Shown here: in pieces, positions 1-64,000 of the stretch
Numbering within the stretch: the first letter of the stretch is position 1
Layout: every line of letters starts with the position of its first letter
DNA from: Coniochaeta sp. PMI_546
Lineage: Eukaryota; Ascomycota; Sordariomycetes; Coniochaetales; Coniochaetaceae
Direction: 5' to 3'
DNA length: 64,000 bases
Assembly (NCBI GenBank): GCA_021432605.1
Contig: MU271147.1
Span: 1,736,001 to 1,800,000, forward strand
Notes under the pieces: generated by a model
Database searches by the model: none
The model's input: only the letters and a program-made list of their open reading frames with translations
Told to the model about the DNA's origin: nothing
Position numbers and translations under genes: made by a program

Positions 1-578
1 ATGTGCTCGAGGCGTTACGAGATGTCTTGCCACGGCTTCGGCAAGGGTGGAAGATTTCTTCTGGGCTATTGTAGTGTCCGCTCTAGCTGGCGTGGTGATG
101 GTTTCTGACGTGCTGGACGTGCTTGAAGCTAGGTCTAGGCTTTTGAAGCACGCTGGAAGACTGATGGGGAAATACCCCGGCTCATCTAGGGTATAGCCAC
201 TACAGACGGGAGTGAGGTTCAGTACGCTACGCAGAAGGAAGGCGAAGCCAAGTGAACTACAAATGCACACCTTGAACAGCAATATGCATGTGTCACAGGG
301 TCGAGCTTCCGTAACGAATATGCTGTCCAACCGCTGGGGCAGACAGCTGGGCTGAACCAATACTGGTACTGTGTCGGCTTTGCCGCCCAGCCAGGAGGCT
401 GGCAAGAAGGATATCGAGGACCAGATGCATCTTGCACAAGGGCTTCTATGGTCGGATGATGGCCGTCGGGATCAGGGTACGCAAGGACGGTGGTTGTTGT
501 GGAAAGCTCTGCGCAGATCGATGGTTGTACGAATGGCGTCGTCTGGGGATCTCGAGGTTGTTGGGGCTCTGATGACAT
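1..578 (-). CDS. Cysteine-motif surface or secreted-type protein, partial at left edge
   Basis: Two exons are visible: 578-271 and 199 to the window edge. Donor GTGTGC and acceptor TGTAG join AG+T, so the Cys-Cys-Ser-Ser-Gly-Tyr motif is rebuilt across the junction, which is good evidence for this intron. The translation carries a CQPPGW motif, a SPAVCPSGWTAY motif and then the YCCSSGY motif. From memory this order recurs in a fungal family of Cys-rich proteins, often with a later transmembrane segment. Exon 2 stays open to base 1 and turns Ser/Thr-rich. The start is uncertain. The ATG at 578 gives no signal peptide, so an upstream exon may be missing. No function is proposed. The gene continues beyond the window. 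Confidence 0.55.
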
Positions 579-1541
579 GGCTAATGTTAACTGGTATCTG
601 GCGAGGATGTGAAAGTCGGACTATGGATGGTGGTGGACGGGTCTGGCGATCGAACAAGGCCTCAGGGGTGCAGGAGACCTTAGTCTAGTAGACGGTAGTT
701 GTGAGTTTGCGTGGTGCCCCTTTGTTCTGAAATGAAACGCCATTTACGGGTTTTATAGAAGATTGGCTGCCCGAAGCATTGTAACCAACAGCCCCGGCTC
801 AGTAGGTTAAATGTCCTTAGCCTTCAATACAACCAACATGGCCCGATGCGGGTATCATCACCTTTACTTGCCCACCTCCTTATTTATCCCATGTACCTGC
901 ATATACTCGGAGTTGCATCCTCGAGGAGATATAGGTCGCAGGGGTGACTAATCAGTCAGAATACGCCTTCTCAGGGGTGGACACATGTTCCCATGGGCCA
1001 TGGAAAGAGAATATGCTCAAAGTAAAAGCATTAAAGTACAGGCAACCGAGTGTCTTTAACCGCAGACGAGGTGTACTTGTGTCAACGAGTAACGCCTCGT
1101 TTGTCACACAAAGTGAAAGCATCACCAGTGGGGTGGCAGGGCTTTGAAGCAGTCACTTCCCCTTCAACTTCATGAGACTGTTACCGATAATGAAGAATAG
1201 TCATGCCCGAGCATGTATATGACCGCCAGTCTCATTTGGGACCACGATCGATGCATCTGTACGCCGTTCATGGGGTACATGATGCTTCGTAGGTGGTCGG
1301 TTGAGCCGCAAACGCGAAGGCATTGAGATTTGTGACCAATCCGGCAGGTGCTGAGTCCAGCTGTAATATTGACTTTCCGAAGTGGACAGCGCAGAAGAGC
1401 GTCGTGCCCTACTTGCCAGCTCGTAACTTCGTGAGATGCTTTTGTGTAATTTCAATGTCGGACCAACCCCTTCGGTCTAAGTGGGTGGGAGCGGACGTAG
1501 CGCGCAACATAGACTACAGTCGGAGCTAGCTACTAGGCTAG

Positions 1542-1709
1542 AAGGAAGCCGAAGCGCAACGAAAAGAGATGAAGCGCCTTAAGAAAGAGAGAATCGACGC
1601 CGAGTTCGAGGAAAGGATGAGGAGGGGTGAGCTACTCGGCGCACATCGCGATGCGATGAGGGGAATGCAGATGGGTATCCCTAGAAATTTAAGGGGAAAG
1701 CAGAAGTAG
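1542..1709 (+). other. Short charged coding-like scrap
   Basis: This is a 55-codon open stretch between two in-frame stops. It encodes a strongly charged, probably helical peptide rich in Lys, Arg and Glu (for example KRLKKERIDAEFEERMRRG), with no Met-led gene structure. It looks like the 3' end of a lost gene or mobile-element ORF. It ends 48 bases before an antisense 5S rRNA 3'-end fragment. I cannot name a family, and no other part of an element is visible. Confidence 0.35.
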
Positions 1710-1757
1710 GACGGGGCACAGGCGGAACCTAAAAGGAGGAGGCAAATATGGCAAAAA

Positions 1758-1778
1758 ACGTACAACACCAGGGATTCC
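1758..1778 (-). rRNA. 5S rRNA 3'-end fragment
   Basis: On the minus strand the 21 bases GGAATCCCTGGTGTTGTACGT are identical to the last 21 bases of the full-length 5S gene at 6592-6710. They are followed by a T-run, as at a pol III terminator. The rest of the 5S body is absent. It is read as a truncated 5S copy, not a functional gene. Confidence 0.6.
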
Positions 1779-2291
1779 ACAGTCGAATAGTCACTTGAAA
1801 CCCCTTTTCAAGCGACTAGCAACAGTTATCTTATACACGTGCTGATTTGTATGCGAGAAATCGCGAGAAACCGTCATCTTTCATAGATTTCTACCTACCT
1901 GAAGTCTATCCTAACCTTTTTAACTCGGCCTAGTCAGGGAATCATAAAGGTTCTGTGAGCCCGCGATATATCTATCACGGCAATAATTCGAGTCATACGC
2001 GCGAGCTTGCCAGTTTTTGGTCGCTTGGGCAGTTAGACCAGCCGCCCACTTCGTCGTGCTGAAGTTCTGATCTTCTCTCTCCATCTCCATATATAGTAAC
2101 CATTTCGGACGGGAAGTACAAGTTGCCAGCCGACGCAGATCAGTCGGATTTCGAGCGGGGCATAGACAATAGTCAGCCAACAGAGACGAAAGTTGGATGA
2201 GAGGGATACCGCATACCCGCGTCTGTTTTGTAAAATAGGCTTGATGATTACCATTTTCTCGGACTGGCCTGGCTGCCTTTACTCCCCTGTT

Positions 2292-3828
2292 TCAAGTCGT
2301 GAAGATCCTCAGCTTGCAGTCCACGCCTCCTGTAGCAACCACACAGCGGATCTGCACATTTTGGGACTGGTTTCCTGGCGAGCCATTTGTTGAAGAGTCC
2401 CCAGTTGTCTGCGTATTACCCGGCTGTCCGTCATGCGATCGCTTAGGGGTAGCAGTAGCACTGGGAACAGATTTCAAATGCTCTACGCTTCGCACGATAC
2501 TTGGCGCCCACCGTAATGCAGTGACGAACCGCTCATGTGGCTCGCCGACAATTTTGACACACCGCCCTTCCTGGCTGAGGTCCCAACACCTCACGGTCTT
2601 GTCATCTGATGCAGATAGGAGGTACTTGCCGCCAGGATGGAAGACTAGCGCACGTATCCAGTTGTCATGGCCAACCAAGGTCATGAACCCTGTTCCTCTT
2701 GCGTTCCACAGGCGAATCGTCTTGTCCCGGGAACCAGTGGCCATAAACTCTGCCGAGCTGCTCGCTGGGGGAGTCTTCTTCAGCCCTGCCATCGGTGCGA
2801 GGTATTGGTACGTGGTTGGGGGAGCAAGACCACAGCAATCGATGTAGTGTTCGTGGCCGAGTAGGGTCAGTTTGCTCTCTGTGCTGGTGGCAGCCGACAT
2901 ATCCCATAACCGGACAGCCATATCCTCACCGGCAGATAGAAGATAGCGGCCGTCAGAGGATGGAAAGACGTCTCGAACCCAGGCGGTATGTCCGCGGAGG
3001 GTTCGCACACAAAAGCCTGTGCTCACGTCCCATATCCTCAAAGTCATATCTCTGCTCGCGCTGACCATTAACTTGTCGAGGCAGGTATGAAGCGCACAGC
3101 GCTGACACTGTGATCGTGGCCCAGTAATGTCCGAACCATTTTATAGTCGTGGACTGGATCCCAGAGCTTAATGCTGAGATCAGAGCTGCATGATGCTAAG
3201 AGTGTATTGCCCCTTGGACCGCCATAGTCAACATCTACGACCGCTCTAGTGTGCCCTTTGACCGTTTTCTCGAGCTCGCCAGCATCCCAGTCCCATATCT
3301 TGATAGTGCAATCATCAGAGCCGGTTGCTAGCGAGGAGAAAATAGGATGGAAGGCGATACAGTTGATGGTGTCCCGATGCGACTCGAGAGTATATCGGGG
3401 AGGCGCTTTGGGAAGCCAGGAAGACGTATCTTTGTTGCGGGTCGACAGGGAAGCGGGTGTTGTATTGTCAAGCTCAAATTGCAACACGGCATTTCGGGAT
3501 TCGAGATCCATGACCTACGATAGTATGCGTCAAACATTGTATAGCGTAGAGAGAGAACTTGCATCCGTACCTTTTTCTGCAACCGCAGAATACTTGTCCA
3601 TTTTCTCCCCAATAGATTCTCATACTTCTTGGCCGTAGCGCTGTCAAAGTGGTCTTCGCCCAGATCAAGCTCTGTTCTTAGAGCCGTCGCCGTGGCTGTT
3701 AAGCCCTGTGCTGTGAGATAGGCAATGATAGACTTGTGCCTACTTAAAGTTTAGCCAGACTTAGGGGATGGGGATTGTCGTGACGGGACGTACAGTTCTT
3801 CGGCCTGCCGACTTGTCAGATGACTCAT
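2292..3828 (-). pseudogene. PAC1/LIS1/NudF nuclear distribution protein, one apparent frameshift
   Basis: WD40 protein of the LIS1/NudF/PAC1 family, a dynein regulator needed for nuclear migration. Exons are 3828-3794, 3739-3571, and 3514 onward. Donors GTACGT and GTACGG pair with TAG acceptors and keep phase. The N-terminus has the LisH helix pair ([12 protein letters not shown]) and a short coiled coil. About seven WD blades follow, with GH...IKIWD and [12 protein letters not shown] signatures, ending in the family-type CKLRIF C-terminus. Near 3073-3082 the frame breaks. The blade ending in RFIPA must shift by one base (one base missing) to continue as [10 protein letters not shown]. No intron with usable sites spans this point. 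Everything else is intact, so this is either a recent single-base lesion, an assembly error, or one of two PAC1 paralogues decaying. The surrounding DNA is gene-poor. Confidence 0.8.
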
Positions 3829-4097
3829 CTTGAAGGCTGCGCCGAAAATGGCCGCTCTTCGCTCTAGACCAGGACATGGGCGTGGACGACCAGGATTGAC
3901 AGGAAAGTACTTGAGGGATCGATGGATGTGATATATTGTGATGACGAAGAGGCCCCAAGTCTTATTAGACAGCTCCAAGGAATAACCCAGTGGGCGAGAC
4001 AGGGAGGTGGCTAAGGTAAATCCGAACCGGATCCACTTCGGAGGCTCGCTCTAACCTAAGGTAGCAGTGTACCTTATTTGGGAGTGGCTCGTTTACG

Positions 4098-4304
4098 CTA
4101 GGACCTGCGTGAATAAAGCTGTAAAACCTCTGTCCTCGCAGTTTTCTCGACTTCCTTCTCCTTTCTATGTTCCCAGTCCAGGAGCCAGTAACCGATTCCT
4201 AAGATAACATAGAGAGCCGGAGATGGGCCCAGTGGATTCCGGCTCACTCCCAATTCTTCCTTTGTAGAAGTCCGAGCGCCAGCGAGCATATTGAGGGACG
4301 CCAA
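4098..4304 (-). CDS. Possible small single-helix membrane protein
   Basis: A 68-codon ORF from an ATG at 4304 on the same strand as, and upstream of, the PAC1 gene. The middle holds a hydrophobic stretch (ALYVILGIGYWLLDW) that could be one membrane helix. It is followed by a very charged tail (EHRKEKEVEK), an arrangement seen in small mitochondrial inner-membrane proteins. No family is recognised. It could equally be part of a spliced gene or spurious. Confidence 0.3.
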   Translation of the reverse strand: MASLNMLAGARTSTKEELGVSRNPLGPSPALYVILGIGYWLLDWEHRKEKEVEKTARTEVLQLYSRRS

Positions 4305-4514
4305 AAGTGTAACAGTACCTTATTGCGTCACACGTACACGGTAGCCCAGAAACTCACGGGATCACCTCCCTCGAGCTAGTAACAAAGCTCGCCTAGCGGC
4401 GATCCGACAACGACGGGATAAGTACAGCAAAGCAAACAAGCAATATTCAACGACAGACCTCCCTCAGTTTGACCGACAACGACGTCACAGTCTCCGCATT
4501 ACAACGTTGGCCAT

Positions 4515-4793
4515 TCACAGGACTCTTATAGTCGTGGAACTCGTCGTTGCATTAGGACCGGTAGTTGCCACCGTAGCAGTTGGGGTCGGTGCAAGGAGTG
4601 TTCCCTGACACGCGTCGCAATCTTTGGCGCGGTTGCTTCTCTTGACTCCGCCATCGCAATCGGAGTCATTACACTCCTTCGCGGTACTCGTGAGGATATA
4701 CCCGCCATATCTACCTCCGCACGTGATACAGGGCGACTCTCTATAGTTCTTGTACCTGGTATTGCCACACTCTGGACAGGTGGCCCGAGGCAT
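4515..4793 (-). CDS. Small zinc-ribbon protein with DnaJ-like cysteine pairs
   Basis: A 92-aa ORF from ATG 4793. Four cysteine pairs are evenly placed in the first 65 residues: CPEC, CITCGG, CNDSDCDGG and CDACQG. The CxxCxG-like form recalls the zinc-binding region of DnaJ proteins, but there is no J domain. The tail is Ala/Thr-rich and probably disordered. The regular cysteine spacing is the main argument that it is a real gene. Its role is unknown. Confidence 0.5.
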   Translation of the reverse strand: MPRATCPECGNTRYKNYRESPCITCGGRYGGYILTSTAKECNDSDCDGGVKRSNRAKDCDACQGTLLAPTPTATVATTGPNATTSSTTIRVL

Positions 4794-5749
4794 GGTGACA
4801 GCTCACTTTGTCATCAATAGTACATTGCCATGGGTTCAACACGATGCCAGAGGATACACACCTTGAAGGAACAAGCGATGGCACGACTGCCCTATAGTGT
4901 ATGGGAACAGACTATCTATTCGAGACTGTTCTTGTCTTACACGATGCCCTAAATGAAGGAGGACTAAGTGCGAGGACGGACGACGTAGAAGGAGATGGTC
5001 TTACTCTGATTCTGGTCGAGAGTTTTGGGAGAATGCTGGAGGTATATATGCCTCTCAGCACTCATTGTGTTGCTGTTGCTGTTGAGTGTTCCAAAATTGC
5101 TCTCCAAGGCCCCTAGCTAATGCATGGCTTGAAAGTCATATTGGTGATACATCCAAATGAAAATCGGTCTCGTGGGCAATATGGTTGCTGGTCTACACTA
5201 AGCAGCGGTTCGGCGGAAACCTCTCTACTGGGGGTTTGCATGCCCACTAGGGCTGCAGCCGCCGAGCGCTTGATGATACCACTCAGCCACTCAGCGGAGG
5301 CGCATAAGCCAACTGGTGTTGTATCAAACGCCGCGGCCCAAGCCTTCCGGCGGCCCCATCGACATGCTCGTGTGGTAGTCATATCGACACGAGGACTTTG
5401 CTGCGACTGTCGAAAGCTCCATTGGCGGTTGTTTGCTTCGACAGTCCCAACAGACGTGCTTCGAAGATGAATAGTGCTCTGACATTGGGTCTCGACGAGG
5501 CATTAGCCTCGACCTTGTTGAGCTTTGTCTCTAGCTTTTTCCGAAATCTGTCGTGAGGCTAGAAGGGATACTGATCTGACCAAGGCGGTGTATTTCGGTC
5601 TAAAGCTCCACGGAACAAATCGTCTATGGAGCCAAGCTTGCCGACTCTCAATAAGGACGACTGTGAAACCATTCACAGCGAAATCTGGAGGAGCGACTGC
5701 GATGAGACAACGCAGGCTCTGGAGGCCTCTGATTTGTCCGGAGAAAGCA

Positions 5750-5896
5750 ACCTTGAAGCAAGACTTACAACCAGTCTTAGAGCCACACTTAAAGCCAGTA
5801 TTGGAACCTTGAAGCCAGTACTGGAGGTAGCTTTGGAACAAGTACTGTAGCCAGTCTTGGAGCCAGTCTTGCAGCCAGTATTGTAGCCAGTATTGC
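5750..5896 (+). repeat. Degenerate tandem repeat, about 12-15 bp unit
   Basis: Repeated variants of GCCAGTCTTGGA / GCCAGTATTGGA, with interspersed CTTGAAG and CTGGAGG units, run for about 145 bp. On the plus strand they read as Leu-Glu-Ala/Pro-Val-Leu-type repeats in two frames until stops intervene. It looks like a decayed minisatellite rather than a coding exon. Confidence 0.6.
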
Positions 5897-5995
5897 ATAT
5901 ATATAAGGTATATACCTTGATAAAGAGTCTTACGTTATAAGTCTTTGGCTTAGCTCTTTGGTCTTTACTGCGAAGCGGAGTAATTAAATACGAAC

Positions 5996-6036
5996 CATTA
6001 CGTGCCTCCTCTGGAACAGTCTTTAGGCACGTAATG
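5996..6036. repeat. Perfect 12-bp inverted repeat
   Basis: Arm 5996-6007 is CATTACGTGCCT and arm 6025-6036 is AGGCACGTAATG, its exact reverse complement, with a 17-nt spacer. It lies in gene-free DNA with no adjacent T-tract, so a terminator is not indicated. A hairpin-forming remnant or a dyad protein-binding site is possible. Confidence 0.75.
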
Positions 6037-6591
6037 AAGTGTTCTATGTATCATATATAAAAGCGTTCGTCAAGTGTCAGACGCCGGCGTGCCACCCATC
6101 CTGCCTGCTGCGAACCCTGTCTTTCCATGCACACCTTCAGTTTGGAAATCTGCGCATTGATTCTTATCAATGCATACACTACCTCTCGTCGGCGCTACCA
6201 TTTTGACTGGACAGCCGTTAGCATCTCCTCAGCAGTCTTGTATTGGTGATGCCAGCATCCCTCTGATCACCTTCGCGCCAAACACGTGGGACACGGGAGG
6301 AAAGTGCCCCCGTTTAATCCACTCGTCTACTTGTTCTTCATATGCCTGTTTCTCCTGCACAGAACTCTATTCCGGAGAGCTATCCCATACGGCCAGAATC
6401 CTGTCTGAATGGTGTAAAAGGTGCGTAACGATAGGAAGTTGGGAACATCAGTCTTTAAAAAAAAATTTCTAAGCGGTCTGTAATGTACAGTGACAACTCG
6501 GCGTGATTCAGAGGAGGGCAAAAAAGACGTGCATCTAGGAATGCTGGTGCTCTCTCTGAAAAAAAGAAGGAGAAAGGGGCAACAAAACAAA

Positions 6592-6710
6592 ACGTACAAC
6601 ACCAGGGATTCCCCGGTGGTCACCCACCCGAGTACTAGTCTGGCGATTACTGGCTTATCTGTGGGAGAGCGGACGGGATCCCGAGTTTTCCAGTATCTAT
6701 GGTCGTACGT
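6592..6710 (-). rRNA. 5S ribosomal RNA, full-length dispersed copy
   Basis: The minus strand from 6710 to 6592 gives a 119-nt sequence that starts ACGTACGACCATAG and contains CCCGTCCGCTC and GGGTGGGTGACCACC. It ends GGAATCCC...GTTGTACGT. These match fungal 5S rRNA as I know it (for example Neurospora-type), including its usual length. The first and last nine bases pair to form helix I. TTTT follows the 3' end, as expected for pol III termination. The middle (GCCAGTAATCGCCAGACTAG) is more divergent than a standard fungal 5S, so it may be a variant or partly decayed copy. Dispersed single 5S genes are normal in Pezizomycotina. Confidence 0.8.
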
Positions 6711-7223
6711 GATAGAGAACGCCATTGAACTATATTATAAGCTTTGGTATCGACCTCCAATGACATCTACAGTATCCCATTCCCCTGCGACCTTACTACC
6801 GTAGTCCACGACGCATCAACAGGCATGTTGACACTACCAACTCCTTGGCTCAGACGCTGCTACCGTCGGTGCCGCCTTCTCGCTCCTGTCTGAGCAATAA
6901 GAGCGTCAGGGCGGAACCATCATCCCGGGTTGCAACCTTTATTAAGCGCTACGCACTCTGTGGGCTCTGGGTTTACTTGACTCGTATCTAACTTAGAACT
7001 GTGCAACTGCGATCCAATATCCCACCGACAGCCATTCGTATAGGGCACCACCAAATGCTAGATTGCTAAGAAATGACTATGCAATCCTTATATATCCTAG
7101 TAGTGTCACGCCCGAGCTGATCCTTAACACGGTCGGAGCTCAGTACACATAGAGACGTCATTCACCCTGACAATTCCAGTGCCACAGACTGAACCAGAAC
7201 CTTCTTCTATGGGATTCTCAAGC
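6711..7223. other. Intergenic, nothing recognised
   Basis: About 500 bp between the 5S gene and the 3' end of the DUF1989-deacetylase gene. No motif-bearing ORF, repeat or RNA is seen. Confidence 0.5.
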
Positions 7224-8857
7224 TCATGCCTTGCCAGCAGCGACCTTCTGCACCTCCAACCACGCCCTCGCAACGTCCTCATGTCGACAAAACTCCACCG
7301 CCTCGCCGAACCCTTGCAACCAGCTAATGAACCGGTCAATCATGCCGATAATATGCGCCAGCCCGCTCGTGTCGGGGTGGATCAAGATCGGAAACACAAA
7401 GTCCGCGCTCTCGCTCCCTTCCTTGCGGCCGTGGTCCCACAGCCACATGAACTTGTCCTTCCACATCTGCTCCACCACCCTGGTCGACACGTACCCGCAC
7501 GAGTTGGCGAGATGGGGCAGATACTGCAGCGGCATCATGTCCTCGTTGTACCAGCCGCTCGGTATCTCGACCAGAGGATGCTTCCCGTCCGTCGGGTAGG
7601 CTTGCGAGGCGATGGGCGAGGGCTCGAGCCAGGTCGAGGCGGGCTTGCTCCAGTCGATGGTCTTGATGGGCGGATCGGCGGGCGTGAAGTACGGTTGGGA
7701 GTCGTGGTGCATCAGCGACGAGTCGTAGAGGAACTCGTGCTCCCGCAGCATCTTGACCGTCGTCTCGCGGATGGTGTACATGGGCGCCCGGTAGCCGCGC
7801 GGCTTCTTGCCCGCCAGCTTGGTGGCGACCTCGATGCACTTGAGCAGGACGTCGCGCTCCTGCTCCTCGGTCATCTGGTAGATGCCCTCGTGGGCGTAGC
7901 CGTGCAGGCCGATCTCGGCGCCGGACTCGAGCACGGCTCTGGCGGCGGCGGGGAAGGTCTCGGTTGTGTGGCCCGGGATGAACCAGGTTACCCTGTCGGC
8001 GATATTGTGCGACTTCAGCAGGTCCAGAAGGCGGTAGACGCCGACCTGGCCTGAGAAGATGCCCGAGCTGTAGTCGGCCATGTTGTTGTCGTGGTGGCAG
8101 CCCGTGCCCATCCAGTGGGAGACGGCGTCGAAGTCGACGCTGAGAGCGATCTTTATGTTGCGTCGGGGGGTACTGGGGACTACGATCATGGATGTGGACG
8201 GTGTCCCCTCTCCTGATATCTGATATTCGCAGTCTCGAGGGCCGTCACCGTTGACTGCCTCTATGTCCTGAGGGCAGGAACTGATCACAATTATGAGGTC
8301 CTTCTCGGCTCTCAGGATGACGAATTGGCCTGCCTCGCTAAGAGGCGGCCTGATGTCTAGTCCGCCACGGTGATCGACTGGGACATTCATGAAGACATTG
8401 AGAGGGTCCGGAACCCAGTCATCAGCTATCGGGAAGTCGGGAAAGTTGTCCTTCAGTGCCTGTTCTCAAGTGTCAACTACGTATTTGATGCGTCCGGCGA
8501 GACTGTGCTGACCTTGTGCATGTTGTCTGTACAGTTGTCGTGATAGCCTTGGTAACCCTGCATCCGGTACCTCTCCGCGTCACAGGCCGACCAGACCAGG
8601 TCATGGGTGCCAGGGGTTGTGTCCTCAGTGAGTGTCAAGACCGGCTTCCTCCGTGTGCTGTACAACTTGTCGCCCTTGGATATGGCGATTTTCCTGAGGA
8701 CGGTCCGTGTATGGACCATGGAGAGGAAGTCATTTTTGTCATTAGGGTTGAAGGCCCAAAAATCCAGAACTTGCTTGCCAAAGGTGTTGGTCAGCTTGAT
8801 TTTCTGGCCTGCCTTGACCGAAAAGGCCACTGCTTTCCGTGCTGGGATAGTTGGCAT
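7224..8857 (-). CDS. DUF1989 (urea carboxylase-associated) + polysaccharide deacetylase fusion
   Basis: Two exons, 8857-8513 and 8459-7224, with donor GTCAGC and acceptor CAG in phase 0, give 526 aa. Residues about 1-195 are DUF1989: an HTRTVLRK segment, then a CDAERY and HDNCTDN segment, then PDPLNVFMNVPVD. Residues about 220-526 are a CE4 NodB-type deacetylase of the HpPgdA/allantoinase-PuuE-like group. They show SVDFDAV with the metal Asp at about 224, the H-x3-H pair in LHGYAHEG at about 301 and 305, and the RGYRAP motif. DUF1989 proteins UAAP1/2 are known as carboxyguanidine deiminase subunits in bacteria. CE4 members of this group act on amide or ureide bonds. An inferred role is cytosolic breakdown of a small nitrogen compound, consistent with the neighbouring transporter and monooxygenase. 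The substrate is unknown. Confidence 0.85.
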
Positions 8858-9640
8858 AGTGAGCGCTTTGTTATGATAGGTTTAATATCTTCTATGCGTA
8901 AGTTGTGCTTGTCTGAAAGAATGTTTGCTCTCTACGTCGGATTATATGGAGAAGCAAAGGACCACAAGAGCATGGAAGTGTAAGGTAGTCTAGTCGTTCA
9001 ACTACCCCTCGACATGACTACACTAACATCTGAATGCTCTGATTGGATACTTTCTCGGGGCCTTCTCCGGGGTCATACTTGGCCGTTAGCACGCCCGTGA
9101 AGCTGATTGCCAAGACGGGGGAGATGGTCGTGACGGCTGACACTAGCTTATTACACATGGCCGCCAGCAGCTCCACCCCTCCGTGTGCATGTGGATTCAA
9201 CGGTTCCCATCGCCGCTCGAGTCCAAATCGACTAGAGACGAGCACATGCAGTGCAACAGGGAATGGGCGAATCTCATCAATAAGTTTGACTATGCCATGT
9301 AGTCAGGAAAGACGCCAATGCGGGAGTGCTTGTGTATCAGTAAGCGCATGCACCGCATTCCTGTGGGTGTTCCTGCGGTATAGCGAATGCTAGCCCATTT
9401 TCTAGGAGATGATGTTCGCAGTTTTATGATTACATGCGAAACGCTCATTCTGTTGACTGGAATTCTGTCGAAACCATGCCATAGGTATCCGTCTACTTTA
9501 CACTGTACTTCTCACAAAGATTGCAAATTTTTACATAAGAAACAGACTTGAATTAGGGAAGCATATCGCAAGTAACTCTATACCTAGCCTCTATATGCAG
9601 CTCCATCCCCTGCGCACATCTTCTAATCAGACTCTACATG
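8858..9640. other. Intergenic with an orphan minus-strand reading frame
   Basis: A minus-strand frame from about 9280 to 9018 reads continuously (segments such as RPFPVALHVLVSSRFG and SAVTTISPVLAISF). It has a coding-like composition, but no partner exon, start or known motif. It may be a remnant of a lost gene of the same cluster. The rest is AT-rich with no feature. Confidence 0.35.
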
Positions 9641-11485
9641 TCAAAGCTTCAGCACCCTTGAGAAATATTCCCTGATCCACAGTCCGCTGATAGGACCTCC
9701 AGAACCGACAAGACCATCAGGTCTCAGGATGACCACGTTGCCCTTCTCCACGTCGATTCCGAACTTCTCATGCGCCACACTTGTGGGATCGTAATATGTG
9801 TCACCCAAGGGGTGTGTACCAAGCGCCTCGAACGGTGAGCAGCCGGTCGCCGGGCTGACGGTGATCCAGCCGACTGCGCTATGCTTCGCGAGATCCTTCG
9901 ACTTCTCAGAGATATACCTTTCTAGCTCTTGGATCGAAGACCTCGTCGAGTTAATATCTCCAGTGAAGACGACGACAAAGAACTTGGCGAAGTTGGTCGT
10001 GACGCGCTGCAGCCGGACAGGTCGGTTGATGCCCGGCATCGTGAGCTCGACATCTGGCGGCCTGCTGCCGGGCGAAACCGCGAGTTTAGAACTACATTTC
10101 TGGTTGAGGAGGTTGGCTGGATACGTGATGCCGAGACCGGTGTTGAACGGCGCCGCCTTTTCAAACAGCTCTCCGAGAGCGAGGTATGGATCCGCGCTCG
10201 GGTCGCCCTTATACCAGGATGGCCACTTGTGCGACATGAGCATGGAAATGTCCTTGTCATAGTTGATGAGCTGCTGAACAGCCGTCATACGTTCTGCAGA
10301 GTACGTGTCTAGCACCTCGTCGTTCGCGATGCCGCGGATCTGCAGCGCAAGCTTCCACCCCAAGTTAACGGCATCGTGGATACCGGTGTTCAAGCCCTGA
10401 GCAGCACCGCTGCTATGGGTGTGCGCTGCGTCGCCGCAGAGGAAGATGCGGTGATCGGGTGTTGAAAAGTCCCGCGCGATACGTTGGCCGATGGTGTACA
10501 ACGTCCACCAGTGAACTTCCTTAAACTCGACTCTGAAGGGTTTCATGCATTCGATGGCTTCTTTCAGTGCGACTTCCTGAGTGACGCCGTCTGGATATTT
10601 GGCTGCAATCTCTGGGCTGAAGGCATAGCCGATTCTCGTTGCTCCGTTGTCGAGCGGAGCCCACAAGACGTTGCCGTGAGTTCGACTCTCGATAGCACTA
10701 CGGAATCAATCATTAGCATGCATGAACCGGACAGAACATGGAAGCCCACCTACCCGTATGCCCGGTTTAGAGGCATGTCTGTCTCAACGATGCCATCTAT
10801 ACGAATCCACCTATCTTCCGATGTATCGCCATCGAAGGGAATTCCTGCATGCCGGCGGACGAAGCTTCGACCGCCGTCGGCGCCAATGAGGTACTTGCTC
10901 TTGAGCTTGAACGTCCTCTGCGTCTTTCTGTTGGTGAAGGTGGAGATTACTCCGGGGGCATCGAGCGGCGCAGATGCATCCACATGGAAGTCTACGCACT
11001 CGACTGACTGATGATAAGAAGCGCCAACGGACGCTCTCTTCTCTCGAAGAATAGCCTCGGTGTGCATCTGACGTAGGACTAGCGTGAAGTCGTAGGTCGT
11101 GTCTTTGATGTTTTCCATGAATGTCCAGACTCTGCCAGGTATACTAAGAGTCACTCGTGTAAGTGACAGTCGTCAGACACTTGAAATTCAAGGCATTAAA
11201 GACTTACACTCTTTCTCCATCCTTGTAAGTTACACTGCTGCGGCAAGCAAAGCCCAGTTGCAACATGGGCTCAATAAGATCGAGTTGATCCAGTTGCTCG
11301 GTCGTCCTGGGAAATAACGCGATTGCGCGTCCGTATGCATCTTGAGTATTCTTGTCGTGTTGCTCCAGCACGCACACCGAGATGCCGAAGCGTTTCAACT
11401 GGTAGGCCATGAGCAAGCCTACAGGACCGCCGCCCACGATGACAACATCGTACTCCACGATCTCCATCTTCTCTTGGACGGCCAT
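9641..11485 (-). CDS. FAD-dependent monooxygenase, phenol 2-monooxygenase-like
   Basis: Three exons, 11485-11208, 11143-10754 and 10697-9641, have donors GTAAGT and GTAGGT and TAG acceptors, all in phase, giving 574 aa. The start ATG at 11485 (MAVQEKMEIVEYD) places the Rossmann GxGxxG (VIVGGGPVG) at about residue 15-23. The frame is open further upstream, but that part does not look coding. The second FAD motif is IGADGGRSFVRR, and the GD motif is LCGDAAHTHSSGAAQG. A C-terminal thioredoxin-like dimerisation domain of the phenol-hydroxylase type follows (LRPDG near the end). These are group A flavoprotein hydroxylases using NAD(P)H and O2 on aromatic or heteroaromatic rings. The gene shares a promoter with a Dal5-family transporter and lies beside the DUF1989-deacetylase, so a catabolic role is likely. 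The substrate is not known. Confidence 0.88.
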
Positions 11486-12258
11486 AGTAATGTCAATTGC
11501 GGTGCATGTGATGGTTCCGGACGTGCAACCGGGACGTATTTCGAGACTTCGGTTGTTTCGAAGGTTTTCTGTTGTGGCTGATAAGGATTTGGGACTTGTT
11601 CTCGCTCTGACTTTCGACAAGTTGCTGCACGATTATTTTCCCCTCACGATTTAATGCTATCTATTATCTACGTCGGCGCTGCCCGCACGGCTAACCTGCA
11701 GCACAGCATGCAGAATCCGGAAATAAAGCCAGACGACTGCCGGCCCGGAACGCGGTCACGGCCAAGTCATTATCTGGTCGCCCGGTGTACAGTAGAGAAA
11801 CATATTTCAATCGCGGCCGATAGCAGCAATCGTGCCGAGAATTGCCAAGAAACCGCCGCAACTTCGCCAGGAACAAGGGATTCTACGCCAATAGAGAAGC
11901 CAACAGCGGCCCAGCCAAGCCCGCCTAAAGCTAGAGGTCTTACAAACTAGCTTTTCCTGCTGTCTTGCTCATTAACACTGGGTTATTCCTTATCATAGGA
12001 TTATCTTGATCGCCCGTCACAGTTTTGCCAATCCCCAAATCCCGTCCCGGAATGAGAATACTCACTCCTTCAATTCGGGATAGGAGAGGCCTGATCCGAG
12101 ATACTGGTTACTCGCCTGGACGATTAATGAGATCTTATCAGAGTCACCTTTGTGTTAATAAGTCCGGCTACTCTGGGCAATTCGAGAATGATGCTATATT
12201 CGAACTCATAGCTTAACCCGTGTCTTCTTTTTGCTGTTGTGTCTTCCATTCAATCCTT
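11486..12258. promoter_or_regulatory. Shared divergent promoter rich in GATA sites
   Basis: This region separates the monooxygenase (minus) from the transporter (plus). By eye it contains eight HGATAR sites on either strand: about 11579, 11657, 11661, 11770, 11819, 11991, 12001 and 12134. The pair at about 11990-12005 is only a few bases apart. By base-composition-neutral estimate about two would be expected. AreA/NIT2-type GATA factors activate nitrogen-scavenging genes through closely spaced sites of this kind. Regulation by nitrogen limitation is an inference. Confidence 0.4.
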
Positions 12259-13868
12259 ATGATGCTGTCGACAGACGAAAAGACTTTCAAGATGGGAGCC
12301 CAAACACCAATGACCGAGAGCCTGGACATGGAGCAGTCTCATTCTGAGACCTTCATCGACCCGGCTATCGAGAAGCGGACCATACGAAAACTCGACCTTG
12401 TCGTTCTTGGCTGCTTTGGCATCATGTATCTTCTAGCCAACTTAGACAGAAACAACTTGGTGAGCTGCTATAGACTAAACCTCCATGGCAAAGACACAGA
12501 CAGCGAGCCAAGCTAACGTTATTCACTATAGGGTGCCACAAACATCATGGGTCTCCCTCAGGACCTGGGCCTCGTAGGCAACGAGTTCGGCAACGCCGTC
12601 ACAGTCTTCTACGCAACATATGTCTTCTTCGAGACGCCCCTTTCCGTTTCGATGAAGATAGTCGGCACCAAGAACCTTCTCTCCTGCTGCATGCTGGGAT
12701 GGGGCGTCGTCTGCCTCGGAACCGGTTTCGTCAAGAACGCAGGCCAGCTCTACGCCTGCCGCCTCCTGCTGGGCATGTTCGAGGCCGGTCTGATACCATG
12801 CATCAACGCTTACATAGGCATGGTCTACCTCAAGTCGGAGATGTCGATGCGCTCAGCCATCTACTATTCCTTCAGCGCCATCGCGGGCGCCTTCGGTGGT
12901 CTCCTCGCGTCCGCCGTCTCGAATATCCATGCCGCCGGTCTCAACTCCTGGTCATGGCTCTTTATCATTGAGGGCATCATTACAGTCGCGCTCGTTCCGC
13001 TTATCTTCTTCGCCTTCCCCAAGGACCCGCGTACGGCATGGTTTCTCAACGAAGAGGAGCGCAACGTTATGCGCCTGCGGCACGAGATCCACACACATCT
13101 ATCGATGGACGAAAAGTTTAGCTGGGACAAGTGCATTAGCGCGCTGAAGGACCCCAAAACGTACATGCATGCCGTGATCGAGTTCTCGGTCGACATTTCG
13201 CTCTTTGCGCTCACGACGTTCATGCCCGCGATAATCAAGGGGATGGGGTACACCAGCGTTCATGCGCAGCTGATGACTGTACCCGTCTACTTCTGGGCGG
13301 GACTTTCGTATTTCATCTGCGCTTACGCGTCTGATCGGGTTGGGATGCGGAGTGCGTTTATTATCTTTGCTTGTCTGGCTCTCATGGTAGGATATATCAT
13401 CATGTTGACCACGGACAACATCGGAGCCAGATTGACAGCGGTGTATATCCTTGTCATCGGCCTCTATACCACGGTACGTTTTGCGGAAATTCACTTGTAT
13501 CCGAGCGTTCTATGCTTACACGGCAAACACAGACCGGCATGACAATCGTCTGGCTCAACGGCAATTTCGCAGGCCACTTCAAGCGCTCAACCGCAGTCGG
13601 CTTCGTTTTCAGTGTCGGTAACACCTCTGGAGTTGTGGTCGGGCAGGTCTTCAAGGCGCAGCAGGCTCCCAGGTATCTGGGCGGTATGAAGATCACGCTT
13701 GGCTTGACGGCGCTCGCTCTGGTGCTCACGATTGTGCAAACGTATGGTCTGCATTACGTTAACAAGAAGAGGCAATTGAGACTGGAGGCGAGACAGCCGA
13801 CTCTTGGTGGCATGGAGAAGAATGGGGAAGTTTCTGATTATGATGATGATTTCAAGTATACTCTTTAG
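12259..13868 (+). CDS. MFS transporter, Dal5/allantoate permease (anion:cation symporter) family
   Basis: Three exons, 12259-12459, 12532-13473 and 13533-13868, have donors GTGAGC and GTACGT and acceptors TATAG and ACAG, all in phase 0, giving 492 aa. The start is the first of two adjacent ATGs. The protein has about 12 membrane helices. Family marks include LANLDRNNLGATNI after helix 1, YVFFETPLS, and MFEAGLIPCINAYIG. A hydrophilic loop with FPKDPRTAWFLNEEER follows, and the C-terminal tail is short and charged. Dal5-type permeases import allantoate, ureidosuccinate, nicotinate and other organic anions. The divergent FAD monooxygenase and the downstream DUF1989-deacetylase suggest it imports the compound those enzymes degrade. 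Confidence 0.88.
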
Positions 13869-14746
13869 GTGTTGCTTCTTGTCGAAAGGAGGGTAATTAG
13901 TTGAGGTCATAGATATGTCTCGGCATGTTAGACATAGCAGCTCGATGATGATCGGCTATCTGTGATATATTCAGACTTGAGGTGTGCCCTGGAGACGGCC
14001 AGCGGCTCGTGTGGCAACTGCTTTATAAAGCCTCAATGCCATCATGGCTCATAACGGTATAGATGACTCAAAAAGCTCCGTACGGGGCTCTATGATTGAA
14101 GTAATTACTTGCGAGTTCAAGCACCTGTTTTCTAGGTCATTGTGATTCACTGATGTAAGAGTTGTTTGACACCAGCAAGCTTCGTGTCGCTGATTAGAAC
14201 CAAAGCTGTTAACAACGCAGACTCGTGCCAGCGTCCTCGTGGAGTCTAAGCATCGAAGCATTAGTGGACTCTAGGTCTATTCAACATCGTGAAACTATAC
14301 TACGACACATCCAACTGGCTGTTTCGGCATTTGATGACCACATGCAGACTTTTTACAAATCTTCTACCTGGGGCGTTTTCTTGTCAAGGAGTCACCCAGG
14401 AAATTATATCGAGTTGTTCAGGTGCTAGACTAGAATCTATGACATCGCTCACGGTTGTGGTCTAGCATCTTGCTTCAACATCTACTCGCTACATGACAGC
14501 ATGATCAATGGCCAATTCGTTTCTCGGCCTCCGTTTTATCAATATTCACGAATTACTCCTGGCTATTCTTATCTAACAGTTGTTGTCTAGTTGGCTCTTG
14601 CACCTATATAAACAACCTGGTCTGCCTCGCCGCAAAGGTCGAGGCTCGTTTACGGTTTCCATCACCAAAGCAACAGACATCCTCACCCAGCGCACTCTCA
14701 AACTGAACAACGTGCTCTGCATTCAAATCACCAAAATCCTCTCAAA
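13869..14746. other. Intergenic; promoter of small Cys-rich gene at its end
   Basis: No gene is supported. A TATATAAA box at 14606-14613 lies about 135 bases before the ATG at 14747 and is probably the core promoter of that gene. Confidence 0.5.
14606..14613 (+). promoter_or_regulatory. TATA-box-like element
   Basis: TATATAAA, about 135 bp upstream of the ATG at 14747, followed by a C- and A-rich leader typical of fungal 5' UTRs. It is a position-based inference. Confidence 0.4.
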
Positions 14747-15103
14747 ATGGCTGAGAAATCTCCGACCCAACCCATTTCACCTGAATTTCCAGCCGGCCAA
14801 AACCCGGGTGACGTGGAAGCAGCTTCAGACCTTCAGTCAATGTCATACAATGATCCCAAACAAGCTGGTCAGGACACGACCTCGTCCACCTCGCAGCAGC
14901 CCCCAGCAGGAACAGCTTCAGCATCGGCACCAGATTCTTCCTCCTCGTCAACACCGGGTACTGGGGAATGTAGAAAGATTGGGGATGCTAAATATTCTCG
15001 GTGCCTGTCCTCTTATTACCGGTGTGTAGTCTCCGGTAACAATCGGGCATGTGATATGTGCATACGGAACAAGCGGCTTTGCGAGTGGCGACGTAAAAAG
15101 TAA
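14747..15103 (+). CDS. Small Ser/Thr-rich protein with basic Cys-rich C-terminus
   Basis: A 118-aa intronless ORF with a good leader (CTCAAAATGGCT). Residues about 1-72 are low-complexity Ser, Thr, Pro and Gln and probably disordered. The last 45 residues hold six cysteines (GECRK, SRCLSSYYRC, CDMCIRNKRLCEW) and end in a basic run. The CDMCIRNKRLC part resembles one half of a Zn2Cys6 binuclear cluster, with the Cys-x2-Cys and basic residues characteristic of that fold. No activation region is present. It could be a miniature Zn2Cys6-type DNA-binding protein, but this is not established. Confidence 0.45.
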   Translation: MAEKSPTQPISPEFPAGQNPGDVEAASDLQSMSYNDPKQAGQDTTSSTSQQPPAGTASASAPDSSSSSTPGTGECRKIGDAKYSRCLSSYYRCVVSGNNRACDMCIRNKRLCEWRRKK

Positions 15104-15801
15104 ATCTGGAGCTCTCTGGAGATACAATGTTTCTGGAAAAATGTCGGTCAAGGAAGGACGTTGTGGTACTGCGGGACGGGGATTACACGTGGACTCACTC
15201 ATATCACTTGTTCCCCCGGACTCCATTTCGGAATGCAGTTTAGGAGACAACGACTGAGGGTCAACATTAATTGGTCTTCTCGTTGTAGGAGAAAGAAGCA
15301 GAGCCCTCGGGTGAATGTACCTAGACTGCCTAGATAGCATCGAGCTAACCCTGGCAAATTTATGGACGCAAATACTCTCTTCTCTCTCTTCAGCCTGTGG
15401 TGGCTCTTGGAGTATCTTAACACGTGAAATCTACATTCTTTACAAATATATGTCATTCATTTAGTACCGAGTGGTCGTGGGTGTCTTATCTGCTAAGAAG
15501 CTTTAGTCGTTAACTATGTGAAGCCCTCTGAGGCATAAGTACACAAAGAAATACTAAGCCGCTTTCGAATTATAATACTTGTAGATGTATGGTTTGTAAG
15601 ATAGAAGAAAAAAATTTGAAAGTTAGGCGGTAATCTTGATGGAATATGGTGGTGGTGAAGGCTTTACGTATTAATTCTCTTTTTTCTCAATGCTGTAGAT
15701 TGTGCCCAGCCCAACGCACTCGATGCTCCTCTAGGAAAAAATTCATGGGCCATTTTGCCTTCCTCTCTTGGTGTATGATAGAGTCAAAGATACCTTAACA
15801 T
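15104..15801. other. Intergenic, AT-rich, nothing recognised
   Basis: About 700 bp with no motif-bearing ORF, repeat or RNA. The AT-rich composition around 15540-15700 fits the 3' flanks of the two convergent genes. Confidence 0.5.
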
Positions 15802-17513
15802 TTACAAGCGGGCAGTTCCATCGCTACCTCGATACTGCCTCCACTTTGACTTCATCCATTCGCCTCGTTCTACAATCAAAACGCATATTATGAGCAATGG
15901 GATCGTGGTGACAGCCCAGACCCAGATTGACATGGAACCTTGGCCGAACTGCTCAAAGTTCATTCCAAACACCGACGTGATATACGATATTGGCAGAAAA
16001 ATAAAGGTGAGCCGGTTCGTTGTCTTTGTTAGCTGGGTGACCAATTTGGCTTCTCTGGCGGATCTCTTCGCCGCTTGCACCGAGTCATTACTCATCAGCG
16101 TTGCCTTTCCGTCTTCACAGACTTTTAGGAGCGATCTAGCACGGGAAGTCAGATAGTCAAAGTCGCTGATAGCTGCTGAGTCGACACTGGAATGGCTCTC
16201 GCCTAATTTCCACTTGACAGGCGGGTCTCTGAGGAAGGCAAGAACATCGGAACAATGCTGTTCGAAACGTGATAAAGATGCCTTGATATAGTCGTATTGC
16301 ACCGTCGTCTCAAGTTTGGTGTGCTCGTAAGATGGAAAGTCGCTTCGTCCTCCGATCTCTAGAAGGACGTGATCGAGCATGTTCACGTATTGCAAGGCAG
16401 CTGCGGCGTTGAACATAAACAGCTCCTTGAGAACAGCCAGCGGCGAATCTGTCGAGCACGTGCTCCAGTCGATGGTGAAGCCGTAACGTGTATTAAGCAG
16501 GACTAGTGGCTGCATCGAGTGCGGGTGTATACCACGATCAGGCAATGTAACAGGGTGAGAGGCCCCTGTAGACTGGTTGTCGAAGAACACGGGGCAGAAG
16601 ACCAAGTCGGAAGCAACTGACGCAAAGTCCTCAGTCGGCGGTACGGGGATGTGAGCATGATCTACTTCGTTTCCGGCATCGCTCCAAATGAATACTAGGT
16701 CACTGTGAGTCTGGACAAGGCAAATTGAAGGATTATTGTTTGCTTACTCGTCCAGAAATTGCCCCTGTGGACAATGGTAGCGGTCATTTGCTGCTCTACT
16801 ACCAGTGTGCCACCATCGTGTACCTCCAACCGACGAATGATTGACCTTCCGGCCTCAGAGGCAGCGCTGTCCTGAAGAGAAAGGAACGCCCTCCGGAGCT
16901 GGGCGTTGCATTTCTCTCTAGCAATCTCCAGGCCGCGGATGTCCAGATTTCTCCCCCTGGATCCCACGAACACAATGGTTGGGATCTGCATGGTGAGAAC
17001 CTGCAGAGAGCGAGACGGGAGATCGGGGCCGGCGCTCCATTGCTGTCTGTTCCCGGAGATGATGGGCCCTAAGTGTTGGTGGAAGAAGCGGTAATCGAGA
17101 GAATATTTTGAACCAAGACAATTAAGCCAGTCTGCCGATGGTCGTCCGGTGAGGAAGAGTATCTCATTCTGAGATGGCGAGGCGGCCGAGGCTGTAAAGC
17201 CGTAGGGGTCATCGAAAGAGTTTGTATCAGGGGATTTGCCCGGCCTTAACAGGTATTGTATAACGAATGGCCGTCGTGCCGTGCTCGGGATATTGAAGAG
17301 ATGCTGTCGCTTAGGTGCTTTCTGGAACGGCACCTTCAAGTACTTTGCGAGATATGTCAAATATGCGGCAGAGTGCAGAGGATCGACGTCCAAGGACTTG
17401 ACTCGGTCGCTGAGCGCGAGTGCGTAACGTCTTGCTCTTTCCAGGCAGTCCGTTAAAGAATGGCCCTCATCATCAGTCGCAGCCTGACCACCTCCAGGCG
17501 GTCCGGTGTCCAT
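15802..17513 (-). CDS. CorA-like Mg2+ transporter family protein
   Basis: Exon 1 runs 17513-16748 and exon 2 about 16700-15802. The C-terminus has the CorA signature GMNF (VFGMNFEQFG) after helix 1 (FIFLPISYITS), and a second helix (WAVTTIPLLIICVLIV). A long cytosolic N-terminal part with a helical region (TLMSNDSVQAAKRSAREAKLVTQ) precedes them. This matches fungal CorA-like proteins with a large N-terminal domain. The intron is awkward. The obvious donor GTAAGC leaves phase 1, but no AG acceptor restores phase. The protein reads best as NFWT-SDLVFIW, which would need splicing within a shared AGT at both ends. Either one base has been lost or gained, or a non-consensus junction is used. It is divergent with the NLR gene at 17873, with 359 bp between starts. 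Confidence 0.75.
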
Positions 17514-17872
17514 TATTTGCTGTTCTTGGGGGCGATGGTCTCCCGGCTGTCTACTGAGGCCGCAAGATCGGTGCGGACAAGAGATCTTTTAGCTCTCTGT
17601 TTGACCTTAAGAGCTCCGCTTCATCTGATGCGCCATAAGTCGACAGCATTTGGTTGATATGCCCATATCACGAGAGGCCTCCTCGGGTTGCACTGATCTG
17701 CACCAGTGGTCATCCTTCAATACCCCTCAATGTGCAACATTAGTTAGCACAGCCCCTACGAGGCCAGTTGCTAGCCAATAAATTGGTCCGGTGTGACAGC
17801 CACAGGCACACATCTTGTCAACTGCAGATTGTTGTTGGGCAGCCATCGCGGTAACTCTTGCTGCGGCTGAGA
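17514..17872. promoter_or_regulatory. Short divergent promoter between CorA-like and NLR-like genes
   Basis: 359 bp separate the two divergent start codons. No specific operator is seen. The closeness makes co-regulation possible. Confidence 0.35.
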
Positions 17873-20800
17873 ATGGGGCGCGCACCTCGCGCTGCCATTA
17901 TATTTGCCTGCCGCCCGCCTTCCACGTTGTCGACCTTCTCCGAGCCTGACGTCTGCGACCAGAAAACTTTCTACATCGCAACGGAGATATGTACCTTACG
18001 GACCATCCCGATGCCAGTACTCGCCGAGGTCACGATTAGCGGCAGCGGCGACTCGCCCTACAAGAAGTAAGAAACCAAGCATAGCCAGTTTTCAACAAGT
18101 TGCACACTGCTCACCTGTTTCCTAGCTTCGTCGTCGTCCCGGGCTTCGCCGGGACTAACCTGGGTGATCGGACTTGTCCGCATTTCGACGAATGGCTCAG
18201 TAGGATTGTCGTTAAGTGTGCGACTAGAGCGCGCAGCTGGGTTTACAATCATGACATCCAGCTGAACGATCTGGAGTCTTGGGACAAATACTGCACCACT
18301 GGAGATGCATTGCTAGAGCAACTCCTGCTAATGCAGGACAAGTTGGGCGAAGTAAGACGTCCACACGCTTTCCGGGATTGAATATCTGCTGACCTTGGGC
18401 TAGGATGAAACAATCGTCATAATCGGTCACAAACTTGGATGCTACATCTTGAAAAAGGTGTCTCACGGCCTCTGACCAGACGTATTGATTGTTGGTATCG
18501 TCACGCTAACATCTCATAGGCCCTGATTGAAGCATGGAATAACGAACACAACGACGAATACAAACAGTTGCTCGACACCATCGAGACAATCATGCTTGTC
18601 GGCGAACCGTCCCTCAACCCCAAGAAGCCGGACGAATGGATCGACCTCATCTCGGAATGCGTGTCGCGGCAACGCGGCCTGCCCAAGCGGCTGGGCAGCG
18701 GCGTCACGGTCGGCTGCCTCCAAAACATATCCGACGTCTTTGAGACGATCCTGCTCCGTTCGACACTGTTCGACGTGTCTAGCACTAATCAACCGCAGCC
18801 GAAGCGCAAGTTTCGGCTGAAAAAGATGGAACACGACGGATGCATCGGCTGCGCCACGATACATGTCCGGCTTTTCACCACGTCGAGCGAGGAGAAATTA
18901 TTGGATTCTGGCCCAGGAGAACCTAACATCTGCCCTTTCCACCCCAAGAGTGCTCATTTCCAAAAACTTCTGATGCTGAACTCATCCCCGGAACTGCCGC
19001 AACTTGTCGCACCTAACAGCAGCGCTCACAGCAGCAGTACCGTCGCCGTGAACAGCATGGTCAATCCGGATGGTCTAGATTCACCCAATTCTGGACAGTT
19101 ACAGATGGCAACGCACAATCAGGTGGCTGAGCCAATAGCTAACGATAGTAACGACCAGCTAGCTTCTCCGGTCCGCTTGCAGCAGGCCAATGAGCAGATC
19201 TCTGAAGACCCCGGTGCCGAGCAGGTTAAGAGACTAGCACCGGAGGAACCAACTGAGAATATCGAAGACGTCGTTCCTCCTACGGATAGCATCGGTAACG
19301 AGAGCGAGGGCAACACGAATCTCCCACGTGCCACGAGATCAGCTGTGGCACCTGCAGGACGTACACGACAGCAAAACACTTCGAGCCGGCGTGAACGGAA
19401 GACATATTTCTCCAGTTCGATTCCTTCCAGAGACGCCAACTTTTACGGCCGGTCCAAGATGCTTGAGCAGCTCGAACGTGCTGTCCTGGGCACCCGAGAT
19501 GGCAACGCCACTCAAACCTCCCTTCAGCCAACGAATGCCAATCTCGTCTGGATCTCGGCTCCACCAGGAATGGGAAAAACATCCATCGCCATCGAGTTTG
19601 CCTACCGCTTCATGAAAAAGTTCGAGTACGTGATATGGCTCAACGCAACCTCGACCGCCAATCTGGGCAAGTACTGCCACGATTCCGCGGTAGCACTTGG
19701 TCTTGTCAACGGAAGAGTATGCCAGGACCATCATGTCAGTAGATCCAGGTTGATGGATTTCCTGAGGCGATCTTCGTCCCCCTGGCTTCTTGTCATAGAC
19801 GATTGTGCCAATGGCGTGGATATCTCCCCCTATGTGCCCAACGATGGGATGTGCTCCGTAGTTGCGACTGGGAGGCAACGGCCAGCGTCGACTCGCTGGT
19901 CAGTGATCGATGTCCCTCCATTCACGCCACAGGAAGCGGCAGAGTTCCTTATCAGCTGTGTTAAAGATAAGATCTCCAACGAAGATGCTGAAGGCATCTG
20001 CTCTGCAGCAGTCCGATATCATTGCTCCCCACTAGTGGTCCGCCACCTTGCCGAGTGGAGTACCCGAGCCGCCATCTCCTTCAAAGAGATCAGCGCACTA
20101 CTCAGCGCACAATCCAATGGAAATGGTATGCCGTTAGCATTTCGATTCAAGCCTGTCCACGAAGTCATGTCTTGTACGATGGACAGACTAGACATACCAG
20201 CAACTTCACTGTTGGTGACGCTCTGCTTTTATGATGCAACCCATGTGTCAAAGCGGCTGCTTCGAACGGCGTGGACGTGGAATGCCGCAGGATCCCGTCA
20301 AACTGACTCTAAGAACCTTGAGAGCACACTCTCTGGCGCCATTTCCTCACTGTGGCGTTCGGCGCTACTGGATATTGATGACTCCCAGACCGAATCATCA
20401 TATCAAATACACAGATCCGTCCAAGATTGGATACGCATGCGAGTGGACGATGAGACATGGAGGAATGGATTTGAGGCTGCTTGCTCTAGTCTTTGCTATC
20501 AGTGGCCATCAAAGAGGAAGTTGAAGAACATAACGGGCGGATTCTGGGAGGATTTTGATAATCTGCACACGCATGTGCATCATCTGGCCCACTGTGTCAC
20601 CCGAGACCGCTTAGTCGATCAACTATCGTACGACCCAGGTGACCAGTTCAAGCGACTTCTCGTGTATCATACTTGGTAAGCAACTGGTCTTTCCAAGGTA
20701 TCGAGTGCTTTGCTAAGGTGTGGTTGCAGGTATAACTCCCGACGGGGAAACGATGCCGAAGATGAAAATCTCCGCAACTTGACAGATTTTCTTCTCACAA

Positions 20801-21792
20801 CCACTCGCACCCCCAGCACAAAGAATGGCAGCACGAATAGACCACGCACTAGTCTTCCTCGAAGATGTATTCGTGTGATAGACGATGACAACAAGCCCAC
20901 TGCCAAGCTTGTCGATACCGGCGGCTCCTGTGCCCCATATATTGCCCTAAGCTACACCTGGGGACGCAGATCGCCTTCCTTCTCCCTCAACTCATCGAAC
21001 CTCAGCAAGTACAAGAAGGAGATCTGCGTTTCTACTCTTCCCAGACAGATAAGTGACGCCGTTCGCTTCTCGCAAAACATGGGCGTCAAATACCTCTGGG
21101 TCGACGCTCTCTGTATCGTTCAAGACGACCCCATCGAGGTGTCAGAGGAGCTAGACCGCGTCGTTCAGTATTACTCCAACTCCTCCATGGTGATCTGCGC
21201 CCTACAGCCTTCTCCCTCCTTCTCGCGTCTCAAGTGGCAGCCAAACCAGAGACTAGACATCCCCCCATACAGCATCCTGCGGTCGGGGGCGTTAGGAGAC
21301 GTGTTGGCCGAGTCTTCGTGGAAGAGGGCCTGGCTGCTGCAGGAGGGGTGTTTTAGCTCAACGGCCGACCACAAGCATGATCTGAGTGGAACTCGTACGC
21401 GGGAAGCTGCCGGCGGCTCGGGCCCTGCGCTTGAGAGGAAAAAGGTGAATTCACCTGATAAGATCAAGTTGAAGCCTGCCAGTCGCGCCGTCAAGCCGGA
21501 GTGGGTGGCGGAGGTCAAGCAGAAAAAGCCCTTTGATGGCGTCAGAGCGGAAGCCAATGACCCTCCAGAGGTGAAAAGGCCATACGAAGAGGTGCTCATC
21601 GCCTACATCACTGTCGCAATCTTTGCTACTGCGGGTTTTGTGAGGCTGGTGTCGTCGGCGTTATCCGAGAGTTCGCAACGCCTGGCGAGATACGGAAAAG
21701 AGAACCCCTGGCTTATATGCTGTGCTTTATGCATTGGGTCTGCCACAATTTCTTTTTATCTAGGCACTTGTATGACCGGTGAGGCGGTTTAG
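17873..21792 (+). CDS. NLR-like protein: pseudo-hydrolase, NB-ARC, C-terminal HET, two membrane helices
   Basis: Five exons, 17873-18066, 18126-18351, 18404-18457, 18520-20675 and 20730-21792, with consensus donors and acceptors and correct phase throughout, give 1,230 aa. Residues about 65-250 resemble the alpha/beta-hydrolase (LipA-like) front of fungal NLRs (FVVVPGFAGTNLGD). The nucleophile elbow reads IGHKLGC, with Lys where Ser is expected. About 280-440 is disordered. NB-ARC spans about 470-800: FYGR at its start, P-loop APPGMGKTS at 505-513, and Walker B LLVIDDC at about 582. No TPR, ankyrin or WD repeats are seen. HET motifs are YIALSYTWG (about 947), then LPRQISDAV and YLWVDALCIVQDD, then AWLLQEGC (about 1077). 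Two hydrophobic helices lie at about 1162-1185 and 1202-1222. The role is probably in non-self recognition or programmed cell death. The domain order is unusual. Confidence 0.85.
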
Positions 21793-23143
21793 AATGCTCA
21801 TGAATTCCTAGTGTGAATTCCAAGAGGTGGGACGTTACTTGACAATCAGAAGATGAGCAGAATCACGGTGGATTTACATCCATACCATTTCTGGACTTCT
21901 TTCTGGGCCATGGAGCTTACAAGACATTTACGATTATCTTCCGGTATCTGGGGCTTTTCTCCGGTCTACTTGAACCGGCTTTACCGATGTGATCTATACT
22001 CGCCCCAAGCGGCGAAATTACGAGACATGACAGCTTCAATGTATATTTGCCAGGGAATTCAAACCTGCTATTATTCCACGTACTGTGTTTTATATCTCGG
22101 ACAGGCTTCTTCTCGTCTAGCCACGAGTCGATGAGCTTGTTACGGTTGGTGTCTAGCTTTCACTGGTGAACTACATCGCCACGCATACCAACCCCACAGG
22201 ACAAAGCGGCGGCAGCACTGGCAGGCTCTTATCAGAGGGAAATAAGTGAGAGAAATATCCAGGCAGCATTTGAGAATGCTCTACGATAGTTATATATTTT
22301 CGGCTGTAAGTAAAGAACAACCGTGCTCACCTATATATCAGTGGCAGACACTATAGACACAGTTAGCAGTTTCGATAGACTGGGGCTTCTAATTAGACAT
22401 ACACGCTTTTCATCTATTCTGGATTGAACGACGAGGGACAATGATACGCCTTTCCGCTTGCTAAATATCTGCCCTTTATTGAACGCAAAAGATGACACTT
22501 GTAGAGTCAATGTATCTACTCAGAGGAGAAATGCAGTTCATTTTCAATAGGTACAAACATCCATGCCCCGGTTTGGTATTCTCTTAGCGGAAGGTCATAA
22601 TAGGCAGGATTCCCTGAAAAGAGAAGATATCTTTTACCCAAGTCTACAGGTGATAATCACTTGGGCGTGCGAACTGTTTGAATGTTGACACGACGAGCTA
22701 TCATTCCCGGGGCCGACGTGAATATCTATGATATTTATAGCGCTAGACTTCTCACTTTGTCTGTGAATTTGCAAGACACATATTATGTGGAACCTGTCTA
22801 CCACTGAATGGAATCATGCTCTTATGTTTCTGCAGATAATCTTATAAGGGCGTGCTCCATTCACGGCTACCAGGCGGCATCACCTACTCACGATGATAAA
22901 CCCAATCCTCTACTATATAAGGTGCCGTCCTTCTCGCCTTTCGGCTCTCTAAACTCAAGTGTCGCCCAAACGACATTGATATCCCGTCAGTCGCCACTCG
23001 AAGGACTTCGGTTTTGAGACTATCACGCATAAAATTCCACAGACTAGAGTCTAAAGAGCTTATGCTAAAGCTGTTTCCATACAGACAGTTATCTCGTTCT
23101 AGAGTAGATCTCGAGCTTTCGTGCGATCATCCTGCTTGAAAAC
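21793..23143. other. Gene-free stretch
   Basis: About 1.35 kb downstream of the NLR-like gene. Short ORFs at 21853-22134 and 22808-23017 have no motif. A TATATAA-like element near 22915 lies about 230 bp before the C2H2 gene and may be its promoter. No repeats or RNA genes were seen. Confidence 0.5.
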
Positions 23144-24190
23144 ATGGCTACTAAGCGCTCTACCACTCATCCAGATCGCACTTCGGACTCCCCAGAACAC
23201 GAGCCTGATCCTCAGCGTCCGCAGCTAGACATACCCAGTCACCATCAAGGAATTTATGGTGTTGTGGCTATTACTGAGGGAATGACTTCCCTAGGTCTGC
23301 AGTCGACAGCCGGAGCGCTGTCTAGCGGGGGATTGTCTTACTGGTCAGATGAACAAGTTCTGGAAGCGGAACGGGAGCTGTTTTCGGATATTTCTGGTAG
23401 TCATGTTGCACATTTCCAGCACCTGTCTGGCGACCACCAGCAAGCTGGGGCTTCTGGGTATCAGCACCTATATGGCAACTACCAGCAAGGCCAGGGGTCT
23501 GGGTATCAGCAGCATTATGGCAACTACCAGCAAGGCCAGGGGTCTGGGTATCAGCAGCATTATGGCAACTACCAGCAAGGCCAGGGTTCTGGGTATCAGC
23601 ACCTATATGTAGGACCCGGGCAAGTCTATGGCTATCTGCCATCTCAACAGGGCAATGCCAACCCACTAGAAATAGCAGGACCATCCTCCACGCCGGGCAT
23701 TGCAGCTTCAACACAACTTTCTCTCGGAGCCGCTTCCGCAGGCGGTAGTCGTGCGAACCCAGGACAAAATGGGGAATCGTCTCTCATGGCACCGGTCCCT
23801 GACTTGCAGGATATGGATCCGGCTCACTCGGAAGGGGACACAGTCGAGTAAGTGCGATAATCTGATCACGATCAACAGAATTTGATAGCTAACACATCTC
23901 GTATCTGCAGGCATGTCAAGACGTCGGGTTTTCGGTGCCCTATAAAAGGTTGCGTGAAGAACAGGTATCCCTGTGAGTCTATTGGCGAGTATGATCGACA
24001 CATTGCTGAGAATAAGCATTTCATGGGTTGGATATACCGCTGTCCCGAAGAAGCATGTGCAAGGTTGGGAGTAGCACAGGTTATCCAAACGATCACTGGG
24101 ATTCGGCTGCACATGCTGAAAAATCACGGGATCAGAATGACAGCGGCTCAGTGCCGGGACTACGTGCGGGAAGAAGAGGTAGAGGAATAA
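23144..24190 (+). CDS. C2H2 zinc-finger-like protein with Gln/Gly/Tyr repeat
   Basis: Two exons, 23144-23847 and 23911-24190, with donor GTAAGT and acceptor CTGCAG, give 327 aa. The N-terminal part is disordered and contains about four copies of a 15-residue unit of the form GYQQHYGNYQQGQGS. Exon 2 encodes two zinc-finger-like units. The first is FRCPIKGC with a later H-x5-H pair. The second is YRCPEEAC with H-x4-H (HMLKNH). The tail is acidic. This is probably a nuclear or RNA-associated protein. Tyr/Gly/Gln repeats resemble prion-like low-complexity segments, which is an inference. The protein family is not recognised. Confidence 0.65.
23455..23606 (+). repeat. 45-bp in-frame tandem repeat
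   Basis: Near-identical 45-bp units (core TATGGCAACTACCAGCAAGG) occur three times fully, with a diverged fourth at the 5' side and a partial unit at the 3' side. The copies are nearly identical in DNA, so the array is young or homogenised and probably varies in number between strains. Confidence 0.8.
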
Positions 24191-24847
24191 AGGCTGGACA
24201 TATTGTGTGCTTTAACAGTAAACACGCGATGTGGATTTCATTAAACAGTAGATAACCAAAGACTTGGGCTCTCAGCTACAGATTCGACCTCTTGACGCTG
24301 CGAAAATGCCTGTGGGATGGTTGAACATGGTGAATTATTTGACAACAAGGTCGCACAGCTCGCGCCTGGGGACAGTGCCGTCGACGTCGATGAGAAGGGG
24401 CTTTGCTGACTTGTCGTTTTCTTCCTATCAATCCATTCTCTTTCACTTTGGAAATAATTTTCTTCGTTTGGGGTGGTGAGATTGTGGGAGATAGGAGCAC
24501 GGAGAAGCTTTTTGATCATGGTACCGCTCAAGATACAGGGTCTTTGGGAGAAGGGTATCACAGTGTCTGATGAATGGAAACGGGCCACGACAGCACTCTT
24601 TAAAGGTGATTTCAAAAGTCAGCAGCATGGTTTTATTTCAACCTTTTTCAAGCCTTAAGGCTTACCGAGCTAGCAGTCTGGCAGTTTGATAATAGCAAGG
24701 TCATGGAAAAAAAAAGCGTAGCAACATTGATGACCGTGACATGCAAAATATTAATTCGGTGTATATAACACCGGTATATCTTTAGTATTATAATGCAAAA
24801 CACCCGCTACATGCTGAGAGATAGGGTTAAAACAAAGGCGCGAACCA
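24191..24847. other. Intergenic between convergent genes
   Basis: About 650 bp between the convergent C2H2 and LRR genes. A 124-codon minus-strand ORF at 24241-24615 overlaps ORFs on the plus strand and has no motif. No feature is supported. Confidence 0.5.
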
Positions 24848-26653
24848 TCAGAAGTTCAGCCGGACCCTGTGCCCTGACCGCAATCCCGTTTGATACGGAA
24901 GACATTTCCACGAGCATCCACTCCTCAGGCACGGGATGAGATTCTCCAAGATCTTGTCTCTGCTAGGAATGGCAGTGAGATCTGCACTTATATGAGACGG
25001 TGTCTGCTCCCTTCCAAGTCCGCCAAATATGCCTCTGTCGTGGTAGAAGAATTCAATCCACTGTGTCCGGGGGATCACGAAGAACTTCTTGCAGACCGCA
25101 CAGTGCTGACCATCGTCGTATCTTGACTTGGCAGCCGCTGTGATTGCCGTGGAGAGAATATCCGCTTCCGTCGCCAGGTCTGCAAAGTCCTCCGGCCGTC
25201 CGGACCTCGCAAGGCTTCTGGCACAGAGCTCGACCAGAGAGGGGACACGGCTAATACCCTGATTTGAACCTATACGGGACTGCGATTCGCCCTGACAGCG
25301 CGCCAGGGGTCCTCTCTGCTCATCGGGCTCCTGGATCAGGATCTGATTTCGTTCGCCTCCTGCCAAGGGCACCCGAAAGGAGGAGTAGATACGCCCGACT
25401 GTGTCGGTGTATTGCACGGCTCCGCGACCCAGATACCATGCTACAAGACATTTAATGGACGGCTCGTCGTGCTCGCCGACTTGCTGGACGTTTCTGAGGA
25501 ATCGAACTTTAAGATAATCCGGGAGCTCGGAAATCGGTAAAGGTTTTAGGTCAAGAAGCCACCCCTTTGTAGAGGAAGGCTCAGGCTCGTAGAAGTCATT
25601 GCCGACAAGATTGAGAGTGTCGAGCATAGGAAGCCGCTCAACCAGTTCGAAAGGAAGATAACGGAGCCTGTTGAAGGATAAATTTAGAGACCGCAGGTTT
25701 CGGCACTTCGCAACTGCTGGTGGCAGCTCGGTCAGCTTGTTATGTCGAAGGCTGAGATCGACGAGATTTTCAATGTCGAAGAGCGTTCCTGGCAGGCGGG
25801 TAAGCCGGTTGTTGGCCATTATCAGCACTATTTTTGACTCTCTGTGAAGATATCCGTCTTTAGATGTCGTCAGTGGATCCCGAGAGTGTCGGGCAGGCGT
25901 GTGTAACTGTACTCTTGGCACAAGCCTCAGTTCTACCAGTGGTCGAAATGTATCAATGGATATTGAGTCATTATCAAGACCGAGATTCCTGCGCGTGATG
26001 TTAGTTTCTGCTTATCTTGTGGAAACTTATGTGGCCTACGTTAGATCAATCACGCTTTCGCCCCGGTCAATACGACTCTCGATTGCTTGCCTGACCGCCA
26101 ACTGTTTCCTGGCAGGTTCTGTAGAATAACCTTGGCTGGAAGGGATCCCTTGGCTTGACGAGAGCGTCTTCCCAGGAGACAATACCTGACTCGACGGAAA
26201 TCCTCGGTTTGGTGTAAAGACTTGGCTCTGGAGAGGATTAGATGATGGGGGCGTTGGAGGTGGATGTCCACCACCGCTATGGGCTCTGGCAATCCCTTTA
26301 GCCCCATTTTCCTGGCTTCCGCTGTTTCGGACCTTGGCTCTGGGTGTCTCCGGGACAATGTCCTCATTAGAGTCATCATCGTTCTGACTTGGATCCGACA
26401 TCATGCGGTTGTGGTCGTACCACGTGCCTCTGTAGCGGCGCTTCTGCCTCGCCCGAACATAGTTATCCAAAGCCGGATCATCATCGCTCGAAAAGACACC
26501 TATATCACTAGAGGGTGCAGTGTCTGTTCCGGAAGCCTTGAATGGATATGCCCGCTTGCGGCTGTAGGCATCAGGTTCAGCAGTATCATGTGACCAAGCT
26601 GGCAGCTGAGGCAGCGTCGGCTCTTCCGCGAAGGGGTCCTGATCATTTGCCAT
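24848..26653 (-). CDS. Leucine-rich repeat protein with disordered N-terminus
   Basis: Two exons, 26653-26040 and 25988-24848, with donor GTAGGC and acceptor CGCAG, give 584 aa. Residues 1-205 are disordered and Ser/Pro-rich with acidic DDDSNED segments. Residues about 245-340 contain four to five LRRs of the LxxLPxxLxxLxNLxxLxLxxN type (for example NLVDLSLRHNKLTELP and NLRSLNLSFNRLRYLP). A conserved-looking C-terminal region of about 200 residues follows. It contains CAVCKKFF and a CLRSGCSWKC cluster that could bind zinc. This fungal LRR protein type is conserved but uncharacterised to my knowledge. It is probably cytosolic or nuclear. Confidence 0.8.
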
Positions 26654-27323
26654 TTTGATATGGTGTTCCTAGAGTTATGCCCCAAGGCCTGGGCAAGAGA
26701 ATGAATGAAGCCGGTGCGGCGCGTTGGAGAAGAGATGAGATTAGGCTTGTGGAAACGAATCAGGCACTTAAGAACTGGGACTTGCGACGACTCCAAACAG
26801 GGGGCTTGGGACGTTGAAGTCTAGCAATAGCAGGTTACAGCTAGAGTAAAAAACCGAAGAAGGACGTCAGACGGTGAGCATGGGAGACTGTGGAGGTTTG
26901 TGGAGGTTTGTGAGACACGCGCCGGTGGAACGCGTCCCGGGAAGCTGGGTCCTTTAGCGCGACTTGACCCCCACACTACCACCCCACAGTTTGGCAGCCA
27001 TCCCCTGCTGCCACCACGGAAGCCAGCGAACATTCTCCTGAACTAGTAATAGTGCACGTGTGAGGAGGACTGAAATCAGTTGACTGATGCTCTTTCCCAA
27101 ACCAAGGGTATTGCGACAGCCATAGAGGATATACTCCTAGAACTCGACTCTATTTGTCTAGTCCCACTGAGTCCACGTTCCTACGATCTTAGACAAGAAC
27201 GACCATCCTCTTGCCGGTGTTATACAGATCTAAGCAATCGAGCTTCCTTCCCACAGCGCAAGGGAGACCACTAATACATCATCCTCACTTGATTATCAAT
27301 ACCGCGCATTGCACCTGTTTCCA
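26654..27323. other. Intergenic, nothing recognised
   Basis: About 670 bp between the start of the LRR gene and the stop of EMC1, both on the minus strand. No motif-bearing ORF is seen. Confidence 0.5.
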
Positions 27324-30300
27324 TCAAGACTGCCACAGCGTGTTGATCTGCTTTCTCCTCACCTACACACGGTTAGCAACCACAGCTCGCTCGACTGACG
27401 CACAGGAAGACGACAACTTACCATAGGTCCCAAAGCCAGCACTCCCACCCCAAGTCCCACAACAGTCGCAATGAGACTCAACTTGTTGAACCCCTTTCCT
27501 AATATGTCAAACAAGAAACTCGGCGCCACCCGCGTGCCAAAGACATCCACGCCAAACGCAAACACCAAACTCGTGCTCTCTACGACTACGGGCGAAGTGA
27601 TAATCTTCTTCACGCCAATGACGTCCCGCTCATGCGTGATCACCATCTTGGGGTCGATCTCGATGGCGGGGTGATACCGCATCAGCCCCTCTTCCATCTC
27701 CGTCTGCGTTGGGTCGCGGCCGACAGGCCGACGCGGCTCCAAGAGCTGTCTTGGTAGGCCCACAATTCCGTGCGATCCGGGGAGGTAGCCCAAGACTTGG
27801 CGGGTGCTGATGCCCTGGCGCGTCTGCGTGACTGCCAGCGCAGAGATCGGGGCGCCGAGGACGAAGGACTGGGTGATGACGGAAGGTAGGACGGGGCCAG
27901 CGGTGGGGACATCGATGGGCTCGACAGAAGAAAAGTTCGCTGCGTTGCCGAGCGGGCCCCGGTCGTTGGGCACTTCGCTTTCGTAGAGGTCTGAGACGAC
28001 GAGTTGGTAGCCCTTGATGGACTGTCCTGGGTCGGTTTGGAGCGTGTACTGGCCGAAGAAGGTGCACAGGAACCAGTTCTCGGCCATGACGCACTCGATG
28101 TTCTTGGCGGTGTCGATGCCTTCGTACGTGGCTGAGGATAGGATTTCGCCGGAGGCTGTGTCTAGGAGGTAGACGGTAAGGGTGGAGTCGACATCATTGA
28201 CAGCGGCGGCAACGAGTGTGTTGGGATTGAGGTACTTGTACTTGACAGTACGGTCACCCAGTACGCGTCCGATGGACGCAATAGCGTCATGAGACGGGCG
28301 GACAGCGACATGAACAATCCTCTGATCCTTGGGAGGGGAAAACACCCAAGAGACATATGCATCTGCCTGGCCAGACTCCGTCACAAACTTCAGTCCCTTG
28401 ATCTCTCCTTCAGCACCGCGGACGACGACAGTGCCTTGTGGTGCCAACTCAGCCGGAAGGCGATCGACTTTTCCGCCCTCGTAAACTGCGAGTTGCCACC
28501 GCCGAGGCAAGGTATCTACCAAAACGCGCTCAATCTGCCCGTCGGCCGAGATCTTAGGCTCGGTCTTCTGAGACGGACCCTCGACTATGGCCACACCTTG
28601 GACGGGACTGAGCGAAAGCCTAGCTTCAGTAGTCTTCCCGGTATCGATGTTGATCATCGCGTACCCATGCCTTGCCTGGATGACCAGCTGGTTTTGGGGC
28701 TCGTCAACGAAGATGCCCTTGACGTCCCAGGTTTCACCCTCGGCGAGATCCACAGACTTGGCGTTCCACAACATCTTGCCCTGATTACCAGCGTCGAGGG
28801 CATAGACACGCCCGCGACGAGTAGCCAGGATCACAAGCTTATGGAACCCGAAGCTGTCGCGGAGTAGCTTGTCGCCTTTGCTGGTGATGTCTGTACCGAG
28901 AATGCTGCTGATGAATCTCTGCGGAATAGCTGCTAGGTAGCCCGGAAGATATTGCAGGTCATCGATATGGCGGTTGACCCTGTGGATGTAGGCTGTCAGG
29001 GGGTTGCTATGCGCCTCTTCCTCCAAGCTCTTAGCAAGGTCCTCACTCTTGGGGATTTCGGCGAAGGTGGCGGCAACAGCTCCAGTCATGCCTTCTGGGC
29101 GGGTCCAACCAAGCTCGCCGTTCCGGACAAGCAGCCAGTCGTCTGCATCAGTCACCATAGCCGCTCGCACAGCGTATTCAGTGGCGGACTTTTTGATCAC
29201 CTCCGAGACAGCGTGGATAGAATGGGCAGGGTAATTGCCCGTCTTCAGTGGCCAACGGCCGAGAATGCCATGAGATATCGAATCCGTAAGGATGAGCTCA
29301 TCAGCCGTAATACGAGTGAAGAACACGTTCGCACCGACTGAGGCGGTGGAGAAGGCGCCTTGTCCTGGTAGGAGCGGAAGCTCGTAGGCCTTGGTGATGG
29401 CGTCGCTCTTGAGCTGGACGTGATAGACGTCGCCGCGATGGCCGGACCTGGTCTTGCTGTGGACCAAGAAGTGCGGCTGCGACTGGATAAGATGCGGCGC
29501 ATGGACCTCAACACTGACGGTATCGGACTCGAGAGGGAATGTCTGCAGATTTTTGGTTCCGAGAACATTGATCCGCAGCCTGGAGTGAGAGTCGTCGGTC
29601 CAAGCGACGACAGGCGCAGCCGAGTTGGCGCCGACAAACGTGACGTCCTTCTCGCTGTTGACCTCGCCCTTCGTTCCCAGAATGATCTCGTCAACCCGCT
29701 TGCCAGTCAGAGTATCCAGCACAGAGACCTTAAGGTTATACAAGCCCGAGGGCCCATGCAAACTGACAGCAAAGACCTTTTCGACATTGGTGCTGACCTG
29801 GAGGGGTATATCCTTGCTCGCGTCCCGGAACTCCCACACCACGCTGCCGTCATTTCCATTCAGCCGCCTTAGAACGGTCACACCGTTGTCGTTAAATAGC
29901 GCCAGCACGTCTTTCCTCTCTTTCTCAGTCATCTCCATGACCTCCAAATCCTTAACTTCGCCCTCGAAATCCACCCAGAATCTATTTCGTCCCGTGACCG
30001 CATCCCAAGCGTGGACCGAGTGGCCGAACGCGCTGCATATCCAATTCTCGCCCTCACTAGCTCGTAGAAATCCGCCTCCGTTCGTTATGTTGCCGGTCAG
30101 GAACTGCCGCCATACGACGGCACCGCTGCTGGGATGGACGGCGCCGAGGACGCCGACGTCGCTGAGCGTATAGAGGAGCGACGCCTTGTCTTCGCGCCTC
30201 GGTCGGTGGAAGAATGTGGTTTCGCGTTGTGGGACCCCGAGGAGCTCGTAGTGGTAGTCGAGGTGGCCGACTTCGTCCTGGAAGACGGCTTGGACGCCTA

Positions 30301-30346
30301 CGGAGAGAGCTCCGAGGAGGAGGGAGGATAGCTGGAGGGGTCGCAT
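27324..30346 (-). CDS. EMC1: ER membrane protein complex subunit 1
   Basis: Two exons, 30346-27422 and 27362-27324, with donor GTAAGT and acceptor GTGTAG, give 987 aa. The last exon adds only a short basic tail (VRRKQINTLWQS). The protein has a signal peptide (MRPLQLSSLLLGALSVGVQA), a luminal PQQ-like beta-propeller (GAVVWRQFLTGNITNGGG, DGSVVWEFRDASKD) and a C-terminal DUF1620 region. A single membrane helix (LSLIATVVGLGVGVLALG) lies near the end. EMC1 is the largest subunit of the ER membrane insertase, which inserts tail-anchored and multipass proteins. The length matches the family. The gene is complete with no breaks. Confidence 0.93.
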
Positions 30347-31130
30347 CGTTCTAGTCGCAGAGCCGGGCCCGGGGGGTCGGCGTGCTTAAATAGAGGGTCT
30401 AAGCAATGTCGATGGTGGTGGCTGAAGCTCAAGTTGCCATTATTTGCTGGGAGTCGGATTTGGCTCGATTCGGACGTCGCGAACCGGCTGGGTTGTTGTG
30501 GTGCCGATGTAGCTCAAGGAAGCTTGAGACGAGATGACGTTCAAACTGGTCCCTAAAGACAGCTGTCATGAAGCTTCTACCAGCTGGCCGACAAACCTCC
30601 TTTTCTAACAAACCACGCCTACCCACCCGACACAAATTAATCTCCGCTTTGCATTGCACAGAAACACTAATATTCTACCCTATCAGTCCATCCACTGAAA
30701 TTGAACACGAGCTGCCTAAGGCTATGTTTCCTTGTGGTTGGCATCAGCTATTTTGCAGGCGGTAGTTTTTAATCGTGCAGGATAATAGTAAGAACGGCAG
30801 TGACGACCAAAGAAAAGGCAGTGAACTCTAAAGAAGCTTATAGATATCTATTAGTCGTCTCCCAGCTAAGGCAGCGAGTATGAGACTGAGATTGGGGTAC
30901 GAAATTGCTCAGGGTGTAAGTGCGAGTCAGCAACGAGTTTGCGGAGAATGTCCTAGGATACGGCGTGGGCATTGCGGATCAAACAAAGGTAAAGTCGTAA
31001 GATTATGATGGCTGTACCGGGTAACAGACTTCAACCTTAGTGGTGCGACAGCTATCTCGCAAGGTGTTGACATCCGGTATTCGAACTTACTCAAAACGTT
31101 CGCGTATGACATATAAGGTATGGCAAAAGA
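30347..31130. other. Intergenic, nothing recognised
   Basis: About 780 bp between the EMC1 start and the 3' end of the ankyrin gene. A GTTCGAATACC-like string at about 31078 (minus) resembles a pol III B box, but no tRNA fold could be built around it. Confidence 0.5.
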
Positions 31131-32632
31131 CTAAGACGCGTTTCCCAGCTGCCGCTTGCTCTCGACCTTCTCCACGACTTCCTCGAAGCGATTCCTCGCC
31201 TCCTCCGCCGCGTCCGGCGCATGTCCGTAGACATAACAGTCATCCCTGGGAGTAAAAGCCTGGCGGTGAGCCTCGGCATCGGCCCCGTTCTCCAGCAACC
31301 ACTCAACAAAGTCCCAGTCGCGGACGCCTACCGCGAGGGACAGAGGCGTCACCATGATAAATCCGGGGTTGGCTATTACGCAGGTTTCACTTACGAGAGG
31401 GTATCTGTTGAAGAGGTGAGGCAGACAGGGTCAGCAGACGAGACTTAAGAACTCATGTCATGAGCTTGCAGGCGGAAGAAGACGTACGCATTCCCGAGGG
31501 CGTTGACATCAGCGCCACGGCGGACCAGGTGATCTGCCATTTGGAAGCGTGCCGGATCAGGTGCAGCCGCGGCGGCGATGGACGGCGGCGGTGACAATTG
31601 TCGCGCTTGTCGATCTTTGAGAGATGACGCAGAAGGCCGCCGGATGAGCAGGTGCAGAGGTCGGGCGTACTCGATCCTTGCGCCGTGGGCGAGCAGGAGG
31701 TCGACCGTCTCCGGTGTTCCTACCCTGACGGCCACCTCCGGCGTGTAGCCCGATCCGCGTCCTAGACTCTGATGCTCTGGTCGGATAAAGGCGAAAGGGG
31801 GCAATTCTGTGGGGCAGATGTCTGGATACGCACCGTGCTCCAGCAGCAGCCTGAGGATGCTCATATCCCGCACGCATTGTGGGAAGTGCAGCGCGACGTT
31901 CTGCCAGCGCAGCTTCTGGTTCGACCCCCAGCCTTGCGACAGATACTCCGGCGACGTCCAGGTTTGGTTGGGCGACCAGCCATTGTCGAGAAATATCCGG
32001 AGGAGGTCGAGCATGCGCGGGTTGTTGCGGTCGAAGATGAGGTTCGTCGGCGAAGAGGCTCGACGTTCCAAGCGCTCGAAGACGCCGGTGTGGAGGCCGA
32101 CGTCGTGCTCCTGTATGAGGTACCGCACGACGTCGAGCTGGAAGGCGTGGGCTGCCTCTTCGAGACCAAACTGGAGATCGCCGCGAGGCCTATCCGAGTC
32201 TTCAACGAAATCTCGTACACTCTGCAGCTTTCCTTCTGCGCAGGCTAGGTAGAAAGCTTGACTTTCGTCGTCGAAACTGTACGCTAGAGCATCATTGACC
32301 AGATATTGGGGCTCAGGGATGCGAGGCGGCAACGGTGCAAGCAACTCCTCCTTTTGCTTCATGTCTTTGATCTCGTCCTCCTTGTTGGGCATCCGTTCAC
32401 TACCTACGGGAACCGGGGGAGGTGATTTTGGGCGATGCGAAAGCGCGCTGCCTGTCGGGCTATCTGTTTTGGAATGATAACTCGCCATCAGTTTCTTTTT
32501 CCTTTGTTGTTCGAGGAGCATCAAGCGCATCTGATAGTGCTGCAAAGCAATGTCTTCCATCTTTGAGCATTTTATTGGTTCCTGCTTGACGAGCTCGTCC
32601 TCGAGCGAACGCTTTTGAAGATTGAGCTCCAT
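31131..32632 (-). CDS. Ankyrin-repeat protein
   Basis: Two exons, 32632-31488 and 31404-31131, give 472 aa. The donor is GTACGT. I chose the acceptor CAACAG at 31405 over a second in-frame AAG because a pyrimidine tract precedes it. The N-terminus is a charged helix (ALQHYQMRLMLLEQQRKKKLM), then a Pro-rich linker. Ankyrin-like repeats follow from about residue 125 (AFYLACAEGKLQSVRDFV, ILRLLLEHGAYPD, TVDLLLAHGARIEYARPLHLL, HLVRRGADVNALGNA, FVEWLLENGADAEA). The C-terminal helix is charged. Repeats of this kind mediate protein binding. No enzymatic domain is seen and the partner is unknown. Confidence 0.8.
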
Positions 32633-32884
32633 TATAGTGAAAGGCGATCGCCCTGTCGTGGTATTGAAGGAGAGAGGGAAGCAAGATTGGAAGCAGGAAT
32701 AAGAAAAGTGAATGAAGCTGAATGAAAGTGGGGGATGTTGTACAGTGGTTGTTGGTTGTTGGACGTCAGACGTTGTTCGGACGGCGCTTAATATCGAACC
32801 AGGCGTTTAGAAATCAATGGAATATATGCTGTACCATGGTAATAGTTGCCTAAAAATATCCAGGTGTCGTTGACAGCATCCCTT

Positions 32885-33196
32885 TCATATTATACTCGGT
32901 CCTAGGCAAGATGAACCAACACCTTTGGAATCGCGACTGGACCCAGGCCTGGGGTGAGGAGCACGTATCGCCGTGCCAGACGGGAGCGGGCTCGCCGCAC
33001 CCGTGTCAGTGAGACTGACGGAGAAGTTACCGCCCGGCGCGGAGGATGTCGACTGCCCGGAGAAGCGGACGGTGGCGATCGCTTGTGAAAGAAGCGGTGC
33101 GCGATAACGCAGTATAAAGAGTGGATGATCGAGCTCAAGTACGCGGACCTGGCGTGGGATAGCCGGCCCGGCCAGGACCTGGGCAAGACGCCGCAT
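32885..33196 (-). CDS. Hypothetical small protein
   Basis: A 103-codon ORF (begins MRRLAQVLAGPA) in a locally GC-rich island within AT-rich flanks, which is the only reason to consider it coding. No motif, membrane helix or signal peptide is clear, and another frame of the same strand is also open. It is weakly supported. Confidence 0.25.
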   Translation of the reverse strand: MRRLAQVLAGPAIPRQVRVLELDHPLFILRYRAPLLSQAIATVRFSGQSTSSAPGGNFSVSLTDTGAASPLPSGTAIRAPHPRPGSSRDSKGVGSSCLGPSII

Positions 33197-34180
33197 TGTC
33201 AAGTTGGGGCGTGGGATGACGGGTTTAATGGCGCTCTGGTTGATCGGAACCGGCAGATGGATTGCAGATTCGTGTGCTGAGCTTGCCGGCGTTTCTCTGT
33301 GGGTTAGACGAAGTTCGTATATATTGGAGCTGGAGGTAATGGGTACATAAATGGTACCTGGAAGAAGGGAATGGGGGACTCATCCGTCATCAGTAAATCA
33401 GCTCTATCACGGATTTTTTCTATGCTAGATAGACCACCTAATATATATCGTGGCCGAATAGCTTCTTGAAAGCAACCTCGTTTTCTCGTCTTCCCATAGT
33501 CTGGTCGTCTTCTCGCCTAGTTGTCTAATCAATCAAGTCGCCTAGATAACACCTAGGGTGACCCTTCTTAACTGTAACATTCAGATAACGTAAATCTCAG
33601 GGAGTCAGCATTTCGCCGTCGAATTTATGGCTCTAGGTTTCACTGTCGTTGTTTGAGGGAGAAGTGGAATGAAACAAACTTACATTGGTTGAAGAGAGCG
33701 CTTTAAGGGCTATCCGGCAAAGGCAAGACGTTGCTATTATACAGCATATTGAACGAGCTAAAGAAGGACGAAGACCGCGAGGGCAAGACAGAGCTTGGCA
33801 TGGTGCCTACGACGGATGTGCTTAATGCTGACACTGACTTCAACGCGTACATAATCCACGAGACTGACGCATTTACTGCCGTGTCGTTGAGAAAGACCAT
33901 GCCGGCGAGGTTACAATCCGATTGATTGGCTAAGCCATTGGGTTTCCGCGCAGAGGTTTCAACTACATGCCGAATTCCACGCTCAAGTGTCTATAGTGGT
34001 CGTAGTGATCAAGTCTTCCCAAACTTTGACGAGCTTGCCTCCCTCCGAAGCAACTCAGCTGAACGACCCAAAGAAAGAGAGAAGCTTAAGTCGGTTGATT
34101 CTCGCAAGAGCAGGCTTCAGCGAGGCCTATGAAACGCATGTCCGTCACTGATCCACAGGTACATTGAACCGCAATCTCGA
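33197..34180. other. Mostly gene-free, with a P-loop scrap
   Basis: About 980 bp with no complete gene. The one notable frame is 33707-33925, listed separately. The rest is AT-rich. Confidence 0.5.
33707..33925 (+). pseudogene. Possible NACHT/NLR P-loop fragment
   Basis: Right after an in-frame TAA, the frame reads GLSGKGKTLLLYSILNEL, which looks like the Walker A region of fungal NACHT proteins (GxxGxGKTxLL...IxxEL). The next 55 residues do not match what follows a P-loop in that family. No other NLR part lies nearby. It is read as a scrap of a lost NTPase gene, and chance resemblance cannot be excluded. Confidence 0.35.
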
Positions 34181-35638
34181 TCATATCGCAGTGCCATTGC
34201 TGGTGTTCGCTGTCTGCGGCCATCCCAAGAATGGTCCAATGGTCTTCATGTCGCGGGTCGGCTCGTACATCTCGCAGGCCGAGCCGGAATTGACACGATC
34301 CCATGCCCACTTGCGAGCCAAGTCCTCCTCCAGGGTGCCAAATATCTTCTGTACAACATACTTGCCGATAGTGGGAAGAAGCTTCCAGCTGTGGAACGAA
34401 CCGGCGGTTGCGATAACGAGGTTCTCACATTTAGGGTGGTAGTCGATAATGAAGTCCTGATTCGGATTGACAGCATCCCTGAATAGTTCGTTAGCAGAGA
34501 AGATCGTTTGTAGTAGGGTTCCGTAAACTCCTACCAGCACATTCTGTAGCTCTCAATCTCGATCCCCGGCACATGACGTCCGTACGTGTTCTTGACGACA
34601 TTCGCAACCTCTTCTTTGAGGCCCTCAGGAACGTCCTGGAGGTGTTCTGACTTGCAGCCACTGGAGGGATGGATATATCCCTGCCCAGCCCGGCATGATA
34701 GGTCATGTTAGTGAAGCTGACCTCGCAGTTGAACTTCAGGCGGCCCTTGAACGGCGGAATGCTCTCTCCTGGCAAGTGGTCAGGACTCTCTTCAGCCTTC
34801 TTGAGGAGCGATAGGGGCATGTACCGTGAGTGTGCCACATCCCAATGAAATGAACAGGGGCTTTGTTGAGCTTCTCCTCTTGATCTGGTGGGTACTTAGC
34901 TGTGCACTGAACCGCGGCAGCGGCAACCAATCGCCCATCCACTTGCAGGGCGTCTCGGTCCGGCGCGGTATCGGCAAGAGTCTTTGCCGTGTGAGCCCCA
35001 ACACACAGCACCGTTCGGTCGGCAAGAAGGTTTTCCTTCTCACCGTTTCTGACAATCGCAACGCCAAGGCAGCTAGCGTCGGTGCCTAGGATCAGCTTCT
35101 CGGCCGTCGCCTCGATGAAGATAACGCCTTCGTCGCAAGCAGCTTGGAAGATGCTGGCGATAGCCTCTTCGGCCTCTCCCCATTCGCTTTCGGGCGTTGT
35201 ATTAGTAGTTTCCTGGACGTCTTCCCAGTTCGCATCGTCGAAGATGGGGAAGCGCGCGTGTGCTTCGTCAGGTGACATGAACCCGGACTTGGAGTCGACT
35301 GCCAAGGTCTTGTAGTTGTTGAAGGACGCCCTGCCCATGCCAATCTCCTCGGCGAATAGCATTAATCACCGCTCTCGTGGTTGTAGGGCTTGAAGATTGG
35401 GTCAGTCCTCCAGACCTCCTGGGCATCTAGAGCGAGCCTCATATACAGAGGGTCGGGGTAGTCGGGCGCGGATGATTTTGTTGAGATCGCTTGATGCGGC
35501 GCCACGGTCACCGCGTTCGCGGTCAATGAGAAGCACTTGGGCATCTGGATGGGCGCGTCGAAGATGTGAGCCGGTCGACAAGCCGAAGACACCGGCACCC
35601 ACAATTGCAAAGATGTTTAGCTGATCTGGTGCAGCCAT
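34181..35638 (-). pseudogene. FAD amine oxidase (fructosyl amino acid / sarcosine oxidase type), frameshifted
   Basis: A DAO-family flavoenzyme can be followed from the N-terminal FAD motif (IVGAGVFGLSTGSHL) through DLNKIIRA, DYPDPLYMRLALDAQEVWRTDP, EEIGMGRASFNNYK and VLCVGAHTAKTL. It continues through GMWHTHG and VSFTNMTYH, then an intron, to the C-terminal GSFHSWKLLPTIGKYV. Successive blocks lie in different frames. Breaks occur near 35465, 35365, about 34830 and about 34660, each explicable by single-base gain or loss, and no introns fit there. Such enzymes oxidise glycated or N-methyl amino acids to release H2O2. The N-terminal start MAAPDQLN is intact. It is most likely a decaying gene. 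Low base quality at this locus is the alternative. Confidence 0.8.
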
Positions 35639-36673
35639 GTTGTCAATCGAAGGTATGGTGGATGATCGCTGTAAGCTGTTGTGGGTTACTTGTCTTGGGT
35701 GGCTTCTGCCTTGGAAGAGACGCCCTGGCCAAATCTTTGAGGCACGAGAAGTTGTCCCATTTCTCTTTCCTCATTACTCCAACGATGGATGTTCTCTCAA
35801 CGCCACGGCCGAAAACTCTAAAGTTCTATATTATATTTGTATGACTGCCCGGTTAGTGATCCTCATAATACTGTGGGTGGTACTTTCCTCATCGAAGTAG
35901 CTGGTTGGTAAACAATTAGATTTCACAATACCTGGGTCGTATTTTCCTCTTGAATCACTCTTTAGGTACCTTAGTCAGGCAAACGCCCGGATAATATGGG
36001 TTACAGAAATTGGAGAGCGAACCTTTGGACACAACGATCAGAGACATCGCGGGGTTCCATATTTGGAACGATCAATTCCCGCCAGACGCCTGACTTTTGG
36101 TGCAATAGCCAAGAATGTTGTCCCCCAGATGCTTGGCAGCCGTTCAGCCTAGTTTTCTTCACCGGTACAAGCCGCTCAAGGATAGCTTCTGCAGTCAAAA
36201 TAAAGTCCAGATACTTCTTCATATCCAGCTCTGTAATCGATTCATCAGTCCAGAAGCCTTATGCTACCATTTCTACTAGAGTTTTGCCAAGATATATTCG
36301 GCACCCGAACCACTTGAGCGGTGGTTACACCCCTTGCGCTGGGATAGCACGCCTTCCGGCCAGGCGGAACTTTTCTTGATGTTGGTCAGCATGGCATACC
36401 TCTAGGTAAGCAAGCAATGGGGTGGTATCACTCCCTTCCCTCATTCGTCTTTTCACTGAAGTCCTGCGATATTCGGGTGGGTGACCACCGGGGAAACCCT
36501 TGTTGTACGTTCTGTTTTGCTGCTCATTCTTGATGCTTTGCCAGCAGATATCGCGTATGCCTCGAGGTCATCCAATAGCGGCAGATGTATATTAAGCTTG
36601 TGTATTCAGTAAAGTTGGTCTTATAATGGTGGTCACAACGTGCGTCTATCTTCTAAAACTCAAGTCTCCGTCT
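35639..36673. other. Gene-free stretch with an orphan frame and a 5S fragment
   Basis: A minus-strand frame at 36222-36001 (begins MKKYLDFILTAEAILERLVPVKK) has coding-like composition but lacks a recognisable domain. Interrupted frames precede it, so it may be a gene remnant. A 5S 3' fragment lies at 36473-36510. Nothing else is supported. Confidence 0.45.
36473..36510 (+). rRNA. 5S rRNA 3'-end fragment
   Basis: TCGGGTGGGTGACCACCGGGG, then AAACCCTTGTTGTACGT, matches the 3' third of 5S rRNA and the full-length gene at 6592-6710, with a few differences. Upstream sequence from about 36430 shows only weak similarity, and the 5' end of 5S is absent. It is a truncated or strongly diverged copy, probably not functional. 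Confidence 0.65.
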
Positions 36674-38028
36674 CTACTGATAGAAGTAACAAAAATCCCC
36701 ACCAGTGGTCGACATGACATTGCCTATTGTAGTGGAGCTGCCACTATATCCCATGTCGATGGTGTCGGTGAGTTGCTGCAGAGGAGAGGGTGGCTCGTTT
36801 GCCCATGTCTGATGGGCGTAGTTGCCTGAACCAAGGTCCGTGTAACGGTTGCTGGTGGAGTTCCCAAGCGCTTGCCTAAAGATATCATGAGGAACTGGCA
36901 ATGGATAGAAAAGAGGAGGAGTAAAACATACCATGTCGCCCACATACGGTCCATCTGGGTGTGATGAGCATAGAAAGCCGGGTCACCAGGAGAGGTGAAG
37001 AGATCACCACCGGGATCCCCACCGATGGTGTAATGAATTCCACCGTGAGGGCCAATCTCGGGAGTGTATGGCACACCCTCCGACACCAGGCGGTAGTGGT
37101 CGACGTCGGATGTCTTCAGAAGATTGAGCACAGTCGTGTAGTTGGCATAGCGAGTGTTCATGGCACCGCCGAGGTCCCTCTTCAGACCACGCGGGTTGTA
37201 GCCGAGCCCGCCGAGCGGACCGGGAGCGGTGTCCAGCAGACCGCCGACGGGACCGAGGTTGACCGTCATGTTCGCGAAAGGACCGGTCTTGACATAGCCT
37301 CCTCCGACACCGGCAGGCAACTGGATATTACCACCACCAACGCCAGCAGGAGGCACGATGACGGGGCCATCGTGCGGGATGTACTCGCCGTTGCCACCCA
37401 AGCTGTACGGGTCGCCGTTGAAGAGCGGCGAGTTCTGGGGCGCGGAGGCGTACTTGGGCCAGTCCCAGTACGGAAGATAGCCCTTGTAGCCGCACTCGTT
37501 GCGCAGAGCCTTCTCGTACTGATAAATGAACTGCCGGTGCCATGCCATGAAGATGCCACTGTAGTGGATCGTGAGCGTCTGCTGGATGTGTGTCACGACG
37601 AAGTCATCGTAGCGCGACTTGGCTCCAGGAGCGACGCTGGCCGGCGTCTTTGCCGGCAGCTTCTGCAGGCACTTGATGGCATTGATGTAGTCCAGCCTCT
37701 CTTGCTTGGAGAGCGAGCCGCTGTTGGTTGTTGGAGACATTAGCATATGGCTTGACATTCAACCCCCCTCACGCCGATGTGTCACTTACTACTCTCGGCG
37801 GAAGACAAGGTTGTTCTTGGTGCACTTTGGGGTAACACCGCGCTTCCGCAGGCTTTGCTCTTGTTCGTTGACCTGGTCGATCACATTTGCCGTGGCCTGG
37901 TCCAGGAGTTGGGAAAGCTCCGGGGACTCGGTCAGGCCATCACCTGTGTCCCGTGGGAGCGACACGGAGAGGGCAGTCGACGAGACGGCAGCCGTCAGGG
38001 CCGTCGCCAAGATTGTGGTTACCTTCAT
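36674..38028 (-). CDS. Secreted short tyrosinase (copper monooxygenase)
   Basis: Three exons, 38028-37790, 37720-36932 and 36875-36674, have donors GTAAGT and GTATGT. The acceptors are AACAG, which yields the family-typical RREYGSLSK junction, and TTTAG. The product is 409 aa. A signal peptide (MKVTTILATALTAAVSS) is present. The Cu-A region is THIQQTLTIHYSGIFMAWHRQF followed by YLPYWDW. The Cu-B region is GPHGGIHYTIGG and DPAFYAHHTQMDRMWATW. The short length and lack of a lid domain match the secreted 400-aa fungal class, which oxidises phenols to quinones for pigments, cross-linking or small-molecule synthesis. The Gly/Pro-rich insert around residues 200-250 is longer than usual. Confidence 0.9.
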
Positions 38029-40358
38029 GTTGGGGTCTTCCACGTGGCGAGCAGTGTTGATCGCTGTCCGGTGTCCTGGATTTGAGCGAGAGAAATTGGG
38101 AGGGAGCAAGGCTCTTATTAACCGGGTATCGGAGTCTGGCCGGATGCCACCTCGTGGCCATCTCCGGCCCCCCTTTTCATATACTCCATCTACCGGTCCA
38201 AGTCTGCAGGATCTAGAACCCAGCATGCATTGAGTTATTGACCTGTTTGCCTTAGTCTAGACTTATCAAATTTCATTTCCGGAGGGCTTCTTCCTGCGCC
38301 ATGATAGACCTGTTGCCGGGTCCTTTAGCTAGGCCCAAAAAGATATACGCAGGTATCCGGGTTCTCGGGATGAGGGGGGACGCTAAACCGGGTGTACCGT
38401 AAAGTTATTACTTGAAGGAAGACCGCCCAGCTCTTTGCAATGCTGGCAGGACGCCCCTGGTCGTACCAGTACAAATACGGTACTGGTACGCGAGAGTCGG
38501 GAATCTGCAAGTACGAACCGGGGACCAAAGTCAAATCCCAAGAAACAACATTGCCAGTGGTGGCTGGACTCTCCGCCCATGGTTGCATTCTCGAAGAAAA
38601 GCCGTTGAGACCCTAGCGTCGAGTGTCTGAACAGTACAGGGTTTAGGATGCGAGTCACAGCTAACGAATCCCTTGGCCCATCGACCAATCGTACGATGCC
38701 ATCCTGGACGCCGATGGATATCGCGACCAACAGGATAACGATGTTTAACGAGGGCCGCCCCGACCGAGCCGGGACAATTGCCGCTCCTCAATCCAGCCTG
38801 TGCGCCGATGCACGCTAGCACTAGCGGTTAGCCGTTAGAGGGAAGTCTATAACGACAACCCGGTAACTTCGTTGTGTTATTACGTACCCAGTAAACTATA
38901 CATAGTAACGTAACCTGGTTCAGATACAGTGGTGACAGTACTCCTGATTACAATTTCCGAAGAGGAATGATGTTTCACTCTCCATAAACTTATCATTTTC
39001 CTCCTTACATGCTCCTGAATCCTTGAGAAGGCGTGTTATTGCTGGGACGCCCATATCGTTGGTTGGACGAGTGCGAAATGGGAAGACGAAAGAATCAGAT
39101 ATGGCTTCCGGGCGGTCCCACTTCCTCCTTGCAAAAAGAACAGAATCAATGTCTTAACAAGGCAACTCAGCCTGCTCAGGTAGGATAATTGTTAGTAAGA
39201 AACTCCGATTAATTCTTGTGTGGACCGGGCTCCTGAGGGTAGCTGTGCAAGTGGGTATGCAGGGTCGATCTTTGCCTCTCATGTCTCGATAGAGATCTCA
39301 ATGCGATCTCAATATATTGACTCGGACTCCGGTTCTCGCAGATCTGCTGATAGGATCTGAATTGAGCCTTAGAGAGGCTATTCCTCCTCATGCGGCAACT
39401 TTCTGAAGAAGAAGATATTGAGACACGGCATGACAACTTGAAGTGCTGTCTAGCAGCCTTGTCCATACGACTGGAATGCAGATGACAAGTCGTCAGGAGG
39501 GTTTCATTGCCCCAGGACATATAATGTATCCTGGTCTTGGTAGCTGAGGAAAAGTCCGTACCTGCATGTGGCGCTTTAGCGAGACTTCCATGGGGGAAAA
39601 AAGAGCAATCAACCGACTCCGACGCAACCACGTGTGGTTTGGAACTTCCCTGGCATCGATCTCCACCTCCGGTCCTCGTACATACAGACAGGTCGACCAA
39701 CCGGCTACACAGTATAGTAAGAGTTAGCCTCTCATCATATAGTTGAGAGCCAAGCTCGTCACGCTCAAAATTCGAGTGCGAGGAAGAAAGAACCCAATCC
39801 ACGGTGAGCGACCGAACTTATGGTCCTGGAAAATCGGAACGATCGAGGCAAAAGCGGTTTGTGCTCGGTCTCACTTCGAACAGGCCGACCGGGAGTTCCC
39901 GAGTCCCTGTCATTGGTAGGTAGGAGCCTATGCTGGTCCGTACCCCTGGGGCTTGTTCATGCATACAGGACTGGCCCCCTGGCTTGATTACCACTCGCTT
40001 CCAAGTTTGAACGTCTGTAGCATGCAGAACGGATGTAAGTCCGTGATCACGAATGCCCGCTGCTTGGAAAGATCCCCGCACACGGCATTCCGCAGGACCA
40101 TGGCAGGAGACTCCCCCCGTATGGTAACTCTGGTACAATGCACCATAGTAGGTGCAAGAGGAATGACACCCGCGATGTCCATCATGTAGCCTCTCTCCTT
40201 GTCAAGGTCGGATTATATCGAGTAATAAGGACGTCTTCCCTCCTCGGTTCTCGACGATCACTGTCCTGGTTTCAAAAGGGTGAAGGGTCTCTTCAACCAC
40301 CCAGTTTGGTTCTCAGCCAATATTGGCGAAGTGTGCGCTCACAGCGTCGTCGATCAAC
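38029..40358. other. Long gene-free stretch
   Basis: About 2.3 kb. A 197-codon minus-strand ORF at 39209-39802 is the longest frame, but it has no motif, helix or signal peptide and a Ser/His/Arg-rich composition typical of chance frames. No repeats or RNA genes were seen. The first 200 bp hold the tyrosinase promoter. Confidence 0.5.
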
Positions 40359-41740
40359 ATGTCTGCCGCCGAAGAAGTCGAAGTCCCGCCCGATGTCAAC
40401 AGAGGAGGGCAGATCCTCGCCATCTGCGGCACGCTCGTGGCACTCTCTCTGATTCTGGTCATGTTGCGCATCTGGGTAAGGGCAAGAATCATCCGACTTG
40501 TCGGCCTGGACGACTGGATCATGATCGCTGCCATGGTATGTCTGATGTGTATCCGCAATCCGCCCTCCTGCCGCCTCAGAAAGGAAGTTCTCGTCGACGA
40601 TCACTGACTGGTCCACACGACAAAAAGACGGTGCTTTTTGTCGAAATGATGATTATCATTCCCCAGGTCTCTTACGGCGCGGGACGCCACGTGCAGTATA
40701 TTGACCCGCCGTCCAACATCGTCACGGGTCTGCATCTCAACTTCATCACCCAACCGTTGTGCCTTATCGCTCTCTGCCTGACCAAGGTCAGCGTCGGCTT
40801 CTTCCTCCTGCGCCTTACCCCGTCACCGAGGCTAAGGCTCGTCATCATCGGCACAATCATCTTCACCGTTCTGTCAGCCACAGGAAACTTTTGTATGTGC
40901 TCGCCCATTCCCTCAAAGCCAGAGCCGGAGATGAGAGACTGACTCTAATAGTAACCGTCTTCTTCCAATGCCAGCCGCTGGCTTTCACGTGGGGAGGCAC
41001 TGCGACAGGGACGTGCATCGCGCCGGCAAATCTCAAATTCGCCGCTTTCTTCAACTCGAGTGTCTCTGTCCTGACTGATGTCGTCTTCGCCCTTCTGCCG
41101 GTTCCGATGCTCTGGAAAGTCCAGATGAACTGGAAGGTCAAGATGGCTGTGGGCGGAATCCTTTCTCTGGGCGTATTGTAAGCACAAACGAGATTCGAGT
41201 CCTAGAGTTGCACTGACTCGTGATGTTATCTGCAGTGCCGCCGTTGCAGCCATCGTGAAGATCACCTTCCTCTCGAATTATGGAAAGCATGGCGACTTTT
41301 TATTCGACAGTTCGGATTTGACAATATGGTAAGATACCTAACTCCTCAAAGTCTGCTGGCGAAGCTTTTCTGACCCGTCATGCTCCAGGACCACGGTCGA
41401 AATCTGCACGGCCATCATAGCAGCCTGTATCCCGTGTCTCAAGCCGCTGTTCCGGACCTTGTTCGACGGCTCGTCGGCGGCGAATCAGCACTACGGCTCC
41501 AAGTACAAGGGGTACATACGCAATCCGGACAGCAGGCATACACCGAAGTCGGGGGCCACGACCGTTACTCCGCAGTTCGAGATGTACGACAGGACCAAGT
41601 TCACGTCAGACGTTAGAACGGGCATTCCGTCCGGCGGTTCGGAGGAAAGCATCCTGCCGCAGAAGGCGTCGAGGTCTGATGGAATCACCAAGACGACAGC
41701 GGTGCATGTATCTTCTGAGGAGGCGTATGGCCGGGCCTGA
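40359..41740 (+). CDS. SAT4-family rhodopsin-like integral membrane protein
   Basis: Five exons, 40359-40535, 40667-40892, 40952-41177, 41236-41328 and 41389-41740, in consistent phase, give 357 aa. Seven membrane helices are plausible. Family marks are DDWIMIAAM, VSYGAGRHVQ, CLTKVSVGFFLLRL, TVFFQCQPLAFTW, ALLPVPMLWKVQMNWKVKMAVG and TIWTTVEICTAIIAACIPCLKPLF. The C-terminal cytosolic tail is about 95 residues with a GYIRN motif and Ser/Thr-rich content. Fungal SAT4/Pth11-like proteins without the CFEM domain are putative receptors, and few have assigned ligands. No function is claimed. Confidence 0.87.
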
Positions 41741-42631
41741 GAGAAAAGATGGTGATCGGGTGCCAGAGGTTGTGTATATTGGGAAGGGGCTGCTGTTCTC
41801 GACACGCCATCTTTGTAGGATTCATGAATCATCCGACCGCTTACGAGGGTTCAAAAACACAATTGCACATGCTATGTATTGCCTCACCATGCTGGTCGCC
41901 GTGCCATATCTCCAAGAGAGTCAGAAGACCAGTAGCGATGGTCGAGTTGAGAGTCACTTGGTGATGTGAAATTACTAGGTAGGTAAGGTAGCTTTGCGGG
42001 CTCCTCCAACGACGATGTAATTATCACATGCAATGCCTTCCTCCTCTGGTTATGCAAAACGATATCTCGTTCCTTCCTTGAGGTAGACCTTAATTCAGGT
42101 TCCACTAGAATTATAATGAAGGTCCCACTTTCCACTTCGCTGTAACTCGTTCCTGACATTGCTCTTCGAAGCACCCTCCCAAGTATAGGGCGCGAAAAGA
42201 ACGACGAGCATCTTCTACCTTCCTTGATCTGCCAATGACCTATCATCATATTTTTGGCGGTGACTTCAAAATATTTTGAAATCTAAGGTAGTTCCTCCCT
42301 TTAAGGTAGCCTGAGGTAACCTGCATTTCTTGCGCAAAGCAAGTTAAGTACCTTACCTTGAGTAACTCGTGTAAGGGAAGGCTTTGGTTGGCGCTATCCA
42401 CCTGGCAGTTGGGCTCATGTTTCAACCTGTTCTGTCGGACATTTCTGGTCGTTTGTCTGTCCTTACAGATTCCCTGCCATTCCTATAGTTGTGTCTGTTC
42501 TTCGGCATCACTACCTGATCATATCCTCGCCGTACTTCCACGAAGGCGACCCCGGCATTTTTTTTCTGTTCTGTTACTTTCATCGTTTTCATATACCTCT
42601 AGCTCTAGACCACACTCAATACCTTTTCGCA
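41741..42631. other. Intergenic, promoter of the methyltransferase-like gene
   Basis: About 890 bp. The last 130 bases are pyrimidine-rich, as in many fungal 5' leaders. No motif-bearing ORF is seen. Confidence 0.5.
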
Positions 42632-45600
42632 ATGGCGTCCAATCCAGTCCCCATGGAGTCCACATGTACGGACCCGGAGCACATGAAGTGGCACATGCAC
42701 TTCCCGACGTCCATCCACAAAACCAGGGCGAGACTCCTGGAGTGGGCTGAAACTGGAACTTACGAATGTCACGCTATAAACTGGTACTACGCCTACTTGG
42801 CCCAGAAGTTCATCCATGGATCGAGTCATCCAGCAACCGGAATATACAAGGAGCGGTGGACTCCTGAAGAGGCCGAGCGATCCGATCACCGACACTACAT
42901 GTACATCAACGATGAAATTTTAGATCATGCAGCAAGTCAGCTGGGCCTCAAGCCTTGCCAACATGTCCTCGATATCGATTCTGCATTCGGCCACACTGGC
43001 CGCTACCTACATCAAAAGTACGGCACGATCGTGACGAGGGTCAGGCCCGGCGACAGTGCGAGAATCTACCACACGATCTCGTCATGCATCGATTTGCACA
43101 CCGGCTTTACCAGCCGAGCATACTCCTCACCGGAGGACTTCTTCGAGCTCTTGTGGGGTCAAGGGAACTTCGACTCTGTTATTTCGCTCATGACTCTGTT
43201 CTAGTTGAATCCAGAACACCACGCGGAATTCTTACAGAAAGCGGCCCATCATCTCACAGTGCGGGGAAAGATATACATTGAGGACTTCTACACCATAAAG
43301 GAACTCGACGAAGAGGAAACTGACATAGTCCAACGCCTGCTCCATACCCAGGTTCCTCCAACCCGAAAGCAGTTCGAAGAGAACCTGAGAAAAGCAGCCG
43401 TCTTCAAAGTCATCGAGTTCGAGGATGTGTCGGACCGAATGCAACAGTACGCGTCGCAAAAGGAAATCTCCCTGCGGAAGCAGGCGCTGGAAGATATCGA
43501 TGACAGGCCCATTCATGACTGCGCTGCCAACTTCTACAGCGATGTCGCTCTTCTGCTTGCCAAGGGTGTGCTGGCTGTCTTCCGTATGACTGCTCAGCTT
43601 CGCAAGCGTCACAACACGTTAGCAAGCATCAACGGCACGGCCGCACAGGACCCATTAAGCAGCTCGACAAATGATTTGACGGAGCCGTTGCCAAGCAGCG
43701 ATGTGAACCAGGTGAAGGAGCTGCCGATGGGCAACGGTTCAGGGGCAAGTCTTCCGACTGAAGAACCACCTTCTGATCATACACTTGAAAGTGTTCCGCA
43801 ATCTGAAGCTGCTTCTGAAGGTGACACGGCTTCCATTTCTGACGCAGCTACTGGCCAAAGTACGACCGACAATGGAGACGCAATTATTGTGAATCAGACT
43901 CCTGCCAACCTCGAGAATACACCTGAGCCAGGAAGCACTATGGAGTCTGCGGTCCCTTCTACGTCTGCGAATCCCTCTGAGTCTGAGCCTGGAAGTGCTC
44001 TAGAGTCTGCCGCCCCTTCTGAGTCTGCGGTCCTTTCTGAGTCTGCTTCTCCTCCCGCGCCGACGGCCGTCCATATTACGGAGCGCACTGCTGGACCTAA
44101 CTCGGCATCAGACCCTAGGACCACTCATGACTCTGAGCCAGTTTCCGGGGCGGCCGCTACTTGCACGGCTGATCCTTGTCATGGAGACGTGCAAGAGAAT
44201 GAAAATCAACACAACAAGAAAAACTCGAGTGAGCGCGCAAAAGATGAAATCATGAACACGGATTCCAACAAAGTCACACCAGAAGCATCACAGGCCTGCG
44301 ATGATGGAAAAGTCAACGGAAGTCATGTGGGAAGAAGCAACGGTCATGTCTATCAAGAGCCGAATCCCGAGCACGCTAGTCCTCAGGTTCCTCACCGCCA
44401 GCGATCCAACGATGTACAGGAGACTGCTTCCTTACAACAGGCCCCCCGCGAATCGGAAACTGCTCCTGCACCCAAGACAGTTCCAGAGTCTGGGACTGAC
44501 AACATGAGGGAGGCCGTTCCACAAACTCACAGAAATGGGATAACACAAGCTACTCCTGACTCCTCCACCGATGATACGACAGAAAAGAGCCCAGAGTCAC
44601 TGGCCAAAGGTCTGCAAGAGACTTCCCGCGAGTCGCAGCCCGAAGGTACGGTAGAGACCTCTCCTGAGAGTGAGCCAAACAGTCTAGAAGGACTTAGTCC
44701 CGAGTCGAAGACCATCGGTGTGGTGGGGACTGCTCCTCGCCCCTTAAGAGACTTTATAAGAGGCACAAGAAATGGATTGGGAGACGACCTTGTTCAAGTG
44801 ACCCCTGCGGAGTCTGGGGCCAATGCTGATGCAAAGACTACTGTCGAGTCCAAGGCTTTCGGTGCGGAGGTGACCGCTTCAAATTCCGTGGCCGAGATTA
44901 TGGGTCGGTCAAGTGCCGGGCGGGAGAGCAATGGCATGCAAGAAACCACTACCGAGGGTGATATCAAGAGTGTGCTAGAGACACCTCCCCAAGCCAAAAC
45001 CGCTTCCCCAACCGATGTTAGCACCGAAACAAAGACCGAAAGTCAAGAGCAGGGCAAAGAGAAACTTCTTCAAATTCTCACCGATCTCAAGTCTGAGCCC
45101 ATGCTCAAGGCTCCCACGAATCTCGAATCTGCTCCCGCACTGAAGTCTGGGACTTCTGACGAACCTTCCACGGAGAGTAAGAAGGAGGCTATTCCGGCAC
45201 CCGAAGCATCCCCGGCGCTCAAAGTTACTCTCGAGTCCTCGGTCACTCCCGAACTCGAGGGCAACGATCTGACACAGAGTAACAACAAGAAGCATGGAAC
45301 CAATAAACGAAAAGAAGGTGGCTACTGGCAAGATGATAGCGGTCTGCTATGGGACGACGACTGGGCAGTGGTTGCGAACAAGAGAAACCGCAAAGGGAAG
45401 AACCGGAAGGGTAAGGAGGCCATGCTTCACCAGGAGGTCAAGATAACGATAGCTAGCATCATCCCCGAGGACACAAACGGCACGTTCGGTGGTAACAAGA
45501 ATGCCGACAAAAGCAATGGGAAAGGCAAGGCCAGTGGCTCCGACGAAGACCCTCATATCGATAGGCAAAATCCCTATTCCATCCTTCAAAATGGATATAG

Positions 45601-47632
45601 ACATTCGCACAAGTCGTTTCATACAACAAGGGCATCGCCGGCGGCACGCAAGAACTCCTCAGTCGGCGGTTCATACTCCAATACCACGAATGTTGGAGGG
45701 AAGTATAACAATTACAGAGCACCACGTTATCGAGCCCCAGCCACAACGGCATCGATCGGTCGTGAGATGGGTAATGTTAGCCAGCAGACGATTGATAACA
45801 AGGTGTTTCGCGCTGTTTATGCCCCTCGTGACTCTGGCGGCACGGTCCCAAGGATTAGCAACAACATTCCCTTACCCCCTTTGGTGGGCGGCCCAGGCTC
45901 CAATAATCTTTTCCGGAAGTCAGACCATCCGCCGACTGTGAGCCTACCTACGATTCAACCTCCTAAAGTTGAGGCCGCTTTGCCAGAACCCCAGGAACTT
46001 CGGGCCGTTGATGATCTAATCAACAACCAGGACGATAGAAAGGCCAAGACGGGAGCCGCCAGAGGAGAGCGGCCAGAAGCAAAGACTGTGTCTGCCCGAA
46101 AATGGATCAGTCCAAGCATAGAGAAGCAAAAGGCTGCCAAGGAACAGTCTTCGATAGCTGTGGTAGACAAAGGAGATTCCATGCGAACAAAACCGGTTGA
46201 AGCAACGGCGGACGTCCCTGCGACAAAAGTCGAACCTGTACACGATTCATGGCCTACAAAAGCGACGAGCAGTGAAGTGAAAGACGCCGCCAGAGGCGCT
46301 CCACCAAGTGTGACAAATTCGGTAACCAAGTTGTCATTTGGTGACATGTTGAGAATGGAACCCCCCTTGAAACCACCCGTCGTCCAGATACCGCCAGTGA
46401 CGTTCGAAAAGAAGGTTCTCAAAAAAGGACAAGGCATCCACAATCCAGCAGCACCTGAGAGTAGAGAAGGGAAGCGTCCAGGCCAGGTTGCAGCCAAAAC
46501 AACTCAATCTATCGACTGGGCGGAAGACGTGGAAGAGGATCCGGAAGCGGAATGGCCGAGTACGCAAGTCAAGAAGCCAAAGCTACGATTTGGAGATGCT
46601 GAGGGGTCAAGTCTAAAGACAACCCAAGAGTCCAACAGCCCAGAAGATATGCCCGAAGTACAACCCGAAAATGCTGATACAACAGACAACAAGCCAGGGG
46701 AACAAGTCGAAGTTGCTGGGCGGCAGGAAGACCAAAAGCCAGAGCCGGAGATGCCATCGGTTGGACTGCCAAACACTGAGTCCTGGTCGTCAGAGCCGGT
46801 GACTTGCAATGGCAAGTCGCCAGGACACACCAATGGATCACCATCAGCAGATACCAATGGGTTGTCACCAGGAAATACCAATGGACCACCACCAGGAGTC
46901 ATCAATGGGTCACAACTAGGGGTCATCAATGGGTTACAACCAGAAGTCATCAATGGGTCGCCACCAGGAAATACCAATGGATCACTACCAGAAGATACCA
47001 ACGGATGGCCACCGGAAGAGGCCAATGGGCCACCACCAAGAGATACCAAGAGCAAGTCACCAGGAGACACCAATGGGTTGCAACCAGGAGATATCAATGG
47101 GTCACCAACAGGATACACCAATGGATCACTACCAAGGGACTGCAATGGATGGCCACCGGAAGATGCCAATGGATGGCCACCAGAAGATACCGATGGGTCG
47201 CTACCAGGAGACACCGATGGATCGTCAACAAATCTCGATGCGGAGGAGACTGGACCGCCAGCAACGGAGGCCCATCCCCCAACACCGAGTGACGATCCAG
47301 GTGCATGGGAAATTGTTGTGAGCATGCCACCGATGGCAGTGGTCGACGCGTTCTATCTCGCGGATGATCTGCGGTTGGTTGAAAACGAGCTGAACTACAT
47401 GGAGTCCAGGCTACAGTTTTGGTCGTACCGTCTAGCCACCTACAAGAACAGACCAGGTGCACCGCGGATGCGGCGAGAAGTGTTGCTGGGCAGGACAAAT
47501 GCGGTTCTGCACCAGTTGGCTGACCTGGTTGTTCAGATCAGGAAAATCCCTGTCTGGCAGGAGATGATCCATGGCGGAGAGAACGAACAGGGCCACTGGG
47601 GGCCTGCGTACCTGAATGGCAACGGCAGCTAA
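42632..47632 (+). CDS. SAM methyltransferase domain fused to a giant disordered tail, one in-frame TAG
   Basis: An uninterrupted 1,667-codon frame from ATG 42632, apart from a TAG at 43202-43204 (codon 191). The first 300 residues form one methyltransferase domain of the sarcosine/cyclopropane-fatty-acid type: WYYAYLAQKF, ERWTPEEAE, HVLDIDSAFGHTGRYL, FDSVISLMTLF, then after the TAG NPEHHAEFLQKAAHHL and GKIYIEDFY. Motif I (DIDSAFGHTG) departs from the usual DxGxGxG. Residues about 330-1390 are Ser/Thr/Glu/Pro-rich and disordered. Octapeptide repeats span about 1392-1527, and a helical C-terminal region of about 110 residues is conserved-looking (ENELNYMESRLQFWSYRL). The open frame beyond the stop argues against an old pseudogene. 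Readthrough, a recent CAG-to-TAG change or an error are the options. Confidence 0.7.
46807..47214 (+). repeat. 24-bp in-frame tandem repeat, about 17 units
   Basis: Seventeen octapeptide units of the form NG-x-x-P-x-x-T (for example NGSPPGNT, NGLQPGDI, NGWPPEDA) lie end to end with exact 24-bp spacing inside the methyltransferase-fusion gene. Units differ by several bases, so the array is moderately old, but the frame is fully kept. Confidence 0.85.
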
Positions 47633-48832
47633 GCGGATGATGAGGGGCACTTTAATTGGTGTATTGATTTTCTTGATCACAGTCTCTCGGCGTGGGATAT
47701 CGGCTCGCATGCCAGGACAAGCTGGTTGTGGATGAACGAGATGTCGTGGAAGCGGGCCATACTGGCAAGATATAGTGAGTTCAGGGCCGGTCAACACGAT
47801 TCTTGGAGCTGGGTACTGTTATTCTGTCTCTTCTCTATCGAAATTATAGAGTAAAGCGATAACTTAGCGGTTACTTTATCAGTATCATCAGCGTCCATAC
47901 TATTCGACCATGACAGCACTGGCTGGGAAATGCATTGACTGTGTTGACGAGAACTGATAGCATCACAATATGCAATTATGTTCCCCTACCTTCTCGTTTA
48001 ATACCTTCGATGCGGACATACATAGTATAGGGGCATATAATCTTGTCGCACATGCGCAAATCCTTCTCGAAAGCAACTGCCGCGCCGGGACGAAGCATTA
48101 TGCCGGCGCCCTCGAATGGACAACCACAGCTGTCGAGCGACTCAATGCCAATTCTCACAACTTCTCAACCTGGGAAAAGGCATATTCAGGACATACACTA
48201 TCGTGGGCCATCTCGAACCCCGTTTTCGTGTTATGTTTTATCGCGGCTCCAATACATCGCCAAGTCCATGCCCAGCCACTTATTCACCAGAGTTTCTGAT
48301 ATTTCGTGGCTTCTCAATAGTTCCATTCCAGAATAGTTTCGGCAGGCCTAGGGCGAAACAGAACGGATCGTCTGGCACCACTCAGGGGTACGCTGCATGG
48401 TGGCGTCGCAGGGGTTCCAAACACCCGCAGCGGGCTGCCAAGATCGATCTCCAACGCCGACACTAGTGGGTCGATCCCTTTTCTTCCTATTCTCCCTATC
48501 ATGGCCTCATGTTGATGTTTGACTTGACTCTACGATGAGACCGTTTAGCCCGCGATACTACGTGGGCCATAGTGGTCTGAACATATGGCCTGGAAGCACA
48601 AGTGTGCCAAGAATGGACGATCGATAGAGGACTGGCTTGATGCACGGCTTCTTACCCAGATCTCCTGAGCGCACAATGTGGCTCTTTAAGCATCAATTCG
48701 CCTTCTCTTCCGGGTTTCCTTCCCTCCTTCTGTTTACTGCACAAGGGACTGGGTCTCTGTGCATCTCCTAGCTGCTTTTTTCCTCTCTTCCTCTCGGGCT
48801 GGTACCACGTATTCTTCCTTAATTGAGCAAAA
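47633..48832. other. Gene-free stretch
   Basis: About 1.2 kb. ORFs at 47970-48466 are short, overlapping and motif-free. The 3' part holds the promoter and pyrimidine-rich leader of the hydrolase-like gene. Confidence 0.5.
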
Positions 48833-49894
48833 ATGTTGACCATTCGCTTCCCCTGTCTCCTCTTCTTCCTGCTCCTGGGCATCTTAACCAATGTCCAAGC
48901 AGCTCCCAAGAGAAAAGGCAACAATGGCAACAACGGCGCCGCAGCCGCCGCCGCCCAGACACCCCAGCAGCAAGCAGCTCAGATACCACAAGGCATCTCA
49001 CAGGCAACAGATGGCTCGACCATCCTGGACACCACCGTCACCGTGAACGGACTCAACCTGCGCTTCAAACTCTCCGGCCCAGCAGACCAGTTCACCACCG
49101 CCTCCGGCGTCGACGGCGCCACCGCAACCCCCGGCGACGCCGGCGAGTTAGGCCTAAACGTCCTCCTCCACGGTGACGGCGGCCAGTCATTCTTCGACTT
49201 CCCCAACCAGGCCGTGCAAAACGGCCTCATGGGCGTGGTCATCCTGGCTCCCTCGGAGCAACTCCTCTGGGGCCAGTCCGCCGGTCCCCCAGGCGGCCTG
49301 TCGCGACCGGACGGAGTAGAGCACGCCCAGGCCGTCCGCGACCTGGTGCGCGACGTGCTGCCGCAGGTAGCGGCCTTCAACGCCTCCAACATCTTCTTCA
49401 CCGGAGTCTCGGGCGGCAGCCTGACGCTGAGCGGCTTCTTCGTGCCGGCGCACATGGCCGAGTTCGCCGGGACGGGGGTGCTGCTCATGTGCGGCGGGCT
49501 GGTGCCGCAGGTCGACGTCGTGGGCGCGGACCAGTTCGTCGGAAACACCAAGATACACTTCCAGAGCACCCAGCAGGAGCTGGCGCTGCTGCAGCCCGCC
49601 ATCCCGGACGCGATTGTGGCGTACGAGCAGCTTGCCTCTCAGGCCGGGCTGAATGCGCAGGAGGTCGGGGCGCTGCAGACGGTGGACAACACGCCTAATG
49701 GGGGACACTGCGAGTTTGATGAGCAGGGGTTCTCGAGTGGTATACAATTGATCGCTGATAATTTTGCGAGTATCATGCAGGGTGGTGATGGGGCGGTGCA
49801 GGGTATCAACGTGCAGAGTGTGCTCACGCCGGTTGTGGGAAATGAGGACTTGAGGTTTGGCGCTGGGCAGAAGAGGGATACATTGAGAATCTAG
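48833..49894 (+). CDS. Secreted alpha/beta-hydrolase-like protein
   Basis: An intronless 353-aa ORF. The signal peptide is MLTIRFPCLLFFLLLGILTNVQAA, followed by a low-complexity Asn/Gly/Ala/Gln linker to about residue 55. The remainder resembles fungal extracellular hydrolase-like proteins. LNVLLHGDGG provides the oxyanion-hole region, FFTGVSGGSLTLSGF carries a GxSGG nucleophile-like motif, and NGGHCEF could supply the catalytic His near the C-terminus. A Ser-His pair in this order is compatible with an esterase. Proteins of this kind are often annotated as cyclin-like or hypothetical in fungi. The substrate is unknown. Confidence 0.7.
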   Translation: MLTIRFPCLLFFLLLGILTNVQAAPKRKGNNGNNGAAAAAAQTPQQQAAQIPQGISQATDGSTILDTTVTVNGLNLRFKLSGPADQFTTASGVDGATATPGDAGELGLNVLLHGDGGQSFFDFPNQAVQNGLMGVVILAPSEQLLWGQSAGPPGGLSRPDGVEHAQAVRDLVRDVLPQVAAFNASNIFFTGVSGGSLTLSGFFVPAHMAEFAGTGVLLMCGGLVPQVDVVGADQFVGNTKIHFQSTQQELALLQPAIPDAIVAYEQLASQAGLNAQEVGALQTVDNTPNGGHCEFDEQGFSSGIQLIADNFASIMQGGDGAVQGINVQSVLTPVVGNEDLRFGAGQKRDTLRI

Positions 49895-50081
49895 ACCTCT
49901 AGAGGAAGGAAGCGTCATGGCGACAGGCGGCCGTGAGAAGAAGTATAATGACCTATTTGATATTATATCATAATAGTATATGCCTCCCTCCATCCAAAAT
50001 CAGCAACGGCGACGAACGGCCCTGAACAGTCCATTCTCTTTCGGCCAGTTCCCCGTGCCCATGCATAGTCATACCCAAAAG

Positions 50082-51949
50082 TTAGCACACCGACCGATGA
50101 ATTCCGTCCGCCATCCTCTTCGTCCCCTCCGCAACTTGGGCCTGAACACCCTCCTTCTTCTCAGTCGCCCGCTTCTGTCCAAGAGCCCTCGGCTTCTTCC
50201 TCTCGTCCGGCCGCGTCCGCTTCCGCTTCTGCAGAACCGACAGATCAATCTGGTCGTTCTCCATCAGCGTCTCCGTGACCTCGACGATATCGCTGATGAG
50301 CCGATCCAACAGATCGAAACTCATGTTCTCGCGGATCACAACGCGCAAGATCTCGGTCGCATCCTCGTTCGGCGGCAGGGCGTAGTTGGGGATGATCCAC
50401 TGCCGCGCCCTGAGCATCAGAGAGACCGTCTCCTGCTTGACGTGGGGGTATTCCTTCTTGAGCTCCTCCGAGAAGCGGAACGCCACGACGGGCAGGCCGG
50501 CGACGTAGTTGGCTGACGTGTCCTCGCCAATATGAGGGGCGCTGGGCCCGGTCGCTTCTGCCTGCTTTCCCTTGTCGTCGCCGGATACCGCGGAGCTCGC
50601 GGCGGAGGTGACTGCCTCCTTGAGCTTTTCCGTCACGGCGCCGGCAGTGGACTTGACGGGCGCCGGCCGGTGGATATCAGACAGACATGTGTAGAACCCT
50701 GTCGCCTCGAGAGATCTCGATAGCAGCCGCGCGTTGGAGAGGCAGTTCTCCATGATCTCGCGGTACCCTTTGAAGCCGAGATGGATCAGGTTGTAGTACT
50801 GGGCAATAACCTGTCCACCGGGGCGCGAGAAATTAAGCGTATACGACTGTTCAGTGCCACCGAGATAGTGGAGCTCGAAGATCAGATGTTTCGGAAGGAA
50901 GGATTCGTCACGCCAAATAATCCAGCCAACACCGGCATAGACGAGGCCGTACTTGTGCCCTGAGGCGTTGATCGACTTGACTCTCGGCAGCTCAAAGTTC
51001 CACTTCGGACCACCCACGCCGGCGTGCGTGAAAGGGGCCACGAAGCCGCCGCTGGCCGCGTCGACGTGGATGGGTATGTCGACGCCGGTCTTCTCCTGGT
51101 ACTCGTCGAGGACTTTGGAGATCTCCTCCACAGGCTCGTAGTGGCCGGTGTACGTCGATCCCAGAATGACAAAGACCCCGATCGTGTTCTCGTCGATGTT
51201 TTCTCTCACGAGGTCGGGATCGAGCCGGTACGAGCTCTTCTTGGACACGGGCAGGATCCGGGCCTCGACCTCGAAGTACCTGGCGAACTTCTCCAGCGCG
51301 ACCTGTGCGTTGGCGCCCATGATGATGTTGGGCTTGGACGTGTCCTTTCCTTCTGCACGCCGGCGCTCCTGCCACCTGCGCTTCATGGCAAGACCGCCTA
51401 GGTGGATGGCCTCGGAGGAGCCGACGGTGGGGGAGCCTATGGCCTTCTCGCCTGGCTGGACGCCCCACAGGTGAGCGATGATGCTGACGCAGCGCTCCGA
51501 GATGTCGATCATGGCTGGGTACTCGTCGTTATCGGCCAGGTTTTTGGCGACGTTGTCAAGCATGAGATGGCGAGCATTTTCTTCGTTGTAGGTTGAAACG
51601 AAGGACGCAAGATTAACATTAGGTTTACCATCCAGATCTAGCTCATCTTTGATCAAGGTGTAGACGGTATCGCCAGGTGTACCGTCCTCCGGGATCTTGT
51701 ACTTGGGAACGCGGACCTGGCTGGCATACCGAGAGCTGTAGGGTGTCAGGTGACTCGAGGCTAGGTCCTTGTAGGAGCTCAGTCCCAGGGCATCTGAGAC
51801 GTGTGTGTGCTCCAGCTGATCTATAATGTCCTCAGGGTTGACCTGTCGTCGATGTCAGTACAGTGTTTGGTGCTTTTTATGTCTCAAATGGGTCAACGCT
51901 GGAAGTCTTCATATGAGGGCCGATGACTTACATGGCGTGACAGGGACAT
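50082..51949 (-). CDS. Glutamate decarboxylase (PLP)
   Basis: Two exons, 51949-51932 (six codons, MSLSRH) and 51842-50082, with donor GTAAGT and acceptor CGACAG, give 592 aa. It converts glutamate to GABA, feeding the GABA shunt and acid-stress resistance. Family features are SPTVGSSEAIHLGGLAMKRRW, HVDAASGGFVAPF and INASGHKYGLVYAGVGW with the PLP lysine at about 303. YLGGTEQSYTLNFSRPGGQ and the C-terminal RQWIIPNYALPP also match. Two oddities are seen. An insert of about 50 residues (STAGAVTEKLKEAVTSAASS region) sits before AGLPVVAFRF. A very basic tail (QKRKRTRPDERKKPRALGQKR) ends the protein. Both are typical positions for fungus-specific additions. The gene is complete. Confidence 0.93.
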
Positions 51950-54192
51950 CTTGTTTGGCTTGGCAATGTTGTGACAGCTGGGTGACAAGTTGTTGGAAGG
52001 CTAATCAGGTCGGACTTTTGCTCTGTCTTGAATGAAGTATGAGCGAGGTATGGTGCTCGATTTCACAAGTGTTTCTCATTTAACGAACGCGCAGAGCTGT
52101 CTTTCTTGTAAGTTGACTGTTAGCTACCAAGTCATCAGTTGATCTTAATCAGGACCTTGAAGTCTAACACGGCACCTTAGTCATGACGACGTCATGGCGT
52201 CGAAACCCGGTAGCGTGGGATGGTGTGAGACTGTCTCACCAGCCGGCCCGCAGCTGCAGTTGCCGCATGCCAGATGTCAGACCCACTCCAGCTTACTGTG
52301 GTACTAAGGTACCTATGATTCAGCGATTCTCAAAACTTGGTCAACCATCACTGGTGATGATTTTTGGCCCAGTCCGGAATGGAAATAACAGTCCTCCAAG
52401 CCCCGGTTGGATCTTCTCCTGCATAGCACACGTATAGTTCTCTGATGAAGCCACACTCGAGACTAATGCGCCTGCCGTTGCCGATGGCGTAGGGCTGAAA
52501 TCACGAGAGTCCTTCGCCATGTGAAGACCAGCGTTGAGAGGACGCCACTACAGAGTGTAATTTCTTCCTTCAGCTGGTGTATCACATACTCTGGTAGAGA
52601 GCCAGTAGAAGCTCAATCGATAGATGCCTTGTCTTTCGTAAAGATTTTGATTAAGGTCGTCACAATGCGAGTGTGTCTCAGCCTAGAGCCAGACATTCGG
52701 CGGAAATATCAATCACCTTGGGCGGGACAAGGTATTCCTTGAAGTCATACTCGGTCCGACAATGTCTTCGGAGTTTCGAAACGAGCATTTTTGATACACA
52801 AAATCTGGGTTGAGTCAGTTCTATCCAAGGAACCGCTGAATGGCCCATGGTGAAATTGGGACCTCGTGTTTACCGAGTACGCTTTCCCCAAATCAGTCAT
52901 TATTTTCTCGATACCCTCCGACAGTACTGAGGTACACAGTACGGCGCAGCTGATGAGTGCACGACTTGACAGGGATCTACCATGGACAATTGCTTGCTCA
53001 GTGTCGAAACTCCAATATCTCGGCGGATGCCAACTCAGGCACCGGAGACTCCTTGTGTTAGTAGCTGTGCCGTATGCGATATTACGGCTCTCTTCAAAAT
53101 TCGCTTTCCAGCGTTCAACACAGCGTCATTCAAGCTCACACCGCTCAGTCAGGGCTCCAGAAAGACAAGCCAGTCGCCGGAAAATTACCCCGATATAAAA
53201 TACGCTTGTGCCGTCGGATCCGGCCCAAATCGAGCCGCCAACAGACCCCACATGGCTCGGTGTCTTACCCGGAATGGTTAAAGTGAGAGACCGTCTTGAC
53301 CTCCTTTGACGTGCCTGGGGGGCACAGATGGTACCCTGGTGCCTTTTCGCATTTGGGGGCCAAAATCCAGAAAGTGATACGTACGCGTGTACACCGAACT
53401 CTGAGAATCTGTCCTTGGGTCGTTCTGGATGCATATCTCGACGATGAGGACTCCGGGAACAGACGAGTCTTATGCTCGACTCTTAACCAGGATCGCAACT
53501 GATTGAGCGTTCTCCGTCACATTGAACTTTTAAGCTTCTTTGAGCAAAGACGACCTCGACCACCAGCACGGAAATAATCTGCAAAATGTCCATGTCCAAG
53601 GTGTGCATCATTGCATGGCCTGCGTGGGTACCCTAGAACGTCTCGAAGCTTGGCGCAAATTAGGGCACCATCTCAGATCTGGTCCCTCCAATCAGACTCC
53701 ACTGAACCCCTGGATTTGACGTCTGAGCCGCTACGCTAAGCCTGTTCCTGAAGTCGAGAGACGCCGGCCTTCCTTCGTGGGTTTTCTCCCCTCTGGAAGC
53801 AGGGAAGACGCCAGTCAACGCCACAACCGCAACCAAAATGGGGTCAGAAATGAAATTGCTGCTCCTGCGCGGCGAGGTGGGTGCTCGCCCGGTTCAACGG
53901 TGGTCCCGCGGTGTTATTCTTGGACTACCAGGACTACCCACCGTTGACTGGCGCCATATGAAGGGTGGCGGCCTGCTCGTCTCTTGTTCTTTTCTTTCCT
54001 TTCCTACACTCCTTTGGTTCAACTCAACCAACAATACACGGCCTGCCTACTCGCCGTTGCGATCGTTTCGACGTCGCGTCCTCTCTTTGATCTTAGTATC
54101 ACCACATTCTTTCCCCTGGCTCCGGCCGCAATACTGTCGCTCTTTTCCGTAGCATCTTGATATAAATATATTCATAATCACAAATACACACA
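51950..54192. other. Long gene-free stretch, chitinase promoter at its end
   Basis: About 2.2 kb. Frames at 52183-53502 and 53838-54152 are short, overlapping and without motif. TATAAATA at 54161-54168 is only about 25-32 bases before the chitinase ATG, so it is probably part of the leader rather than the working TATA box. Confidence 0.5.
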
Positions 54193-57100
54193 ATGTACAC
54201 GAAAGCCCTCGCCGTGGCGGCGCTTGCCGTCTCTCCTGCTGTTGCGCAGTACTCAGTCAACATCTACTGTAAGGACCTGGGCCGTTCGTGCTTATCGCCT
54301 TTGTACTAACGGCACTAGGGGGTCAAACGACCGGTACGGACCTCGCGACCGTGTGCAACAGTGACGGGTTCGAGTATATCACTCTCGCCTTTATCAACAA
54401 CTCACCCGAGCAGGATACTTCTGGCTTGAATTACCCAGGCTCAAACTTCGCTGGAAACTGCGGCCCCCAGGTCCGTTGAAGCCATATGATTTACAACTTC
54501 TTTCCTGTGGGCGATCACTAACACAAATTCAGGTCTATGAGAACCCGAACAACAACAATGCCAAGTCTAAACTCCAGAGTCAATGTACCGCCATTACCAA
54601 CGGCATTGCCGCTTGCCAGCAGAAGGGAAAGAAAGTGTTGCTATCTATCGGAGGTGCTTGGATCGATGGTACGTGGAGCAGACATGGTCGCAGGCTGTGG
54701 AAATTGTACTGACATCTCACGGGAAGGTACCAACTACACTGTCTCCTCCGTTCAAGCTGGCCAGGATTTCGCCGACTTCTTATGGTCCGCATACGGCCCC
54801 AAGGCCCCCGGTTACACTGGACCCAGGCCGTTTGGTGACAACGTCATTTCTGGCTTTGACTTCGATATCGAGACGAAGTTCGGTATGTTTTTGGCTCCGT
54901 AATGTTGATAGCCGTGCGCTGACTGTCTACAGCGGACCAATCCGGATACGTGGCCTTGATCTCGAGGCTTCGCGACTACTTCACTGATGCTACTGGCACC
55001 TATGTCATCACCGGAGCCCCTCAGTGTCCGTTGGATCCGCGATTCTTCGACATGGATCAGATGATCACTCAGGCCCAGTTCGACCTCTTATGGATCCAGT
55101 TCTACAATAACCCTAGCTGTGACTACGTGACCGGGAATGCGGACCCTGAGTCACCCAATTTCATCCAGTGGCAGAACTTTATTGCCGGGACTGCCAGTTC
55201 GGGCGCCAAGCTCTTCGTCGGCCTTCCCGGAGACTCAACCACCGCCAGCGCCGGCAGCGGCTATCTAGAACCGGATGCCGCGTATCTCCTGATGAAGGAC
55301 TTGAAGGGCCAGCCCTCGTTCGGCGGTGCTATGGTTTGGGACGCTTCAACGGGTGGCTCGAATGTCCTGCCAAACGGGCGCAACTACTACGAAAACCTGC
55401 ACGACTCGCTCAACAACATCGTTGTCCCGATTCCCACCACGACGACCACTTCGGCCACCGCCACGCCGACGGCTTGCGTGCCCCATACGTACACCGTGGT
55501 TCCGGGCGACTACTGCTGGCTCATCGCCACGAACAACGGTCTGACCGTTGACCAGCTGATTGCACTGAACCCCACGCTCGGCTCACAATGCGCCATTTAC
55601 CCGGGCGATGTCCTGAACCTTTCTACCCCTTGCCCGGCCACCTCGACCACGACCTCGACGATCTCGACCACCAGTAGCATCTCGACTACGACGACCACTG
55701 CGCAATCCACGACGTCGACTGAAAGCTCGACCTCGACTACCGAAACCTCCACCAGCTCGACCGAGACTTCCACCAGCTCGACCGAGACTTCCACCAGCTC
55801 GACCGAGACTTCCACCAGCTCGACTGAGACTTCCACGAGCTCGACCGAGACTTCCACCAGCTCGACCGAGACTTCCACCAGCTCGACCGAAACCTCCACG
55901 AGCTCGACCGAGACTTCCACCAGCTCGACTGAGACGTCCGTGTCTACGACAAGCTCCGAGACCTCGACAACTTCCGCTGAAAGCTCAACATCGACTAGCG
56001 AGACCTCCACTAGCTCGGCTGAGAGTTCCACGTCGGCGACAAGCACCGACAGCTCGACCAGCACCGAGACGTCCACCAGCGCCTCCGAGACATCCACCGA
56101 GACCTCGGCATCTTCTACCGAGACTTCAACCGCGACCGACGCCTCCACAACTACGGAGGAGAGCGGAAGCACGGAGACTTCGACCACTAGTGACGTGTCG
56201 ACGACGTCGGACGTTTCCACGACCACGGATGTTTCCACGACAGCCGATCCCACCACCTCGTCTACCACCTCCACTGAGGTCCCTCTGACCACCGGAACTT
56301 CTGGAGACAGCAGCACCGTCTCTGCACCCTACGGAAACGGCACGTCCACTGACTCGGCCACGTCTAGCGCCTCCTCCGGGTCGCTCGTGGATGCTACGTC
56401 CACCCTGCCGCCCTACAGCAACAGCACCACCACGACCGGCACTCAGACCACACCGAGCCAGACCGGCTCTGCCTCCGAGACGAGCGGTTCGGCTTCCAGC
56501 ACCCTCGGCCCCGACACCACCGACTCGGCCAGCCTGACCACCAGCACGATCTACAGCACAACCGTGTACACCGTCACCTCCTGCGCACCCACGGTCACCA
56601 ACTGCCCCGCCGGCCACGTCACGACCGAGACCATCGTCATCGGCACCACCGTCTGCCCCGTCGTCGACGTGACCGCCACCGTCGTGCCCGTCACCACGCC
56701 TCCCGCAAGCTCCGGCGAGTGGACCACCAGCACCGTCTACTCCACGACCGTGTACACCATCACCTCCTGCCCGGCCTCGGTCCCCAACTGCCCGGGCAAG
56801 GGCTCGGTCACGACCGAGATCATCCCGGTGTACACGACCGTGTGCCCCGTCACCGCGACCGCGACAGGGGGCAACGGCCTCCCCGCCAAGCCGACCGGTG
56901 GCGCCGGCGCCGGTGCCGGCTCGGAGTCGCTGCCCAAGCCCACCGCCGGCGGCATCAAGGAGCAGGGCTCGACCACCACCACCAAGGTGACCAGCGTCGG
57001 CTACACCTTCGTCACCGTCCCCTCCAAAGGACCCAGCGCCGGCCTGCCCGCGCCCAGCGGCAACGGCACGAGCCTTGTCATCAGCTACACCGTCAAGCCC

Positions 57101-57229
57101 ACCGGCGGCGCGACGGTGACGACCGCCGCTGCCGCGAGCAGCACCAAGGCCGTCACCGCCGGTGCCGGACGAAACGGTGTTGCGCTCGGCCTGTCGGGTC
57201 TCCTTGCCGCTGCTGTCATGCTTATCTAA
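54193..57229 (+). CDS. GH18 class III chitinase with LysM and GPI-type C-terminus
   Basis: Five exons, 54193-54268, 54319-54470, 54533-54668, 54727-54882 and 54933-57229, in phase, give 938 aa. A signal peptide (MYTKALAVAALAVSPAVAQ) precedes the GH18 barrel: YWGQ at the start, KVLLSIGG, and GFDFDIE (DxxDxE catalytic motif, acid Glu at about 170). QCPLDPRFFD and FGGAMVWDAS follow. One LysM (TYTVVPGDYCWLIATNNGL...IYPGDVLNL) lies at about 357-402. A Ser/Thr-rich stalk holds a 7-residue repeat. Two modules of the YSTTVYTVTSC type lie at about 712 and 774. The C-terminal hydrophobic stretch (ALGLSGLLAAAVMLI) after a small-residue region suggests a GPI anchor. A cell-wall chitinase in remodelling or chitin binding is expected. 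Confidence 0.92.
55738..55930 (+). repeat. 21-bp in-frame Ser/Thr tandem repeat in the chitinase stalk
   Basis: About nine near-identical 21-bp units (core ACCGAGACTTCCACCAGCTC) encode STETSTS. They form the start of the O-mannosylation-prone stalk. Near-identity of units suggests recent copy-number change. Confidence 0.85.
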
Positions 57230-58943
57230 AGCCTCGGGGCTTTATGATGTCTTTCTCTCTCTCTTTTGCATCTAGCTGGGTTTATGTCACACATATTGCA
57301 TTGAGCATATATTCTGATCGCTTAGGGGGTTTGGATTGATGTATATGGAAAAAGAAACCCATGTATATGGAATTCTGCTCACGAGCGGCAGTCGGTGAAA
57401 GGGACGGAGGGATTCTGCCATGCCTATGTCAATAACGCTTGTCTTCTTGTATTTTTTTCTTTCGGAACCTGGCAGGTTTTTTAAATGGTATCTACATGAC
57501 AAGACCTATTTTGGATACTGCAATTGGATGATCAAGATTTTCCTGCCAGGCGGTTGTATTATTACTGGATTTTGTGTGTATATAATTAGATGCTATGCTA
57601 TGTCTCATGTCGTTGGGTTTGGCTTAGATGATGTTTCACTAAATTAATTCCTCTTTTTGAGCCTCACGTTACAATGGAATTCTGCTTTGTCTCACTTGTG
57701 CTTTGGTGAGCTGATCGATCACGTCACAGTTATGGGCCAGTTGGCATGTAGCATTGCGTTACCAACAGGTCTTAGGAATTGTTCATGTTATCTTGAGTGC
57801 AATGTGGCTTCTTTCCTGCAGTCAGACATGGACATCACGCCGGGGTGCCGGGAGTCACTGGAAACTTTATGACAATTTGTGCTTCTCGTATTGCCGAAAG
57901 CTCAGTCAGCAGGGTATCATCGACTACCGGTAGCATAAACTCTCAGCTGCATATCTGGGTCTCTTGAAGTCCAGCCATCGTTCCAGAAGCTGGTTTTTCG
58001 ATCGGTGGCAGTCTCAGCTGAGAAACGAAGCATGGTTCCCGGCTGGTGATCAGGCAAGTGTCAGATAACAGTTGGATCCTGGGCTGCAGTCTGCGTAACC
58101 TGAGAAACCGGACTTTCTTGCTTGTAAACTGTCAAACAAGGTCCCTGTCCCCGATCCAAGCCCCAGCAGCAGAACGCAACGCGAGGTCGCACAGCATTCG
58201 AATCAAGTCGTACAACATCAGACCGTGGGCATAACGAGACGCCATTGTGGAACCAAAGCCCCTAATCGCCCAGCGTTGAACCCCCTCCCCATCAGCTGAC
58301 CTTCTAGCGGGACCCCTCCCCGCTCAACCTTACCCCAGATTTTCCCAACGTTTGGGGGGAAAAAAGGTGCGACGGCATTTGAAGCTCGGCCAATGGGGAT
58401 GGATCCTTGTCGAACGAATGCAAGCAATTGCCAGTCGGAATGCCGTCCGGAGTCCGGACGAAGGCTCAGGTCTCACTCCTCTAGGCTCTAGTACTGCCCA
58501 CGGCTATCCCAGGCTTTGTACGACGCGCTAGACACTCGAAGGTTCAACGCCAACGTCACTTGGGGTTGTATTGGACAGGGTTCGGGCTGCAGATGGCGTT
58601 GGTAAAAGGAATCCGGGACCGTGGAAATGTTCGGGTCTCATAACGCAGCCTATCAGGGATGCTTGCTCTCCCATGACAAGGGAGACTGACAGGCTTGAAC
58701 CTTTTGCTTCTTTTGCCTGGACCGTGTGTGATTGATTAACAGGGACTGGGTAACGTGCTGTGGTATACATAACTGTCATCTTCCAGCATTCGTGTCTTAT
58801 ATCCGTCCATCTTCTTCTTCTAACCTTATATCTCGTATCCCTTACTGCTTAAAGCCTGTGCATCTATCTGTTCAACGCCTCTTACTTCCTCAGTCTAGAC
58901 CATTTGACATTCAACGGCCGATCATCTACACCCTTCAAGCACC
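57230..58943. other. Long gene-free stretch
   Basis: About 1.7 kb. Short ORFs without motif. The first part is AT-rich 3' flank of the chitinase gene. The last 200 bases are pyrimidine-rich leader of the small gene at 58944. No repeats of note. Confidence 0.5.
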
Positions 58944-59342
58944 ATGACGAACTGTTATTGTGCCAACTACTATGTAACTGGCCTCCTTGATTTGGAGACA
59001 TTGGCACAGTCAGCTAACCCAAGTATCCAGGGCTCGATCAACTGCGGCAACATGGTGACGAGATTCGGCGAGAGATGTAAACTGTGCATGGTAAGCCTGA
59101 CTGGACTCTTGCCTTCATCTTTTCCGACAGCCCAGAAGTTAAAGGTCAATCTCAACCAGGCATTGAAGAGTGGAGCGTCCCTCAGCAACGACCTCCTCCC
59201 TGAAGAGCTTCGGTGGCTCGACACCCCACAGCCGCAACGGACGCCGAACATGAAAAGCCCGAGAACAAATAGCTATGGGAGCGTGCGGAGTGACCAAAGT
59301 AGCGCTGGCAGGTCCGTGAGAATGGGTGGCTCCAAGTACTAG
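58944..59342 (+). CDS. Small Cys-containing hypothetical protein
   Basis: A 132-aa ORF with a good start context (AAGCACCATGACG). The N-terminal 50 residues carry CYC, INC and ERCKLC cysteines that could bind a metal, then a basic Ser-rich disordered tail. An apparent 40-base intron at 59091-59130 (GTAAGC...CTGAC...ACAG) would, if spliced, end the frame after three codons, so two isoforms of about 52 and 132 aa are possible. The unspliced frame looks more coding. The family is not recognised. Confidence 0.5.
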   Translation: MTNCYCANYYVTGLLDLETLAQSANPSIQGSINCGNMVTRFGERCKLCMVSLTGLLPSSFPTAQKLKVNLNQALKSGASLSNDLLPEELRWLDTPQPQRTPNMKSPRTNSYGSVRSDQSSAGRSVRMGGSKY

Positions 59343-59812
59343 GAATCGAGAAGTGATTGAGCAACAGTGGCCCAGACTCTCGGGTGGGGGAAAACAGCAA
59401 AAGAAAAAGATGCGATTTGGTCACATAGCCTGGCGGTCGGTCGGTCGGTTTTGGAAAAGGAGATTGGAGTTAGCATGCTTGTATGTGTAACAAGAGCGTC
59501 GTTATGTCGTTGAATCATACTACTATCTACTCGAACCGCAGCTACCGGCCAAACGTCAAGACAAACCGGTATCTATGTTGTGTTTGTCCAGCCATGGAAG
59601 GTCGGCGGCCAACGGCATCGACAACACGTTCCAATCTACCAAAAAATACATCGCAAGAAACCCAGATCCTCGTCAGACTTACAGTCTAAACGCCCAAACC
59701 AACCGAAATCCAACCCATATAGCCATCCCATCGTTAGTCCATCGCAGTAAACCAGAAATCCATTCCATATGTCGTACCCATATACACGCATCCCGCCAGC
59801 AGGACAGATCCA
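59343..59812. other. Intergenic between convergent genes
   Basis: About 470 bp. A short CGGT run at about 59436-59450 is a microsatellite. No gene is supported. Confidence 0.5.
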
Positions 59813-60457
59813 TCACCACAATCTCGGCTGGTAGACACCCCTCCTATCACCCTGGGCCAGCCTCTGTATCTCCTCCTTTATCTGCCTCCTCCTCTCAGCC
59901 CTGCCGAGCTTCTTCTGTGTCTTTGTCTTACCCTCCGCCTTCGATACTTCGCTCTCCTTCTCCTTGCCGTCCGGCGAAGACCCCTTGCTAGGTCTCCCTT
60001 CCCTAAGCACCTCTACAGCATCATCTAGTCTGCCGCTTTCTCTTTCTTTTGTATTCTGCTTCCCCAATTTCGCATCATCATCGGCCACCGTCGGCGTAAC
60101 CTCGATGACAACCTGGTCCTTCTCCGGCCGCGGAGGTCGGTAAGTGTCCGGACCCAGATCCACGTCAACAATCACCACTGTGCCATCTTGCAGCTCGGTT
60201 GTGGTTGTCTTGAACCTGTCCGGCAGGAATATCTGCGGTTTCGGCCGGGGAGACGGCTTGATTGCCTCGCGAAGGTCGCGGAGGGTGCGCTGCTGGATTG
60301 CGTAGCCGCTTAGGAAGAGGGCTGTTGTAAATACGACGACTGAATTCGGGGTCAGCGTAGGTAGCCTATGTTTGTACTGGGGATGTGAAGGAGCAGTGGA
60401 ATGCGTACCCACGCCAGAGGAGGCTGCGATGGAGACTTGGGACGAGGTGAGCAGCAT
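59813..60457 (-). CDS. Single-helix membrane protein with charged C-terminal helix
   Basis: Two exons, 60457-60409 and 60339-59813, with donor GTACGC and acceptor TTCAG, give 191 aa. The junction joins SSGV to VVVFTTALFLSGYAI, so splicing creates the membrane helix. The start is ATG 60457. A short stop-bounded extension upstream lacks an ATG. After the helix comes a conserved-looking QQRTLRDLREAI segment, then FLPDRF, then a very charged C-terminus (KKLGRAERRRQIKEEIQRLAQ). The arrangement suggests an organelle membrane anchor with a soluble coil. It is a fungal conserved hypothetical. It is divergent with PRP38, with 351 bp between starts. Confidence 0.7.
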   Translation of the reverse strand: MLLTSSQVSIAASSGVGTHSTAPSHPQYKHRLPTLTPNSVVVFTTALFLSGYAIQQRTLRDLREAIKPSPRPKPQIFLPDRFKTTTTELQDGTVVIVDVDLGPDTYRPPRPEKDQVVIEVTPTVADDDAKLGKQNTKERESGRLDDAVEVLREGRPSKGSSPDGKEKESEVSKAEGKTKTQKKLGRAERRRQIKEEIQRLAQGDRRGVYQPRLW

Positions 60458-60808
60458 CTCTGCGGATAGATCGTTGGGACTCTTGCTCAATCAATCCAGG
60501 TATATTACCAACGTCAGACGTTTTACTCGAGAACGTTTGCTTGGTATTTGGTAATCTTGTGGTCAACGAGAAATGCTTTTGCATAGATACTCGCACAAGG
60601 CGTCGTGATCCCGTCATTGATCACCAAACCAAACAATCGGATCGCCGTTGGCTGGGCAACCGTCCTTATCGATAAAGAGCTGCCCCACCAAAAAGTCCAC
60701 TCCTCCTCCGGACCTCAACCAACACCCATCCGGGTCAAATCGCTACTCTCTACCTCAACAAAACGTTAAACATTGCCCGAATCGCCACTCCTTCCCCGCA
60801 AAGCAACA
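60458..60808. promoter_or_regulatory. Shared divergent promoter of the membrane protein and PRP38
   Basis: 351 bp between two divergent start codons. No clear TATA box or operator is seen. Confidence 0.35.
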
Positions 60809-61615
60809 ATGTCCAAACAGCAAAAAACCCACCACGAAGCCGACGAGCGGCGCTTCCTCGACGAGCGCGGCAGCTCCGCGGCCCTGGCGCCCAACGGCCT
60901 CAACCCGGCCACGATACTCGAGAAGGCCGTGCGGGAGCGCATCGTGGACAGCTACTTCTACAAGGAGCAGTGCTTCGGCGTCAACGAGGCCGACATCGTG
61001 GACCGCGTGGTGGCCTACGTCGACTTCGTGGGAGGGACGTACGGGTCGACCCAGAAGCCCTCGCCGTTTTTGTGTTTGGCCTTCAAGCTCCTGCAGCTGG
61101 CGCCCGGGGACGATGTGCTGAGGGAGTACATCGGGCATGGGGGCGAGAGGTTCAAGTACCTCCGGGCGCTGGCGCTGTTTTATGTGCGGCTGACGAGGCA
61201 GGCCAAGGATGTGTATCTGACGCTCGAGCCGTACTTGGAGGATAGGAGGAAGCTGAGGCGGAAGGGGAGGGCGGGGACGAGTTTGACGTTTATGGATGTG
61301 TTTGTGGATGATTTGCTTACGAAGGAGAGGGTGTGTGCGACGAGTCTGTGGAAGATGCCGAAGCGGGATGTGCTGGAGGATTTGGAGGTGCTGGAGCCGA
61401 GGGTCAGTCCGCTGGGGGATATTGAGGATTTGCTTGAGGATGAGGATGAGAATGAGGGGGAGAATGGGGAGGGGGAGCCGAGTTCGAGGGAGGAGAGCCC
61501 TGTTGAGATGGGCAGGGATGATATGGATGTTGATGAGGATGATAGGCGTGGTGATAAGGGTGATGATGGAAATGGGAGGCCTGGCAGTGAGGAGAGGAGC
61601 CGGAGTCCGTCGTGA
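60809..61615 (+). CDS. PRP38: Pre-mRNA-splicing factor 38 (PRP38)
   Basis: An intronless 268-aa ORF from ATG 60809 (ACAATGTCC). An ATG-less extension upstream is not used. The PRP38 domain covers residues about 30-200: GLNPATILEKAVRERIVDSYFYKEQCF, GGTYGSTQKPSPFLCLAFKLLQL, EYIGHGGERFKYLRALALFYVRLT and YLEDRRKLRRK. PRP38 is a tri-snRNP component needed for spliceosome activation. The C-terminal 70 residues are acidic and Ser/Arg-containing. The gene is complete with family-typical length. Confidence 0.93.
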   Translation: MSKQQKTHHEADERRFLDERGSSAALAPNGLNPATILEKAVRERIVDSYFYKEQCFGVNEADIVDRVVAYVDFVGGTYGSTQKPSPFLCLAFKLLQLAPGDDVLREYIGHGGERFKYLRALALFYVRLTRQAKDVYLTLEPYLEDRRKLRRKGRAGTSLTFMDVFVDDLLTKERVCATSLWKMPKRDVLEDLEVLEPRVSPLGDIEDLLEDEDENEGENGEGEPSSREESPVEMGRDDMDVDEDDRRGDKGDDGNGRPGSEERSRSPS

Positions 61616-62799
61616 TTGACGTGCTTTGGAGAAGGCTGATTGACTCGCTTTGAGCCATCGGCGAGTTTCCTGACGACTTTAGACGACAACGGAGACCTGG
61701 TGAGAGAAGCAACAAACAGGTGGCAGAGACGGTCTCCGGAAAGAACGAACAGACCTACGTGGGTTTGGTACTTGTCGGTTTGGTACGCTGGACAGGAAGC
61801 TATCTCCTTTGCTCGGTCTGGCTAACGGAAAGCTCGTCAACGGAAAATGGCCACCCAAATCTTTGTCCCGACTCACCATCGACAGGGCGCAGAGCACTTG
61901 CTCTTTCAGCTGATCTGGCAGAGGATGTCGCTTCTCTTCGACAGCAGAACATCAGCAGACACCACAACTTCACATTGACCGGCATTCCTGGTTCTTTGCG
62001 TATTCTGACAGGACGGCAATATGTTGACTTGAGAGAAGCTGTACACGCAAGACAACGGGCGTCTTGGATCAGCCCTTTTAACTTACGATGACGAAACTTG
62101 GGCCGAGATTCGCTTGGATCAGAGTACGTTGGCAACTTGTCGCATTTATTGGCTCTCTGCCATTATACTGACTCTATGTATAGGATATGGTACATTGAAT
62201 AGTACAAATTGTACATAGCCCGGCTGTGGCATTGAACTCAAGGGTGCCGTAGAGTCAGGGGCACGTTCGAGTCATAAGCTGATTGACCCAGTGCGTCCGA
62301 TCTGCTTATGCTAGGAAGACGATTGGAGTCTTCAACTGCTGCCGTATAACCAACTGGCGAGAGACCATAGAAGGTCCAAGATGAGCAGAACCCATACTTC
62401 CATGCCTCGCATGACCAGAGTTGTTTTGAATCCCTGCGCTGCTGTCGTGTCCGCCCGAGACCTGTTGTCCATTGCCATCAATATCGCAAGGCGTCAACGC
62501 CACACCCAAGGCCTCGCGATTGCTGCCATTGACAAGTGTAGTCCGCAGACATGCCCAACACGACATTGAGTAACCTCCGGTAAACACAGAGTGTCGCCGT
62601 CCACCGCATCCATCTTCAACCGTTCGCCAGGGTCGAAAAACGCAGTTCATAGCCGGCGTCGTGCGGTACCCAGCCATACCTTAACTGCGTCGCTCGTAGA
62701 GGACACTGGGGGCCTGTGGCGCACGCGCTTCAAGAGGACTCTGGCAGATATGTAGTCGCTCAGGCAGCCCGACCTACTCCTTCTGACATGGCAAAACCT
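61616..62799. other. Gene-free stretch
   Basis: About 1.2 kb between convergent PRP38 and HER2. A 123-codon frame at 61720-62091 and another at 62306-62677 (minus) have no motif and overlap other frames. No feature is supported. Confidence 0.5.
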
Positions 62800-64000
62800 T
62801 CAATCAACCCCAAGCTCCCCAATCCTCTCCGCAACGCCCAGCACCCTCGCATCATCCCAAAACTGCCCAATGACCTGCAACCCAGCAAAGTCCACCGGCC
62901 CCTCGGCCCCCTCGACCTTGACAGGCACACTAACAGCCGGCAAACCCGCCAGACTAGCCGGCACGGTAAACACATCATTCATATACCCGTCCACGGGCGT
63001 CTGGCCCAGGACCTCGTCCAGCAAAGGCGGCAGCGTCGGCGCCGTAGGACAGATCAGAAAATCCACCTCGGCCGGCCCAAACTTATCCTCCAGCTCGACC
63101 TCCTCGTCCATCTCGGCGAGATCAAACGTCTCCCTCTCGTGCAGCGGGTTCTCCAGCCTGAAAACTCGGTCAAAGTCCCGCCTCACTAGCCTCCGCACCC
63201 TCTGCGCCCGGATGAAGTAGTTATCCATCGCCTCGGAGCTGAGCGAGTAGCTGCCCAGCAGCACGCGCCTGCGCACCTCGGCCCCGAACCCAAGCCCGCG
63301 AGTGTCGGAGTACAGCGTCTCGCCCGCCCCGTCGCTACCCCCCCCTTCGCGGACGGCCCCGTACCGCACGCCGTCGTACTTGGCCAGGTTGCTCGACGCC
63401 TCGGCCGGGGCGATGACGTAGTACGCCGACAGGGCGTGGCGGGTGGACGGGAGGCTGACGGGCACGACCCTGGCGCCCTGCCGCTGCAGCTCCGTGGCTG
63501 TCTTGGCCCAGGCGTCTCGTATCCGCGGGTCGAGCTCGGTGATGTTGTACTCCGTCGGGATGCCAAAGGTGATCCCCTCCAACGACTCGGGTATCGTCCC
63601 TGTGTATCCCTCCCGAGCAGCCGTGCATCTGTTCCTCGCCTGCGGCGACAGACTGGTCGGGTCCCGTGCGTCATGCTGGGCGTACAACCCCCCATCCACG
63701 ACCAGCTGCCTTATCCTCCCCGCCGTCCTGGCCAAGAAGCCGACGGTGTCGAGACTGTTGGCGTACGGCACCACACCCCACCGACTGACCATGCCGTAGC
63801 TGGGCTTGAACCCCACAACTCCGGTGTAAGCAGCCGGCAACCTCACCGACCCTCCCGTGTCGGTGCCGAGGGCCACGTCGGCCTCGCCGCAGGCAACGGC
63901 GGCGGCGGACCCGCCGGAGCTGCCGCCTGCGGAGAGGGGTTGGGAGGGCGAGGGTGAGAAGGGGGACACGACGGGCCCGGAGACGGAGTTGGTGCTGTGG
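62800..64000 (-). CDS. HER2: Glutamyl-tRNA(Gln) amidotransferase subunit A, mitochondrial, partial
   Basis: An amidase-signature enzyme, GatA/HER2 family, cut at the right edge (frame open to base 64000). Seen here are SAGGSSGGSAAAVACGEADVALGTDTGGS with the cis-Ser and nucleophile region. GFKPSYGMVSRWG, SLDTVGFLA, a YVIAPAEASSNLAKYDGVRYG stretch and the C-terminal DVFTVPASLAGLPAVSVP with LQVIGQFWDD also match. The catalytic Lys region lies beyond the window. The enzyme makes Gln-tRNA(Gln) in mitochondria by amidating mischarged Glu-tRNA(Gln). It is complete at the C-terminus, with no breaks in the visible part. Confidence 0.92.
   Translation of the reverse strand, partial: HSTNSVSGPVVSPFSPSPSQPLSAGGSSGGSAAAVACGEADVALGTDTGGSVRLPAAYTGVVGFKPSYGMVSRWGVVPYANSLDTVGFLARTAGRIRQLVVDGGLYAQHDARDPTSLSPQARNRCTAAREGYTGTIPESLEGITFGIPTEYNITELDPRIRDAWAKTATELQRQGARVVPVSLPSTRHALSAYYVIAPAEASSNLAKYDGVRYGAVREGGGSDGAGETLYSDTRGLGFGAEVRRRVLLGSYSLSSEAMDNYFIRAQRVRRLVRRDFDRVFRLENPLHERETFDLAEMDEEVELEDKFGPAEVDFLICPTAPTLPPLLDEVLGQTPVDGYMNDVFTVPASLAGLPAVSVPVKVEGAEGPVDFAGLQVIGQFWDDARVLGVAERIGELGVD

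What the first reader, a model, noticed from the sequence alone, without database searches (positions are those of the whole stretch)
17873..21792. NLR-like protein with HET domain at the C-terminal side, after NB-ARC
Hand-spliced exons with correct phase give one 1,230-aa chain: hydrolase-like, NB-ARC, HET, then two membrane helices. In well-known fungal NLRs with HET (HET-E/HET-D type) HET is N-terminal and repeats are C-terminal. Here no repeats are found and HET follows the NTPase. The key join (20675 to 20730) uses GTAAGC and TTGCAG and keeps phase, so the order is supported by the sequence but not proven by transcripts.
Basis: partly seen in the sequence, partly recalled or inferred. Interest (0 to 1): 0.78.

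Follow-up and report, generated by a model that had tools for sequence, protein, structure and literature searches.

The report
Fungal NLR with C-terminal HET domain
A mould gene appears to encode an immune-type switch protein whose cell-death-type HET domain sits at the tail end, where a sensor normally lies, a rearranged version of a known kind of fungal self/non-self receptor that still needs transcript proof.

Summary
The reading largely holds up on sequence. Five exons (17873-21792, +) join without stops into 1,230 aa: weakly hydrolase-like N-terminus; NB-ARC switch with winged helix; complete HET domain (PF06985, 1.1e-20); charged linker; two hydrophobic helices. No TPR, ankyrin or WD40 repeat was matched.

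The NB-ARC core matches bacterial FxsT-type NB-ARC-TPR proteins up to about where TPRs would start; its AlphaFold model is Apaf-1-like. The critical 54-nt intron (20676-20729) holds an in-frame TAA. It scores best of 17 introns that could join the two frames and as well as two of its three sister introns. The HET frame has no Met before 21079, inside the HET domain; a separate HET gene with one intron would need one of six weak routes. Homology across the junction is weak. No transcripts or fungal relatives could be consulted.

Best reading: an NB-ARC receptor whose TPR sensor was replaced by a membrane-anchored HET module. Whether HET is effector or bait is open. New variant of a known kind; not HET-E/HET-D type (no N-terminal HET, NACHT or WD40).

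The parts
17873..18066 (+). exon 1 (start Met; another in-frame Met at aa 47)
18126..18351 (+). exon 2, weakly alpha/beta-hydrolase-like
   Evidence: E 0.13-0.18 for aa 61-240
18404..18457 (+). exon 3, holds GHKLG (aa 148-152), Lys where a hydrolase would have its nucleophile Ser (placement by eye)
18520..20675 (+). exon 4: end of the N-terminal part, long linker, NB-ARC core, winged helix
19420..20622 (+). stretch matching NCBIfam FxsT (NF040586) positions 1-386 of 830; Walker A GMGKTS, Walker B LLVIDD, MHD-like IHR
20179..20454 (+). DUF7779, the helical/winged-helix part after NB-ARC
   Evidence: E 4.6e-8
20676..20729 (+). intron 4, 54 nt, GTAAGC...TTGCAG, in-frame TAA at 20677
20730..21792 (+). 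exon 5 with stop codon TAG
20938..21345 (+). HET domain PF06985, complete
   Evidence: E 1.1e-20
21589..21657 (+). first hydrophobic helix
21706..21771 (+). second hydrophobic helix

Best explanation
One fused gene encodes an NLR-like switch protein. It descends from a SesB-like/NB-ARC/TPR receptor that lost its TPR array and gained a HET module with a C-terminal two-helix membrane hairpin in its place. Nucleotide exchange in the NB-ARC core, set off by a ligand or by a change at the membrane, would make it oligomerise, cluster the HET domains at a membrane and start a HET-type cell-death response. The N-terminal hydrolase-like part looks catalytically dead (Lys at the nucleophile position) and would be a regulatory or sensing part. 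Retention of intron 4 would give a HET-less form of about 877 aa that could act as a brake. Shown by sequence: the domains, their order and the splice signals. Inferred: ancestry, dead hydrolase, oligomerisation, HET output and control by intron retention.
For: Gene structure and open frame. HET full-length 1.1e-20 and DUF7779 4.6e-8. FxsT-type NB-ARC core 2.2e-46 over profile positions 1-386 of 830, the rest unmatched. Apaf-1-like fold: model pLDDT 81.8, best Foldseek E 4.6e-12. Walker A, Walker B and MHD-like residues fall in columns invariant over 35 rows. Intron 4 is best of 17. No Met in the HET frame before 21079. SesB-like occurs with NB-ARC, and NB-ARC most often with TPR, in Sordariales (PMC12258605, section 13 read). 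HET is described as a cell-death-inducing domain (PMC10890737, passages).
Against: No transcript and no fungal relative could be examined. Homology across the junction is weak, and neither NCBIfam nor Pfam sees it. In canonical NLRs the C-terminal part senses, so HET there may be bait rather than effector. The hydrolase assignment is weak and the SesB-like ancestry rests on motifs recalled and read by eye. The branch site of intron 4 (CTAAG) matches 4 of 5 consensus letters. The HET fold and its catalytic residues could not be tested.
Confidence: 0.42

Rival explanations
1. Integrated decoy or sensor: the HET domain was copied onto the NLR as bait for something that attacks or binds HET-domain proteins. 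Interference with it releases the NB-ARC switch, and the output is made elsewhere.
For: The HET lies where the sensor normally lies. Extra C-terminal domains in fungal NLRs are read as putative decoys: nine of 12 PKinase-bearing Sordariales NLRs carry the kinase C-terminally (PMC12258605, sections 14 and 20 read), and unusual domains were proposed as decoys in PMC5658179 (passages).
Against: HET is itself described as death-inducing, so a free HET on an oligomerising platform would be risky bait. No stand-alone parent HET gene could be sought, because no genome of the source is held.
Confidence: 0.25
2. Degenerating private fusion: an NLR and a HET gene became joined by deletion, and the product is a relic without function.
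For: TPR half absent, apparent loss of the nucleophile Ser, weak hydrolase signal, and no HET-like sequence recognised after the Pfam domain.
Against: The whole 1,230-codon frame is open; 0 of 2000 shuffles of exon 5 are stop-free. Switch residues are kept in invariant columns, and intron signals are intact.
Confidence: 0.16
3. Two genes: an NB-ARC gene ending at TAA 20677 and a separate HET gene with its own promoter and an upstream start.
For: Stand-alone HET genes are abundant in fungi (PMC10197012, passages). Profile evidence across the join is weak, and one reverse frame scores as high as the HET frame in codon usage in 20731-20937. A transcript starting inside exon 4 (Met at 20437) is not excluded.
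Against: No Met in the HET frame before 21079, inside the domain. Only 6 of 23 one-intron routes start outside the NB-ARC frame, each scoring 8 of 14 against 12 for intron 4. The NB-ARC product would end inside a predicted helix.
Confidence: 0.14

Closest known systems
SesB-like/NB-ARC/TPR fungal NLRs
   Same: NB-ARC core and winged helix; a hydrolase-like N-terminus is suggested by position and motif, weakly
   Different: no TPR array; HET plus two hydrophobic helices at the C-terminus; Lys at the nucleophile place
HET-E/HET-D/HET-R (HNWD) of Podospora anserina
   Same: HET domain joined to a STAND NTPase
   Different: HET is C-terminal, the NTPase is NB-ARC rather than NACHT, no WD40 repeats
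Two-effector fungal NLRs (PMC9815663 passages, PMC10197012 section 13)
   Same: two candidate output domains on one NLR
   Different: those are described as consecutive at the N-terminus; here they flank the switch
Fungal NLRs with extra C-terminal domains (PKinase, zinc finger, SPRY; PMC12258605)
   Same: non-repeat domain on the C-terminal side
   Different: HET is named as an N-terminal domain in the sections and passages I saw; its tables of rare domains could not be read
FxsT NB-ARC-TPR proteins of prokaryotes (NCBIfam NF040586)
   Same: NB-ARC and winged-helix core, 2.2e-46
   Different: 158.8 bits against the family cut-off of 300; TPR half unmatched

Membership tests
NLR / STAND protein | NB-ARC or NACHT switch with Walker A, Walker B and winged helix | tested here: met
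   Pfam NB-ARC itself is 22.4 bits against a cut-off of 23.5 and is not listed for the whole chain
NLR / STAND protein | C-terminal superstructure-forming repeats | tested here: not met
   no repeat family; at most part of one degenerate TPR
NLR / STAND protein | N-terminal effector domain | tested here: inconclusive
   hydrolase-type hits E 0.13-0.25 only
HET-E/HET-D type (HNWD) | N-terminal HET | tested here: not met
   HET at aa 947-1082 of 1230
HET-E/HET-D type (HNWD) | NACHT NTPase | tested here: not met
   NB-ARC, DUF7779 and FxsT matched, NACHT not listed
HET-E/HET-D type (HNWD) | WD40 repeats | tested here: not met
   none listed
HET domain PF06985 | match over the curated cut-off along the whole profile | tested here: met
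   74.8 bits against 22.5, positions 1-146 of 146
HET domain PF06985 | cell-death activity | not testable with these tools
   needs expression
HET domain PF06985 | TIR-like fold and conserved glutamate | tested here: inconclusive
   exon 5 model mean pLDDT 37.8, not usable
Active SesB-like hydrolase | GxSxG nucleophile | tested here: not met
   GHKLG at aa 148-152; the equivalence to GxSxG is by eye, no SesB alignment was run
FxsT family NF040586 | score above the curated cut-off over the whole protein, TPR half included | tested here: not met
   158.8 bits against 300, positions 1-386 of 830
Integrated-decoy NLR | domain copied from a separate protein that a pathogen targets | not testable with these tools
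   no genome of the source is held

The most novel reading that the evidence does not exclude
An inverted, membrane-tethered fungal NLR: the death-inducing HET domain has taken the sensor's place at the C-terminus and is fixed to a membrane, the N-terminal enzyme has become a pseudoenzyme regulator, and retention of a 54-nt intron with an in-frame stop switches between HET-armed and HET-less receptors.
Probability: 0.25. Interest if true: 0.72.

Novelty: new variant of a known kind. Interest (0 to 1): 0.5.

Why it matters
The fungal NLR surveys I saw describe output domains as N-terminal and sensors as C-terminal. A HET on the sensor side would show that this layout can be inverted. It would give a testable case for whether HET acts as executioner or as bait, and bear on how HET kills, which the het-B paper calls currently unknown (PMC10890737, passages). 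No description of a C-terminal HET on an NLR was seen in the listings of ten paper searches or in the passages read. These cover open-licence PMC full text only. Supplementary tables that list rare architectures could not be read, and protein databases may hold such proteins.

Tried and rejected
Tried without result. No whole genome is held for the window. No relative of exon 4 or exon 5 was found in viral contigs by pattern scan, none of exon 5 in genome contigs, none of exon 4 in phages at E 1e-5. Exon 5 against plasmids gave 7 records, all with E 0.1 or worse. HET was found in 0 of 398 genomes of one phylum and 0 of 2 genomes (one of the two is also); 0 of 14 control genomes rang, so this shows nothing. 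AlphaFold of exon 5 alone is unusable (mean pLDDT 37.8); no fold search was made with it. No Pfam family in the two pieces across the junction. PADLOC gave two weak ATPase-region hits to exon 4 (E 0.036 and 0.084) and none to exon 5.

Rejected: HET-E/HET-D membership (three defining features not met). CorA as source of the C-terminal hairpin (no GMN motif by eye; CorA not listed). Readthrough of the TAA (no evidence for it; the intron explains it).

Results against my reading: the NCBIfam FxsT match ends at the same residue, about aa 859, with or without exon 5, and scores slightly lower with it (157.0 against 157.8 bits). 13 of 500 shuffles and 20 of 1000 random stop-free continuations score at least as well as the real exon-5 start. 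Codon usage between intron 4 and HET is only modestly coding: 50 of 1000 stop-free shuffles reach it, and one reverse frame equals it. Pfam NB-ARC is below its cut-off.

Full report
The finding concerns a gene on the + strand of what is evidently a filamentous fungal genome: short introns, a HET domain, and neighbours such as EMC1, a tyrosinase and a WD40 protein that looks LIS1-like by eye. The species is not known and no whole genome is held for the window.

Gene model. Joining 17873-18066, 18126-18351, 18404-18457, 18520-20675 and 20730-21792 gives 1,230 codons and a stop, with introns of 59, 52, 62 and 54 nt. The two long frames, 18520-20679 and 20680-21792, are in the same phase and are separated by a single TAA at 20677. 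That TAA lies inside the 54-nt intron 4. The intron length is a multiple of three, so splicing keeps the frame, and retention would end the protein at about 877 aa.

Is the join real? I listed the GT-AG introns of 42-130 nt with donor at 20500-20677 and acceptor up to 20935 that link the NB-ARC frame to the HET frame without a stop. There are 17, and 20676-20729 scores best, 12 of 14 on a simple donor/branch/acceptor consensus; introns 1-3 of the gene score 12, 13 and 12. The consensus is recalled general knowledge of ascomycete introns. The first methionine in the HET frame is at 21079, inside the HET domain, so a stand-alone HET gene needs an upstream exon. Of 23 routes with an ATG at 20400-20935 and one intron, 17 use the NB-ARC frame and 6 use another frame; those 6 all score 8 of 14. 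Routes with two introns were not listed. Codon usage between intron 4 and the HET domain (20731-20937), trained on nine stretches of the window that include other parts of this gene, favours the HET frame over the two other forward frames (0.003 against -0.354 and -0.683 bits per codon), but one reverse frame does as well (0.034), and 50 of 1000 stop-free shuffles reach the value. The evidence is therefore good on splice logic and modest on content. Transcripts are missing.

Homology across the join. I built a profile from 88 of 90 fetched bacterial or archaeal loci (89 gave a match, one of them too short to use). It scores the spliced protein 174.6 bits, ending at aa 890, and exon 4 alone 172.6 bits, ending at aa 862. 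With only a 40-residue continuation the real one reaches 175.5; 13 of 500 shuffles and 20 of 1000 random stop-free pieces do at least as well, and it is the best of 13 acceptors tried. In an alignment with 10 plasmid relatives the join lies where their first TPR begins. The NCBIfam FxsT profile, in contrast, stops at about aa 859 whether or not exon 5 is present and does not gain from it, and Pfam sees no TPR there. I take this as weak support.

Domains. HET: 74.8 bits against a cut-off of 22.5, E 1.1e-20, complete. Three motif blocks that I recall as typical of HET are present by eye (YIALSYTWG, YLWVDALCIVQDD, RAWLLQEG). DUF7779: 4.6e-8. NB-ARC: 8.5e-5 when exon 4's frame is searched alone, just under its cut-off, and not listed for the whole chain. 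FxsT NF040586: 2.2e-46 over positions 1-386 of 830, below that family's own cut-off. Walker A, Walker B and the MHD-like His lie in columns invariant over 35 aligned rows; the 34 relatives there are a choice of mine from the 60 of 88 coordinates printed. The AlphaFold model of aa 451-876 from that alignment has mean pLDDT 81.8. Its best match is Apaf-1 (Foldseek E 4.6e-12, TM 0.64 on the query), followed by CED-4 and plant NLR structures. Its last helix, of low confidence (pLDDT about 52), runs to the exon end, so a protein ending at TAA 20677 would stop within a helix.

N-terminus. The sequence reads like an alpha/beta hydrolase of the SesB-like kind (recalled, by eye), but Pfam gives only E 0.13-0.25 and sequences of solved structures nothing below E 1. 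If the reading by eye is right, the nucleophile elbow is GHKLG, with Lys150 in place of Ser. The start codon is also open; another Met lies at aa 47.

C-terminus. After HET come about 80 residues rich in charge and two hydrophobic stretches with Kyte-Doolittle peaks of 2.05 and 1.77; no 19-residue window starting before aa 1150 exceeds 1.30. Family hits there are weak and of generic transporter type (best E 0.064). The single-sequence AlphaFold model of exon 5 is too poor to use.

Mechanism. I favour a receptor in which the NB-ARC switch gathers HET domains at a membrane to start a cell-death response, the hydrolase-like part being regulatory. HET as integrated decoy is the closest rival, because extra C-terminal domains in fungal NLRs have been read that way (PMC12258605, sections 14 and 20 read; PMC5658179, passages). 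Decay and two genes are less likely.

Known context. The surveys I saw place HET at the N-terminus of NLRs: PMC4986451 (passages and section 12), PMC9815663 (passages), PMC10197012 (passages and section 13), PMC12258605 (passages, outline and sections 13, 14, 20) and PMC12881547 (passages). Two-effector NLRs are described as having two consecutive N-terminal domains. PMC1325252 (passages) mentions two HET-s/LopB proteins, one with an adjacent NACHT at the N- and one at the C-terminus, so a reversed order has a precedent for a different effector. A phrase search for 'C-terminal HET domain' found 0 papers, and six hyphenated order names found one unrelated paper. The survey authors report rare extra C-terminal annotations in supplementary tables that I could not read, so a described example may exist.

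Verdict. It is a new variant of a known kind, of moderate interest until transcripts and orthologues are seen.

Noticed in passing
15802-17588 (-): Head-to-head neighbour: CorA-like protein (PF01544, E 2e-6) in two overlapping ORFs with a GMN motif by eye; the first Met of the upstream ORF lies roughly 360 bp from the NLR start, so the two may share a promoter region.
   Followed up: partly
42362-47629 (+): 1,475-aa open frame (43205-47629) without Pfam match at 1e-3, low in complexity, with tandem repeats of 24-nt units at 46820-47223; a 280-codon frame in the same phase lies just upstream, one stop apart.
   Followed up: partly
23108-23851 (+): ORF 3' of the NLR with a 45-nt tandem repeat (23417-23609) encoding a QHLYGNYQQGQGSGY-type unit; no Pfam match.
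   Followed up: no
54923-57226 (+): LysM protein (1.7e-10) with 21-nt Ser/Thr-rich tandem repeats.
   Followed up: no
24851-26011 (-): LRR protein (LRR_8 1.9e-15).
   Followed up: no
6591-6710 (-): A single 5S rRNA gene (96 bits).
   Followed up: no
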